Shown here: positions 1 to 46,408 of the stretch, in pieces
Position numbering within the stretch: the stretch's first letter is position 1
How the letters are laid out: each line of letters opens with the position of its first letter
IMG/VR virus record: IMGVR_UViG_3300046373_000017
Location: 1 to 46,408 of that record
From: a virus
Length of the DNA: 46,408 bases
Reading direction: 5' to 3' (one strand)
The notes under the pieces: model-generated
The model's database searches: none
Told to the model about the DNA's origin: nothing
Seen by the model: the letters and a program-made list of their open reading frames with translations, nothing else
Position numbers and translations under genes: made by a program

Positions 1-146
1 GAGAAAATGCGAGCAACTAAGACATGTTGCTTAGTTGGAATTCGCACGCAAGAGAGCTTGAACCGATGGAGGGCAATTCATAGTGATAAAAATAAAAATA
101 AATACAAAGATAACAATTGGACATTATAAATGTATGAAAATGTCTA
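1..146. repeat. Terminal direct repeat, left copy
   Basis: These bases recur at the right end of the window (46263-46408) with a single difference: position 127 is t here and a at 46389. The repeat shows that the sequence is a closed circle or a terminally redundant, permuted genome of about 46,262 bases opened at an arbitrary point. The mismatch matters: in the frame running through the repeat it turns an AAA lysine codon into TAA, so this copy carries a stop that the right copy lacks. Confidence 0.95.
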
Positions 147-831
147 TAACGCTTATCCAATTTATGATTGGTTGGCTGATGACATTTGGATTGCCAATGC
201 AAAATTAGGATGGAATTATAATAATCTTTACGATTTATTTTATATGGCTGGACTAAGTATAGAGCAAATGCGCGTAGCTAGTCCATTTAATGATTGTGCC
301 ATTGAAAGTCTAAAGCTTTATAAGGTAATTGACCCAAAGAACTGGGGAAAAATGATAGGCCGCACTAATGGCGTTAACTTCTCTGGATTGTATGGCGGTA
401 CAACTGCAATGGGATGGCGTAATATTAAATTACCTAAAGGCCACACGTGGAAGTCGTACATGGAATTTTTGTTAACTACATTACCAGAGGAGGCGGCAGA
501 TAATTATAGAAAAAAGCTTGAAGTATCAATTAATTTTTGGAGAGATAAAGGCGGTTGTCTTTCTAGTGAATTAATTTATAAGTTGAAATCATTAAATATT
601 GAGATAGTCGTTAACGATAAAACAAACTATAAAACTAGTAAATTGCCAGTGACAATGAAATATCAAGATGATATTGATATTACTGAATTTACAGAAATAC
701 CGACCTACAAGCGAATGTGTGTAGCAATAATGAAGAACGACCATTTATGCAAAACTCTTGGTTTTTCAGCAACAAAAACAGAAACTCAATTAAGAATACA
801 AGCAGAAAATAAATATAAGGATATTTTATAA
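1..831 (+). CDS. IbrA-like PAPS-reductase-family protein (DUF3440), C-terminal part
   Basis: This is the distal part of the gene that begins at 45813; the frame enters at base 1 in phase with the right-end copy. Joined, the protein is about 426 residues, the usual size for DUF3440/IbrA proteins. In this copy the codon at 127-129 is TAA, where the right-end copy has AAA (Lys), so translation could restart only at ATG 130; I treat the stop as an error or variant. The C-terminus contains IPTYKRMCVAIMKND and LGFS, a segment that also appears in the 88-residue protein at 45593-45859. The stop is one base before the ATG of the ParB-like partner at 833. IbrA relatives are known as co-activators of prophage genes in E. 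coli and share the PP-loop fold of CysH and DndC; the biochemical reaction here is unknown. Confidence 0.85.
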
Positions 832-832
832 A

Positions 833-1336
833 ATGAATTTTAAATCACCAGTCTATAATGTGCTTTCAATACCAATTAACAAAATAAGAGCTAATTCATA
901 TAACCCCAACTCAGTTGCACCGCCTGAAATGGAATTGCTAGAAGTATCTATATGGGAGGATGGATATACAATGCCAGTCGTGGCTTATTACCTGCCTGAT
1001 GAAGATATTTATGAAATTGTAGATGGCTATCATCGCTATACAACTTTAAAAACTAGCAAACGTATTTTTGAGCGCGAAAATGGTATGTTGCCAGTGGTGG
1101 TAATTGCTAAAGATGAATCTAATCGCATGGCTTCTACAATACGCCACAATCGCGCTAGAGGCTCTCATTCTATTGAGTTAATGTCCAACATCGTAACGGA
1201 GCTTACAAAGTCAGGTATGAGCGATGCGTGGATTCTAAAGCATATTGGAATGGATAAAGATGAGCTTTTGCGCTTAAAACAAATCACTGGACTAGCTGAA
1301 TTGTTTAAAGATAAAGAATTTACTTTAGTTAAATAA
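833..1336 (+). CDS. IbrB-like ParB/Srx-fold protein
   Basis: A 167-residue protein with an N-terminal ParB-like nuclease domain (about residues 8-115). It holds the motif EIVDGYHRY near residue 65 and the family's TIRHNRARGSHS segment near 100-111, followed by a short helical tail (GMSDAWILKHIGMDKDELLRL) resembling a helix-turn-helix. The pairing directly after the PAPS-reductase-family gene, with one base between stop and start, is the IbrA-IbrB arrangement known from E. coli prophages, where the pair activates eib genes. The ParB fold binds nucleotides and sometimes cuts DNA. Whether this pair regulates transcription, modifies DNA or counters host defence cannot be told from sequence. Confidence 0.85.
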   Translation: MNFKSPVYNVLSIPINKIRANSYNPNSVAPPEMELLEVSIWEDGYTMPVVAYYLPDEDIYEIVDGYHRYTTLKTSKRIFERENGMLPVVVIAKDESNRMASTIRHNRARGSHSIELMSNIVTELTKSGMSDAWILKHIGMDKDELLRLKQITGLAELFKDKEFTLVK

Positions 1337-1364
1337 ATTAATAACCATTAATAAAGGTAATAAA

Positions 1365-2399
1365 ATGAAAATACCTGAAAGCACAAACAGCACCATAGCT
1401 TTAATTGACAAATATCACGAGAAACAAAACGAGCAGCCGCCAACACGTTATCATCTAGGAGTTTCAATGCTAGGTGAAAAATGTGATCGTAAATTATGGT
1501 TAAGTTTTAGGTGGGCAGTCCGTGAAAATTTTGAAGGTAGAATCCTTAGATTATTTCGCCGTGGTCATAATGAAGAATCAACCATTGTCAGTGATTTACG
1601 CGCCATTGGCGTAGATATTCGCAACACGACAAGCTCACAGTCGCGTGTTAACTTTGGTAAGCATGTAAGCGGCTCACTAGATGGAATTATTGAAAGCGGA
1701 TTGCCAGAGGCGCCAAAGGCAAGGCACGTAGCGGAATTTAAAACGCATAGTAAAAAATCATTTGATGATTTGGTTAAAAAAGGATTAAAGGAATCTAAAC
1801 CCATACATTGGACACAATTGAATGTCTACATGTATGGAAAGGATATTGACCGAGGATTTTACCTTGCAGTAAATAAAGACAGTGACGAGCTTTACCAAGA
1901 ACGCATAGAACTAGACAAACCAGCCGCCATTAAAGCCATTGAACGCGGTCAAAAAATCACCATGTCAGACCGCATGCCAATTGGGTTAAGCGATGATGAA
2001 ACTTATTATGAATGTAAATTTTGCCCTAATCATTCATTTTGTTTTAAAGAAAAGCTAACTAAAGAAGTAAATTGTCGTACATGTGCGTTTAGTACAGCTA
2101 AAGAAGATTCAACATGGCATTGCACGCGCTGGGATGATGTTATACCAAACGAAGCTCAATATCTTGGCTGTGACAATCATGTATTACATCCTGATTTGGT
2201 GCCATGGGATATCGAAACAGCCCATGATGAATGGCATGCAATTTATATTGTGAACGGCAAGCCAATATTAAATGGTGCTGACGGATACCACTCAAAAGAA
2301 CTGGTCGCCAATCCACAAGCATGTGATGAAAATGATAGATTTGTTGAATCATTACGGTCTGAAATGGGTGCTAGGATAATTGAAAGTGAGGGTGAATGA
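1365..2399 (+). CDS. PD-(D/E)XK exonuclease with Cas4/AddB-type Fe-S cysteines
   Basis: 344 residues, recognised as a RecB/Cas4-like phage exonuclease. The nuclease core shows Asp106 (GSLDGI), then Glu124 and Lys126 in EFKTH, and the QLNVYMYG motif near 151-158 (the QxxxY helix). Four cysteines, Cys40 (EKCDRK) and the triplet Cys217, Cys220 and Cys226 (CxxCx5C), match the iron-sulphur cluster pattern of AddB and Cas4 nucleases. A second cysteine group follows at about 236-273 (CRTC, HCTRW, GCDNH) and may be a separate zinc site. The start has AAAGG upstream. With the Sak4-like ATPase, helicase and VRR-NUC genes it probably supplies end resection for phage recombination. Confidence 0.8.
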   Translation: MKIPESTNSTIALIDKYHEKQNEQPPTRYHLGVSMLGEKCDRKLWLSFRWAVRENFEGRILRLFRRGHNEESTIVSDLRAIGVDIRNTTSSQSRVNFGKHVSGSLDGIIESGLPEAPKARHVAEFKTHSKKSFDDLVKKGLKESKPIHWTQLNVYMYGKDIDRGFYLAVNKDSDELYQERIELDKPAAIKAIERGQKITMSDRMPIGLSDDETYYECKFCPNHSFCFKEKLTKEVNCRTCAFSTAKEDSTWHCTRWDDVIPNEAQYLGCDNHVLHPDLVPWDIETAHDEWHAIYIVNGKPILNGADGYHSKELVANPQACDENDRFVESLRSEMGARIIESEGE

Positions 2400-2575
2400 T
2401 GGCTACTACACACAAATATTTATTTAGTAAAACAGGAAAGCCTATGAAGCTGACCAGGCGCACTAAGGAAAAGCGTATTTTTCCTGAATATTCTCATTCT
2501 CATGATATTAAAACGTATATTGATTTTTACTTTAGGTTTGACCCTTACTTTGTTAGGAGTGATTATGGCTATTAA
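2399..2575 (+). CDS. Small hypothetical protein (58 aa)
   Basis: The ATG overlaps the stop of the upstream nuclease gene as TGATG, a common translational coupling arrangement. The product has a basic N-terminal half (KLTRRTKEKR) and an aromatic C-terminal half (YIDFYFRFDPYF). No domain is recognised. Its end overlaps the preferred start of the next gene at 2565 by 11 bases, consistent with a tightly packed phage operon. Confidence 0.55.
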   Translation: MATTHKYLFSKTGKPMKLTRRTKEKRIFPEYSHSHDIKTYIDFYFRFDPYFVRSDYGY

Positions 2576-2828
2576 AGTACACCCATTTGAATTGCATCAA
2601 TATGGTTGCATGTTATGCACTATGGTTCATATAGAAAATCCATTTACGCTTGTGCGTTGCTGTCTAATCGGCGCGCCATTATTACGTGATTACCTGGTTG
2701 AAATTAACAGTAAAGAATACAAATCCAAGCAAAAATCATTAAAGCGTGAATTTATAAGCGATGCGGATGGTAAATCATATAAGACTACATCAACCAAGTT
2801 GAAGCGTGTGATGGTTTATAAAGAATAA
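2565..2828 (+). CDS. Hypothetical protein (87 aa)
   Basis: Start chosen at ATG 2565 because AGGAG lies six bases upstream and the start couples to the end of the preceding gene. An in-frame ATG at 2502 would add a hydrophobic N-terminus but has no ribosome binding site and would overlap the upstream gene by 74 bases. The protein carries four cysteines near its start (GCMLC and RCC) and a lysine-rich C-terminus. No known family is recognised; a small metal-binding protein is possible. Confidence 0.55.
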   Translation: MAIKVHPFELHQYGCMLCTMVHIENPFTLVRCCLIGAPLLRDYLVEINSKEYKSKQKSLKREFISDADGKSYKTTSTKLKRVMVYKE

Positions 2829-2852
2829 ATGTTAAAAAACAAGGAACAAAAA

Positions 2853-3458
2853 ATGAAAGTATTAAATTTGTATGCAGGACTTGGCGGAAATAGAAAACAT
2901 TGGTCTGGTGTTGACGTTGTTGCGGTTGAGCAGCATCCAAAAATAGCTGCTGTTTACCATGATTTATATCCTAATGATGATGTTGTTTTAGGTGATGCCC
3001 ATGAATATCTTTTAGAACATTACCAAGAGTTTGATTTTATCTGGTCAAGCCCTCCATGCCAAACACATAGCAAGATGAATAAGGCTACCAGGCACAAAAA
3101 AAAACGTTACCCAGATATGGCTTTGTATCAAGAAATAATATTTCTGCAAAACTTTTTTAAAGGTAAATGGATTGTTGAAAATGTAAATCCATATTACGAG
3201 CCGCTAATCCCAGCTAAGAAAATGGGTAGACATTTATTCTGGTCAAACTTCGAATTTGATTATTTTGATGTTGCTAGACCTGCTGGATTTATTAATAAAT
3301 CAAACCTACGTGGAAAAAAAGAATTAATGGATTGGCTAGGAATTCACTATGAAGAAAATATCTATTATGGCTCTAATCACTGCCCAGCACAAATACTTAG
3401 AAATTGCGTACATCCGTTAATTGGCGAACATATATTTAAGGCTGCATCATGCGCTTAA
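2853..3458 (+). CDS. Cytosine-C5 DNA methyltransferase
   Basis: About 201 residues from ATG 2853, chosen because AAGGA lies upstream; an earlier in-frame ATG at 2829 has none. Motif I is LNLYAGLGG, motif IV is SSPPCQTHS with the catalytic cysteine, motif VI is VENVNPYY, and the C-terminus has an ILRNCVHPLIG segment resembling motif X. The protein is well below the roughly 300 residues or more usual for cytosine-C5 enzymes, so its target recognition region is tiny. It would methylate phage DNA, most simply to evade host restriction. No cognate restriction enzyme is adjacent, so it is an orphan. It overlaps the helicase gene by 10 bases. Confidence 0.85.
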   Translation: MKVLNLYAGLGGNRKHWSGVDVVAVEQHPKIAAVYHDLYPNDDVVLGDAHEYLLEHYQEFDFIWSSPPCQTHSKMNKATRHKKKRYPDMALYQEIIFLQNFFKGKWIVENVNPYYEPLIPAKKMGRHLFWSNFEFDYFDVARPAGFINKSNLRGKKELMDWLGIHYEENIYYGSNHCPAQILRNCVHPLIGEHIFKAASCA

Positions 3459-5101
3459 GACCCTATCAAACTCGCGCCGTAGATATGTTGTATGACTGGT
3501 TTAGAAATAATCCAACAGGAAATCCAGTATTAGAATTACCAGGAGGAAGCGGTAAAAGTGTAATCATCGCTTCAATGTGCAAAGATGCTTTAGAGCAATG
3601 GAGCGATACTAAAATATTAATGTGTGTCAACAGTAAAGAATTAATTGCGCAGAACGCTTCTAAGCTTCGCTCAATATGGAAAGGTGCCCCCCTTGGCATT
3701 TATTCAGCCAGTCTAAATAAACGCGAGCTTGGTGAGCCTATTCTGTATGCAGGGATTGGCTCAGTTCTTAACCGCGCTAAACAAATCGGACATATTGATT
3801 TAATGATTGTTGATGAGTGCGATATGATTAGCCACAAGGACGAAGGCGGTTATCGTAAACTAATCGCAGCTTTATTGGAAATTAATCCCAGCATGCGCCT
3901 TGTAGGGCTTACTGCTAGTCCATTTCGTATGGGTCATGGATTAATTACTGATGGAGAAAGCCCGCTATTCAAAGAGATTGTTAAACCAGTTACGATTGAA
4001 GAGTTGGTGCATGACGGATATTTAGCGCCTTTAAGCTCCAAAGCAACCAAACACACATTAAGCACAGAAGGTGTGCATAAGCGCGGAAATGAATACATAG
4101 ATAAAGAGTTACAAGCCGCAGTCGATACAAGTGACAATAACTTGTATGTGGTTAATGAGATTATAGAAAAATCATTTGGACGTAAAAAAGTATTGGTATT
4201 TGCAGCAGGTACGGAACATGCCAAACATTTAACACAGTTACTTAATGAGCGCGGCATGTCGGCAAAGTTTGTTGTTAGCGATATGTTAGACAGTGAGCGA
4301 GATGAAGTATTAAGACAGCATCAAGCAGGTGAAATTAAAGCCGTTGTTAATATTAATATTTTATCAGTAGGCTATGATGACCCTGAAATTGACTGCATTG
4401 CTTTAGTGCGACCTACAATGTCGCCAAGACTGTACCTACAACAAGCGGTGAGGGGTTGTAGACCTGTTTACGCTAATGGCTATGGCTTAGATACTAAAGA
4501 AGGTCGTTTTGCTGCTATGGCAGCAGGAAGCAAGCCAAATGGGTGCCTTGTATTAGATTTTGGCGGTAATGTTGCAGAGCATGGGCCAGTCACAAATATT
4601 CGCCCTCCGCGTAAAGCAGGAAGCGGCAACGGCGAACCACCAGTAAGACTATGTGAAGTATGCAGCGAAATAGTACATATCTCAACACCAATCTGCCCAT
4701 GTTGCGGTACACCATTTCCACCACCTAAAGAGAAATTATTGGTATTGCATACCGATGATATTATGACTGGTTTGAGCGAGCTAGAGGTTAGTTCATGGCA
4801 TTGGAAAAAGCACAAATCAAAAACTAGCGGCATTGAAATGCTAGCCGTGAGTTATTATGGCGGATTGAGTGACCCTGCGATTAATGAGTATATAACCATA
4901 TTACATGACGGTTGGGCTGGTATTAAAGCGCGTAAATTATTAGCAGAAATAGCCAATAAAGCGGAAGTTGAATTAAATTATGATGAAGCTGATTTGGTTG
5001 ATATAGCTGAACTCATGAATAAAGGAAAGCCTCCAGCCTTATTAAATTATAAGCGTGATGGTAAGTTTTTTAAAATCATTGAAAGGAATTACAATGCCTA
5101 G
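3449..5101 (+). CDS. SF2 DEAD/H-type helicase with zinc ribbon
   Basis: 550 residues. Motif I (Walker A) is PGGSGKS at 31-37, motif II is DECD at 122-125, motif III is the LTASPFRMG segment, and motif VI is QQAVRGCRP near 336. A four-cysteine zinc-ribbon-like element (LCEVC, ICPCCG) lies near 395-415 and is followed by an extended C-terminal region. The architecture is that of phage helicases of the type III restriction/RecQ-like branch, used in replication or recombination. The start ATGCGC overlaps the methyltransferase stop, and the end overlaps the next gene by 8 bases, so translation is probably coupled. Confidence 0.88.
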   Translation: MRLRPYQTRAVDMLYDWFRNNPTGNPVLELPGGSGKSVIIASMCKDALEQWSDTKILMCVNSKELIAQNASKLRSIWKGAPLGIYSASLNKRELGEPILYAGIGSVLNRAKQIGHIDLMIVDECDMISHKDEGGYRKLIAALLEINPSMRLVGLTASPFRMGHGLITDGESPLFKEIVKPVTIEELVHDGYLAPLSSKATKHTLSTEGVHKRGNEYIDKELQAAVDTSDNNLYVVNEIIEKSFGRKKVLVFAAGTEHAKHLTQLLNERGMSAKFVVSDMLDSERDEVLRQHQAGEIKAVVNINILSVGYDDPEIDCIALVRPTMSPRLYLQQAVRGCRPVYANGYGLDTKEGRFAAMAAGSKPNGCLVLDFGGNVAEHGPVTNIRPPRKAGSGNGEPPVRLCEVCSEIVHISTPICPCCGTPFPPPKEKLLVLHTDDIMTGLSELEVSSWHWKKHKSKTSGIEMLAVSYYGGLSDPAINEYITILHDGWAGIKARKLLAEIANKAEVELNYDEADLVDIAELMNKGKPPALLNYKRDGKFFKIIERNYNA

Positions 5102-5285
5102 GCACCCAGAGCCCCTCTTCTTCATCCAGTGGCGCGATATAGCCACAAGAACACCACGTATTTGTCACACCTGTGAAAACTATTCCATTGACGGTGTATG
5201 CGCTATAGTCAATATGGAGCCACCAGAAAAACATGCAGCTACAGAAAATGTTTGTGATGATTGGATTTTGGAGGTTGGATTTTGA
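5094..5285 (+). CDS. Small cysteine-containing protein (63 aa)
   Basis: Start chosen at ATG 5094, preceded by GAAAGGA. It overlaps the helicase end by 8 bases and its own stop overlaps the next ATG as TGATG. Cysteines occur in ICHTCENY, VCAIV and VCDDW, spaced as in a small zinc-binding fold; the ICHTCENYSIDGVCAI pattern is typical of small phage proteins of unknown role. No function assigned. Confidence 0.6.
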   Translation: MPRHPEPLFFIQWRDIATRTPRICHTCENYSIDGVCAIVNMEPPEKHAATENVCDDWILEVGF

Positions 5286-5650
5286 TGGAAAAAGAAAAAC
5301 TACCTAGCGAACACCTAGAGCAAGTTCGACTTGTTTCATGGATGCGAAAAACATATCCACAGCACCGCATATTCGCAGTAGCCAATGGCGGATTACGAAC
5401 CGCTTCAACTGCCATGAATCTAACCGCAGAAGGCGTCACAAGAGGCATCCCAGATATTCAAATACCTAGCTTAAAGCTGTTCATTGAGATGAAGCGCCAA
5501 AAAGGTGGCGTAGTTTCACCAGAGCAAAAAGATTGGATTGAATATTTAAATTCAATTGGCTATAACGCTGTTATCTGCAAAGGTTTTGAAGCCGCAAAGC
5601 TGGAAGTTTTAAAGGCTGTAGAGGTTGATAATTTAACTATTTATAAATAA
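5285..5650 (+). CDS. VRR-NUC domain nuclease
   Basis: 121 residues. The stand-alone VRR-NUC fold is recognised from HLEQVRLVSWMRKTYP at the start, the NGG segment (AVANGGLRT), RGIPDIQIP with the metal-binding Asp, and IEMKRQKGG (E-x-K of the PD-(D/E)XK core), ending with a helical GYNAVICKGFEAAK. Viral VRR-NUC proteins cut branched DNA, including Holliday junctions in some members. Its place after the helicase fits processing of recombination or packaging intermediates. It starts on a TGATG overlap with the preceding small gene and is the last gene before the promoter at 5651. Confidence 0.85.
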   Translation: MEKEKLPSEHLEQVRLVSWMRKTYPQHRIFAVANGGLRTASTAMNLTAEGVTRGIPDIQIPSLKLFIEMKRQKGGVVSPEQKDWIEYLNSIGYNAVICKGFEAAKLEVLKAVEVDNLTIYK

Positions 5651-5691
5651 TTACAAATAATTGTTTACTTTTATAATGAGTGTGATATTAT
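5651..5691 (+). promoter_or_regulatory. Promoter of the second early block
   Basis: A TTTACT -35-like box at 5664-5669 and TATTAT -10-like box at 5686-5691 are separated by 16 bases. Bases 5651-5688 are identical over 38 nt to the reverse complement of 39395-39432, which faces the late arm, and the core TTTACTTTTATAA recurs at 43256. Such conservation outside genes argues for a functional promoter/operator. The -10 box ends only five bases before ATG 5697, so the first transcript would be nearly leaderless. Confidence 0.7.
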
Positions 5692-5696
5692 AACTT

Positions 5697-5870
5697 ATGA
5701 CTTACACAAACATAACCTTACCAGAAGCCGCCGAAGTTTTAAAGCTTCATAATCAATGGCGGCGTGGTGAGATAGATGATACGCAAATGCAATGCCCTAA
5801 AGATATTGGCAATGCAATTGATTTAGTTGTTAATTATATTGAAAGTGAGATTAAAAATGAGAAAAATTAA
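5697..5870 (+). CDS. Small phage protein (57 aa)
   Basis: ATG lies directly behind the promoter -10 box with no ribosome binding site, so it may be translated from a leaderless message. The sequence (PEAAEVLKLHNQWRRGEID, then PKDIGNAIDLVVNYIE) resembles short proteins often found in phage early regions, with an N-terminal helix and a C-terminal amphipathic helix. Function unknown. It overlaps the next gene by 14 bases. Confidence 0.55.
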   Translation: MTYTNITLPEAAEVLKLHNQWRRGEIDDTQMQCPKDIGNAIDLVVNYIESEIKNEKN

Positions 5871-6192
5871 TGGTACTACAAAAGCATGGTTAGGAAAATA
5901 TACATCGTTATCAGTAGCTAATAATCCTAGCGACGATATGATAATTAATGAAATTTCTTTTTCCAAAGCAGATATGTCAATGAATGGCTGGACACTGATT
6001 GGTGAGGCAACCGTTTCATTAAACATGATTAGCAATGAAGAAATTATTAATAGCAAAATTGCAACGCTTAAAGCTGAAAAACAAAAAATTCAAGCAGATG
6101 CTTTTGTGCAAGCTAATGAGTTAGAAGAAGAAATTAGTAAATTACTTTATATTTCAGATAAGTCTAATTTAACTGATGAGGATATATTTTAA
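5857..6192 (+). CDS. Hypothetical protein with C-terminal coiled coil (111 aa)
   Basis: The start MRKINGTTKAW at 5857 is chosen over an upstream ATG (5827) that lies deep inside the previous gene. The N-terminal half is predicted to be beta-rich (AWLGKYTSLSVA, GWTLIGEATVSL) and the C-terminal half a charged helix (IATLKAEKQKIQADAF). This pattern is common in phage early proteins of unknown function. The stop codon shares its last base with the next start (TAATG). Confidence 0.6.
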   Translation: MRKINGTTKAWLGKYTSLSVANNPSDDMIINEISFSKADMSMNGWTLIGEATVSLNMISNEEIINSKIATLKAEKQKIQADAFVQANELEEEISKLLYISDKSNLTDEDIF

Positions 6193-6416
6193 TGAAAACC
6201 ACAACAAAAATATATCCAGTAAAAATAGTTAATCATTTATATTTTTATGCAGCTTTATTTATTGGCGTAATTGCAATGTTAATTGTTTATGCATGGCTAA
6301 AAGATTATGAAGATAAAATTACCGCTTTAGAATCTGTAAAAGAAGCTTGCATTGAAACTCACCCATATTTAAACCGTGAATGGACGCAGGTTAGTTGTGG
6401 AAGGGTTGTGAAATGA
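6192..6416 (+). CDS. Single-pass membrane protein (74 aa)
   Basis: One transmembrane helix (FYAALFIGVIAMLIVYAWL, about residues 17-35) follows a short basic N-terminus and precedes a soluble region with two cysteines (KEACIETHP and VSCGRVV). The gene is coupled to both neighbours by TAATG and ATGA overlaps. No family is recognised. An inner-membrane early protein, perhaps acting on host envelope or superinfection, is only a guess. Confidence 0.6.
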   Translation: MKTTTKIYPVKIVNHLYFYAALFIGVIAMLIVYAWLKDYEDKITALESVKEACIETHPYLNREWTQVSCGRVVK

Positions 6417-6535
6417 AAGACTACAAAAACCATAAACCAAAAAAACCATCTTTACTAATACCAATACTAGAAGGTATTGCGTTTAGCTGCGTAGTAATTA
6501 TGTGTGTTGTTATTTATTTTGTTATTAGTTCTTAA
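6413..6535 (+). CDS. Small membrane protein (40 aa)
   Basis: Begins on an ATGA overlap with the preceding membrane-protein gene. A basic N-terminus (KDYKNHKPKKPS) is followed by a hydrophobic helix (LEGIAFSCVVIMCVVIYFVI), fitting a small inner-membrane protein with its N-terminus in the cytoplasm. The coupling and hydrophobicity support it as real; function is unknown. Confidence 0.5.
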   Translation: MKDYKNHKPKKPSLLIPILEGIAFSCVVIMCVVIYFVISS

Positions 6536-6668
6536 GGATTAGATAACCAGTGAATTAAAGACTAAACACTGGCACCTGTCGAATATATACCCGCCATATC
6601 GGTTGATGCACGACTGGCAGGATGAGAGTAACCTGTCACCACTTAATTTAAAAGGATAAGAAGTAATC
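6536..6668 (+). other. Non-coding stretch with hairpins, possible RNA element
   Basis: No open frame of useful length. It starts with an AAGGATTAGAT motif (6534-6544) that precedes genes at 7228 and 7408 but has no gene behind it here. A CCAGTG/CACTGG stem with a 14-base loop follows, then shorter complementary segments (CAGG/CCTG). It may be a leader or regulatory RNA, or the relic of a lost gene whose ribosome binding site survives. Confidence 0.35.
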
Positions 6669-6728
6669 ATGAACGCTATTGCTGGTGGGAATTACTACCG
6701 TGGTGAAGATGAAAAGAAAGCAGCTTAA
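6669..6728 (+). CDS. Possible micro-protein (19 aa)
   Basis: A short frame, MNAIAGGNYYRGEDEKKAA, preceded at some distance by AAAAGGATAAGAAG. It sits between a structured-looking non-coding stretch and the next membrane protein. Its composition is plausible for a peptide, but the length gives no statistical support. It could equally be part of an untranslated leader. Confidence 0.25.
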   Translation: MNAIAGGNYYRGEDEKKAA

Positions 6729-6785
6729 CCTCATAGAGCGACATTCTCTCTAATCTGGCAGGAATATTTAACTAAAGGAAATGAT

Positions 6786-7181
6786 ATGAGCAAAAATTCA
6801 GCATTAGATGAAGCCTTGATATGCGTAATAAATAAAACTACAGCAGTAACAGGAGAGGCAATAGATGGCGTTAAATCTGTAACAGGTAAAACAATTGATT
6901 TTGTCACAGCGCAAGCACCAGAATTAATCCATCAATTACTTGTATGGAAATTAACAGAAGCTATCTTGTATTTTGTTTTATCTATAATTTCAATAATTTT
7001 ATGCGTACATTCCACTAAAAAATTATATAAATCTAGTGATGGTGCAGTTTTACTAGTTACTGAATTTTTAGGATTATTTAGCATAATTATTTCAGCAGTT
7101 AGTTTTTCAGATATTTTGCAAATCACGTTCGCACCAAAGATTTACTTAATTGAATATGCGGCACATTTACTAAGAAATTAA
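6786..7181 (+). CDS. Two-helix membrane protein (131 aa)
   Basis: Preceded by AAAGGAAATGAT, a good ribosome binding site. The N-terminal ~55 residues are soluble, with a repeat-like pattern (TAVTGEAIDGVKSVTGKTIDFV). Two hydrophobic segments follow: EAILYFVLSIISIILCVH (about 58-75) and LVTEFLGLFSIIISAVSF (about 89-106). The segment between them is basic. It is likely an inner-membrane protein; I do not recognise the family. Confidence 0.65.
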   Translation: MSKNSALDEALICVINKTTAVTGEAIDGVKSVTGKTIDFVTAQAPELIHQLLVWKLTEAILYFVLSIISIILCVHSTKKLYKSSDGAVLLVTEFLGLFSIIISAVSFSDILQITFAPKIYLIEYAAHLLRN

Positions 7182-7227
7182 TCAGCAAACCCCATAACCA
7201 TGATTAACAATAAGTAAGGATTAGATG

Positions 7228-7404
7228 ATGGCTAACTGCGCTTCATGTTTAGAAAGTGTTGTTCTTAGTATGGGTAAAAATGCAGGATTGAGGATATGTT
7301 TATCTACTTGCAAATATTCAACTAGGACATATGAAGATGAAATTGAATGCGATGGTTATATAGCTATTGAGCCTGAGTTAACCAATAACCAAGTTAAGGA
7401 TTAG
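7228..7404 (+). CDS. Small cysteine-rich protein (58 aa)
   Basis: An AAGGATTAGAT ribosome binding element lies just upstream. ATG 7228 gives the same seven-base spacing seen at 7408, so I prefer it over the adjacent ATG 7225. The N-terminus has CASC, then LRICLSTCKYS and later EIECDGY, suggesting a small zinc site. The stop codon TAG is embedded in the next copy of the same ribosome binding element, so the two genes are coupled. Function unknown. Confidence 0.55.
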   Translation: MANCASCLESVVLSMGKNAGLRICLSTCKYSTRTYEDEIECDGYIAIEPELTNNQVKD

Positions 7405-7407
7405 ATA

Positions 7408-7815
7408 ATGAGTGATATTAGACAAAAATTTGAAGAGTGGTACGCAATAAATTTTTTAACTCACATTCCAAATTATGATAAGCCGTCATATTTTGTAAAA
7501 TTTGGTATTGGTTATACATCGCCGCACATAGATGGCGCATGGCATGGTTATCAATCCAACACATTAGCCCTAGAATCTCGCGTTAAAGAGCTGACAGAGG
7601 CTTTGGAATATCTTAAAGAACATAGACTGTGGGTTAATAGCCATGCAAAAGCTGTTATTGAGGAATCCCTATCAACCACCACCCCAACACCAAATATGGA
7701 TAAGCGCGATGCTGAGGTGATAGAACGCTGCGCAGATTTAGCACAAGAAATGTATCTGTATTCAGGCGTTGATATTTCAGATGCCATACGCCAACTTAAA
7801 CACTGTAAGGAGTAG
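7408..7815 (+). CDS. Phage accessory protein with KFExWYA N-terminus (135 aa)
   Basis: Begins IRQKFEEWYAINF, closely matching the start of the protein at 8616 (IKTKFENWYAGIY). The middle has AWHGYQSNTLALESRVKEL leading into a coiled-coil-like segment. The C-terminus (KRDAEVIERCADLAQEM ... DISDAIRQL) is typical of phage early-region proteins that combine interchangeable modules. Role unknown. It uses the AAGGATTAGATA leader at 7396. Confidence 0.65.
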   Translation: MSDIRQKFEEWYAINFLTHIPNYDKPSYFVKFGIGYTSPHIDGAWHGYQSNTLALESRVKELTEALEYLKEHRLWVNSHAKAVIEESLSTTTPTPNMDKRDAEVIERCADLAQEMYLYSGVDISDAIRQLKHCKE

Positions 7816-7820
7816 TGAGA

Positions 7821-7985
7821 ATGAGTATTTTTGATAGTAGATTAGAGTTTGATATATTGCTAGATGGCATTGTAGATGGATATGTTAAGGCGGGTAAAAG
7901 TTTAGAATGGATTCAAGAGCATGTGCAAGAAGGTATTTGTTATGCCATTGAAGACTACAAGAACGATAATAATATTAAGGACTAA
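7821..7985 (+). CDS. Small hypothetical protein (54 aa)
   Basis: AAGGAG at 7808-7813 lies eight bases before the ATG. The product is acidic and probably helical (LEFDILLDGIVDGYVKAGKSL, EHVQEGICYAIEDYKN). The stop is two bases before the next ATG, again within an AAGGACTAAAA segment that serves as the next ribosome binding site. No family recognised. Confidence 0.55.
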   Translation: MSIFDSRLEFDILLDGIVDGYVKAGKSLEWIQEHVQEGICYAIEDYKNDNNIKD

Positions 7986-7987
7986 AA

Positions 7988-8413
7988 ATGACCATCGAAA
8001 AAATAAAAGAGATTGCGTTGAAGTGTGGGGCTGCATTCTATACAAACATAAATGATACGCCGACTATAGCATTTCATGAAACTGAGTTATTAGCCTTCGC
8101 CAAAGAATTAACAGGTGATCAGGAGCCAGTAGCATATTTAGACGCACAAGGAGTGTGTGCAATAACCGTACATATGATTAGTGAACTTAATAAAAGAAGA
8201 ACTAGTGGTGAATTTCCTTGGTCATTATGGCCGACTAAGCTCTACACAATCCCACCATCCCAAGCTGACAGGATTAAGGAATTGGAGGATGCACTAACCA
8301 TGCTGACTACCACTAAAGAATATAAAGACTCGCAAGGTAAGGACTACATTTACGAATCAATGAAAAATAGAGCATGGTATTTTGCTTACAAAGCGCTAGG
8401 AAAGGTTAAATAA
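7988..8413 (+). CDS. Phage accessory protein with EPVAYLD/LYTIPPS modules (141 aa)
   Basis: The N-terminal segment MTIEKIKEIALKCGA and the later QEPVAYLDAQG and TKLYTIPPSQADRIKELE motifs are widespread in modular early proteins of phages of Gram-negative hosts. There they mark interchangeable domains of unknown function. The C-terminal third is helical and rich in charged residues. It is preceded by AAGGACTAAAA and followed after two bases by the next start, so it belongs to the accessory operon. Confidence 0.65.
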   Translation: MTIEKIKEIALKCGAAFYTNINDTPTIAFHETELLAFAKELTGDQEPVAYLDAQGVCAITVHMISELNKRRTSGEFPWSLWPTKLYTIPPSQADRIKELEDALTMLTTTKEYKDSQGKDYIYESMKNRAWYFAYKALGKVK

Positions 8414-8415
8414 AT

Positions 8416-8613
8416 ATGCAATGTAAAAACTGTTATGGAACTGTCGCTGAATTTTTAGCTGTCAAAGATGCAAAAATAGCTGAACTCACCGCCACAAATG
8501 CCAAGCTTGAGGCTGAGTGTGCGAGATATAAATATGCTTTAACTCAAATAACCTACTCGCATGATGGATATGCTAAAGATGCAGCAGAAAAAGCACTCGG
8601 AAATGTTGAATAG
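8416..8613 (+). CDS. Small coiled-coil protein with N-terminal Cys pair (65 aa)
   Basis: The N-terminus MQCKNCYG has a CxxC pair, followed by a heptad-like helix (AKIAELTATNAKLEAECARY) and a C-terminal segment ending KDAAEKALGNVE. The end resembles the NRAWYFAYKALGKV tail of the gene just upstream, another sign of module reuse. Two bases separate it from each neighbour. Function unknown. Confidence 0.55.
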   Translation: MQCKNCYGTVAEFLAVKDAKIAELTATNAKLEAECARYKYALTQITYSHDGYAKDAAEKALGNVE

Positions 8614-8615
8614 TT

Positions 8616-8999
8616 ATGGAGATTAAAACGAAATTTGAAAATTGGTACGCAGGAATATACCCATTAACATGTAAAGATGAAAATTTATATAAAGCTATTG
8701 AACAAATGTTTAATAATAAACAAGCAGAAATCACCCGCCTAACCGCAGAAGTTGCGAAGTTGCGGAAGGATAAGTGGATTAGTGTGGATGATATTTTGCC
8801 AGATGAAATTAAATCAGTGCTGGCTGCTGGTGTTTTAAGGGGTGATAAAAAAATATCTGTAAATGAATGTTACTTTTCACAAGGTAAATGGTGGTCAGTA
8901 AGAAATACGACAATTCATAAAGTTACCTACTGGCAACCATTACCAATATCGCCAGCCATCGACGCGGCCATAAAAAGTAAGCAGAAAGAGAGTGAGTGA
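8616..8999 (+). CDS. DUF551-domain protein (127 aa)
   Basis: The N-terminus IKTKFENWYAGIY repeats the module seen at 7408. It is followed by a coiled-coil (NKQAEITRLTAEVAKLRKD) and then a DUF551 domain, recognised by KWISVDDILPDEI, VLAAGV and the closing TYWQPLPISP (WxPLP). DUF551 proteins are common in phage early regions and have no assigned biochemical role. The stop overlaps the next start as TGATG. Confidence 0.75.
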   Translation: MEIKTKFENWYAGIYPLTCKDENLYKAIEQMFNNKQAEITRLTAEVAKLRKDKWISVDDILPDEIKSVLAAGVLRGDKKISVNECYFSQGKWWSVRNTTIHKVTYWQPLPISPAIDAAIKSKQKESE

Positions 9000-9283
9000 T
9001 GCAAATAATAGATGACTTGATTGAAACTATGCAAACAACCAAGTATGAGCATAGTTCCTATGACGGTAAAAAATCCGAATCTACTTTATTGAGTCGCCAT
9101 CAGGGTAATGAAACTATTGCCATGCGCCAAGTATTGCTAGAGTTTATGCAAAAAAACTTTATAGATGCCAAGCTAGAAAATGAAGGGTTGAAGCAAAGAA
9201 TAATGATACTTAAAGCATGTGTAAATAACTCTAACTTTGCACCAATTATTAAGCCACCTAGAGCGAAAAAGGCTAACCAATGA
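8999..9283 (+). CDS. Hypothetical protein (94 aa)
   Basis: ATG 8999 shares bases with the TGA of the DUF551 gene (TGATG), and GAGAG lies upstream; a GTG one codon earlier is possible. The protein is polar with a helical middle (MRQVLLEFMQKNFIDAKLENEGLKQ) and a proline- and lysine-rich tail (KPPRAKKANQ) that suggests contact with nucleic acid. Family not recognised. Confidence 0.55.
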   Translation: MQIIDDLIETMQTTKYEHSSYDGKKSESTLLSRHQGNETIAMRQVLLEFMQKNFIDAKLENEGLKQRIMILKACVNNSNFAPIIKPPRAKKANQ

Positions 9284-9295
9284 AAGGGAGTGATC

Positions 9296-9385
9296 ATGCT
9301 ATTCCATCCAATGAATAAGTGCAGTAAGTGCAAAATAAGTGGATTTAAAGGCGCAAGGTGTCCTAGATGCGGCAGCTTTATATGA
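9296..9385 (+). CDS. Zinc-ribbon micro-protein (29 aa)
   Basis: MLFHPMNKCSKCKISGFKG is followed by CPRCGSFI, giving a clear CxxC...CxxC zinc-ribbon knuckle in only 29 residues. AAAGGGAG upstream is a good ribosome binding site, and the stop overlaps the next ATG as ATGA. The cysteine spacing and coupling make chance unlikely. It may bind nucleic acid or a host protein. Confidence 0.55.
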   Translation: MLFHPMNKCSKCKISGFKGARCPRCGSFI

Positions 9386-9459
9386 AAGAAACTAAAACTC
9401 AAGCACGCCGCCGTAGACGTGCGAAACTTAAAAAATTGAAAAGAGAGAATGATGCTTGA
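9382..9459 (+). CDS. Highly basic micro-protein (25 aa)
   Basis: Starts on an ATGA overlap with the zinc-ribbon gene and ends overlapping the next start by 8 bases. The product, MKETKTQARRRRRAKLKK and a short tail, has over half Arg/Lys and would bind nucleic acid or act as a localisation peptide. Support comes only from the coupling and composition. Confidence 0.4.
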   Translation: MKETKTQARRRRRAKLKKLKRENDA

Positions 9460-9544
9460 AATTGGCAGTAATTTAGCAAACTTTTTATATGGAATTTTAG
9501 CGTTATTGGCTTTCGTTGCTTATTTATGGTTTATTACAAAATGA
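9452..9544 (+). CDS. Membrane micro-protein (30 aa)
   Basis: Preceded by AAGAGAGAA and overlapping both neighbours (8 bases upstream, ATGA downstream). Residues 9-28 (LANFLYGILALLAFVAYLWF) form one clear transmembrane helix with a short basic end. Such 30-residue membrane peptides are frequent in phage accessory operons; its role is unknown. Confidence 0.5.
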   Translation: MLEIGSNLANFLYGILALLAFVAYLWFITK

Positions 9545-9729
9545 TTAACATAACCGAACTAAGAAAAGAATTTTCAACCAAACTCACCAAAACTGATAAC
9601 TTTGACGATGCTTTAATTAAAGTATTATGGCTAGCTTATCAAAAAGGTGTTAGTGATACTATTAACCAGGTAAGCGGATGGGATAAAAAGCTATTAGACA
9701 TTAATTGCACCAATGGGGAGATATTGTGA
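9541..9729 (+). CDS. Hypothetical helical protein (62 aa)
   Basis: ATG 9541 overlaps the previous stop as ATGA. The sequence MINITELRKEFSTKLTKT ... ALIKVLWLAYQKGVSDT is helical with a buried hydrophobic face, and the C-terminus is polar. Its stop overlaps the preferred GTG start of the next gene (GTGA). Function unknown. Confidence 0.55.
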   Translation: MINITELRKEFSTKLTKTDNFDDALIKVLWLAYQKGVSDTINQVSGWDKKLLDINCTNGEIL

Positions 9730-10190
9730 ATAACACCGATGTTAAGGTAAAGTTTCAAGCAGTCAATAAAGAAATATATAATCTAATTATTGCGCATCAT
9801 GAATTAACAGTAATGGAAATTACAAATTTACTTGGTTTACAAAAGCAACGGGTACGCCGACATATTATGAAATTATTAGAGCATAATCTATTAAGCGCAT
9901 CGCCTAATATTCGCGATGTAAAATATAAAGCTATCAATGTTTTAAACTTTAAAGAGTATCAAGAAAAAGACATGGCACATTATTTAGTACAAAATGTTAA
10001 GAAGAACTTAGAAAGAAGTCTTTCAACTATGCCAGCACACATACAAGAAGCTATTGCAAGCGGTCTAATTAGTGCAGATATAGTAAATACCTATTCACCA
10101 TTAGAAAACACGCCAGAGAAGTTTAAACACACCCCTAAGCCATATATCAATATGGCATGGCATGGTTATTCTGTTTATAATATGCTGTAG
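9726..10190 (+). CDS. Winged-helix DNA-binding protein (154 aa)
   Basis: GTG 9726 is chosen because GGGGAG lies five bases upstream and the start couples to the previous stop; a TTG at 9705 is a weaker option. Residues about 15-60 form a MarR/ArsR-like winged helix (EIYNLIIAHHELTVMEITN, then LGLQKQRVRRHIMKLLEHNLL). The C-terminal half is unassigned and ends WHGYSVYNML. It probably regulates phage or host transcription, or acts in replication like phage-encoded MarR-type initiator helpers. It is the last gene before a long non-coding stretch. Confidence 0.65.
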   Translation: MNNTDVKVKFQAVNKEIYNLIIAHHELTVMEITNLLGLQKQRVRRHIMKLLEHNLLSASPNIRDVKYKAINVLNFKEYQEKDMAHYLVQNVKKNLERSLSTMPAHIQEAIASGLISADIVNTYSPLENTPEKFKHTPKPYINMAWHGYSVYNML

Positions 10191-10199
10191 AAAAATGAA

Positions 10200-10532
10200 C
10201 AATATTTTATAATTTATGTTAATATAAAAACTAATCCAACCGAACGTGGTTTTACTTCATTTTCCCACTGTTTAGTTGGCGATTGGTTACCGTAAGTAAC
10301 CACAGGAATCAATCACTTGTGCATGAGTGACAGACGCAACCTAGAAAAGCGTAACTTTAGGAGTAGGAGCTAAGCAGTCGAAGCTTGAATACAACAAATG
10401 CAATCAGCAATTCATGGCTTAGAAAACTGACGATTGACTGGCGTAAGCATTCACTAAATAAATAAATATTCATGTAAAACGCTATTGAATTTATGGCTGT
10501 TGAGTATTTATTTATGTAGCAATTTTATCAAC
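10200..10532 (+). ncRNA. Candidate structured non-coding RNA
   Basis: No gene-sized frame is present on either strand. A TATAAT sits at 10208-10213. Several perfect or near-perfect stems follow: TGGTTAC/GTAACCA at 10284-10302 with a five-base loop, TCACT/AGTGA near 10315-10332, CCTA/TAGG near 10341-10362, CTAAGC/GCTTAG bracketing about 10370-10425, and AAATAAATA pairing with TATTTATTT near 10455-10515. A factor-independent terminator ends the stretch. The base composition here is less AT-rich than ordinary spacers. Together this suggests a roughly 330-nt regulatory or structural RNA, but no known family is recognised. Confidence 0.45.
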
Positions 10533-10556
10533 AATAACCTTAATGGTTATTTTTTT
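10533..10556 (+). terminator. Factor-independent terminator
   Basis: Seven-base stem AATAACC (10533-10539) and GGTTATT (10545-10551) with loop TTAAT, running into a T tract to 10556. It closes the non-coding stretch and lies 13 bases before ATG 10570, so it could attenuate the downstream two genes or end the candidate RNA. Confidence 0.7.
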
Positions 10557-10569
10557 ACGGATGTTATAA

Positions 10570-10794
10570 ATGAAAGAACACCTAAGCGACCAACTAGATG
10601 TAGCCAGTGAGTTAGAAATGAAAGCAAGTTATGCAACCATTAAGTATATATCAAGCAAAGCTAATAAACTTGAAATAGAGGCTAAAGGGTATTGTTTATT
10701 CTGTGGCGAGGATTTTGACGAAAGCCTAACCAAGCGATGGTGTGATGCTAATTGTAGACAAGACTTTGAACGTGAAAAATTAAGGAATAGATAA
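10570..10794 (+). CDS. Zinc-finger protein (74 aa)
   Basis: The N-terminal half is helical (ASELEMKASYATIKYISS). The C-terminal half is a zinc finger: YCLFCGEDF then RWCDANCRQDFERE, giving CxxC...CxxxC spacing like that of small phage zinc-finger and TraR/DksA-like proteins. The start follows the terminator at 10533 by 13 bases and no clear Shine-Dalgarno is visible. Probably binds DNA or RNA polymerase; uncertain. Confidence 0.6.
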   Translation: MKEHLSDQLDVASELEMKASYATIKYISSKANKLEIEAKGYCLFCGEDFDESLTKRWCDANCRQDFEREKLRNR

Positions 10795-10795
10795 A

Positions 10796-10951
10796 TTGCT
10801 AACCGTAAACGAAAAAGATGATGTAACGATTAATTTACCATGGCATGTTATAAAATATTTAGCCGTTCAATCTTACATTCACAAAAAACCAATGGATGAT
10901 ATTATTGCAGACGCTCTAAAGCATAGATTAAATCAAGGCGAGTTTGTTTAG
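10796..10951 (+). CDS. Ribbon-helix-helix-like small protein, TTG start (51 aa)
   Basis: TTG at 10796 is two bases after the upstream stop, with AAGGA nine bases before it. The product LTVNEKDDVTINLPWHVIKY ... SYIHKKPMDDIIADALKHRL has the beta-strand then two-helix pattern of MetJ/Arc-type repressors, with conserved-looking LP after the strand. It is the last plus-strand gene before the convergent terminator. Likely a DNA-binding regulator, but the assignment rests on pattern only. Confidence 0.5.
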   Translation: MLTVNEKDDVTINLPWHVIKYLAVQSYIHKKPMDDIIADALKHRLNQGEFV

Positions 10952-10965
10952 ATAATAAATATTTG

Positions 10966-10999
10966 TAAAAATAGCCATTTAATTTTTGGCTTTATTTTT
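10966..10999. terminator. Bidirectional terminator between convergent arms
   Basis: AGCCA (10973-10977) pairs with TGGCT (10987-10991), flanked by A-rich sequence on the left and a T-rich tract on the right, so it can end transcripts from both directions. It separates the end of the early arm (10951) from the end of the late arm (11011). Confidence 0.75.
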
Positions 11000-11010
11000 A
11001 TGCAACTTAA

Positions 11011-11619
11011 TTATTCACCTTCACGCCCATAGAGTAAAGTATCAGCATCCAACAAGCTACGGCACTGATTAAAATATGCCGTAGTTGCTGCACATGCAAG
11101 CTCTAAATCTTTTTTTTCAGTACGTACTCCAGCACAGGCTGGGTCGGTGTTTGGTTCACCTGTGGCAAGTCCTTCGGTATTGCTGGCAGTTTCTTTGGTT
11201 GTACCGCTATCACTTGTTGGTGTGAGCATGATACCAGTGCCGTGAACCATATTATATTCAATAGACTTAGCTTCATAAGTATCCTTAATTGATTTTGTGA
11301 GTTGTTTGATTGATTTAGTTTGAGTGATTGCATTTATTTGGTTAGTTGCGATATAACTCGCTACGTCATATTTAGATTGTGATTGTGCTTGTTTAACGGT
11401 TGATTCCTTCACGGCTTTTAATGTAGCTTCGTCGATTTGGTGTTTAAAAGTTTTAGCTTCTAATTGGCAAGCTTGTATGTCGCTTTTTGCGCCATTATAC
11501 GCATTATGTTCATACCACGCATACAAACATATTAAAACAAATACAAAAGTTTGCCAATGCTCTAGAATGAAGCCACATGCATTGCTTAAAAGTAGTTTTA
11601 TCGCTGTCCAAGTTAGCAT
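11011..11619 (-). CDS. Rz: Inner-membrane spanin subunit (Rz-like)
   Basis: 202 residues. An N-terminal transmembrane anchor (HWQTFVFVLICLYAWYEHNAY, about 21-41) precedes a long periplasmic helical region (about 55-120) and a polar C-terminus. This is the i-spanin plan. A lipoprotein o-spanin is nested inside it in another frame (11103-11276), the classic Rz/Rz1 layout, which makes the assignment firm. It would span the periplasm with Rz1 and fuse the two membranes at the end of lysis. Its start overlaps the endolysin stop by one base. Confidence 0.85.
   Translation of the reverse strand: MLTWTAIKLLLSNACGFILEHWQTFVFVLICLYAWYEHNAYNGAKSDIQACQLEAKTFKHQIDEATLKAVKESTVKQAQSQSKYDVASYIATNQINAITQTKSIKQLTKSIKDTYEAKSIEYNMVHGTGIMLTPTSDSGTTKETASNTEGLATGEPNTDPACAGVRTEKKDLELACAATTAYFNQCRSLLDADTLLYGREGE
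11103..11276 (-). CDS. Rz1: Outer-membrane spanin lipoprotein (Rz1-like), nested in Rz
   Basis: 57 residues read in a different frame entirely inside the Rz gene. MKLSLLNIIWFTALVSC is a signal peptide with lipobox (ALVSC) at residues 13-17. The mature part is proline-rich (PKKLPAIPKDLPQVNQTPTQP), as in Rz1 proteins. The start is chosen at ATG 11276 because AAGGA lies five bases upstream; the open frame extends further upstream but that would ruin the signal peptide. Expected to be anchored in the outer membrane and to bind the Rz C-terminus. Confidence 0.85.
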   Translation of the reverse strand: MKLSLLNIIWFTALVSCSHQQVIAVQPKKLPAIPKDLPQVNQTPTQPVLEYVLKKKI

Positions 11620-12140
11620 TAAATACCTAATACTTTCTTTGCTTTAACCAGTAATGCACGTCTATCATCAATGCCATTTTGACCGCCATTAATAACACGA
11701 GTAATTTTAACCAATAAGTCTGAATCAGCTAAAGTATTTAAACCATGCTTATCCCAAAACCAGCCAGCCGATAAAGCTGCATTTTCAGCAGTTTCTAAAA
11801 ATTCAGGATGCGTAATAAAATCTATACCAAAATCATTGCTAATTGTTTGATAGTTGGCGCGACCAGTAATTTGAATTAGTCCACGACCTTTATATTTAAC
11901 GCCATCACCAGCTTGAGTATTGCCTAAATCTTTTCTACCCTCATAAGCTACACCGCTTGCAATCTCATGAACATAAACCAGCCGACCACTTTCATGCAAT
12001 ATTTGCGCTAGAAAATGCGCTTGGCGCAATTGGGTATTAATTAAATATTTATCCATTGTCCTATTGATAGCATTAATAAACGCATTAGCTCGACTTAATG
12101 AACATGCTGCAATATCGGACAGTTCTTTAGCGCTTATCAT
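11619..12140 (-). CDS. GH19 chitinase-like endolysin
   Basis: 173 residues, the single-domain GH19 type common in phages of Gram-negative bacteria. The first catalytic glutamate is in AQILHESG near residue 51. A second acidic residue lies in HEIASG or YEGRKDLGN, and the GVKYKGRGLIQITGRANY segment forms the substrate cleft. It hydrolyses peptidoglycan glycan strands at lysis. No signal peptide is visible, so release depends on the holin gene just upstream. It sits between holin and Rz in a standard lysis cassette. Confidence 0.92.
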   Translation of the reverse strand: MISAKELSDIAACSLSRANAFINAINRTMDKYLINTQLRQAHFLAQILHESGRLVYVHEIASGVAYEGRKDLGNTQAGDGVKYKGRGLIQITGRANYQTISNDFGIDFITHPEFLETAENAALSAGWFWDKHGLNTLADSDLLVKITRVINGGQNGIDDRRALLVKAKKVLGI

Positions 12141-12367
12141 GGTGCTGTGGTTTCTGTTGGGGATTCTGATATTGTAGGACTGCCCAATATAGATGTATTA
12201 GATAATACGCGTAAAATTGCGTTACCTATAGCTAAAATCGTGGCAAGTACAGCATAAACAGTTGCAGGTAATACGTCTTGAAATAGAGTAAAACTTGCCT
12301 CAATGGCAATAAGAATTGCCACTATTAAGTTAAAAATGATTGTTTTTGATTTGTACCACGGTTTCAT
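12137..12367 (-). CDS. Holin-like membrane protein (76 aa)
   Basis: Start set at MKPWYKSK (12367) because GGAGG sits five bases upstream, within the codons of a longer alternative frame. Two hydrophobic segments (IIFNLIVAILIAIEASFTLF and TVYAVLATILAIGNAILRVL) and a short polar tail fit a class II holin. It overlaps the endolysin gene by four bases. It would form the membrane lesion that lets the endolysin reach the cell wall. Confidence 0.75.
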   Translation of the reverse strand: MKPWYKSKTIIFNLIVAILIAIEASFTLFQDVLPATVYAVLATILAIGNAILRVLSNTSILGSPTISESPTETTAP

Positions 12368-12368
12368 G

Positions 12369-12785
12369 TTAGCCTCCAACTATCTTTAAAAATTCGCTCG
12401 CCCAAACAGGTAAACTATGATTAAACAACAAATTCCATGTGATAAAACATATTAACGTAGGTTTCCAAAACGGTTCAATAACTTCTTTAAGAACGAATCG
12501 TACACCAAGCGCCATGCGACATAAGAATCGCGTACCTGCTTCAAGCTCTGTCGTTAGTGTAACCAAGCCTTGCGTGTTTTGCGCGATGGTTTTAACGTCA
12601 GCTTGAGTAGTTTTTACAGATTCTTGTGTGGCTTTAACATCAGCTTGCATACCTTCGGTAGCAATAGTATTGGCGGCTAGATTAGTTTTTAACCACTTCA
12701 TTTCCTTATCGCCAGCATCGAGCCTCGCGTGAATTGCAACTATTTCAGGAGATAAGGTTTTTCTACGTTCTTGTTTTATTTCCAC
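12369..12785 (-). CDS. Coiled-coil membrane protein of the lysis region (138 aa)
   Basis: Residues 10-80 are a long polar helix with repeating ADVK(A/T)TQ units (MQADVKATQESVKTTQADVK). A C-terminal hydrophobic segment (PFWKPTLICFITWNLLFNHS) follows near 105-125. Such proteins are often seen beside holin genes in contractile-tailed phages; a role as holin partner or antiholin is possible but not shown. The stop lies just upstream of the holin ribosome binding site. Confidence 0.6.
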   Translation of the reverse strand: MEIKQERRKTLSPEIVAIHARLDAGDKEMKWLKTNLAANTIATEGMQADVKATQESVKTTQADVKTIAQNTQGLVTLTTELEAGTRFLCRMALGVRFVLKEVIEPFWKPTLICFITWNLLFNHSLPVWASEFLKIVGG

Positions 12786-12805
12786 GATTAAAACTTTCTT
12801 ATTAA

Positions 12806-13030
12806 TTAATAGTTAACGTTTTCAGCTTCATCTTTACCAACCCACGGGCAAATTGAGATAAATTTTTCAGGATGTTGAATTGCATAAAACACGATACGTA
12901 TGTGATTAATACGGTTAGTCACGTCTGCTGGTGGTACGTTCGGAAGTATTAATACTTTGATAAACAAATACAGACCTAACGCCCATATGGGCAGCATTGC
13001 AACGATTAACACCAACAATAGTATGTTCAT
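12806..13030 (-). CDS. Membrane protein (74 aa)
   Basis: Start chosen at ATG 13030, which overlaps the preceding stop as ATGA; a TTG two codons earlier is less likely. A strong N-terminal transmembrane segment (MNILLLVLIVAMLPIWALGL) extends into a second hydrophobic stretch, followed by a soluble region ending WVGKDEAENVNY. Probably part of the late membrane/lysis group; function unknown. Confidence 0.6.
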   Translation of the reverse strand: MNILLLVLIVAMLPIWALGLYLFIKVLILPNVPPADVTNRINHIRIVFYAIQHPEKFISICPWVGKDEAENVNY

Positions 13031-13308
13031 GAACAATGCCCCGCTTTAATGTAATTGAGTAACTTGCATATCGTATTTGCCAGCCAGCCACGATAACCGC
13101 TTGTCGATTTAAGACGCTCAACTCGCTTAGTAAGCAAGTATTCTTTCGGAATCTCAATGAATATGATTGTAAACCATGTGACATTAACGGCGAAATCTAA
13201 CAAACCGCCGACAATCGTCAAAGCTTTAAGTACAACACCGTTAACGTGCGCCCACGCGACATAAACGAGCAATAACGTTAATGGGTTGATAATGTATAGC
13301 GCTATCAT
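13027..13308 (-). CDS. Membrane protein (93 aa)
   Basis: Hydrophobic segments at about 3-20 (ALYIINPLTLLLVYVAWA) and 25-50 (LKALTIVGGLLDFAVNVTWF) precede a basic soluble C-terminus. The gene overlaps its neighbours by four bases on each side. Related small membrane proteins occur downstream of tail fibre genes in phages; no specific function is known. Confidence 0.6.
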   Translation of the reverse strand: MIALYIINPLTLLLVYVAWAHVNGVVLKALTIVGGLLDFAVNVTWFTIIFIEIPKEYLLTKRVERLKSTSGYRGWLANTICKLLNYIKAGHCS

Positions 13309-13643
13309 ACAATCGCATTCAACTCAGCACGTAACGCGGTAATTTGCGTATTTATGTCTTTAAGTTTCTTATAGAAAGGATTTTTAGAGTATAGCGTAGG
13401 TTCGCTAATACTTTGCGCAGCCGCTTGACTTAATGTAAGTGCGAGCCAGCCTTCACGCTCGCCACGTGTCATGTATTGACTAGCTTCTAATGCGTCGATT
13501 TCAGACTGCTTCAGAGCTTTAAAATTTATTTCAATTTCTATCTGAGGAGGTTGAGTTGCGCTATAAGTTTCATCAGACGCACAATCGTCTTTGCTATCAA
13601 TCGCTCTCCATCCTTTATCATCATTTCTAACCGCATAACCCAT
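13305..13643 (-). CDS. Tail-fibre-associated protein (112 aa)
   Basis: The N-terminus MGYAVRNDDKGWRAIDSKDD resembles the opening of many fibre-linked and tail-fibre-assembly proteins. The C-terminus has paired helices (SEIDALEASQYMTRGEREGW and YKKLKDINTQITALRAEL). Position immediately after the fibre gene supports a chaperone-like role in fibre folding or attachment. Assignment is by context and general pattern. Confidence 0.6.
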   Translation of the reverse strand: MGYAVRNDDKGWRAIDSKDDCASDETYSATQPPQIEIEINFKALKQSEIDALEASQYMTRGEREGWLALTLSQAAAQSISEPTLYSKNPFYKKLKDINTQITALRAELNAIV

Positions 13644-13653
13644 TTTAATCTCC

Positions 13654-15096
13654 TTAAATGTTATCTTCCCAACCCATTGCTGCCAATAAGCCGTTACCGC
13701 CTGAAGCCCAATAAATATTTGCAGATTCGATTGTCATCATTCTTGTCATATATGACCAGCCAAAACCCGCATTTGCCGTACCCTGAGTAGTTGAAGCCAT
13801 ACTCATTGGTGGCGGATTGGTAGTTGATGTGTATGCCCCATAAGCATTATTAGGCGCAGCCATAGCTACATTTTGGTTTACTGCATTTAAAAGTACATCA
13901 ATTTGAGAAGCGGTACTGGGAACATAATTACCAATTCCGACAGCTACCCATGTTGGTGTAGAAACGTTACCTGCAGCCCCACTGGCTAAAATCGGAATGT
14001 TTGCAACATTGGAACTGGTTACGACCTTGTATTGAACTTTCCGACCAAATTGAATAAAAGACAATGGATATTTATTACCACTAGCATCAGTACGAATCCA
14101 TCCAACACGCGCTTTATGCGTGTAACCGCTCGGCATAGTTGGAGCTGTTGCTGATAGAGACAGTAAACCTGCGGTAGTTGTGCCATTCCAAATAACCCAA
14201 ACTGAATACCATGTGCTTGCTGCAATCGTTCCATTGTCTAAAGCGTTTGCACCGACCGAAGTTCCTGCGATAGTAAGTGATACGTTACGCAATGTCTGAT
14301 AAGCATTGCTTATATTTTCTACAATAATTTCATCAGCTAAAACTAATACGTTTGCACTTAATCCAGTTGATGAGGCTTGTAGATTTTTGAATGAGCCTTG
14401 AATACCTACAGTATTTAATGTTTGGCTGGTCTGAGAGATTATATTTGTACCCTCACAAAATACTTGCGTAGCTCCAGATACGGCCACTACACCCGTACCG
14501 CTTGCAGTTTTAACCGTAACTGTAAATGCGCCTGTTGTATTATTAATAATTAACCATTGGTCATATAATGTAGGCATGATAATTTGCACATTGCCTGTCA
14601 GTGTACCAGTTAAAAATATAATATTACTTTTGTATTGCGTTGCGGTTAATGTAACATTCGTGTTGGTTAATCCGCTAATTGTAGTAGCGCCATAGCTAGA
14701 TAATGGAATCCATCCTGTAGGCGTTGCTCCATTTGGGTCATTAACATTATTATCAGTAGTATTTAACCATTCAGTTAAACCGTCAGTGCTTAACAATACA
14801 GCTCCAGCAGGATAACCACCAATGGCTATGGAAAAAGTAGAATCATATTTGAATGAACCGCCAGCAGACTGCCATTGTTGCACGGCTGTAATTTGATTCA
14901 AAATACCATTCATATCCAAACCATCAGGAGGAATACCGCCAGAGGCAATTGGCGTTAAATTGAGTGGAGGGAATCCGTCAGTAAATGAAGCCGCGCCAGG
15001 GGTAATGCTAATCTGTGATGGCACTGGGATTGTATTTTTTGAACCGCTACTCGCGAACGGTAACTGTATCTTGCTTGGAATTGAGCTAGCTAGCAT
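13654..15096 (-). CDS. Tail fibre protein (480 aa)
   Basis: Residues 1-60 include the segment GIPPDGLDMNGILNQITAVQQWQSAG, characteristic of N-terminal attachment regions of fibres in contractile and podoviral phages. After that the sequence is a low-charge, Thr/Asn/Gly/Ser-rich chain of beta repeats (for example GLTNTNVTLTATQYKSNI) typical of a trimeric shaft. The last third probably forms the receptor-binding head. It starts inside the end of the DUF2612 baseplate gene (11-base overlap). Its receptor cannot be inferred. Confidence 0.82.
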   Translation of the reverse strand: MLASSIPSKIQLPFASSGSKNTIPVPSQISITPGAASFTDGFPPLNLTPIASGGIPPDGLDMNGILNQITAVQQWQSAGGSFKYDSTFSIAIGGYPAGAVLLSTDGLTEWLNTTDNNVNDPNGATPTGWIPLSSYGATTISGLTNTNVTLTATQYKSNIIFLTGTLTGNVQIIMPTLYDQWLIINNTTGAFTVTVKTASGTGVVAVSGATQVFCEGTNIISQTSQTLNTVGIQGSFKNLQASSTGLSANVLVLADEIIVENISNAYQTLRNVSLTIAGTSVGANALDNGTIAASTWYSVWVIWNGTTTAGLLSLSATAPTMPSGYTHKARVGWIRTDASGNKYPLSFIQFGRKVQYKVVTSSNVANIPILASGAAGNVSTPTWVAVGIGNYVPSTASQIDVLLNAVNQNVAMAAPNNAYGAYTSTTNPPPMSMASTTQGTANAGFGWSYMTRMMTIESANIYWASGGNGLLAAMGWEDNI

Positions 15097-15748
15097 TGGT
15101 TATTCCTTGTGTTCTGTTAAAAAATGCGCCTTGATTAAATGGCTGTCCTAATCCTTGCTTGAATCCAAATGTTTTAGATGGTGCAACTTGCATAATAGAT
15201 ACGCCAACTCCAGCAGGTCTAGCAATAGCGCCTGATTGCGTTAATATGGCTAATTCCACAGGTGTTAGATTGAACTCGAATACATAGCGAATTGACATAC
15301 CGCCAGTATCTTGTACATAAGCCCTTTGCATGGGAAATAGATATAATAATAATCTATTTAATGATGTCACGGTAGCATTTGTAATATTAGACATTGCTTT
15401 AACCATAATCAATGTACGGTATGATTCGGTTGGCAATTCATAAACTTGCGTATTTGCAGCAGCTTGAGAATCTCTAAATGAGGCTTGGTTGAATGGCTGA
15501 CTTGTTAATTCTTGTTTGAAACCAAAATAAGTTGGTGTTTCAGTTATTTTTAAAAACCTAGATACATTAACAATCTTACCCCAAATGTTAAGACCTACAT
15601 CATTAGCAGTTGCTACATTCCAAATCGTATTGTAAAAATTATCAATATCAGTACTTGGGTCTACACATTCATTAAATGCTTCAATAATAGCCATAATAGT
15701 TGGACTATTGGCATATTGAGATAATATCGTGTCTTTCCAGTTTTGCAT
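15086..15748 (-). CDS. Baseplate/tail protein, DUF2612 family (220 aa)
   Basis: The N-terminus MQNWKDTILSQYANSPTI and the segment FYNTIWNVATANDVGLNIWG are hallmarks of DUF2612 proteins, which lie between the J-like protein and fibre in Mu/P2-like baseplates. The protein contains two related segments, FGFKQELTSQPFNQASF and FGFKQGLGQPFNQGAFF, an internal repeat. It probably plays the gpI-like role of joining the fibre to the wedge. Confidence 0.82.
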   Translation of the reverse strand: MQNWKDTILSQYANSPTIMAIIEAFNECVDPSTDIDNFYNTIWNVATANDVGLNIWGKIVNVSRFLKITETPTYFGFKQELTSQPFNQASFRDSQAAANTQVYELPTESYRTLIMVKAMSNITNATVTSLNRLLLYLFPMQRAYVQDTGGMSIRYVFEFNLTPVELAILTQSGAIARPAGVGVSIMQVAPSKTFGFKQGLGQPFNQGAFFNRTQGITNAS

Positions 15749-15755
15749 TATTTAA

Positions 15756-16970
15756 TTATACCAAAGTAACTGATATATTTGTTGCATCTATCGTCGGCAA
15801 TTGGTCAATTCCAAAAGCAATAGAAGTGAACGTTCTCGCGCCTGTTGATGTACCCATTAAGATTGACAATATCTGCACATTGGCATCTGTCGCCGCAACA
15901 CCAGCATAGTAACGACCTGCGTAAGTAGTTGAGCCTATACGCGCCCTTGCTCCACCATCCTCACCATTAAACGCTGCAATGATGGAATTTTTAATCAATG
16001 TAACAATGGTTGAGGGTAGATTTGGATTATTGGTGATTTGCACAGCAAAAAATGCTTGTGTGGCTGTAGGTGTAAGCCATTTAACCGTATACGTTGGCTT
16101 AGGGTCTAAGTAATTTTGGTCAACTACTGAACCAGTAGTATTGCCATTATAATCACAACCACCTGATTTGTTATTCCATATAGCCTGCGCAATATCTGAA
16201 TTCGCTCCACCAGCTACGCTTGCCACAATTGAATGAGGTAACATGCTATAAGATGTTGCGCCATAAGTAATTGAAGTGCCTAATGGATTATCAACCACAA
16301 AAGCGTCAATCACATTAGGTAAATTCAATACAGCGCCATAAATTGATTGAACCGTATTAGCCGCATTAATGGCTACACTAGCACGCCGTCTAAACTCAAA
16401 GTCAGCGCGAGATTCAACATCAACACCAATTGAACCAGCCGCTGGATTGCTTACCGTATCCCAGCCATTGACTTTAATGTAAATGCGATTCAATGCGCCA
16501 ATAGCACATGGGATTGGGCCAGTAGTTAAATTTTGAAATTGAATATCAATGAAACCAGTGGATGGAATTGTTGCTGCACTGGTTGTTTGGTAGATATAGC
16601 CATTCGTATCTTGAGCGCTTGAGCCTTGTGGAATCACCGTACCAACTAAACCAATACAGCGGCCAGTAACAACCGTACCACTAGCCGAGATTCTATCTAA
16701 AAAATAAATACGCCCGATTGCATCTTGCCAGCGACCATCCGAAAAATCAGGATTAACTTGATTAACTATCTCGGCTATCTGATTATTTTTATCGCCGATA
16801 ATAGCCGTTTCAGATTGTGCAATTTGACCTTGTGGCGTTACTAAGTTTGGATTAACACCACCACCAAAAGCTGAATTAATATCAGCTTGAACACCAGCTA
16901 GAATATCCGTCTCTTGTGGCAACACAATGCCTGTCGAGGGGAATGTTATTTTAGGTACGCTAGTTGTCAT
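15756..16970 (-). CDS. Baseplate J-like protein (404 aa)
   Basis: Recognised as a baseplate J/gp47 family wedge protein by length, position between gp25-like and DUF2612 genes, and conserved segments such as DINSAFGGGVNPNLVTPQG near the N-terminus, SRADFEFRRRASVAINA in the middle and GGCDYNGNT later. It forms the wedge periphery that carries the fibres and changes shape on contraction. Confidence 0.9.
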   Translation of the reverse strand: MTTSVPKITFPSTGIVLPQETDILAGVQADINSAFGGGVNPNLVTPQGQIAQSETAIIGDKNNQIAEIVNQVNPDFSDGRWQDAIGRIYFLDRISASGTVVTGRCIGLVGTVIPQGSSAQDTNGYIYQTTSAATIPSTGFIDIQFQNLTTGPIPCAIGALNRIYIKVNGWDTVSNPAAGSIGVDVESRADFEFRRRASVAINAANTVQSIYGAVLNLPNVIDAFVVDNPLGTSITYGATSYSMLPHSIVASVAGGANSDIAQAIWNNKSGGCDYNGNTTGSVVDQNYLDPKPTYTVKWLTPTATQAFFAVQITNNPNLPSTIVTLIKNSIIAAFNGEDGGARARIGSTTYAGRYYAGVAATDANVQILSILMGTSTGARTFTSIAFGIDQLPTIDATNISVTLV

Positions 16971-17321
16971 TTAAAATGTAACTCCATTTGATACCCCATT
17001 AACGTCAATAATCTGGACTTGTCCAGTTAATTTTCTATCTTTAAATTCAGTAAATACCGTATTAGCCTGTGCTACTTCATTAATTTGAAGCGCCGCTTCT
17101 GTTATTTTAGATGCAACAAAAGGTAATGGTGGATATTTTCCTAGGATTTTATCCCAATACGGTAATCCTAGGCTTGTATTATACCAACATTCGCCAGAAA
17201 ATGTGCGTACTGCGCTTGCTACATCTTGAGCGATTGCATAAGGGTTGTCTGCCAAGGCGATATTACCACCAGCATCTAACACCAAATCCCACGAAGTATT
17301 ATCTAAAAGTAATGTTTTCAT
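16971..17321 (-). CDS. gp25/gpW-like baseplate wedge protein (116 aa)
   Basis: Short protein with the W-D-L start (DNTSWDLVLDAGGNIAL) and the central AQDVASAVRTFSGECWYN of gp25-like lysozyme-fold wedge subunits. It links the sheath initiation ring to the J-like protein. It abuts both neighbours (one base at the start; overlap with the spike gene at 17321). Confidence 0.85.
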   Translation of the reverse strand: MKTLLLDNTSWDLVLDAGGNIALADNPYAIAQDVASAVRTFSGECWYNTSLGLPYWDKILGKYPPLPFVASKITEAALQINEVAQANTVFTEFKDRKLTGQVQIIDVNGVSNGVTF

Positions 17322-18016
17322 TATCCACCTTTTACGGTTGTTGTTATTTGTCCAGCGCCCATTGTGGTAGTTGGTGCTCCAGTATTCGCACCGCCATTAC
17401 CGTTGGTGTGTACATGGCTATTAAATAACGCAGTCATAGCAGAAGTAACAAGACCGAGCAAAGTCTGTCCAGAGGCTCCCAAATTGATGCTAGGCGCTGT
17501 TATATTAGCCACATTCGCTGTGATATTTACTGCATTGGGTGAATTAATCGTAATACCAGCATCATTGAATTGAATATACTGTGTCGGCGCGCTGGTTATA
17601 ATAGAACCCATATAAATCGCATCACTCATATCATGCTTACGTTTTGAGCTTGGCGCGCTTGGTTTCTTTGCATCTTTTACGGCTGATATGTCTCTATCAC
17701 AAAACAAAGCAATGCCAATATCACCCACTTGAGGGTCAATAATTATCGCATTAGCGCCGCCCTGTACGCGCATGTAAGGCACATTATATATTGTACCATG
17801 GTCAAATACTTGCCCATTGCCAGCTACTTGGCTGACTAATGGTTGAATATCAACATACCCAATAGGAGAAACTCCACCGCTATTAGTTACTGATTTAATG
17901 ACAACGGGCAATGATGTGCGAACACCAGACAATACATTTCTAACCATATATTGAAGGCGCTCATATTCACCTAAAAATGGTGCATTTCCTAATGTGCTTT
18001 GTAGTTGGTCGGTCAT
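17321..18016 (-). CDS. Baseplate spike/puncturing protein, Gp138-like (231 aa)
   Basis: The N-terminal domain, with LGEYERLQYMVRNVLSGVRT and the OB-fold-like segment GYVDIQPLVSQVAGNGQ, fits the Gp138/gpV-type spike collar. After residue 160 come short beta-helix-like repeats (AGITINSPNAVNITANVANI). The C-terminus has HVHTNGNGGANTGAPTT, a metal-coordinating tip motif common in phage spikes. It pierces the outer membrane on sheath contraction. Confidence 0.88.
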   Translation of the reverse strand: MTDQLQSTLGNAPFLGEYERLQYMVRNVLSGVRTSLPVVIKSVTNSGGVSPIGYVDIQPLVSQVAGNGQVFDHGTIYNVPYMRVQGGANAIIIDPQVGDIGIALFCDRDISAVKDAKKPSAPSSKRKHDMSDAIYMGSIITSAPTQYIQFNDAGITINSPNAVNITANVANITAPSINLGASGQTLLGLVTSAMTALFNSHVHTNGNGGANTGAPTTTMGAGQITTTVKGG

Positions 18017-18892
18017 TTATATCACTGGCTTATATAATAATAATCTTGAAGCATTTAATTCAGTGAACCATTCACCATTATCTTTCAATGTTGAAAGCCT
18101 ATGTGTTGACTTAACTGGATACCATTCACCATTTGCTTTTTCAACAGAAGATGTTAATGATATTTTACGTCCAATCAATGCATTTTTATTAAATAATGTT
18201 TTAATTAATATACCATTTTGCACAAATGCAGGGTAACCTACTAAGCCATTTTCTGGTGAAATAAATACAATATCCTCACCTCTTGAAGCATTGTAAGGCC
18301 ATATTTCAATTGTACCATTTTCAATAGATACTACTGTGCGAGAAACATAAGCAACTGTTTTAATTTGCTCAATGATAGAGCCGCTTAAATACTGATTGTT
18401 TAATATTGTATCAACGCCATGGTTAATAAATTGGTAGCCAATTGCTTTAGCCATTGAAGCTATGATATCTGCAACATAACCAATAGATTGAAAACTATTG
18501 GCTTTTGCTGGGATTATTTGCTCAATGTAACCAGCTTGTGCGGTAACAACAAATCCAACATTGGGAGCGCTTGCGTAGTCTATTGAAGCGACCATAATTG
18601 TGCCATTAAATACTTGGTTAATTCCATCTTCATCATCGCCAGCAAAGACAGTGATTTGATTGTTTCTCGTTATCAATGCCCCAAGATTGACAATTGAAAA
18701 TATATCCATGTCGGATTTTTTCATACCAAAAATACGCATTTGCAACATGGCTAGATTAATGTCCGTGCCTTTGTTTTCAATGATTACCTCACATCGATGA
18801 TTAGCTAAATCAAGTATTTGATTGCCAGAATCATCTATCGAACCTTCATTCAATCTAAATTGCACATTTATTTTGCGCTCAATAAAACTCAT
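18017..18892 (-). CDS. Baseplate hub protein (291 aa)
   Basis: The plan matches hub proteins of the gp27/gp44 type: N-terminal beta domain (RKINVQFRLNEGS ... HRCEVIIENKG), then IFGMKKSDMDIFSIVN and the QITVFAGDDEDG segment. The order chaperone, tape measure, tube-initiator, hub, spike is that of other contractile phages. It caps the tail tube and carries the spike. Confidence 0.82.
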   Translation of the reverse strand: MSFIERKINVQFRLNEGSIDDSGNQILDLANHRCEVIIENKGTDINLAMLQMRIFGMKKSDMDIFSIVNLGALITRNNQITVFAGDDEDGINQVFNGTIMVASIDYASAPNVGFVVTAQAGYIEQIIPAKANSFQSIGYVADIIASMAKAIGYQFINHGVDTILNNQYLSGSIIEQIKTVAYVSRTVVSIENGTIEIWPYNASRGEDIVFISPENGLVGYPAFVQNGILIKTLFNKNALIGRKISLTSSVEKANGEWYPVKSTHRLSTLKDNGEWFTELNASRLLLYKPVI

Positions 18893-19188
18893 ACTTCGGC
18901 AGCATCCAAATAAACAAGAATATATCTATCACCTAGTCCATCATAGGTTGGGTCTTGTAATCCTTGAGTATCAACAAAAACCAAGTCACCAGTAAATTTA
19001 AGGTATGGATAGCGTATCAATTTAATCCTATCACGGCAAATTACACCAGATACTAATTGAACATTATTGCTAGCCACATCAATAAATAAACCAGTTGATT
19101 TTTGATATATTGATATAACACAAGCTTGACCTCCAAGATTTGTACTAAATGTTTGGCTAGGTATATTTTTAATCACTATGTTTTGCAT
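18889..19188 (-). CDS. Small baseplate/tail protein (99 aa)
   Basis: Beta-rich protein (QTFSTNLGGQACVISIYQKS, LFIDVASNNVQLVSGVICRD, and a conserved-looking DGLGDRYILVYL end) of the type found before the hub gene in many contractile-tail clusters. A small tube-baseplate joining role is likely. It overlaps the hub gene by four bases. Confidence 0.7.
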   Translation of the reverse strand: MQNIVIKNIPSQTFSTNLGGQACVISIYQKSTGLFIDVASNNVQLVSGVICRDRIKLIRYPYLKFTGDLVFVDTQGLQDPTYDGLGDRYILVYLDAAEV

Positions 19189-19246
19189 TATTTTACTTTG
19201 GGGGATTTAATATACTTTATGGTTAATCTTAATATACTTTAATTGA

Positions 19247-19897
19247 TTATTGTATCTTAAGCGAATTATTCAATTTATCAAAAGCTGATTGTTGTGATGT
19301 TGTTAATGGTTTGGTTCCGCTATTACCATTACTTACAGCTTTATATCCAGAAGGCTGAGCTGGTGAATATATTACATTGCCAGTTACGCGAATTTCACTA
19401 AATATACATTCAACAGCTAATAGCCGAACACCATTGCTAGATGTTCGTTTGTAATTGTGAGATTCAAGATTAACGCTCGCATAGCTTTTATCTGGTGTAA
19501 TAATCGTATAAAGATTAAGGCTTTTTTGCATGTCCTCAATAGCCTTTATAAAAGCCTCACGCGACATTTGCCCTTGCCCAGTGCATGTCATAATGATACG
19601 AGCATCAAACGGACTGGTGACCTTGTTATAAGATGAGAAAGAGCCATTCTCTACAGGATAATCAGACACCTTATTATCTTTTTTATATTCAAAAGATATT
19701 ACTGAATCGGGCAAAATTACTGGTGCTCCGTTTGCGTCTGTAATTTGCCAATTAGCAGTTGTATCAAATGGGTCTTTAATGCCATATTTTGATAATCCAG
19801 CAAATATTCCAGTTAACACAGCTATGCCATAAGCCGAACGATTAATATTCGGCACGCCTGGAGCTACTGGCACATCTGGAAAGTTAATTAAAGGCAT
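19247..19897 (-). CDS. Tail tube-initiator/baseplate protein (216 aa)
   Basis: Begins MPLINFPDVPVAPGVPNINR and contains SVISFEYKKDN, VSDYPVENGSFSSYNKV and SREAFIKAIEDMQKSLNLYT. These segments define a phage tail family placed between tape measure and hub, probably at the tube-baseplate junction. It follows the tape measure by one base. The exact position in the virion is not known to me. Confidence 0.72.
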   Translation of the reverse strand: MPLINFPDVPVAPGVPNINRSAYGIAVLTGIFAGLSKYGIKDPFDTTANWQITDANGAPVILPDSVISFEYKKDNKVSDYPVENGSFSSYNKVTSPFDARIIMTCTGQGQMSREAFIKAIEDMQKSLNLYTIITPDKSYASVNLESHNYKRTSSNGVRLLAVECIFSEIRVTGNVIYSPAQPSGYKAVSNGNSGTKPLTTSQQSAFDKLNNSLKIQ

Positions 19898-19898
19898 G

Positions 19899-21521
19899 TT
19901 AATTCATCCCTAAAGTTGCGCCATAGATTAAATCATTTTGCTGTAAAGCTGTTCTCATATCCATCATTATACCATTCGCATCAGTTGCTTGAGTTTGAAT
20001 AGTCATAGTTCCTATATTTACTTCTGAATTATTACTAGAAACCTTTGCTGTATTGCCATTAACGCCAGCGCCAGCGAACTTACGCCAATAATTTTGAGTT
20101 TCAGCAGGGGCACCAGATACGCCAGTGCGATTTAAGTTACCTTCGCCAAAATTATAAGCCATAACAGCTTTTTGAATATTGCCTTTATAATATTTAAGTA
20201 GATTGCCTAACTTTTTGCCAGCCGCAGAAGATGATTTAGCAAAGTCAAATGTATCCTCTCGAGACATGCCATATTCTTTGGCTGTTCTTGGCATAAATTG
20301 AAAATCGCCTGTAGCGCCAACACTTGAAACCTTGCTTTTGCTTGTGCCACGCGCTGTTTCATTTGCCCATATTTTATCTAACGTGCCTGGAGGCAAGCCA
20401 TTAGCTTTATCAAGTGCTAACAATTGAGCAGCTTTTGAACCGCTTGCAGCTGCTGTAGCTGGTCTTGCCGAGGCACTTGGTTTTGCTATTGTTGGGTTAA
20501 CAGCTTCTACGGCTTCTTTATACCCACCATAGGCCAGAAATCTTGCTGTTAACTCGCCTATTTTATTGCCTATTTTCGTGCCTGATAAAAGCTTACTACT
20601 CATTTTTTCAATCCAGCCAAATGTATCTGATATGGCTGTTCCTAATGCTTTTACCACTGCAATCAATACTTGAAAAAATCCAACAACATCAGACTTATGT
20701 TCTGTTACCCAATCTGATACACCATCCAAACCCTTGTCAGTTCCAGTAAGTGCTGGTAACAATTCATCAACAATTGCAGTTGCAACATTCGATAGGGATG
20801 TTTTAAAGTTTTCCCATTGCTTTTGAGCCAGTTGCGCTTTAGCGATATTCTCTTCACTTGCGTTTGAGATGTCGGTTAAGTGCCTAATGGTTGATTGCAA
20901 CTCAATATTATTATCACGTAATAGATTGAGCGTGCCAGAATCCAAGCCAAGCAAGCCACCAACGCGCAATTGTTCTTGTCTTGGTAATTTTTTAAGCGTT
21001 TCAGAAAGCTTAAACATTGCACCATTGAAGTCATTTACAAATTCAATCGGCTGTGGGCCACCGATGTTTTGTAGTGATGCAAGCGCAGTCACTACACTAT
21101 TGCTCATGTCACCATATTTAAACGCGGTAATTCCTGCGGATATTCCAGCAAATGAGCTTTTCAACCCTTCTGATGTTCCGCCAACTTGCTTGGCAGCTTC
21201 TGCCCACGCATCAAGAGACTTGGCGGATATTCCAATATCATCCGCAAGCCTGCCGATATTGGCTTGGTCTTTTATGGTCTTATCAAAGAAGCTCGCAAAT
21301 GAACTAGCACCAAGTGCCGCAGCGGCTAATCCGATAATCTCATTCTTAACTTTTGAGTAAGCCATAGCCAACGACTTGGCATGCTCTTGAGCAGCTTTAC
21401 CTGATTTTTGGTTAGCTTTATCGAATTTAGTTAACGCAGTTTCTGCGTCTTTCTGACCCTTTTGATAAGGCTTAGAGTCAATTCCTAGAGTGATTAATAA
21501 ACTGTCAATTACGGTAGCCAT
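19899..21521 (-). CDS. Tape measure protein with lytic transglycosylase domain (540 aa)
   Basis: The N-terminal part is Ala/Lys-rich and helical (DAETALTKFDKANQ ...), followed by hydrophobic segments near 70 and 280. The C-terminal region (about 370-480) is an SLT-type lytic transglycosylase: LPPGTLDKIWANETARGTS with the likely catalytic Glu, ATGDFQFMPRTAKEYG and YKGNIQKAVMAYNFGEGN. It sets tail length and locally opens peptidoglycan during injection. At 540 residues it predicts a rather short tail. It begins four bases after the stop of the frameshifted chaperone frame. Confidence 0.92.
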   Translation of the reverse strand: MATVIDSLLITLGIDSKPYQKGQKDAETALTKFDKANQKSGKAAQEHAKSLAMAYSKVKNEIIGLAAAALGASSFASFFDKTIKDQANIGRLADDIGISAKSLDAWAEAAKQVGGTSEGLKSSFAGISAGITAFKYGDMSNSVVTALASLQNIGGPQPIEFVNDFNGAMFKLSETLKKLPRQEQLRVGGLLGLDSGTLNLLRDNNIELQSTIRHLTDISNASEENIAKAQLAQKQWENFKTSLSNVATAIVDELLPALTGTDKGLDGVSDWVTEHKSDVVGFFQVLIAVVKALGTAISDTFGWIEKMSSKLLSGTKIGNKIGELTARFLAYGGYKEAVEAVNPTIAKPSASARPATAAASGSKAAQLLALDKANGLPPGTLDKIWANETARGTSKSKVSSVGATGDFQFMPRTAKEYGMSREDTFDFAKSSSAAGKKLGNLLKYYKGNIQKAVMAYNFGEGNLNRTGVSGAPAETQNYWRKFAGAGVNGNTAKVSSNNSEVNIGTMTIQTQATDANGIMMDMRTALQQNDLIYGATLGMN

Positions 21522-21524
21522 GGT

Positions 21525-22132
21525 TTAATCTTCACTATTCATTTGATTTTGATTATGTACATCCACGGCGTTTATCTCCAATAAATCCCACAAGTCCTCA
21601 ACGCTGTAAACAGTATCTAACTCATGCAATGTCGCAAGTTTAGATGATATAGCCGTGGCTATGGTTTGAGGTACATTCGCATAGTTAACAATACCACGGA
21701 CTGAGCCGCCAACATGTACACCAAAATCTATTTGTTGACGGCTGTCAAAAAATCCGCATGAATTTTAAATACTTCTTTTCTCAGATTAACAATTGTTGAT
21801 ATTTCTTCAAAGTCATCATCAATCGGAGTACGCTTAATATCCGTATTCATTGGGTTAGGGATAATCTGAACGCAAGACATTATTTCATCTAGTAAAGGTT
21901 CCGCATCATCAAAGTTTAATGTCATAATTGCTTGAATACCAGCCTTAGCAATTGCAGCAAAGCCAGCGCCTTCAATTCCATCAGGTAAATCAATACCTGA
22001 CTTGCCGATAGCTAAAAGTGCGCGAATAGCCCACTTTTCCGCTTGAGTTGCTGACATTTCTTTGATGAAAAAGGTCTTCCCATTGTCCCTATTTTCAGCA
22101 TCTACTGTATAAATTAATGTCTTACGTGCCAT
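21525..22132 (-). CDS. Tail assembly chaperone, frameshifted long form (gpGT-like, 202 aa)
   Basis: Proposed product of a -1 shift from the 21728-22132 frame at the heptamer TTTTTTG (21752-21746 on the minus strand). After the shift, reading continues DSRQQIDFGVHVGGSVRGIV and on to ELDTVYSVEDLWDLLEINAV, stopping at 21525. The extension has no start codon or ribosome binding site of its own and ends four bases before the tape measure, exactly where the T-domain of lambda-type G/GT pairs lies. It would bind tape measure protein during tail assembly. Confidence 0.75.
21728..22132 (-). CDS. Tail assembly chaperone, short form (gpG-like, 134 aa)
   Basis: Lies between tail tube and tape measure, the standard site of the chaperone G gene. 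Sequence is acidic and helical (SATQAEKWAIRALLAIGK, IDLPDGIEGAGFAAIAKAG), ending VFKIHADFLTAVNK. Its start overlaps the tube gene stop (TAATG). It is the zero-frame product; a fraction of ribosomes should shift to the long form. Confidence 0.85.
   Translation of the reverse strand: MARKTLIYTVDAENRDNGKTFFIKEMSATQAEKWAIRALLAIGKSGIDLPDGIEGAGFAAIAKAGIQAIMTLNFDDAEPLLDEIMSCVQIIPNPMNTDIKRTPIDDDFEEISTIVNLRKEVFKIHADFLTAVNK
21746..21752 (-). promoter_or_regulatory. Programmed -1 frameshift site TTTTTTG
   Basis: On the minus strand the zero-frame codons are TTT TTG preceded by a T, so the site reads T TTT TTG and fits the X XXY YYZ rule. Six codons later the zero frame stops, while the -1 frame stays open for 73 residues. 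Lambda-like chaperone genes use the same strategy. Confidence 0.75.
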
Positions 22133-22563
22133 TAGTATGACTCTCCAGTGATTGATTCAAATGTGATCACAAATGACACTGGCTGTAAAATTTTCTTTAC
22201 ATCAGGCATTGCGCGTACAGTTGTTAGAATACCTTTATTTAAAGTGTATTTTTTACGAATACCAGGCAACGTAATTGCAGCATTAGCAATATATACCTCA
22301 CGCGCTGCGCGTTGCGCCGTTTGCCAATCATCGAATAACTTTAATGATGGTGAATCAGCTTGAATTGTCACGGTAAATTTAACTGGATTGAAGATAAACC
22401 CAGCAGACATTACACCATCCACACCCATTACAACTTCGGCTTGATCTACTGCCTCAATTGAGAATGCATCATCCGCGGCGTAACCTTGTACAGATTGCGC
22501 GACTGGATAAAGGTTTAAAATTGCTATTGCTAGTGTTGAGTTAGCGCTCGTTAATGTTGCCAT
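22132..22563 (-). CDS. Tail tube protein, DUF3277-like (143 aa)
   Basis: Directly follows the sheath gene. The sequence (DDAFSIEAVDQAEVVMGVDG, GFIFNPVKFTVTIQADSPSL, DWQTAQRAAREVY) is typical of DUF3277 tube proteins of contractile phages. It polymerises inside the sheath to form the DNA conduit. Confidence 0.88.
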   Translation of the reverse strand: MATLTSANSTLAIAILNLYPVAQSVQGYAADDAFSIEAVDQAEVVMGVDGVMSAGFIFNPVKFTVTIQADSPSLKLFDDWQTAQRAAREVYIANAAITLPGIRKKYTLNKGILTTVRAMPDVKKILQPVSFVITFESITGESY

Positions 22564-22574
22564 TTTGTTATCCC

Positions 22575-24059
22575 TTATTGAATTTCAATTGAGGCTAAAG
22601 TTAATTTCTGAATCGAACCACCGTCAGTATAGTAAAGCGTCATACTTGGGCTAGTTCTTGCAATTCTAATCGCTGCCGTGGCTGGTACAATTTGCAAGTA
22701 GTAGCCTTTAGCGTACATGGCTTGCGATACATCAACACCTAAAGCGAATTGCATTTGAGCTTTTTGTGAAGTTGATAATTGCACGCCAACACGAATCGCA
22801 CCAAAGTTAACGGCCGCTAAGATTGGGTCTTGAGTAGCCGCATAAACTAAACCATATCCTTGGTCATTATATGGTACTGAGCCAACACCTAATAAAAGAT
22901 TAACCATAGATAATTGCAAGTTTGCATTTAACCAGATTTGGTCTAAGAATGTATCAAGCCAAATAAACTGTCCAGAAACAACACCTGGATATAAGAAGTT
23001 AAAATTACTATTAGATGTTGCGTATGCACCATACCAGTTATATTTATTGGCTTCTAAACCAGCTGCTAAACTTGAATTTGATACAGAAGGTGCTAAACCT
23101 GATTGAGATTTAAACGCCAATGTGGCGCGACCATTTAATCTAGCAAAGTCTAATGAAGCTGCATAACCAAGCGTGAAAGCTGCGTGAGTTAAATCACCAT
23201 AGATAGGCACAGAAGAGCTTACTTGATTAGAAGTGAGATAGTAACCCCAAGTTGTCGTTGAGCCTGCCACAGTAGCGTTAATATCACTATCAAATCCAAC
23301 ATACGCATAACGATAGTTTTGAGCATTTGCCCAAGCTGAGAACAATTGCTTATCTGCTGTTACTGGTTCAAATGTAGTTGTGAACAACGCCCAATTTTGA
23401 GTAATGCTATTAACTAAATTATCCATAAACGTAGATTGAACCGCAACTGCTGCACCTTGAGAAGTCACTGCACCTAATGCGCTTGTCAATAACAATCCAT
23501 TCGCAAGCGTACCAGTTGCAAAGCTGATTGTAGATGTTACGCCAGTAGCCGTCTCTGAGAATAAGAAAGCAGATTTAATGCTATCGTATGTCACAGTAAA
23601 GCCAGGTGAGGTAAATGCCGCTTGAATGATTGTAGCTGCATTGCTAAAGCTTGTGGCGCCACTTAAGTTAATTGTGGTTGAGGTTTTGGCTGTACCAGCA
23701 ACAGTGATTGTCAAAATGCCTGTTAATGCTTGCAATTGAGCAAGGGTGGTCGCCGCGAATGAGCCGCTTCGCAAGAAGCCACCAACTGCCGAGGTGTTGT
23801 ATTGCGTGAAGTACAGAATGCCAGGTGTTTTTGTGCAATTGGTATAACCATTAAAATAAATGTTTGCCATGATTGCTTCATTTGACGTTGAGCCAAAATA
23901 AGCTGATACATCCGCAGCACTTGCGAATTGTTTAACGGTTCCCATTGGAATATCTAATCCGCTGGTTAAAATTAGACCATTAAGGTCTACGGCTGAACCT
24001 GCCGCAGATAGAACGCCAGGATTGACTTTTACAATCTGACTGATAGGTATTGTTGCCAT
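22575..24059 (-). CDS. Tail sheath protein, DUF3383 family (494 aa)
   Basis: Recognised as DUF3383 sheath by its start (IPISQIVKVNPGVLSAAG), the ADVSAYFGSTSNEA segment, the phage-typical KTPGILYFTQYN, and C-terminal GYYLQIVPATAAIRIARTSP. Its size fits and it sits upstream of the tube gene. It forms the contractile outer layer and establishes the phage as a myovirus. Confidence 0.92.
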   Translation of the reverse strand: MATIPISQIVKVNPGVLSAAGSAVDLNGLILTSGLDIPMGTVKQFASAADVSAYFGSTSNEAIMANIYFNGYTNCTKTPGILYFTQYNTSAVGGFLRSGSFAATTLAQLQALTGILTITVAGTAKTSTTINLSGATSFSNAATIIQAAFTSPGFTVTYDSIKSAFLFSETATGVTSTISFATGTLANGLLLTSALGAVTSQGAAVAVQSTFMDNLVNSITQNWALFTTTFEPVTADKQLFSAWANAQNYRYAYVGFDSDINATVAGSTTTWGYYLTSNQVSSSVPIYGDLTHAAFTLGYAASLDFARLNGRATLAFKSQSGLAPSVSNSSLAAGLEANKYNWYGAYATSNSNFNFLYPGVVSGQFIWLDTFLDQIWLNANLQLSMVNLLLGVGSVPYNDQGYGLVYAATQDPILAAVNFGAIRVGVQLSTSQKAQMQFALGVDVSQAMYAKGYYLQIVPATAAIRIARTSPSMTLYYTDGGSIQKLTLASIEIQ

Positions 24060-24102
24060 AGATATTCTCCAATAAAAGCCAATCGGCTTGGGTTACGGTT
24101 AA

Positions 24103-24609
24103 TTATATCACTTTTGGTGTGATTGTTAGTGATTTCGCTAAATCTTGTTGACTTGTAATAATTGGGTTATATTGAATCATTGCTTGAGACTTCCAGCGCT
24201 GTATGTACTGCGCTTCACCATCAATTAATGGTATTTGCATTGGGTCATCTGCATACAATGGCTGAATATTAATTGGAAACATATCTGTTGCATAAGCATC
24301 CCTAAACATAGCCATAGCAATAGCTGAAAAGTCACCAGCCATGTCACCATAGAAATCTAATTGAATATCAAATTGAATATGCGTTTCAGTTAGCTTGTTG
24401 CTAGGATTTGAACCAGTATCAACATAAGTATTAATATTAGTTGCCGTTCTCTTCTTACCGACATTGTTCATTGTCACAAAATTACCCAATGGCAATGGTA
24501 CGCCATTATCCTGCGCCTGTACGACCTCTATTTCTGTAGGTAATACAGACACAAGAAATGTACGCAACGCGGTAAAAACATCTTGGTCTACTGCGTCAAT
24601 TGTTAGCAT
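24103..24609 (-). CDS. Neck/tail-terminator protein, LIC_12616-like (168 aa)
   Basis: N-terminus DQDVFTALRTFLVSVLPTEI and later FVTMNNVGKKRTATNIN plus HIQFDIQLDFYGDMAGDFSA are features of the neck-terminator family found between head-completion and sheath genes. It probably caps the tail for joining to the head. It overlaps the large gene upstream by one base. Confidence 0.8.
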   Translation of the reverse strand: MLTIDAVDQDVFTALRTFLVSVLPTEIEVVQAQDNGVPLPLGNFVTMNNVGKKRTATNINTYVDTGSNPSNKLTETHIQFDIQLDFYGDMAGDFSAIAMAMFRDAYATDMFPINIQPLYADDPMQIPLIDGEAQYIQRWKSQAMIQYNPIITSQQDLAKSLTITPKVI

Positions 24610-26627
24610 CAGTAAATAGGTACCAAAGGTAGCAGCTTAGGTACTGCAACATTGGCAATTGCCGCAGAAACAAGGTTATAATCATAATTCGTGACTGGTG
24701 CGATATTATTTAAAATTGTATTGATGTCAGTATACAAATCATCTCTAAAAGTATTCGGAACAGTATCTTCAAGCTGTGCAAACATGAAAGTTCCTCCTGC
24801 AACGTCAACTAGCATCGCGCCATATTTTTGTAATGCCGTTGCATACATTAATCCATTTGCAGTTAAACCTAAAGATGCTAAATTAACTGATTTTGGTATA
24901 GCGAATACTTGACCTAACGGAATGATACCACAGTATCCTCCTACAAGATTATCAGAAGTACCGTCACATTCACCTAAAGGCCATTTACGTTTAAAGTCAA
25001 ACTGTGATGACTGAGTAGTACCAAAATAAACACCTAAACTTGAGTTAATAGCACCAATAGCTTCATTAACACCAAAAGTAGTTTCATTTGTTCCTGAGTT
25101 ATAGCTATTAATACCTGTGCATGTATAGTTAACCGCATTGTGCTGTATAGCTTGCCCAGCTATACAAAGAGTTGAATAATCCATTTGCGTAACTGATGCT
25201 TGTTTAGGTTTGACAGTGAATGTCTTAGCCCCTGCATTGTTGCTGACATAAGCCATGCGGTTGGTTCTTACAACAATAGAATCCATCTGCATGTTAACCA
25301 TGTGATTGATGACTCCTGCATCATAATCAGCTTTGCGAATGATACCTGCCATAACAGGTGTGCCACCGCCTCGATAAGCCATTTGATAGCCATATTGATA
25401 AGCCGTTATCTGTGAAGAGACAGTTGTTTCAGATAATCTCGGATAATATCTAGGGGAATTACCATATCCATATAAATCATGAATGAAGTAATATCCGAAA
25501 AAGTGTTCATTTGTTACTGAATCATAAGCATACTGACCTACTTCTATTGCCCAGCGCTTATCCGCAGAAATTAAATATAATACCTTATCTCCTGTTTGAC
25601 CAGATGGCAATTGATTGTATGGCATTTTCATATAGATATAACCCGTAGTTGTCGGGACATCTGTATTGAATACTGGTTTGGATGCGTAGGGTGTATTAGC
25701 TCTAGGCACATTCGTTGTTTTTACCTTAACTCTGCAAATAGGGTCAGTATCCTTTAAATAATAGAAAGGTATCCCATCTTTAGATTGGTCTGTTGATGAA
25801 CCCCAACCAACTTTTCTAAACATACTAATAGTGCCGTTAACTTTGTCAGCCGAACCCGCGCGAATGTCACGTATTAAAACTGACATAGGGTCAGTTGCGG
25901 GCGTACCGTAAGTTGCAGTTGTATCTAAAGGCACATTCCAAAATGTATCTTCTCTAAATGGGAACAAATCAGGCGCTCGATAGTTAGACATGTTCGCCAC
26001 GCTTGAAGTGATAGCTGAAGATTTGTATGTAATAGTTGGATTAGAGAACGTTGTTACATTTGAACCTGTACCAGCACTTAGGTACTGAAAGTTAAACGTA
26101 ACCACAATATCAGACGTGTTATTATAAGGTCTACGACCACTACCAGTGACCATTGCGTAGTTTGCAGAAGTAATGAGAATCATGCCATTTTCTTCTGAAG
26201 CTACAGTAACTAGATTTGTACCAGCAACAACTGTGGTCTTTTGCATTTCACCTGATAAAGAAGCACCTGTGCCATACTCACTAAATGTGAAATAACCTTT
26301 TGTACCTGCCACGACTCCACCACAAGTCATTCTAAGCTCTACATAATCTCCTTGATTAACCATACTACCAGGTATTACAAAGGTGGCAACTGCTTGTTTT
26401 GTATTAGTCGCGTCATTTACAGAAGAAAGTAATAATGTTTGAACAATAACCTGATTATTTACAGGTTTGTAACGATAATTATAACCATTGGTTATTTTCT
26501 CAAGTACCAATCCACCATACTCTTTTTGAACGGGGCTTGCACCTAAATCAAAAATTGGTATACCGCACTTTTCCGCAAGAAGCTTGCTTTTACTTCTATC
26601 GGAATTTGATAATAATTGCGGTAACAT
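24609..26627 (-). CDS. Large fibre or polysaccharide-active protein in the neck region (672 aa)
   Basis: The N-terminal ~230 residues look like a beta-sandwich with binding role (TFVIPGSMVNQGDYVELRM, GYFTFSEYG). From about 235 the sequence follows a family best known to me from secreted bacterial proteins thought to act on polysaccharides: FREDTFWNVPLD, KRWAIEVGQYAYD, TPVMAGIIRKADYDAGVINH, RTNRMAYVSN, then LGQVFAIPKSVNLASLGLTA and ALQKYGAMLVDVAGG. No catalytic residue can be assigned. Its place among head-to-tail joining genes suggests a neck or head fibre that binds, and may degrade, surface glycan. Confidence 0.6.
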   Translation of the reverse strand: MLPQLLSNSDRSKSKLLAEKCGIPIFDLGASPVQKEYGGLVLEKITNGYNYRYKPVNNQVIVQTLLLSSVNDATNTKQAVATFVIPGSMVNQGDYVELRMTCGGVVAGTKGYFTFSEYGTGASLSGEMQKTTVVAGTNLVTVASEENGMILITSANYAMVTGSGRRPYNNTSDIVVTFNFQYLSAGTGSNVTTFSNPTITYKSSAITSSVANMSNYRAPDLFPFREDTFWNVPLDTTATYGTPATDPMSVLIRDIRAGSADKVNGTISMFRKVGWGSSTDQSKDGIPFYYLKDTDPICRVKVKTTNVPRANTPYASKPVFNTDVPTTTGYIYMKMPYNQLPSGQTGDKVLYLISADKRWAIEVGQYAYDSVTNEHFFGYYFIHDLYGYGNSPRYYPRLSETTVSSQITAYQYGYQMAYRGGGTPVMAGIIRKADYDAGVINHMVNMQMDSIVVRTNRMAYVSNNAGAKTFTVKPKQASVTQMDYSTLCIAGQAIQHNAVNYTCTGINSYNSGTNETTFGVNEAIGAINSSLGVYFGTTQSSQFDFKRKWPLGECDGTSDNLVGGYCGIIPLGQVFAIPKSVNLASLGLTANGLMYATALQKYGAMLVDVAGGTFMFAQLEDTVPNTFRDDLYTDINTILNNIAPVTNYDYNLVSAAIANVAVPKLLPLVPIY

Positions 26628-26628
26628 A

Positions 26629-26964
26629 TTAAACTCCAGACAAATAGAATGTATTTAAAGCTAGTCCAGGAACTAAGGCAGAAGTAAAATTTGTTGAAGA
26701 CAGAACTATCGGAACAGTAAGTCCATTAATAGTGGTGCCACCTGTTGGAGTAACTGTTATAGAGCCGCCAGAAGGCATTTTAAAAATACAATTAAATCCA
26801 ATAGATAACCCCAATGGCACTGTAATTGTTGCACCATTCCCACAAATTAATTCTGCTCCAACATTAGCATCTGATAAAGTTATGGCCGTTGGCACATCTA
26901 TTACTGTTAAAAAGTTATTCACACTACCACCTCCATTAGAACCGCCAGAATTAGGCCATGACAT
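26629..26964 (-). CDS. Small beta-rich virion protein (111 aa)
   Basis: Start at MSWPNSGG (26964), chosen because GGAGGA lies eight bases upstream; a longer frame would begin inside that site. A Gly/Ser/Asn-rich N-terminus (NSGGSNGGGSVNNFLTV) leads to repeated short strands (VGAELICGNGATITVP, GGSITVTPTGGTTING). The look is of a capsid decoration or fibre-attached domain. It precedes the large fibre-like gene by one base and probably partners it. Confidence 0.6.
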   Translation of the reverse strand: MSWPNSGGSNGGGSVNNFLTVIDVPTAITLSDANVGAELICGNGATITVPLGLSIGFNCIFKMPSGGSITVTPTGGTTINGLTVPIVLSSTNFTSALVPGLALNTFYLSGV

Positions 26965-27239
26965 TATAGAATCCTCCAAAGATTACCAGCAACACCAGTT
27001 ATTCTGGCATGTGTAAATGGTGCATTAATTACTACTGCAATTTGATTGGTTGTTGTTGAATCTAAAACAGGCGCAAAGAAATTCAAACCTCCATCAACAG
27101 ATAATTCAATCAAACGACCACCAGCCGTTGAATTAAGTGAGATTGAATAGGGCGGTGAACTATTATTTGTAGTATCTGCCAGTAATATTACTAGAGGCGT
27201 AGTATTTTGAAGCGTTCCGCTTAAGCCTAGTGTATTCAT
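26964..27239 (-). CDS. Small beta-rich virion protein (91 aa)
   Basis: A low-charge protein with Thr/Asn/Ser-rich strands (TLQNTTPLVILLADTTNNSS, YSISLNSTAGGRLIELSVDG). It ends HARITGVAGNLWRIL, resembling small proteins that sit beside fibres. It overlaps the next gene by one base. Probably structural; exact role unknown. Confidence 0.55.
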   Translation of the reverse strand: MNTLGLSGTLQNTTPLVILLADTTNNSSPPYSISLNSTAGGRLIELSVDGGLNFFAPVLDSTTTNQIAVVINAPFTHARITGVAGNLWRIL

Positions 27240-27248
27240 ATTATTTCC

Positions 27249-27638
27249 TTAATCTGATTGCAATATTACGGCAACTTTACACCAAGTTTGCCACGTTTCT
27301 AAAACCTGAATAACTCGCCAACGTCTAATTGTACCGCCTTGAATCTCGGCAAAATGTAGAATGTCACCACCTTTTTGGTCGGCCTTCACTACACCTTGAA
27401 TATTACCGTACATGTAAACTGCTCGCATCACGCCTTGTACGTTTAATCCATCTATATGTTGTAGCTCAGCCGCTGAAAGCCCTTGCACTTGGGCTTGTAT
27501 ATCTTGGCTTGCGAATGTTTCTGTACGCTGCCCTGACGCTGCCGTGTTATATCCTGTAGACCTATCCCATGTGAGAGTGATATTATCATTCACAACTTGA
27601 ATTGTTCTATTAGCTAATGTTCTAACATCAATCAGCAT
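27249..27638 (-). CDS. Head-completion/neck protein (129 aa)
   Basis: Start at ATG 27638 with AGGTGA upstream; a GTG three codons earlier lies inside that site. Segments SGYNTAASGQRTETFASQDI, AQVQGLSAAELQHIDGL and VQGVMRAVYMYGNIQGVV match a family found after DUF4054 head proteins in contractile phages. Position (after the HK97-gp10-like gene) supports a head-tail joining role. Confidence 0.7.
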   Translation of the reverse strand: MLIDVRTLANRTIQVVNDNITLTWDRSTGYNTAASGQRTETFASQDIQAQVQGLSAAELQHIDGLNVQGVMRAVYMYGNIQGVVKADQKGGDILHFAEIQGGTIRRWRVIQVLETWQTWCKVAVILQSD

Positions 27639-28080
27639 TTTTGTCACCTAACACATTAATGCATGAATTATACATTATTTTAGTATCCATTAATGGCTTT
27701 CTTAAACTGCCAGTGATACCTTTTTTCGCATAGCGTCTAGCGCGAGCTTTTACGGTTGATTCTTTTAATGGGGGAACCCATAAGTTGGCTATTGTCTTTT
27801 TAATGTCTCCAGCCGCTTGCAATCCAACGCCTTCAAGCACTGTTTCAGCATTTACGCCAGCTTTAACACCACCAGCAATAATCTTAACCCAATTATTTTG
27901 CTGTTCCGCCACAGTAGGGCGAATGAATGGGCGTGGTGGAATATTTACAGAAGGTGCTCCAAATTCATGAATATATGCAATAAAAGCCTGTTCTGGATTA
28001 AACCAGCCCACTTTAGCCTCTAGTTTATCGTAACCTTTCACGATTCCTTCAAGGTGTGCATGTATTTTGGCTAAGTTCAT
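27628..28080 (-). CDS. Neck/virion morphogenesis protein, HK97 gp10-like (150 aa)
   Basis: Contains AFIAYIHEFGAP followed by VNIPPRPFIRPTV, the conserved core of HK97-gp10/virion morphogenesis proteins, then a helical C-terminal part (KKTIANLWVPPLKESTVKAR) typical of the same group. It overlaps the next gene by 11 bases. Likely shapes the head-tail connector. Confidence 0.82.
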   Translation of the reverse strand: MNLAKIHAHLEGIVKGYDKLEAKVGWFNPEQAFIAYIHEFGAPSVNIPPRPFIRPTVAEQQNNWVKIIAGGVKAGVNAETVLEGVGLQAAGDIKKTIANLWVPPLKESTVKARARRYAKKGITGSLRKPLMDTKIMYNSCINVLGDKNAD

Positions 28081-28092
28081 GTTAGTGAAAAT

Positions 28093-28524
28093 CTAAAATA
28101 TACCAGCAACCTTACGAAATGCGCTTCGTTCGGGCAATCCACCAATGAAAAACCCACCAGCGCCTTGAATATTTAGTAAAGCTCTTAATTGCATTCCGTA
28201 TGGCGTGGTTGATAGCCAAAACTGAAATGCATTTTTAATTGGAGGAGGAACGAGAGAAACGCTCACGCTTCCCTCGCTTGAGCCTTGAACAACCACGCTA
28301 GTCTGTCCTAGATTAATCATGGAGAACGATTTGGCGAGGTGTGCGGTCATTAAATTAAGAGACAAGGCTAACACATCACCAGACAGCATAAAACCGTCTG
28401 TAGGACTAATGTACTGACTTGCCATAGTGAAATACATACTTAACTGAACGTCTGGGTATGTAGTCGTACTAGCGAATTCAGGAAATTGAAGCCTGAATGA
28501 AGCCGAATCAAATTGGTGAGTCAT
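28093..28524 (-). CDS. Head-tail adaptor, DUF4054 family (143 aa)
   Basis: SASFRLQFPEFASTTTYPDV at the N-terminus, LNLMTAHLAKSFS in the middle and QFWLSTTPYGMQLRALL near the C-terminus are DUF4054 hallmarks. Family members form the ring below the portal. Position between capsid and gp10-like genes agrees. Confidence 0.85.
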   Translation of the reverse strand: MTHQFDSASFRLQFPEFASTTTYPDVQLSMYFTMASQYISPTDGFMLSGDVLALSLNLMTAHLAKSFSMINLGQTSVVVQGSSEGSVSVSLVPPPIKNAFQFWLSTTPYGMQLRALLNIQGAGGFFIGGLPERSAFRKVAGIF

Positions 28525-28542
28525 TTTTAGCCTTATCTTTAT

Positions 28543-28980
28543 TTAGCTAACTAATACGGCTTCTTTACCGTCATACTTATCTTCACTTTGAAAGTCTGAA
28601 TCCGTCAATGGCGCTGATTCATCTTTAAGTGACATTTCACTGGCTACTTTTTCAGCATCTTGTGACTTATCTTTTACGATAATAAAGCCGTTGTTTTGGT
28701 GTAATTGAAATACTTTGTTTGATTTCAATAATTCGTAATCATCGGCATTAATGGCTGTCATTACGCCAATAGGGGTAATTAGCCGGTCATTAGCAACGCC
28801 CGTACCACCTTTGATGAACACTGAACGCTCTTTAATAGGCATATCGCCTTCTGCGTTAACCCAATGCGTGTAATTTTGGTCACATGCGAGTGTAGAAAAT
28901 ACATACACTACATCATTTGAGGTGACCGCATTTGCTTCCTTTTGAATCGTAATATTTGTACTGCCTTTAGGTCTTGCCAT
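28543..28980 (-). CDS. Hypothetical head-region protein (145 aa)
   Basis: Begins MARPKGSTNITIQKEA, an extended basic N-terminus, followed by a beta-rich core (VVYVFSTLACDQNYTHWV, ERSVFIKGGTGVAND) and an acidic tail (DKSQDAEKVASEMSLKDES). Genes of this kind lie between capsid and DUF4054 proteins and are probably minor head proteins. It is separated from the capsid gene by the inserted homing endonuclease. Confidence 0.6.
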   Translation of the reverse strand: MARPKGSTNITIQKEANAVTSNDVVYVFSTLACDQNYTHWVNAEGDMPIKERSVFIKGGTGVANDRLITPIGVMTAINADDYELLKSNKVFQLHQNNGFIIVKDKSQDAEKVASEMSLKDESAPLTDSDFQSEDKYDGKEAVLVS

Positions 28981-29033
28981 TTTAATCTCTCCAGATAGTT
29001 AATATGAACTGCGCTTTAATTATAAACTACATT

Positions 29034-29963
29034 TTATACTCTTACTACTTTACCTGATTTTACCCATAAACTTATTAATGCATCAGATACATTTAATTTT
29101 CTTGCTAATTCTTTTTGAGAGTTGAATATTTCATCATTATCAATTAACTTTACTTTTTTACTGCATTTTTCTGCTGATAATTTAGCGATTCTTCTACAAT
29201 TTTCTTTATTGGCGTCTGATTCCCGCCATTTAGCAGTACCTTCACGGTACTTTTTAACATTTTCAGGATTGCTTACCATTGCAGCATATCCTCTTCTTGC
29301 TATATCTTTACCATACTCAGTATTCATTAATACTTTTATTTTTTGTTTTTGCGAGTTTCTAGCTTCTATCGACAAATGGTCTGGCAATCCTTTTTTTGCT
29401 TTACTTAAATTTTCAGCCCCGCCATTTGCCATTTGTAATCTAGTTGATTCTGACGCTTTTATTATTCTTTCTTGTGTCCATGGTCTTGCGTAAACTTCTT
29501 TTGCTGAATCTGTTTTACGCCATTGCTTATATGCATCCATTGTAGCTTGAGATGGCTTCTTACCTTTATTAGCTTCTTTTAATTTACTTGTTCTTTCTGG
29601 ATTTTGCCAAACTTTTATTTTCATCAATTCATATAACGCGGGATTGTTGTAAAAATTCAATCCTTGTCCGCCGTTGGCTATATTGTAACCAAAATCTCTA
29701 TCAATTGCTTTGTAATCTATTATTGCTTGTATTTCAGCTATTGCACATGATTCCCTATCCTCATGCAAGCTTAAAATAGTTTGCACTGGCTCTCCATGCT
29801 TACGCCATGCGCTATATATTAATAAATCCTTACCTTTTGCAGCAGCATTTCTATGTTGCCTAAATCTATTAGTGTATAGACCTTTAGCACATGTTGCTGA
29901 CATTCCAATATAAACTTTATTGTTTGAAAATGTTAAACAATAAACAAAATAAACCTTATTCAT
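29034..29963 (-). CDS. GIY-YIG homing endonuclease (309 aa)
   Basis: The catalytic domain spans about 1-95 with VYFVYCLTF (GIY position) and VYIGMSA (YIG), then FRQHRNAAAKGK with the likely catalytic Arg/His and IAEIQAIIDYK containing the metal-binding Glu. Repeated DNA-binding NUMOD-like segments follow and the C-terminus is a helix-turn-helix (QKELARKLNVSDALISLWV). It is a free-standing mobile gene between the capsid gene and the next head gene. A hairpin covers its ribosome binding site (29967-29996). Confidence 0.9.
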   Translation of the reverse strand: MNKVYFVYCLTFSNNKVYIGMSATCAKGLYTNRFRQHRNAAAKGKDLLIYSAWRKHGEPVQTILSLHEDRESCAIAEIQAIIDYKAIDRDFGYNIANGGQGLNFYNNPALYELMKIKVWQNPERTSKLKEANKGKKPSQATMDAYKQWRKTDSAKEVYARPWTQERIIKASESTRLQMANGGAENLSKAKKGLPDHLSIEARNSQKQKIKVLMNTEYGKDIARRGYAAMVSNPENVKKYREGTAKWRESDANKENCRRIAKLSAEKCSKKVKLIDNDEIFNSQKELARKLNVSDALISLWVKSGKVVRV

Positions 29964-29966
29964 AAT

Positions 29967-29996
29967 ACTACTCCCTAGAATTAACTAGAGAGTAGT
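29967..29996 (-). promoter_or_regulatory. Hairpin masking the homing endonuclease ribosome binding site
   Basis: On the minus strand ACTACTC and GAGTAGT form a seven-base stem, extended after one mismatch by CTAG pairing with CTAG around loop TTAATT. The GGGAG Shine-Dalgarno lies in the 3' arm, three bases before ATG 29963. The structure should limit translation from read-through capsid messages, as known for several T4 homing endonuclease genes. Confidence 0.65.
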
Positions 29997-30037
29997 TTAA
30001 CACATCTTATGCTATAGGTGTTAATTTAGTGTTAATT

Positions 30038-31141
30038 TCAAATTCCCGTAGCACGATACACAGCATATGGACGCTTGAGGAATACACCCGCTGTTGCATT
30101 GCTGTAGTCTTCGATATAAGCCTTAGATTGTTTCTCAACACCCAAAGTCTGGAACTTAGCAGGAACCACTTGCACCCATGTGCGTGAATCATCACTAGCA
30201 CCATCATCTACAGACTCAGCGTAAACATAGAACACATCCGCGCCACCGTTCGCAGCTACCAATTGAGGTGCTGAGATAACGCGTAGTTTTGGGTATGTTT
30301 GGCTTAACCATTGACGCACTGAAACACCGAAGTCTGACGTTACTGTCAAATATTGATATTTGCTAGTAGGTAAGGCTAAAGTAATTTCTCGATCTTCTGG
30401 GCTGATTGTATCTTGTGATTGCAATTGCAAGCCAGCAAGCGCAGTACGGATGTCCGCATTAATTTCTAAAAACGTTTTACGGTTCCAAGTCGTGAATGTA
30501 GACGCGCCAGCAGGTACGCTCACATAAGCTGGTAAGTTAGGGTCATTCAAGAAACCGTATGTACGGTTAGCTCCTGAATTGTAACCATAGAAACCAACTA
30601 AGTTACGTTGAATCTCTAAAGCTAGAGCAGCAGCACTACGTTTCTCACCAGAAGTGCTTACGCGGATACGCGCAGCGCGAGCCTCTTCCAATGAACCAAC
30701 GCGAATACCTTTTTCGAAACGTACAACAGTACGGCGCTCAAAGTTCACGTTCCAGCTTGAAAGTGGTACGTTTGTGTAGTCGCCATAAGGAACCGCGTTA
30801 CCGATTGGTTCCAATACGCCTTGTACGACTTCTTCATCTTCCCATGAACCAGTAGTAGTGATACCCACCAATTCATCAATCTTACGCGCCGCTGTAATTA
30901 CACGAACGAAACCAGGTAACCAGTTTTGTAAGAATTGAATAGGAGTTGTAATAGATGCTTGAGTTACGCCGCCTTGTTGGTCATCCATTGCGTATTGAGC
31001 CATTGCCATTGCTTTCGCGCGTGGAATGTTAATACCAATTTCAGTCAGGGCTGCATAGTCTTTTACATCTGATGCATCCATTGTGATAAAGCCAACATCG
31101 CGCGGTGCAACGTGACTATGTTCTTGTGTTTTAGTAGCCAT
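30038..31141 (-). CDS. Major capsid protein, DUF2184-like (367 aa)
   Basis: Resembles DUF2184 capsid proteins: YAALTEIGINIPRAKAMAMA near the N-terminus, FLQNWLPGFVRVITAARKID, SWEDEEVVQGVLEPIGNAV, and GEKRSAAALALEIQRNLVG. It lies after the protease-scaffold and cement genes, the normal site. No separate delta domain is obvious. It assembles the icosahedral shell. Confidence 0.9.
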   Translation of the reverse strand: MATKTQEHSHVAPRDVGFITMDASDVKDYAALTEIGINIPRAKAMAMAQYAMDDQQGGVTQASITTPIQFLQNWLPGFVRVITAARKIDELVGITTTGSWEDEEVVQGVLEPIGNAVPYGDYTNVPLSSWNVNFERRTVVRFEKGIRVGSLEEARAARIRVSTSGEKRSAAALALEIQRNLVGFYGYNSGANRTYGFLNDPNLPAYVSVPAGASTFTTWNRKTFLEINADIRTALAGLQLQSQDTISPEDREITLALPTSKYQYLTVTSDFGVSVRQWLSQTYPKLRVISAPQLVAANGGADVFYVYAESVDDGASDDSRTWVQVVPAKFQTLGVEKQSKAYIEDYSNATAGVFLKRPYAVYRATGI

Positions 31142-31153
31142 GATTAGTCCTTA

Positions 31154-31882
31154 TTAATTGAAGCCAGTTAAACGAACAGCAACTAAACCACCGCCGCCAG
31201 CATCTGGGTATTTGTAGATTGTCGCGTTAGCAATAATCGCATTTGTTGCACTTGCCGCCGCTGTAGGAGCAATAGCTGTCAATGCGCCAGTAACAACGTT
31301 GTATTGCACTTGGTCACCAATGTTAGCAGAGCCAGACGCTAAGTTAGCGCAGATTGTACCCATTGTTAAGAACTCGCCTTGTGAGTTATCAGTGATGTTC
31401 AATGTTGGTGTTAATGTACCAGCAGTTGTACCAATTGAAGCGTATGTTTTAGGATTAACTAAAATACCCGCGTAAGCAGTAGGAGCACCACCTGAGCCAG
31501 TGACAGCACCACTTGAGAACGTTTGTGATACAGCAACAGTGTATGTACCTACGCCACCTGAACCAGTTAGATAACCAGTAACCAAGCATGGGGTAGTAAT
31601 ACCTGCCAATGTTTGACCGATTTGAATTGAGCCAGAAGCTACAGCCGTGACAGTCATGGTTGTTGTTGCAATAGAGGCTGTGAATGAGCTTGTACCACCA
31701 CCAACAACACCACCAAGAGAGGCAACGCCTGTTAATGTGTTCTTAGTGAAAGCAAAGCCAACCGTATTACCAGCGCCATTTGAGTTAACAATCATTGTTT
31801 CGACACGTAATGGGCCTTCAAAGATTAACTCACCTGGCACACCAAATGCCAAGTTGATATTTACCGCAGATTGCAATGACAT
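31154..31882 (-). CDS. Capsid cement/decoration protein, gp24-like (242 aa)
   Basis: N-terminus [20 protein letters not shown] and C-terminal [18 protein letters not shown] are typical of structural cement proteins next to DUF2184 capsids. The middle (about 60-140) holds a Gly/Ser/Thr domain ([38 protein letters not shown]) that recurs in other phage virion proteins and looks inserted. It probably stabilises the shell and displays this extra domain outside. Confidence 0.8.
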
Positions 31883-33567
31883 TATTTATCCCCTTTTTTG
31901 AGATATTTTTTAACAAAATTACCTTTACTTGCCGTGTCCATTGCCACTGCGTGTGAAGGTTCGCCTTTACCTTGAAGGTATGCATTCAAGAATGTTACGC
32001 GAGATTCTTTTGGTGCATCTACACCTAGCTTTTTCAAGCCATATTTAGCCATATCATTTAAACTCATTTCAGCATGGTCAAACGCGCCGATATGTTTAGA
32101 TAGGGTGTTATATAATTTAGACTTAATTGCGATTTCAGCAGTTACTTGGCGAGCAATTTCCGCTGCATCCATACCGCTAGATTTATCAGCTTTATTGTCG
32201 TCTTTTTTCTCTTTGTCATCGTCACTGTCTTCTGTAGCTTTGTCACCTTTAGCTGGCATTTTATCATCGCCATCAGGTTCTTTTTCATCAGCGTCAATAG
32301 CGACTTCTGCCTCGCCACCTTCACTGCCACCGATTAAACCTTGAATCTTGGTAATAATCGGCATGATTTGTTTAATTGCTTCGGCAGCTTCTTCCAGCGT
32401 CATGCTAGAATTGCCACCGCTTTCGTTCTCTTGTTCAGCCATAATGTTGAATTCCTTTGCATCAACGGTGAAATTAAATAGCTCTAGATGGTCTAGAACC
32501 GCTACATCAGCACCCATGCGACCATGGTCTACGAGGGCTAAATGATTGCCACGAATATTTCTTTGTATGCAATCATAAGGCTGTCCCTCGAATACACCCG
32601 AAGTCCACTCATAAGTACATCTATACCCGCACGACAATTCTTTTTTACCTGAATCAATGAGTGTTCTCAATGCCTCAGAAAATACTTTGATATTACCATA
32701 AAGCGTGCCATCAGAGAAATATACATCTTCACCAATAACACCTTGTACGCCCTTTTGTTCCGAAGGGGTTAAGCCTACATCCTCACTACCTAGCATCACA
32801 TGGTTATCAATCCATGGTAGTAGCTTAAATGAATTTAAACACTCGACATCCGCTAATTCTTCGGCAGGGCGGTAAACACTATACATCTTATCTTGTTCTG
32901 GCGCGTCTGGCAGAGAGTGTCCAGAATATTGGAATACGCCGACCTTAGATAATGGATTGCTTTTTACTTCAAACCATCCATTAAGGTCGTATTCTCTTTT
33001 GTCCATTGCTTTTGATATTGCTTCTTTGACCATATCCATTCCCGTAGCGATTTGCGCGACTTCTTCCATTTGCTTTTCAATTTTCGGAAACAATGGTTCA
33101 GGAGCGTCCTCCAAACTCGCCCATAAGAATGCATCATGTTCATCATTGAGTTGTGGTAAGAACTCTCCATCTTCACATCCGTATAGCCTAATCTTGCCAG
33201 ATTTGTAAATAAGTGTTAAGCCTTCATTAGGAACATGTAATACTTCTTCACGGCTTTCACGAATAGCGCCTTCAATAGGGCTTTCACCTTCTTCTACATG
33301 CCCACCAGGAAAGCCCCATGAGTTATCCTTGGTGCGTCTTAGCCATAGAATCTTATCGCCATCCGTGTAAATGATGAATGCAACTAAGTTACTGTCTGGC
33401 TCTTCGTGTAAATCACGTTCATGCGATTCATCCTTGTCAATGCCAGTAGATTTTCTAGCTTCACTATAGGCAGCCGCAACAGCTTGAGCTTTTGAATGCC
33501 CGGCTTTAATCATCTCAGCAATATTGTGAGAGATAACCTGTTTTGATGAACCGCTTTCTAGTGGCAT
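31882..33567 (-). CDS. Nudix / DUF2213 prohead protease / scaffold-like fusion (561 aa)
   Basis: Three modules can be seen. Residues 8-40 ([20 protein letters not shown]) resemble a short DUF6496-like segment. Residues about 60-175 form a Nudix domain: GGHVEEGES then REsrEE at 103-108, with the usual Gly after EE replaced by Leu110. Residues about 192-370 are a DUF2213 prohead protease, with LSCGY (Ser312) and [10 protein letters not shown] (His342). Residues 424-468 are strongly acidic and the tail is helical, as in scaffolds. It likely scaffolds and then cleaves capsid proteins; the Nudix part may hydrolyse a nucleotide. Confidence 0.82.
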
Positions 33568-33706
33568 TTACATTCCTATAAAAATACTGGTTACGATTAT
33601 CCAGTGTACTTGTATCATTCAGCGTGGGGAGATTGACGCACTAATTTATACAGCACCGAATTTTATTAGCATTAATTTATTATAAATAATTTGTTATAAA
33701 TTAAAA
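33568..33706. other. Longest spacer of the late head operon
   Basis: About 139 bases without a convincing gene between MuF-like and protease genes that are otherwise tightly packed. On the minus strand it holds TTTATAATAAATT-like AT-rich sequence and two small inverted repeats (CTGG/CCAG and GCGT/ACGC). An internal late promoter or processing site is possible. No family is recognised. Confidence 0.3.
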
Positions 33707-34543
33707 TCAACCAAAAGAAATAATAGGGCGCATAGAACAACCGCAATTAGGCAGCTGTCCTGGTATTCCTCTTACTTCTTCACCATACATCACTCCAATA
33801 ACAGGAGGGTCTTTTAAATCATATTCTTTGCCAGCTAATTCTTGGTGCAGCTTACGTGGATGCATTCCACCGCCTGAGTGAATCCATTCAAACTTAGTCT
33901 GTCCAATAGCTTCCATACGAGTTGCATTAATATTATTATACGATTTTCTTGTTTGGTCTATAGCAACATTACGCGCATGTCTTTTATTCATGGCATATTT
34001 TGTATTCATGAATGGAATTAAATCTTTTAATCCATTGCCTGTAGTGATTGAGCGCATCACAGCGCCTTGAACATCAGCTAAGTATTTTTCAGGGATTAAT
34101 TTGATTAAGTTAGCAGCTTCTTCCGTAGAAGCGGTAATGACGTTGCGAAGTCTGTTATCAACTTTAGAGAAATCAATGGATAAATCTTGAGATACTTCAC
34201 GCAATGACATTCCTAGCGTGATAGCTGAATTTTTAATGGTGCGTGAAATCATACGGTCAGTAATCCTCTTTGCCCATGAATTGAACAATGGATTATACTT
34301 ATCTAAAATCTTATTCAATCTAATTCTAGCCTGACTTGATATATTGCCATCCATTGTACCATGCAAACTTTCAGATTGAAATAAATCTTTCATTTCAATT
34401 TTAATTTCGCTTGACATTTGAGAAATCAATTTAATTATCTCTTTTGAATAGTCAGCAGCAATACCAGCATTAGCCGTTAGGGTCTTGCACTTTATTTGGT
34501 TCAGTTTTGGCTTTGGCGTCCGATTTGTTCGTGTTGACGCCAT
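33707..34543 (-). CDS. MuF-like head morphogenesis protein (SPP1 gp7 type, about 278 aa)
   Basis: The core begins TANAGIAADYSKEIIKLISQ, matching the NAG...Y start of the family, with the conserved KRHARNVAIDQTRKSYNNIN and IHSGGGMHPRKLHQ segments and a C-terminal GQLPNCGCSMRPI with two cysteines. The start is uncertain: ATG 34543 (AGAAGG just upstream) is preferred, with 34561 and 34603 as alternatives. All overlap the portal end by 70-135 bases, which is unusual. Minor capsid protein, possibly injected. Confidence 0.8.
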   Translation of the reverse strand: MASTRTNRTPKPKLNQIKCKTLTANAGIAADYSKEIIKLISQMSSEIKIEMKDLFQSESLHGTMDGNISSQARIRLNKILDKYNPLFNSWAKRITDRMISRTIKNSAITLGMSLREVSQDLSIDFSKVDNRLRNVITASTEEAANLIKLIPEKYLADVQGAVMRSITTGNGLKDLIPFMNTKYAMNKRHARNVAIDQTRKSYNNINATRMEAIGQTKFEWIHSGGGMHPRKLHQELAGKEYDLKDPPVIGVMYGEEVRGIPGQLPNCGCSMRPIISFG

Positions 34544-36053
34544 CGCCTTCTTGCTCTTCATCACCTTCTTGTTCGTTGTAGTCATCCGATTCGTTATAGT
34601 CATCTGGTAAATCCTCTAAACCCAATTCATGATAACCGCTTGTTTTATCCATGGCAATACGTTGGCGCTCATCTTCACTTGTCAATGCCCCAGCGCCGAT
34701 AAGAGCAGCACCTGTTTGAGCTTTGGTAAGGTTAGTGTCAGCAAGCTCTTTGGCCGTTGGGCTATCTAATGGATTCCAAGCAATTGTTAAATCAATGTTC
34801 TCAACTTTAAGCTTTGGAATAACATAAGACTGCATCACTAATGCATGGTGACGTTCTAAAAATGGCGTTAGGTCATGCTCTTGTATGCTTTCAAGCTCTT
34901 CATGATAGCTAGACTCTTCATATTCACCAGTAGAGTTAAAACCTTTTGGTTGTGTACCCATTAGCTTAGTGGAGGGCATACGAGCCTGTGCAGCCACGAT
35001 TTGATATTGCGTCATGATAACGCTATCTAAATCAGCTAGCGACGTATCTGTTTGCGTGAATTCATCGCCTTCTTTATCACCAAGCTTGATGCCGTAATTG
35101 TCACGATAGAACGACCAGTCATTCAAGCGACCAATAGCAGCATCACCAGCAGCGACAAATTTTTCCATATCTGTTAGCCAAATATTAGTGCGCTTTGTTT
35201 GTGCGAGTTGTGGAGCTTCATTGGCTACACGTTCAGCAGCATATACGCGCTCCATAATTTGTTGAGGTAACGGAACGCCGCCATACAAGTATTGAGGCTT
35301 GAGCAAGTCGGCTGGTTCATCATGGCGATAGATAATCAAGTGAGAGCGATGATGCTTCTTACCATTAATCATCCAGAATGTTGGTTCATAGAAGTGCATC
35401 GTATCAGGCTGACTAGCCGCTGCACCGTCAAGCATAGGCGCTGTCCAGTACGGGTCAACTTGTACTATGCCTTTGTAGCTATTTGGCGTTATACCATCAA
35501 TGTTGAATGGCTTTTCATAGTAGTCTTTATCTGTAGATTCAACTTTGAACATGGCAATACGAATGCCAAATATTCTACCCATGCGAATGAATTGTTCTAA
35601 GTTGCTATTAATCTTCATAGCGCGGTCATAGCGCTTAAGCAATCGCATCGCATCATCTGGCAGGTCATCACCATCAACCGAGACAATATTATAACCCTTG
35701 CGTATTGCATCGCGTGCGGGCATGGTACAAGCTTTATTGATTAGCCAGTTTTGAGCAATGATAGCGCATAGTTGATGCCCTATGAAACCTTGTGAGCTAT
35801 ACCACATGACAAGTGCGTCTGAAATATTTGAGCGCTCTGCGGCTAATGCTTTAGTAGTAAAAGAACCGCCAGAGGAATCATCCATTGAACCATCAACTAA
35901 AGATTGAATTGGCTGGCTTGCTAGAATGTCATTAATTATTTCGCCAAAGCCAATTTTATTATCGTCACGTTCTCTATGTGTTGAAAAGAAGCTATTAGCA
36001 GGGCGCTTAGGCTCTGCTTTAGTTGCTTCTTTTGGCTTAAACCATTCAAACAT
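34470..36053 (-). CDS. Portal protein, DUF1073-like (527 aa)
   Basis: Segments LVMWYSSQGFIGHQLCAIIA, LINKACTMPARDAIRKGYNI and the GRIFGIRIAMFKVES core identify a DUF1073 portal. YRDNYGIKLGDKEGDEFTQ and the ARMPSTKLMGTQPKGFNSTG loop are likewise typical. It has an acidic, low-complexity C-terminal tail (from about residue 480) that is also read in another frame as the start of the MuF-like gene. It forms the dodecameric DNA entry vertex. Confidence 0.92.
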   Translation of the reverse strand: MFEWFKPKEATKAEPKRPANSFFSTHRERDDNKIGFGEIINDILASQPIQSLVDGSMDDSSGGSFTTKALAAERSNISDALVMWYSSQGFIGHQLCAIIAQNWLINKACTMPARDAIRKGYNIVSVDGDDLPDDAMRLLKRYDRAMKINSNLEQFIRMGRIFGIRIAMFKVESTDKDYYEKPFNIDGITPNSYKGIVQVDPYWTAPMLDGAAASQPDTMHFYEPTFWMINGKKHHRSHLIIYRHDEPADLLKPQYLYGGVPLPQQIMERVYAAERVANEAPQLAQTKRTNIWLTDMEKFVAAGDAAIGRLNDWSFYRDNYGIKLGDKEGDEFTQTDTSLADLDSVIMTQYQIVAAQARMPSTKLMGTQPKGFNSTGEYEESSYHEELESIQEHDLTPFLERHHALVMQSYVIPKLKVENIDLTIAWNPLDSPTAKELADTNLTKAQTGAALIGAGALTSEDERQRIAMDKTSGYHELGLEDLPDDYNESDDYNEQEGDEEQEGDGVNTNKSDAKAKTEPNKVQDPNG

Positions 36054-36109
36054 AATAACCCAATCAATATAATTCTGATAATTGTATCATGTTTTTTAGA
36101 ATTGTATAG

Positions 36110-37492
36110 CTAACCAAAAAATGAACGTTTCTTAAACTCACCAGGAAGATTAGCCATAATGAACGCATCGCCCAAGTTAGGGGACATCACATCGCGTTTG
36201 GCCAAGTCTTTTTTACTTTCAACTTTCACGCGCCCAGCATTATCATAGTCACGCTTAGGCGTGCATAGCTCGTCAATCAATTTGTTTAAGTTTGGCATAT
36301 CTGCGCTAATGAACAACATTTCATCATCAGTAAACTTTTGTCCATTAGTCACAGCGTTGTATGTATTGCGGAACCTATCAGACACCAAATACCATGCTTG
36401 AGCTTTCACATTAGAGAAATAATCTTTGTTAAGTATGCCAGACTTGTTGTATTGTGAATCAGGCTTAATCACAGCACCGCCAGCAAAGAACTTTTGATGT
36501 TCGACATTCTGTTTAGCTTCTGGGTTAGAATTTAGCTCATTCACTTTGGATCCAACAGTAGCACCAACACCAATCGCATCATAGATAATCAATGCCTTGT
36601 CATCACGTGCGCGTGTCCATACGCGAGTACATGACTTAAGCAACTCATCCTCTTTAGCTTTCCATTCATCACACCAAAATGACAATGGGCCATGTGATTC
36701 AACCATCGCGCACTTATCCTCACCGCTATCAGCCACATCAAAGCCAATGCGCTTCGTACCAGTAATGCTCAATCCAAGTTTAATATGTCCGTCAATAGCA
36801 GCCATGACATGCGAGCGTTTAATAACCGCCTCATCATCATCGTCACGCGGTACGCCTTCGTAAATGTGTAAATATTCTTGATAATCTTCTTGCTTAGCCT
36901 CCTCAATAACAACTTTCATTGTGTTTGATAAATATGGATTTTCATCATAATTTATTTTACGAACAATTGCATTGTTAGGCGGATTGCTTACAAAACGCTT
37001 ATAAACAAAATCAGTAGCAAAGCGGGGATTAAATACAATAAATATTTTAGAACCTTCTTCACGCACAGTAGGCATTATGATTTTCCACTGCTCTTCAGAT
37101 AAATCCTCAGCCTCTTCAATCCAAAGTACTTCAATTCCAGCCATACCTTTAATTTCTTTAATATTCCGCTGAATACCAAAAAAAGAAAATTCAGAGCCAG
37201 TTCGATAATGCTCAATAGCGTTTTCCGTTATCTTAAATTCATTTTCTAATCCTTCTGCATAAATACACTCTTCAAGAACCGTTTTAACAGAATCAGATAT
37301 GCGATTTTGGAATTGACGTACACAAAGGAACTTAACACGATAGTGAGAAGCTAAGAATATGCAAAAACCAGCCGTGTGATAGGTTTTACTAGAAGCGCGA
37401 CCACCATGCAAAATATAATAACGGTTGTCTGATTCATAAAAACCTTTTAAATTTGGGTTTAATAACGGTACTTTATTTTCTATTAATTGCAA
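36110..37492 (-). CDS. terL: Terminase large subunit (460 aa)
   Basis: ATPase domain: Walker A LHGGRASSKT at about 28-37, Walker B VLWIEEAED at 122-130, coupling segment IFIVFNPRFATDFV. Nuclease domain: FDVADSGEDK near 250, IIYDAIGVGATVG near 305 and NLGDAF near 446 hold acidic metal ligands. Phage_terminase_3-like. It cuts and packages DNA; the permuted map with 146-base overlap is compatible with headful packaging, although the overlap may be an assembly artefact. Confidence 0.95.
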   Translation of the reverse strand: MQLIENKVPLLNPNLKGFYESDNRYYILHGGRASSKTYHTAGFCIFLASHYRVKFLCVRQFQNRISDSVKTVLEECIYAEGLENEFKITENAIEHYRTGSEFSFFGIQRNIKEIKGMAGIEVLWIEEAEDLSEEQWKIIMPTVREEGSKIFIVFNPRFATDFVYKRFVSNPPNNAIVRKINYDENPYLSNTMKVVIEEAKQEDYQEYLHIYEGVPRDDDDEAVIKRSHVMAAIDGHIKLGLSITGTKRIGFDVADSGEDKCAMVESHGPLSFWCDEWKAKEDELLKSCTRVWTRARDDKALIIYDAIGVGATVGSKVNELNSNPEAKQNVEHQKFFAGGAVIKPDSQYNKSGILNKDYFSNVKAQAWYLVSDRFRNTYNAVTNGQKFTDDEMLFISADMPNLNKLIDELCTPKRDYDNAGRVKVESKKDLAKRDVMSPNLGDAFIMANLPGEFKKRSFFG

Positions 37493-38068
37493 TTATTTTT
37501 GCTCACCATAAAAATCATTTAATGTTTTAACACGTTCTCGTTCAGGTTCAGATAGCTTTTGCACTCGGTCTTTATTCGCATTCAGTAATCCCATAGCAAT
37601 AACGCTAGATTCATTAGCCATTCTCGTCAACGCAGCGACGTTTTGAAGCACTTTCGTATTATCTTGAATTTTTGTATCGTCTATCATCTCAACTTGCGCG
37701 TTAGCTATGCCAGCGAGCTTATGCGAGGTACGAGCACCATATTCAGCCGCGCTGGTTAGATGATTGGAGATATTCATTAAACTTCTAGATAAATCCATTA
37801 CGATTTGTTGTTTTGCAAATGGCAGTTCAGCTATCTTTTCGGATATACTTTTTACTTGTTTGTCAGCTTCTATTTTTGACAAAGCCAATTCTTTCAAAGG
37901 GTTAATCTTACTTTTAGATTCGGATTTATTCGGATTAAATTTACGTCTTATAGCAGATTCATCTATTTTAAACTCTTTAGCCAAAGAGTTTACAGATTCA
38001 CCTTCAAGAAGGTGCCTTCTTTCAACCTCAATCCACTGTTCAGGCGTTAACGGTGAACGTCTACCCAT
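37493..38068 (-). CDS. terS: Terminase small subunit-like protein (191 aa)
   Basis: The N-terminal helix-turn-helix (LTPEQWIEVERRHLLEGESV, then NSLAKEFKIDESAIRRKF) matches small-terminase DNA-recognition domains. A long helical region follows. It ends two bases before the large subunit start, the normal pairing. It selects phage DNA for packaging. Confidence 0.8.
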   Translation of the reverse strand: MGRRSPLTPEQWIEVERRHLLEGESVNSLAKEFKIDESAIRRKFNPNKSESKSKINPLKELALSKIEADKQVKSISEKIAELPFAKQQIVMDLSRSLMNISNHLTSAAEYGARTSHKLAGIANAQVEMIDDTKIQDNTKVLQNVAALTRMANESSVIAMGLLNANKDRVQKLSEPERERVKTLNDFYGEQK

Positions 38069-38618
38069 TATTTAAACTTTCTTCATATTCAATCATTTCT
38101 TTTTTTATTTGTCTTAATACACCATATTCAGCAAGTTGGACAAACTTAACCCCTGCATTATTACAAATTCTTATTAATTTTGAAGATTCCTTAACATCAG
38201 AAGTGGAGCATAATATTTTATTTATATATTTTGCCTCTTTAAACTTATCAGAAATATAAAGTTCATATGCAAAAAGTTGACCTATTCCAGCAACAACTTC
38301 TCTTAAAAAACCACCAGATTTTGCTTCAATTATTGATATTCCGCCATCATTATGAAATAAAATTAAATCTATTCTGAATTTATCAATAGTATATTCAAAT
38401 CTATATCTAGATATTGAACCACACTTAAAAAGTTTATTAAAATCACCAGTAATTAATAATATTTTTAATTGAACTATAACCGATGATTCATTTGATTGCA
38501 TATTATTGAAATATGCAATTATTCCATCATCAATCATTCTTTGTTCAATTTCTGTTTTAGTCATATTTTCAAATCTTGTTTTTGCTGAATAACTTCTACT
38601 AAAGTCTTTAACTTTCAT
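38061..38618 (-). CDS. PD-(D/E)XK nuclease-like protein (185 aa)
   Basis: Start at MKVKDFSRSY (38618) with GGGGA upstream; a longer frame would overlap the small membrane gene and has no start signal. The core shows FRIDLILF (metal Asp) and SIIEAKSGGF (E-x-K), then a helix REVVAGIGQLFAYELYIS of the type seen in restriction-fold nucleases. It may cut host DNA or branched DNA before packaging. It overlaps the terS gene by eight bases, so it is made with the packaging genes. Confidence 0.65.
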   Translation of the reverse strand: MKVKDFSRSYSAKTRFENMTKTEIEQRMIDDGIIAYFNNMQSNESSVIVQLKILLITGDFNKLFKCGSISRYRFEYTIDKFRIDLILFHNDGGISIIEAKSGGFLREVVAGIGQLFAYELYISDKFKEAKYINKILCSTSDVKESSKLIRICNNAGVKFVQLAEYGVLRQIKKEMIEYEESLNNG

Positions 38619-38619
38619 A

Positions 38620-38709
38620 TCAAAAATCCCCATCAGGAATAACTCTATCGCCAATAAAAGCCAATACAATAAAACCAATAACCAAAACAACTAAAATATA
38701 AAAAAACAT
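38620..38709 (-). CDS. Membrane micro-protein (29 aa)
   Basis: MFFYILVVLVIGFIVLAFIG is a single transmembrane helix followed by DRVIPDGDF. GGAG lies seven bases before the ATG, and the stop is one base from the start of the nuclease gene. Size, composition and ribosome binding site support a real peptide; its role is unknown. Confidence 0.5.
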   Translation of the reverse strand: MFFYILVVLVIGFIVLAFIGDRVIPDGDF

Positions 38710-38720
38710 ATTAATCTCCA

Positions 38721-38957
38721 TTAAAATAATTTTTTATTTAAAAATTTATTTTTACTATGCTTTATAAATTCAATAAATCCAATAAATGCAATTACTTGAC
38801 CAATAAATGGAACAAAACTAAAAATAATGGAAATTATTAATAATTTAATTTTAAATCCACAATATTCATAATGTTCATTAATATTTTCTAAAATAATTCC
38901 TATAAAAGTAATAATCCATATTAAAAATATAACCCAATCTGGTATTGTAATTATCAT
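38721..38957 (-). CDS. Membrane protein (78 aa)
   Basis: Two hydrophobic segments (DWVIFLIWIITFIGIILE and KLLIISIIFSFVPFIGQVIA) with a soluble loop between and a basic tail (KHSKNKFLNKKLF). It starts just after the gene at 38959. A holin-like or superinfection-related role is conceivable, but it is far from the lysis cassette. Confidence 0.6.
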   Translation of the reverse strand: MIITIPDWVIFLIWIITFIGIILENINEHYEYCGFKIKLLIISIIFSFVPFIGQVIAFIGFIEFIKHSKNKFLNKKLF

Positions 38958-38958
38958 A

Positions 38959-39354
38959 TCAAACTTTCTTTACTAAGCGTTTGCTAGGTTCGAATAGTTC
39001 AATATCAGTTACTTTTGCACAGAATATATATTCACTGCGTTCATCCTTAAAGTCTTCAATATTTTTATAAAAATCTCCACTTAAAGCATATTTACCATAA
39101 GTTTTATATGTAACTTGGTATTCATACTCAGGCTCTTTAACTTCTACTATTAGGTCGTGACCGTGATAGAGGATTGGTAATAAATCTTTTTCAAATGATT
39201 TCCCGTCATTTAAATAATTATTAAATATATTTTCAAATGAAACATTAATTGAATAATAACGATTATCTGTAATGTCAGTTACAACCCCATTGCCATATCG
39301 CAAATCAAACACTTTATCGCCAACTTTGAATCCAGAACTATTAACATCACTCAT
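38959..39354 (-). CDS. KOW/Tudor-like small phage protein (131 aa)
   Basis: Start at MSDVNSSGF (39354), with GGAG nine bases upstream; the frame is open to an earlier ATG within that site. The N-terminal segment FKVGDKVFDLRYGNGVVTDI ... INVSFENIF is a small beta barrel seen in many phage proteins. The C-terminal half (EYQVTYKTYGKYALSGDFYK) is a second beta unit. It is the first gene read from the promoter at 39392. Confidence 0.65.
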   Translation of the reverse strand: MSDVNSSGFKVGDKVFDLRYGNGVVTDITDNRYYSINVSFENIFNNYLNDGKSFEKDLLPILYHGHDLIVEVKEPEYEYQVTYKTYGKYALSGDFYKNIEDFKDERSEYIFCAKVTDIELFEPSKRLVKKV

Positions 39355-39391
39355 TTTACCAATCTCCATTTAATTAAAAACTTATGAAATC

Positions 39392-39432
39392 AGTATATCA
39401 CACTCATTATAAAAGTAAACAATTATTTGTAA
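39392..39432 (-). promoter_or_regulatory. Promoter facing the late arm
   Basis: On the minus strand TTTACT and TATACT are 16 bases apart, with 38 identical bases (39395-39432) to the early promoter at 5651-5688. The first gene downstream begins at 39354 and the late operon follows. The shared sequence includes the upstream ACAAATAATTGT element, which could bind the same regulator. Confidence 0.7.
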
Positions 39433-39500
39433 ATAATTATAATGCTATAAATATACTAAAAATAACTGTATTTTATAAAAAAATCCAACTATTAAAAATC
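39433..39500. other. Very AT-rich segment, possible unwinding element
   Basis: These 68 bases are almost entirely A/T and contain no gene. They join the promoter at 39392 to the TTACCC/GGGTAA array at 39501. In iteron-type replicons such DNA melts first, so it may be the duplex-unwinding part of an origin. Confidence 0.4.
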
Positions 39501-39656
39501 CTTACCCTCAAACATCTACCCTAAAATTGCGCAACTGCATGTTTACCCTTTTACCCTTACCCTAAAGGGTAAGGGGTAAGGGAGGGTAAAGAAAATGCGT
39601 TTTTTGTCACTTTTTTACCCTTTACCCCTTTTTACCCTAAGGGTAAAGTAGGGTAA
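39501..39656. repeat. TTACCC/GGGTAA array, candidate replication origin
   Basis: Thirteen copies of TACCC or its complement lie within 156 bases: TACCC at 39503, 39517, 39544, 39552, 39558, 39616, 39623 and 39633; GGGTA at 39567, 39574, 39584, 39641 and 39651. They form two inverted clusters, one centred near 39564 and one where TTTACCC/GGGTAAA flank a three-base centre near 39639. Each can fold as a hairpin. It sits beside the primase-helicase gene and AT-rich DNA, which suggests an iteron-like origin. Repressor binding sites are the alternative. Confidence 0.6.
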
Positions 39657-39705
39657 ATAATTATTCATAATTACTATAGCAATTACTACCGATTTTAATA
39701 ATAAA

Positions 39706-41733
39706 TCAATCCAACTTAGATAGCATTAACGCACTAGAAAAAGCATTATCTATAATCAAATAACCATGCTCATAATTCTCTATTGTTTCGGAATTAATCA
39801 AAATATTAATCAATCCACCATCTCGAGAAGGGGTCATAATATTAATAATTGTTCTATCTTTAATACCATCTTTAGATAAAATATCTTTCAATGCTGACCT
39901 ACTAACATAAGGACATCCCTCTCTAGTTTCACAATCGGATGCAAACCAAGCGCGCTGAATTGTCTTTTTAGCCTCATTTATTTTGCTATCTTGTTTTGGC
40001 TTATCGATAACACCTTCTGAGCGTAAAACTACAGCACTTGTCACAGGCTCTTTATCTTCATCAAACCAACCAGGTATTTGCACCGTTTCAAGCGTGCAAA
40101 ATAAATCAGCAGCCAATTCTGCATCTTTTGATTTGCGTTGAATAATTTGCATGGGAGTATCATTTTTAGAGGGTACTATACTAATCTCAATATCTAATGC
40201 CCCACGCCATGCGCTAGAGCCTCGTGCGCGGTCTTGGGCGGCTTCATTGATACCAGTATGATGCACAAGCAACACTGAGCAATTAAACTCGGCCATGAGC
40301 TTACTGCATGCGTCCAGCATTGTCTTTGCGTCTTGACTACTATTCTCGTCACCTAATAAGAATCTATGAAGCGTATCAACAACAATAATTTTAGGTATAA
40401 CATCTAGTGAACGTATATTATTGACTACGCGATGATAACCTTCTTGCGTATTTAAATCACAACCTGCTTGACTTAGCCACATGTTAAGTTTGTCTACATT
40501 GCGTGAATATTTCCACGCCGCTACGCGCCCACGTAATCCATGATGTCCCTCACCAGCCAAATAAACGATTGAGCCGTTCTTAACTTTACTATCGAACCAC
40601 TTATTAATGCTACTGGCTATGGTTAGGCACCAATCTAAAACGACAAATGTTTTACCGCCGCCACTTGGGCCATGTACCATAATTAATGCTTGGTCTTGAA
40701 TCCAGCCTTTAACTAACCATGATATTGGTGATGGTTGCGCGCTGAAATCATCAGCATGTATTAGCCAGTCGTCTTTTTTAGGTGACAGTAATAAACCTAA
40801 ATCTCCACCAGATTGCTTGTAATCATTAGCATCACCTTTTTCTGGTGGCATTACTACATTACAATTATATTTAGCACTGGCTTGGTCGGCATATTTACGA
40901 CCCACACCGCTTTCATCATTGTCAGCTATTACGCAAATTGATTGTGAAGCGCCATAAATTTCGCGGATATACTTTACTACGTTTGGAATATTTGATGCAC
41001 TGTAGGCGATGTAGGTTAGTTGGTTTGTTTCTTCATAAATAGATGCACTGGTTGCAAAACCCTCTGCCACATAAATGGTTGATTTTTTCTCATCCGTACC
41101 AAGCGCATTAAAGCATTCAAGCGTTGAGCCGCCGCTGTGATAACGTTTTTCCCCATCGACTGAAATGTATTGTAGGCTGGATAATTCATTATCGGTGTCA
41201 TATAATGGAACGATTAAACGTCCATCCCCTGTCACACGCGCGCCATTAGGTTGTATTCCCTTACGCGCTAGATAACCATGCTCGCTGGTTGCGTGTGTGG
41301 CATTATTCCATATGGTTGTTACCGTATTGGCAGCTAAATTATGTGAACGCTCTAATTCAGTATCACGAATGGCTTTGGCTTCTGCCATGCGACGAGTATT
41401 AGCCATCTCTTCTTGCATAGTAAATTTACGGCCAATATCGGCGCGCCATGGCAGTTCTATACCACCTCGCCAACATCCAAACTTTCCTGCTGGCAAATCA
41501 CCACTAAAAGCCACATACCATCCAGTTTTTTCACCGTGACCGCCTTGTCCCCTAGTTCCGCTGTGAAATCGCCTTAACTTGCCGTCCAATATAATTTCAC
41601 TTGGAGGTGTTAAGCCATTCTCTAACATAGCTTTTTCTAACTGACGCTCTGGTGAATCTAATATTCTAACCTCTAAATCAGAAGGTACGAATGGATGTCC
41701 AAGTATATTAGAAATATTACCCATGGCTAACAT
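39706..41733 (-). CDS. Primase-helicase (TOPRIM + RepA-like ATPase, 675 aa)
   Basis: Residues 215-290 form a TOPRIM domain: VAEGFATSAS with Glu224 and VIADNDESGVG with Asp271 and Asp273. Residues about 335-545 form a RecA-like helicase: Walker A GPSGGGKT at 355-362, GEGHHGLRGR, Walker B VVDTLHRF at 451-458, and SVLLVHHTG. The N-terminal region (35-110) carries GWYVAFSGDLPAGKFGCWRG, a common element of phage primases. It likely primes and unwinds at the nearby repeat array. Start ATG 41733 overlaps the Cro-like gene by 17 bases; ATG 41724 is possible. Confidence 0.88.
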   Translation of the reverse strand: MLAMGNISNILGHPFVPSDLEVRILDSPERQLEKAMLENGLTPPSEIILDGKLRRFHSGTRGQGGHGEKTGWYVAFSGDLPAGKFGCWRGGIELPWRADIGRKFTMQEEMANTRRMAEAKAIRDTELERSHNLAANTVTTIWNNATHATSEHGYLARKGIQPNGARVTGDGRLIVPLYDTDNELSSLQYISVDGEKRYHSGGSTLECFNALGTDEKKSTIYVAEGFATSASIYEETNQLTYIAYSASNIPNVVKYIREIYGASQSICVIADNDESGVGRKYADQASAKYNCNVVMPPEKGDANDYKQSGGDLGLLLSPKKDDWLIHADDFSAQPSPISWLVKGWIQDQALIMVHGPSGGGKTFVVLDWCLTIASSINKWFDSKVKNGSIVYLAGEGHHGLRGRVAAWKYSRNVDKLNMWLSQAGCDLNTQEGYHRVVNNIRSLDVIPKIIVVDTLHRFLLGDENSSQDAKTMLDACSKLMAEFNCSVLLVHHTGINEAAQDRARGSSAWRGALDIEISIVPSKNDTPMQIIQRKSKDAELAADLFCTLETVQIPGWFDEDKEPVTSAVVLRSEGVIDKPKQDSKINEAKKTIQRAWFASDCETREGCPYVSRSALKDILSKDGIKDRTIINIMTPSRDGGLINILINSETIENYEHGYLIIDNAFSSALMLSKLD

Positions 41734-41905
41734 CCAAGTTTTTATTTTCGATATAGTCGCTTATTTTCTTAACTGTATCGTAACTTGGGTTGCCAGTGCC
41801 TTTCACGGCTGAATATAAAGTGTTGTAATGTATTTCTAACTTTTTAGATAATGATTTTAAGTTAGTGTCTTCTAGGTGAGTTCTCACCTGTTCAATTGTT
41901 AGCAT
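41717..41905 (-). CDS. Cro-like regulator (62 aa)
   Basis: Compact helix-turn-helix: LKSLSKKLEIHYNTLYSAVK, then GNPSYDTVKKISDYIE. It resembles the 55-residue protein at 43006-43173 (EKAGVSYGQTVKFMDN, then KKPSYDFIEKLKAYLE), so the two are probably paralogues. It has no oligomerisation domain, as in Cro-type proteins. An 18-bp palindrome lies 17 bases upstream. Probably controls the switch region and the primase gene behind it. Confidence 0.75.
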   Translation of the reverse strand: MLTIEQVRTHLEDTNLKSLSKKLEIHYNTLYSAVKGTGNPSYDTVKKISDYIENKNLDVSHG

Positions 41906-41921
41906 TATTAATACCCTTTTG

Positions 41922-41968
41922 TTGTAAATATGTTTACAATATACATTAATTTATATATAATGTAAACA
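41922..41968. promoter_or_regulatory. Operator-like palindrome region
   Basis: TTGTAAA-TATG-TTTACAA (41922-41939) is a perfect seven-base inverted repeat with a four-base centre. A further TGTAAACA at 41961-41968 mirrors the TGTTTACA at 41931. The site lies between the divergent Cro-like and HNH genes and probably binds one of the small regulators. Confidence 0.55.
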
Positions 41969-41990
41969 TAATTTAAATAGGTTGATTGAT

Positions 41991-42611
41991 ATGAAGACTT
42001 GTGGCAAATGCAGAATAGAAAAAGAATTGACTGAATTTCACAAAAATAATAAAACAAAAGATGGATATAAATGTTACTGCAAATTATGTGTAAGATTAAA
42101 TGATATTGCAAATAAAGATTTAATATCATTAAAAAGTAAAATATATAGAGAAAAAAATAAAGAAAAACACAAAGCATATCAAATTGAAAATAAAGAAAAA
42201 TACAAACAGCACAATAAGAATTACAAAATTAACAATAAAATAAAAATATCCGAGAAAGCTAAAATATATTCATTAAAAAATAAAGAAAAAATAAAAATAA
42301 CAAGCAAAAATCATAGAATAAGCAATCCAGAATATTATAAAAATGCAAAAACCAAAAGAAGGTTGATGGAAAATTCAAGAGGTAAATTATCAAAAGGAAT
42401 TATTAAAACACTTTACCATTTGCAGCAAGGATTATGTGTATGCTGTAGAGAGCCGCTTGGAGAAGATTATCACTTAGACCATATTATGCCGTTAAAGCTA
42501 GGTGGAGCAAATACTGATGATAATGTGCAATTGATGAAAGCAAAGTGTAATATGAGTAAACAAGCAAAACACCCGATAGACTATATGCAGTCCAAAGGGT
42601 TTTTACTGTAA
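41991..42611 (+). CDS. HNH homing endonuclease (206 aa)
   Basis: N-terminal zinc element (MKTCGKCRIEKELTEFHKNN and CKLCVRLND), then a lysine-rich DNA-binding helix region (about 45-125). An HNH domain follows: CVCCREPLGEDYHLDHIMPL and KLGGANTDDNVQLMKAKCNM. Start ATG 41991 chosen over an upstream TTG. It is a plus-strand gene inserted in a minus-strand block and is even more AT-rich than its surroundings, consistent with a mobile intruder. Confidence 0.88.
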   Translation: MKTCGKCRIEKELTEFHKNNKTKDGYKCYCKLCVRLNDIANKDLISLKSKIYREKNKEKHKAYQIENKEKYKQHNKNYKINNKIKISEKAKIYSLKNKEKIKITSKNHRISNPEYYKNAKTKRRLMENSRGKLSKGIIKTLYHLQQGLCVCCREPLGEDYHLDHIMPLKLGGANTDDNVQLMKAKCNMSKQAKHPIDYMQSKGFLL

Positions 42612-42827
42612 TCACCGCCCCAATCTTAAATCAGCCAACATGCGAGTTAAATCCATGCTTGCGCGTTTAACAGAACCTGACTGTATGCTAGCGGGTTTAT
42701 TATAATATTCAGTTTTACCTTTATATACATACGATAATTTCTTTTTTCTAGCTTCTTTCAAAGCCTCTGCCCTGGCAATAAATCGCTTAGCTTCGTTGAT
42801 TGCTACTTGTAATGTTAAGTCTTTCAT
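42612..42827 (-). CDS. Small phage protein (71 aa)
   Basis: Start at MKDLTLQVAINEAKRF (42827), with AGGA nine bases upstream. A helical N-terminus with alternating charges (RFIARAEALKEARKKKLSYV) is followed by the ending RASMDLTRMLADLRLGR. Short proteins with this ASxDLTRxLADLR tail are common in phage replication regions, with unknown function. It converges on the HNH gene. Confidence 0.65.
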   Translation of the reverse strand: MKDLTLQVAINEAKRFIARAEALKEARKKKLSYVYKGKTEYYNKPASIQSGSVKRASMDLTRMLADLRLGR

Positions 42828-42832
42828 TTTAA

Positions 42833-42991
42833 TTATTCCTGACATTTAATTAATAAGTTAAGTTTTTCAATAATATTTAAAACCTCATAATTATTGTCTT
42901 CTTCGCCACTACCTAAATCAATAAACGAATTATTAGCTAATACTTTTAATAATTCATCTATTAATTCTTTTGATACATTGTATGTTTTCAT
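42833..42991 (-). CDS. Small hypothetical protein (52 aa)
   Basis: AAAGGAG stands upstream of the ATG. The product is acidic and helical (YNVSKELIDELLKVLANNSF, then EEDNNYEVLNIIEKLNLLI). It lies between the two regulator-side genes and is spaced five bases from the next. No family recognised. Confidence 0.5.
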   Translation of the reverse strand: MKTYNVSKELIDELLKVLANNSFIDLGSGEEDNNYEVLNIIEKLNLLIKCQE

Positions 42992-43005
42992 TTTTTACTA
43001 CTCCT

Positions 43006-43173
43006 TTAAATCTCCAAATAAGCTTTTAACTTTTCAATAAAATCATAACTGGGTTTCTTAACGGTGTTATCCATAAATTTTACGGTCTGTCCATAACTCA
43101 CTCCAGCCTTTTCAGCCACCACTTTTAAATTACGGTCTTTCAGTTGTTCTTTAATTTTTTCAATATCTGTCAT
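43006..43173 (-). CDS. Cro-like regulator (55 aa)
   Basis: A minimal helix-turn-helix protein: KIKEQLKDRNLKVVAEKAGV, SYGQTVKFMDN, then PSYDFIEKLKAYLEI. AAGGA lies eight bases before the ATG. It is divergent from the Sak4-like gene across the promoter at 43256, so it is well placed to repress the early arm. It shares its pattern with the regulator at 41717. Confidence 0.7.
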   Translation of the reverse strand: MTDIEKIKEQLKDRNLKVVAEKAGVSYGQTVKFMDNTVKKPSYDFIEKLKAYLEI

Positions 43174-43255
43174 ACGGTTAATCCTTTATATGTTTGGTTA
43201 CAAATCTAACGTAAAAACATATTATCATATATTTATAAATAATTACAATTAAATA

Positions 43256-43283
43256 TTTACTTTTATAAAAATATAGGTATAAT
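43256..43283 (+). promoter_or_regulatory. Early promoter
   Basis: TTTACT at 43256-43261 and a perfect TATAAT at 43278-43283 are separated by 16 bases. The first 13 bases (TTTACTTTTATAA) are identical to the promoters at 5664 and on the minus strand near 39420. TATGTTT/AAACATA arms flank the region just upstream (43189-43221) and may be part of an operator. Confidence 0.75.
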
Positions 43284-43340
43284 GAATTCACTCGCCGAAT
43301 AGATTACTGACTGGCGTTAATTAAAATGGAGTTGCACATA

Positions 43341-44090
43341 ATGGCTATTTCACTAGACAGTATTAAAAAAGGCAAGAATTTACGTCCACCGCGTATTTTC
43401 TTATATTCAACGCATGGCATTGGCAAATCTACATTTGCCAGTCAATCACCTAATCCAATTTTTATCTGTGCAGAGGATGGCTTAGACGCTTTAGATGTAA
43501 GTTATTTTCCTGTAGCTAAATCCAGCCAAGATGTAATGGATATGTTGCAAATTCTTTACACTGACGATCATGAATTTCAAACCGTAGTATTAGATACTGC
43601 TGACTGGTTAGAAAACGTATTAATCAATGAAATTGAAACGACTTATGACGCTAAAGAGTTGGCTTATGGTAAACAAGCCATGTTCCTGGCTGAAAAATGG
43701 CGCGAAATTTTAGAAGGTTTTAATGCGTTACGTAATGACAAAGGCATGAATGTCATTTTGATTGGTCACAGTGAGATTAAACGCTTTGATAGTCCAGAGG
43801 TTGATAGCTATGACCGTTACCAGCCAAAACTACAAACACGCTCAAGCACATTGATTCAAGAATGGGCTGATTGTGTATTCTTTGCCAATTATAAAACAGT
43901 TGTGACTAAAGAAGATGTTGGCTTTAATAAAGAACGTAGCCGAGCGATTAGCAATGGGCAGCGTATGATTTTCACACAAGAAAAACCAGCTTACTTGGCT
44001 AAAAACCGATACTCACTCCCTGAAAGCTTTAAGCTTGATTGGGATTCTTATAATGATGCAATTACTAAGGCGATTTCACAAAATGGCTAA
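43341..44090 (+). CDS. Sak4-like ATPase (249 aa)
   Basis: RecA-core protein of the phage AAA_24/Sak4 type. The P-loop is THGIGKST (residues 24-31), Walker B is TVVLDTADW near 86-94, and MNVILIGHSEIKRF is the third core strand. Start at ATG 43341 with GGAG upstream; a longer frame begins inside that site. Sak4 proteins promote annealing of single strands with help from a single-strand binding protein; DUF669 nearby may be that partner. Confidence 0.85.
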   Translation: MAISLDSIKKGKNLRPPRIFLYSTHGIGKSTFASQSPNPIFICAEDGLDALDVSYFPVAKSSQDVMDMLQILYTDDHEFQTVVLDTADWLENVLINEIETTYDAKELAYGKQAMFLAEKWREILEGFNALRNDKGMNVILIGHSEIKRFDSPEVDSYDRYQPKLQTRSSTLIQEWADCVFFANYKTVVTKEDVGFNKERSRAISNGQRMIFTQEKPAYLAKNRYSLPESFKLDWDSYNDAITKAISQNG

Positions 44091-44517
44091 TAAAAATACA
44101 CAAGACAATAAAAATACAGTAACAAATAACCAACTATCAATCCTATCAAGCATGTGGCTATATTTAAAAGATGAGGAGAAAAGAGCAACTGATGAGCGCC
44201 GAGAAATTGAGAATCAATTACTTTCACTTATCGGCTTAGAGGAGACCTTTGAAGGTACTGAAACAAGCGAAACCGATGAAGGTTATGTTATTAAAATTGG
44301 CGGACGTATGAACCGTAAAGTTGATTCAGATAAGCTGCAAGAGCTAGCGGCTGAAAATGGATTGACCGAGCATCTTAGCTCTTTGTTTAGGTGGTCTGCG
44401 GATATTAATACAACTCTTTGGAAAGCTGCAAGTAAAGATATTACAACACCACTTCTTGACGCTATTACGACCAAACCAGGAAGACCTAGTTTTACTATTA
44501 CATTGAAGGAGAAATAA
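44083..44517 (+). CDS. Sak4-cluster accessory protein (144 aa)
   Basis: ATG 44083 overlaps the Sak4-like gene by eight bases. A charged helical N-terminal part (SSMWLYLKDEEKRATDERRE) leads to a beta segment (DEGYVIKIGGRMNRKVDS) and a C-terminal SFTITLKEK. Proteins of this pattern regularly sit between Sak4-like and DUF669 genes in phages, so a recombination role is likely, but biochemistry is unknown. Confidence 0.65.
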   Translation: MANKNTQDNKNTVTNNQLSILSSMWLYLKDEEKRATDERREIENQLLSLIGLEETFEGTETSETDEGYVIKIGGRMNRKVDSDKLQELAAENGLTEHLSSLFRWSADINTTLWKAASKDITTPLLDAITTKPGRPSFTITLKEK

Positions 44518-44552
44518 TGTCTTTAACGATAGCAAGTAATTTTGGTAAGTAA
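44517..44552 (+). CDS. Possible leader peptide or gene relic (11 aa)
   Basis: AAGGAG precedes an ATG overlapping the previous stop (TAATG), but the frame MSLTIASNFGK stops after 11 codons. The strong start signal before so short a frame suggests a truncated gene or a leader. About 56 bases of spacer follow before the DUF669 gene. Confidence 0.25.
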   Translation: MSLTIASNFGK

Positions 44553-44608
44553 TATTTTTAGCGGTAACTTTCAGTAACAAACTTTTTAATTAATATAAAG
44601 GAAATAAA

Positions 44609-45154
44609 ATGGCAAGTTTAGATATGGAATACAACGTTGATGAATTACCAGTAGGGCAAGGATATGACCTCATCCCTGCGGGTTGGTATGAAGCCAATAT
44701 CACAAAAGCAGAGATTAAGAAAACAACGGCTGGCACAGGTCAATACATTGCAATTCGTTATGATATTACTGGCCCATCACAAGAAGGTCGTGTGGTATTT
44801 GGCAATATCAATATCAAAAATCCTTCAAGCATTGCTGAAAATATTGGCCGCCAACAACTTGGAGAAATTATGCGAGCTATTGGCTTGGCTAAAGTTGTTG
44901 ACAGCGATGAATTGCTTGGCGGTAGTTTGATAATTAAAGTTGGTATTGGTAAGCCACAATACGAACTTAACGCCAAAAAAGAACTTATTTTAGATTCTAA
45001 TGGCGACAAAATTATCAAGTACGAAGCTCAAAATGAAGTAACTGGCTTTAAATCATTAGATGGTGCTGAAATGCCAGAGGCTAAGAAAGAAGCTAAGTCA
45101 TCAACTTCTGAAAATTCTGGTGCTGAAAAAAAGAAAGCACCTTGGTTGAAGTAA
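44609..45154 (+). CDS. DUF669 single-strand-binding-like protein (181 aa)
   Basis: Recognised by LIPAGWYEANITKAEIKKTT, YIAIRYDITGPSQEGRVVFG, NIKNPSSIAENIGRQQLGEI and a flexible charged tail ending KKKAPWLK. DUF669 proteins accompany Sak4-type annealases and are thought to bind single strands; the acidic or lysine-rich tail may recruit partners. AAAGGAAATAAA forms the ribosome binding site. Confidence 0.82.
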   Translation: MASLDMEYNVDELPVGQGYDLIPAGWYEANITKAEIKKTTAGTGQYIAIRYDITGPSQEGRVVFGNINIKNPSSIAENIGRQQLGEIMRAIGLAKVVDSDELLGGSLIIKVGIGKPQYELNAKKELILDSNGDKIIKYEAQNEVTGFKSLDGAEMPEAKKEAKSSTSENSGAEKKKAPWLK

Positions 45155-45168
45155 TTTTTTGAAATATA

Positions 45169-45230
45169 CAGCCTTATAATATTTATAAATTAATAATTGA
45201 ATTAAATATTTTTGTAACTTTATAAGGCTG
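45169..45230. promoter_or_regulatory. Inverted repeat between DUF669 and next gene
   Basis: CAGCCTTATAA (45169-45179) and TTATAAGGCTG (45220-45230) are perfect 11-base complements around a 40-base AT-rich loop. It could be a weak terminator, an operator, or an RNA processing site. The second arm ends 13 bases before ATG 45244. Confidence 0.45.
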
Positions 45231-45243
45231 CTTCTAGGATTAT

Positions 45244-45645
45244 ATGAAAAGAAAATTTCACCACTATGAAAAATGGGAAGACTTTAAAAACGGTATGTAC
45301 GAAAATATGCAAGGAAGAGATAGACGAATTATGCTAAACCGCGCTATTACATTTATGGGCAATGCGGAATTATTTGGTGAATTTATGATGAAAGTTATTA
45401 GTGAATGGCCTGTTAGTTGTGAACAAAACTTAACTGATAAAAATACTAATAATCAGCCGTGGATTGGTCAAGCAGCTTGTTGTATGGCTATTAAATGTCC
45501 AGAAGATGTTACGCGTGAAGCATGGGGATTTTTAAGCAAGCAGCAACAATTAGAAGCAAACGAAAAGGCAGATTTAGCAATTAAGGCGTGGAATGAAAAA
45601 CAAAATAATAAGATACATTCGCAAGTGGGAAAAGCAGGGTTATGA
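45244..45645 (+). CDS. Hypothetical early protein (133 aa)
   Basis: MKRKFHHYEKWEDFKNGMYE opens the sequence, then NRAITFMGNAELFGEFMMKV, SEWPVSCEQNLTDKNTNNQP and WIGQAACCMAIKCPEDVTRE. Proteins with this KWEDxxNGM start and a Trp-Pro-x-Ser-Cys-Glu segment occur next to IbrA-like genes in phages as I recall, but I know no function. It overlaps the next gene by 53 bases. Confidence 0.6.
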   Translation: MKRKFHHYEKWEDFKNGMYENMQGRDRRIMLNRAITFMGNAELFGEFMMKVISEWPVSCEQNLTDKNTNNQPWIGQAACCMAIKCPEDVTREAWGFLSKQQQLEANEKADLAIKAWNEKQNNKIHSQVGKAGL

Positions 45646-45859
45646 AAACGGAATACCAGACGAAGCGCCAGCAAAACTTGAAGCTTTAAATAAAGTTCCT
45701 TCATACAGAATGATATGCAAAGCCATACTTAAAAATGATTTAGCACTAATAAGTTTAGGATTTTCAAAACCAAAATCAAAAGCTTATAGTATGTTAAAAA
45801 GGATTGAATTAAATGAACGTATACGAAGCATCGCAGCAAAGATTAAAAACGATATTTGA
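45593..45859 (+). CDS. Small IbrA-tail-like protein (88 aa)
   Basis: Contains NKVPSYRMICKAILKND followed by LISLGFSKPK, matching the C-terminal EIPTYKRMCVAIMKND and LGFSATK of the IbrA-like protein (end at 831). The rest is basic and helical (RKWEKQGYENGIPDEAPAK). It starts inside the upstream gene and overlaps the IbrA start by 47 bases, so all three genes are co-translated. It may be a free copy of the tail that acts with IbrA. Confidence 0.7.
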   Translation: MKNKIIRYIRKWEKQGYENGIPDEAPAKLEALNKVPSYRMICKAILKNDLALISLGFSKPKSKAYSMLKRIELNERIRSIAAKIKNDI

Positions 45860-46408
45860 TGAATTTGATAATACATATGTATCATTTTCAGGCGGTAAAG
45901 ATAGTGGGGTTTTACTAAATCTAGCTATTGATTATATTCGTGCCAATAAATTAAATAGGCGTATCGGTGTATTTCATATTGACTATGAAGCTCAGTATCA
46001 AATGACAACTGATTATGTTGATTTAGAACTAGAAAAAAATAAAGATATTATTGATGTATATCGTATTTGCTTGCCACTGGCGGCTCAGTGCGCAACGTCA
46101 ATGCATCAATCATATTGGTTGCCTTGGGAAAAAGATAAAAAAGAATTATGGGTACGTGGTTTATCTGTAAATTCAATCAATGAATCAAACCATCAATTTG
46201 AATGGTTTGAGCAAGGTATGTGGGATTATGAGTTGCAGGAAAGATTTTCAAAATGGTATCACGAGAAAATGCGAGCAACTAAGACATGTTGCTTAGTTGG
46301 AATTCGCACGCAAGAGAGCTTGAACCGATGGAGGGCAATTCATAGTGATAAAAATAAAAATAAATACAAAGATAACAATTGGACATTAAAAATGTATGAA
46401 AATGTCTA
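45813..46408 (+). CDS. IbrA-like PAPS-reductase-family protein (DUF3440), N-terminal part
   Basis: Reads through the right end and continues at 1-831. SGGKDSG at residues 26-32 is the PP-loop that binds ATP or PAPS-like adenylate. HIDYEAQYQMTTDYV, LPWEKDKKELWVRGLS and the paired cysteines of KTCCLVGIRTQESLNR follow, all typical of DUF3440 (IbrA). PP-loop enzymes of this branch include CysH and DndC. Paired with the ParB-like IbrB at 833. Substrate unknown. Confidence 0.88.
   Translation, partial: MNVYEASQQRLKTIFDEFDNTYVSFSGGKDSGVLLNLAIDYIRANKLNRRIGVFHIDYEAQYQMTTDYVDLELEKNKDIIDVYRICLPLAAQCATSMHQSYWLPWEKDKKELWVRGLSVNSINESNHQFEWFEQGMWDYELQERFSKWYHEKMRATKTCCLVGIRTQESLNRWRAIHSDKNKNKYKDNNWTLKMYENV
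46263..46408. repeat. Terminal direct repeat, right copy
   Basis: Copy of 1-146, with an A at 46389 where the left copy has T at 127. This version keeps the IbrA frame open (AAA Lys), so I take it as the intact allele. It sets the unique length at 46,262 bases. Confidence 0.95.

Follow-up and report, generated by a model that had tools for sequence, protein, structure and literature searches.

An IbrA-IbrB gene pair with two phage-specific partners as a possible DNA-modification module of phages

The stretch of DNA analysed here (the window) is the whole of IMG/VR virus record IMGVR_UViG_3300046373_000017, 46,408 nucleotides long. It is one phage genome, with a GC content of 37% and with TerL, portal and capsid genes; the best matches of its TerL, at about 54%, are to Klebsiella and Edwardsiella phages. 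Its ends overlap by 146 bp, bases 1-146 being the same as bases 46263-46408 with one mismatch at position 127, which is a T in the start copy and an A in the end copy. The IbrA ORF (Table 1) runs off the contig end, and in the start copy the T gives an in-frame TAA at bases 127-129. When the two parts were joined via the end copy (45813-46408 + 147-831), an open IbrA of 426 aa was obtained. As assembled, the contig is either circular or redundant at its ends, so that IbrA spans the contig ends, and the TAA of the start copy was taken to be a variant or an error because IbrA homologues read through that point. The change at position 127, which makes or removes this stop codon, may be genuine variation between strains of the virus population; in three other viral loci (L071, L091 and L150) the IbrA frame is likewise broken or divided into two ORFs.

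Table 1. Features of the window discussed in the text
Feature	Position	Strand	Remarks
Start copy of terminal overlap	1..146	+	T at 127 puts TAA inside IbrA
IbrA, C-terminal part (DUF3440)	147..831	+	in frame from 46408; DUF3440 7.2e-88
IbrB	833..1336	+	167 aa; ParB/sulfiredoxin fold, HTH-like tail; starts 1 nt after IbrA stop
Cas4-type exonuclease	1365-2399		
Truncated C5-MTase	2829-3458		209 aa
SF2 helicase	3449-5101		
VRR-NUC	5261-5650		
Structural-module protein	31882-33567	-	NUDIX domain fused to DUF2213
Sak4	43326-44090		
DUF669	44609-45154		
orf45244	45244..45645	+	133 aa; all-helical (AF2 model); phage-specific partner; linkage with IbrA and/or IbrB
miniC	45593..45859	+	88 aa; stand-alone C-terminal DUF3440 piece 'GIPDE...PSYRxIC.AILKND'; PF11922 1.7e-5; PHROG 15645 2.2e-11
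IbrA, N-terminal part	45813..46408	+	PP-loop SGGKDS, GIRxQES motif; PF01507 and DUF3440 in joined protein

The initial annotation had described an IbrA/IbrB pair within a recombination and methylation module, and profile searches confirmed both the pair and the neighbours that it named (Sak4, DUF669, Cas4-type exonuclease, C5-MTase, SF2 helicase and VRR-NUC). The joined IbrA matched PF11922 (DUF3440) with 293.5 bits (cut-off 25), which places it in the IbrA/DUF3440 family, and PF01507 (PAPS_reduct) with 44.1 bits (cut-off 22.5), and IbrB matched PHROG 2159 with an E-value of 1.9e-76. The linkage of the pair to the methyltransferase and nuclease genes, in contrast, did not hold. No C5-MTase-like ORF was found in the available flanks of 151 related loci by a test of the PPCQ/ENV motifs only, and homologues of the window's Sak4, DUF669, Cas4-exonuclease, MTase, SF2 and VRR genes were each present in 0-2 of the 71 IMG/VR IbrA loci listed; methyltransferase, helicase and nuclease were thus rejected as conserved partners. 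The C5-type methyltransferase of the window matches approximately the first 112 of 324 Pfam positions, and its target-recognition half seems to be missing.

The conserved partners of the pair are two ORFs which that first reading had overlooked, orf45244 and miniC. We found no family for orf45244 in Pfam, PHROG or NCBIfam (0 of 22 members had a PHROG). Its AF2 model (pLDDT 93) gave no meaningful match in fold searches (PDB, Foldseek, VIA), which carries little weight for a helical protein; novelty of the fold is therefore not claimed. Its third codon positions vary most, and both ORFs are genes. They recur together in 23 of the 71 IMG/VR IbrA loci listed. An independent IMG/VR scan with orf45244 gave at least 80 loci, with IbrA and/or IbrB in every one listed; among the 80 listed, the four genes were complete in 75, only the miniC match was missing in three and either IbrA or IbrB was missing in two. 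The 63 new loci listed in a scan with miniC all had orf45244 plus IbrA and/or IbrB. In the annotated phage collection orf45244 occurred in six records, each with an IbrA relative, and IbrA relatives were present in only 211 of 50,697 records. Among 84,980 bacterial and archaeal genomes orf45244 was found in one contig (a MAG), where IbrA and IbrB adjoin it. IbrB itself was near IbrA in 68 of the 71 relatives listed, the other three being apparently cut by contig ends. In the data seen, orf45244 is therefore an obligate partner of IbrAB, and the conserved unit is orf45244-miniC-IbrA-IbrB. Gene 6 of Chlorobiaceae phage CV-1-33 was considered as a divergent orf45244 and rejected, for it had no HMM support.

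The locus sets were redundant and had been retrieved by conserved patterns. Gene architectures were compared in 132 loci, non-redundant at 90% IbrB identity, a sample biased towards orf45244 because three scans began from this gene or its partners. IbrA-IbrB alone was the arrangement of 29 loci and the window's type, orf-miniC-IbrA-IbrB, that of 22. An EctC-like gene was present in IbrA-EctC~IbrB-orf-miniC, with EctC fused to IbrB (19 loci), and in its unfused counterpart IbrA-EctC-IbrB-orf-miniC (12 loci); loci with a short IbrA were arranged as IbrB-orf-short IbrA (19) or orf-short IbrA-IbrB (8). The GIPDE domain is the own C-terminus of short IbrA, while in long IbrA the C-terminus has diverged and a separate miniC is found when orf45244 is present. 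One locus (L040) encodes miniC and IbrA as a single protein, with miniC at the front, and another (L078, 193-4120) holds long IbrA, IbrB, orf45244 and short IbrA together, suggesting that miniC may be the remnant of a short IbrA that lost its PP-loop part, with the latter locus as a possible intermediate.

Where upstream DNA was available, a SNF2 helicase gene lay directly upstream of IbrA in 43 of 47 loci without orf45244 but in none of 89 with it. Similarly, among 54 fresh contigs found by IbrB, 24 had orf45244, 22 had SNF2 and none had both. The tree of long IbrA accounted for the switch of partner with about 2-3 changes, at least two of them on well-supported branches; the mutual exclusion is striking, yet it rests on few evolutionary events. 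In the distant Flavobacterium phage FCV-1 a SNF2 gene is also found just upstream of the IbrAB pair, and this association may partly reflect the site of IbrAB insertion in replication modules.

The IbrA of a close relative (L003) was modelled with a pLDDT of 85. Fold matches barely covered the C-terminal domain, so the statements on fold refer to the N-domain, for which the best matches were FAD synthase (Z 16.7), CysD (15.6) and APS/PAPS reductases (14-15.5), with lower values (Z 10-12.5) for TilS, thiolases and LarE. Superposition on Vibrio CysH (Z 14.5, 181 aligned residues, rmsd 3.5) showed that the CysH fold is present. The PP-loop and the GIRxQESxxR motif were invariant or nearly so across IbrA sequences, whereas the catalytic cysteine motif ECG(L/I)H was absent in all 48 sequences compared and no cysteine was invariant across the IbrA types (C86, C390 and C400 each vary). 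This combination favours a predicted adenylating enzyme over sulphur chemistry. The link to sulphur transfer that the initial annotation saw in the fold is weakened accordingly, and sulphate reduction was rejected because the catalytic motif is missing. Phosphorothioation by a DndC-like enzyme was also rejected, since the score of the modelled IbrA with TIGR03183 was too low (23.6 bits against a cut-off of 290.4) and the cysteines are not conserved. In the excerpts of the publications that name IbrA/IbrB or DUF3440 no mechanism is given, and those of the large NAR reappraisals of PT/BREX systems do not mention IbrA.

IbrB scored 24.4 bits with Pfam ParB_N, slightly below the cut-off of 26.3. 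When its profile was compared with the PDB, the best matches were Noc (1e-4) and ParB (9e-4), with weaker ones to the serine kinases SbnI (0.03) and SerK (0.16). The GERR-type motif of the ParB CTPases is replaced in IbrB by DGxHR (DGYHR in the motif test), and the protein does not qualify as a ParB CTPase; both DGxHR and TIRHNRARG were invariant.

Many relatives add an ectoine-synthase-like (EctC) cupin, often fused to IbrB; neither the window nor the majority of the loci have this cupin. The viral EctC proteins matched PF06339 with E-values down to 8e-40 and keep the iron ligands E57, Y84 and H92 as well as S23, R25, T40 and Y52. W21 and the substrate-carboxylate residue N38, substrate-site residues as defined in PMC6344544, were replaced in all 92 distinct sequences, which separates these proteins from ectoine synthase. 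IbrB was found in 73 of the 75 newly fetched viral EctC loci listed, the other two being cut by contig ends. With its substrate site changed and the gene bound to the cassette, a role in making ectoine as an osmolyte was rejected.

Relatives of the pair in actinophages were informative about function. In Bclasvirinae mycobacteriophages and Gordonia Sourvirus the genome begins, immediately ahead of TerL, RuvC and portal, with a cassette whose head gene belongs to one ParB-like family. In TA17A and Quesadilla the order ParB-DpdA-QueC-QueD-QueE-FolE precedes TerL, and Rosebush, the type phage of the genus of TA17A, carries dPreQ0 in about 28% of G (PMC6884629). The ParB head is followed by a Tet_JBP oxygenase and ADDT (amino acid:DNA transferase) in Mithril and LittleMunchkin, and by Tet_JBP and TAGT (TET-associated glycosyltransferase) in Baee, the Tet_JBP scores in these three phages falling short of the Pfam cut-off. 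The same slot before TerL reads ParB-gp2-gp3-IbrA-IbrB in Bernardo (Pipefishvirus), where gp2 and gp3 are small ORFs. Bernardo gp1 shares 46-50% identity with the ParB heads of these modifying phages and Bernardo TerL 58-60% with theirs, and no further DNA-modification gene is annotated in the 20-68 kb region of Bernardo. Such enzymes are missing from the slot in Chah and Zenteno07, and neither phage has an annotated ParB head. In Arthrobacter phage Salgado, a ParB head 44.6% identical to Bernardo gp1 is followed by IbrA-IbrB and then by an annotated methyltransferase and TerL, the latter with no detectable similarity to that of Bernardo. Salgado gp2 (L386, 11-1207) contains two tandem matches to the ParB-head family, of which a second member, in single copy, follows three genes later.

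Because IbrAB fills the slot of proven or recognised modification enzymes behind a shared ParB head, we read it as concerned with DNA modification, and the simplest reading of these gene orders is that it would be one more exchangeable DNA-modification cassette. The initial annotation had raised an undescribed DNA modification as one option, and the occupation of this syntenic slot in sister mycobacteriophages makes it now the best reading. Bernardo IbrA was only 25% identical to that of the window over 272 aa and had no DUF3440 match, and no homologue of the gp1 head was found in the window or in the IMG/VR IbrAB loci examined. For these reasons we infer, rather than observe, that the function extends from the actinophages to the window, and in the lack of a gp1 head the window cassette may be said to work like a ParB-headed modification cassette, not to be one.

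Taken together, the anatomy and linkage of the locus, the folds, the fusions, the exclusion of partners and the occupied actinophage slot are best explained if orf45244-miniC-IbrA-IbrB is a module that modifies phage DNA, or a DNA precursor, via an intermediate adenylated by IbrA, a proposal that may well be right. IbrA, with its CysD/FAD-synthase/PAPS-reductase fold, would use ATP to adenylate a substrate. IbrB would be the DNA-binding component, and an NTP may serve it in targeting or loading the reaction. orf45244 and the GIPDE domain, the latter within short IbrA or as separate miniC beside long IbrA, would form a dedicated assembly or targeting subunit in place of the SNF2 helicase of other phages, and the EctC-like cupin, where present, could further convert the small group added. 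We put forward more tentatively the wider proposal that IbrA-IbrB with orf45244/miniC, and EctC in some cases, could use PP-loop adenylation to modify DNA, at a base or in the backbone, by a chemistry not yet described, in phages of many hosts; until now these genes would have been wrongly annotated as sulphate reduction, ectoine synthesis or plasmid partition.

Against DNA modification stand the bacterial homologues. These homologues include ybdNM of E. coli; ibrAB-like loci occur in 1913 of the 5426 complete E. coli genomes, and the parts of the literature available tie bacterial IbrAB homologues to gene regulation rather than to DNA modification; 65 of the E. coli places are on plasmids. 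The pair could thus be a regulator that co-activates phage or prophage transcription, with IbrB binding DNA and IbrA acting beside it as a co-factor that adenylylates or senses nucleotides. The original naming, as far as the excerpted source states, was for an island that activates prophage eib genes; YbdM is a predicted transcription factor, and IbrB joins a ParB-like domain to its HTH-like tail. We consider this unlikely, as it leaves unexplained both a cupin fused to IbrB with its iron ligands intact and the occupancy of the terminase-side slot of the DpdA and TET cassettes, and any gene activation could follow indirectly from DNA modification.

An enzyme of counter-defence or nucleotide signalling, where IbrA would adenylate or remove a host immune signal or nucleotide and IbrB would sense DNA or act as an NTPase, agrees with the position of the window pair among recombination genes, the adenylyl-transferase fold of IbrA and the phage-specific helper protein. 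It appears improbable: neither IbrA nor IbrB matched PADLOC, a defence library and for that reason only weakly informative, and the synteny at the terminase favours DNA modification, itself a form of counter-defence. The EctC-like enzyme, which acts on small molecules, also fits a metabolic route, and we give a similarly low probability to RNA/tRNA modification or an amino-acid-derived small-molecule pathway in which IbrA activates, EctC cyclises and IbrB phosphorylates like SerK. The retained iron residues and part of the substrate site of EctC, and a SerK-type DGxHR in IbrB, are in its favour, but EctC is missing from the window and most loci, the SerK match is weak (20 bits against a cut-off of 380) and the HTH-like tail of IbrB is conserved. 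Finally, auxiliary metabolic genes for cysH-type sulphate reduction and ectoine osmoprotection, as in virome annotation, are suggested by the database names PAPS reductase and ectoine synthase and by published readings of this kind, at least in the passages available, and are very improbable in view of an IbrA without ECGxH or an invariant Cys, the replaced W21 and N38 of EctC and the presence of IbrB in nearly all the viral EctC loci listed.

Returning to DNA modification by the module, the window pair was compared with known systems. Two of them, DpdA/DpdB and DndC/DndB, speak for such a role, since each joins a modifying enzyme to a protein of the ParB superfamily. E. coli ECOR-9 IbrA/IbrB and chromosomal YbdN/YbdM have the same PP-loop and DUF3440 protein beside a ParB-like IbrB, the E. 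coli pair being linked, in the source as excerpted, to prophage gene activation. The IbrA of PhiR5_2 is 32% identical to that of the window over 412 aa; the GIPDE domain is part of this PhiR5_2 protein, in contrast to the long IbrA and separate miniC of the window, and the ibrAB neighbourhood of PhiR5_2 showed no orf45244 or EctC match. The Dpd system for 7-deazaguanine DNA modification in Rosebush-type phages (DpdA with the ParB-like DpdB) likewise places a ParB-superfamily protein with a DNA-modifying enzyme, and its slot and gp1 head are homologous to those of the Pipefishvirus IbrAB; however, IbrA is a PP-loop enzyme and not a transglycosylase, the Bernardo slot has no preQ0 genes and a gp1 head is missing from the window. 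Phosphorothioation systems (DndC/DndB, SspD) resemble the pair in that a PP-loop enzyme of PAPS-reductase fold accompanies a ParB-superfamily protein (Dnd), and differ in that IbrA scores below the DndC model cut-off and lacks invariant cysteines that could hold an Fe-S cluster. The EctC-like proteins of the relatives share the iron ligands of ectoine synthase and differ from it at W21 and N38 and in being fused or adjacent to IbrB.

IbrA and IbrB are known but little-understood proteins, and orf45244 and miniC are undescribed phage-specific helpers. Phage PAPS reductase (cysH) is counted among the globally conserved 'core' auxiliary metabolic genes in the available text of Kieft et al. (2020), and viral ectoine synthase is read as an osmolyte gene in the literature as excerpted. 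On present evidence, the DUF3440-type 'cysH' and its EctC partner are instead parts of a DNA-linked cassette, and the swap of cassettes in the slot of isolated, genetically tractable mycobacteriophages opens IbrAB function to direct testing.
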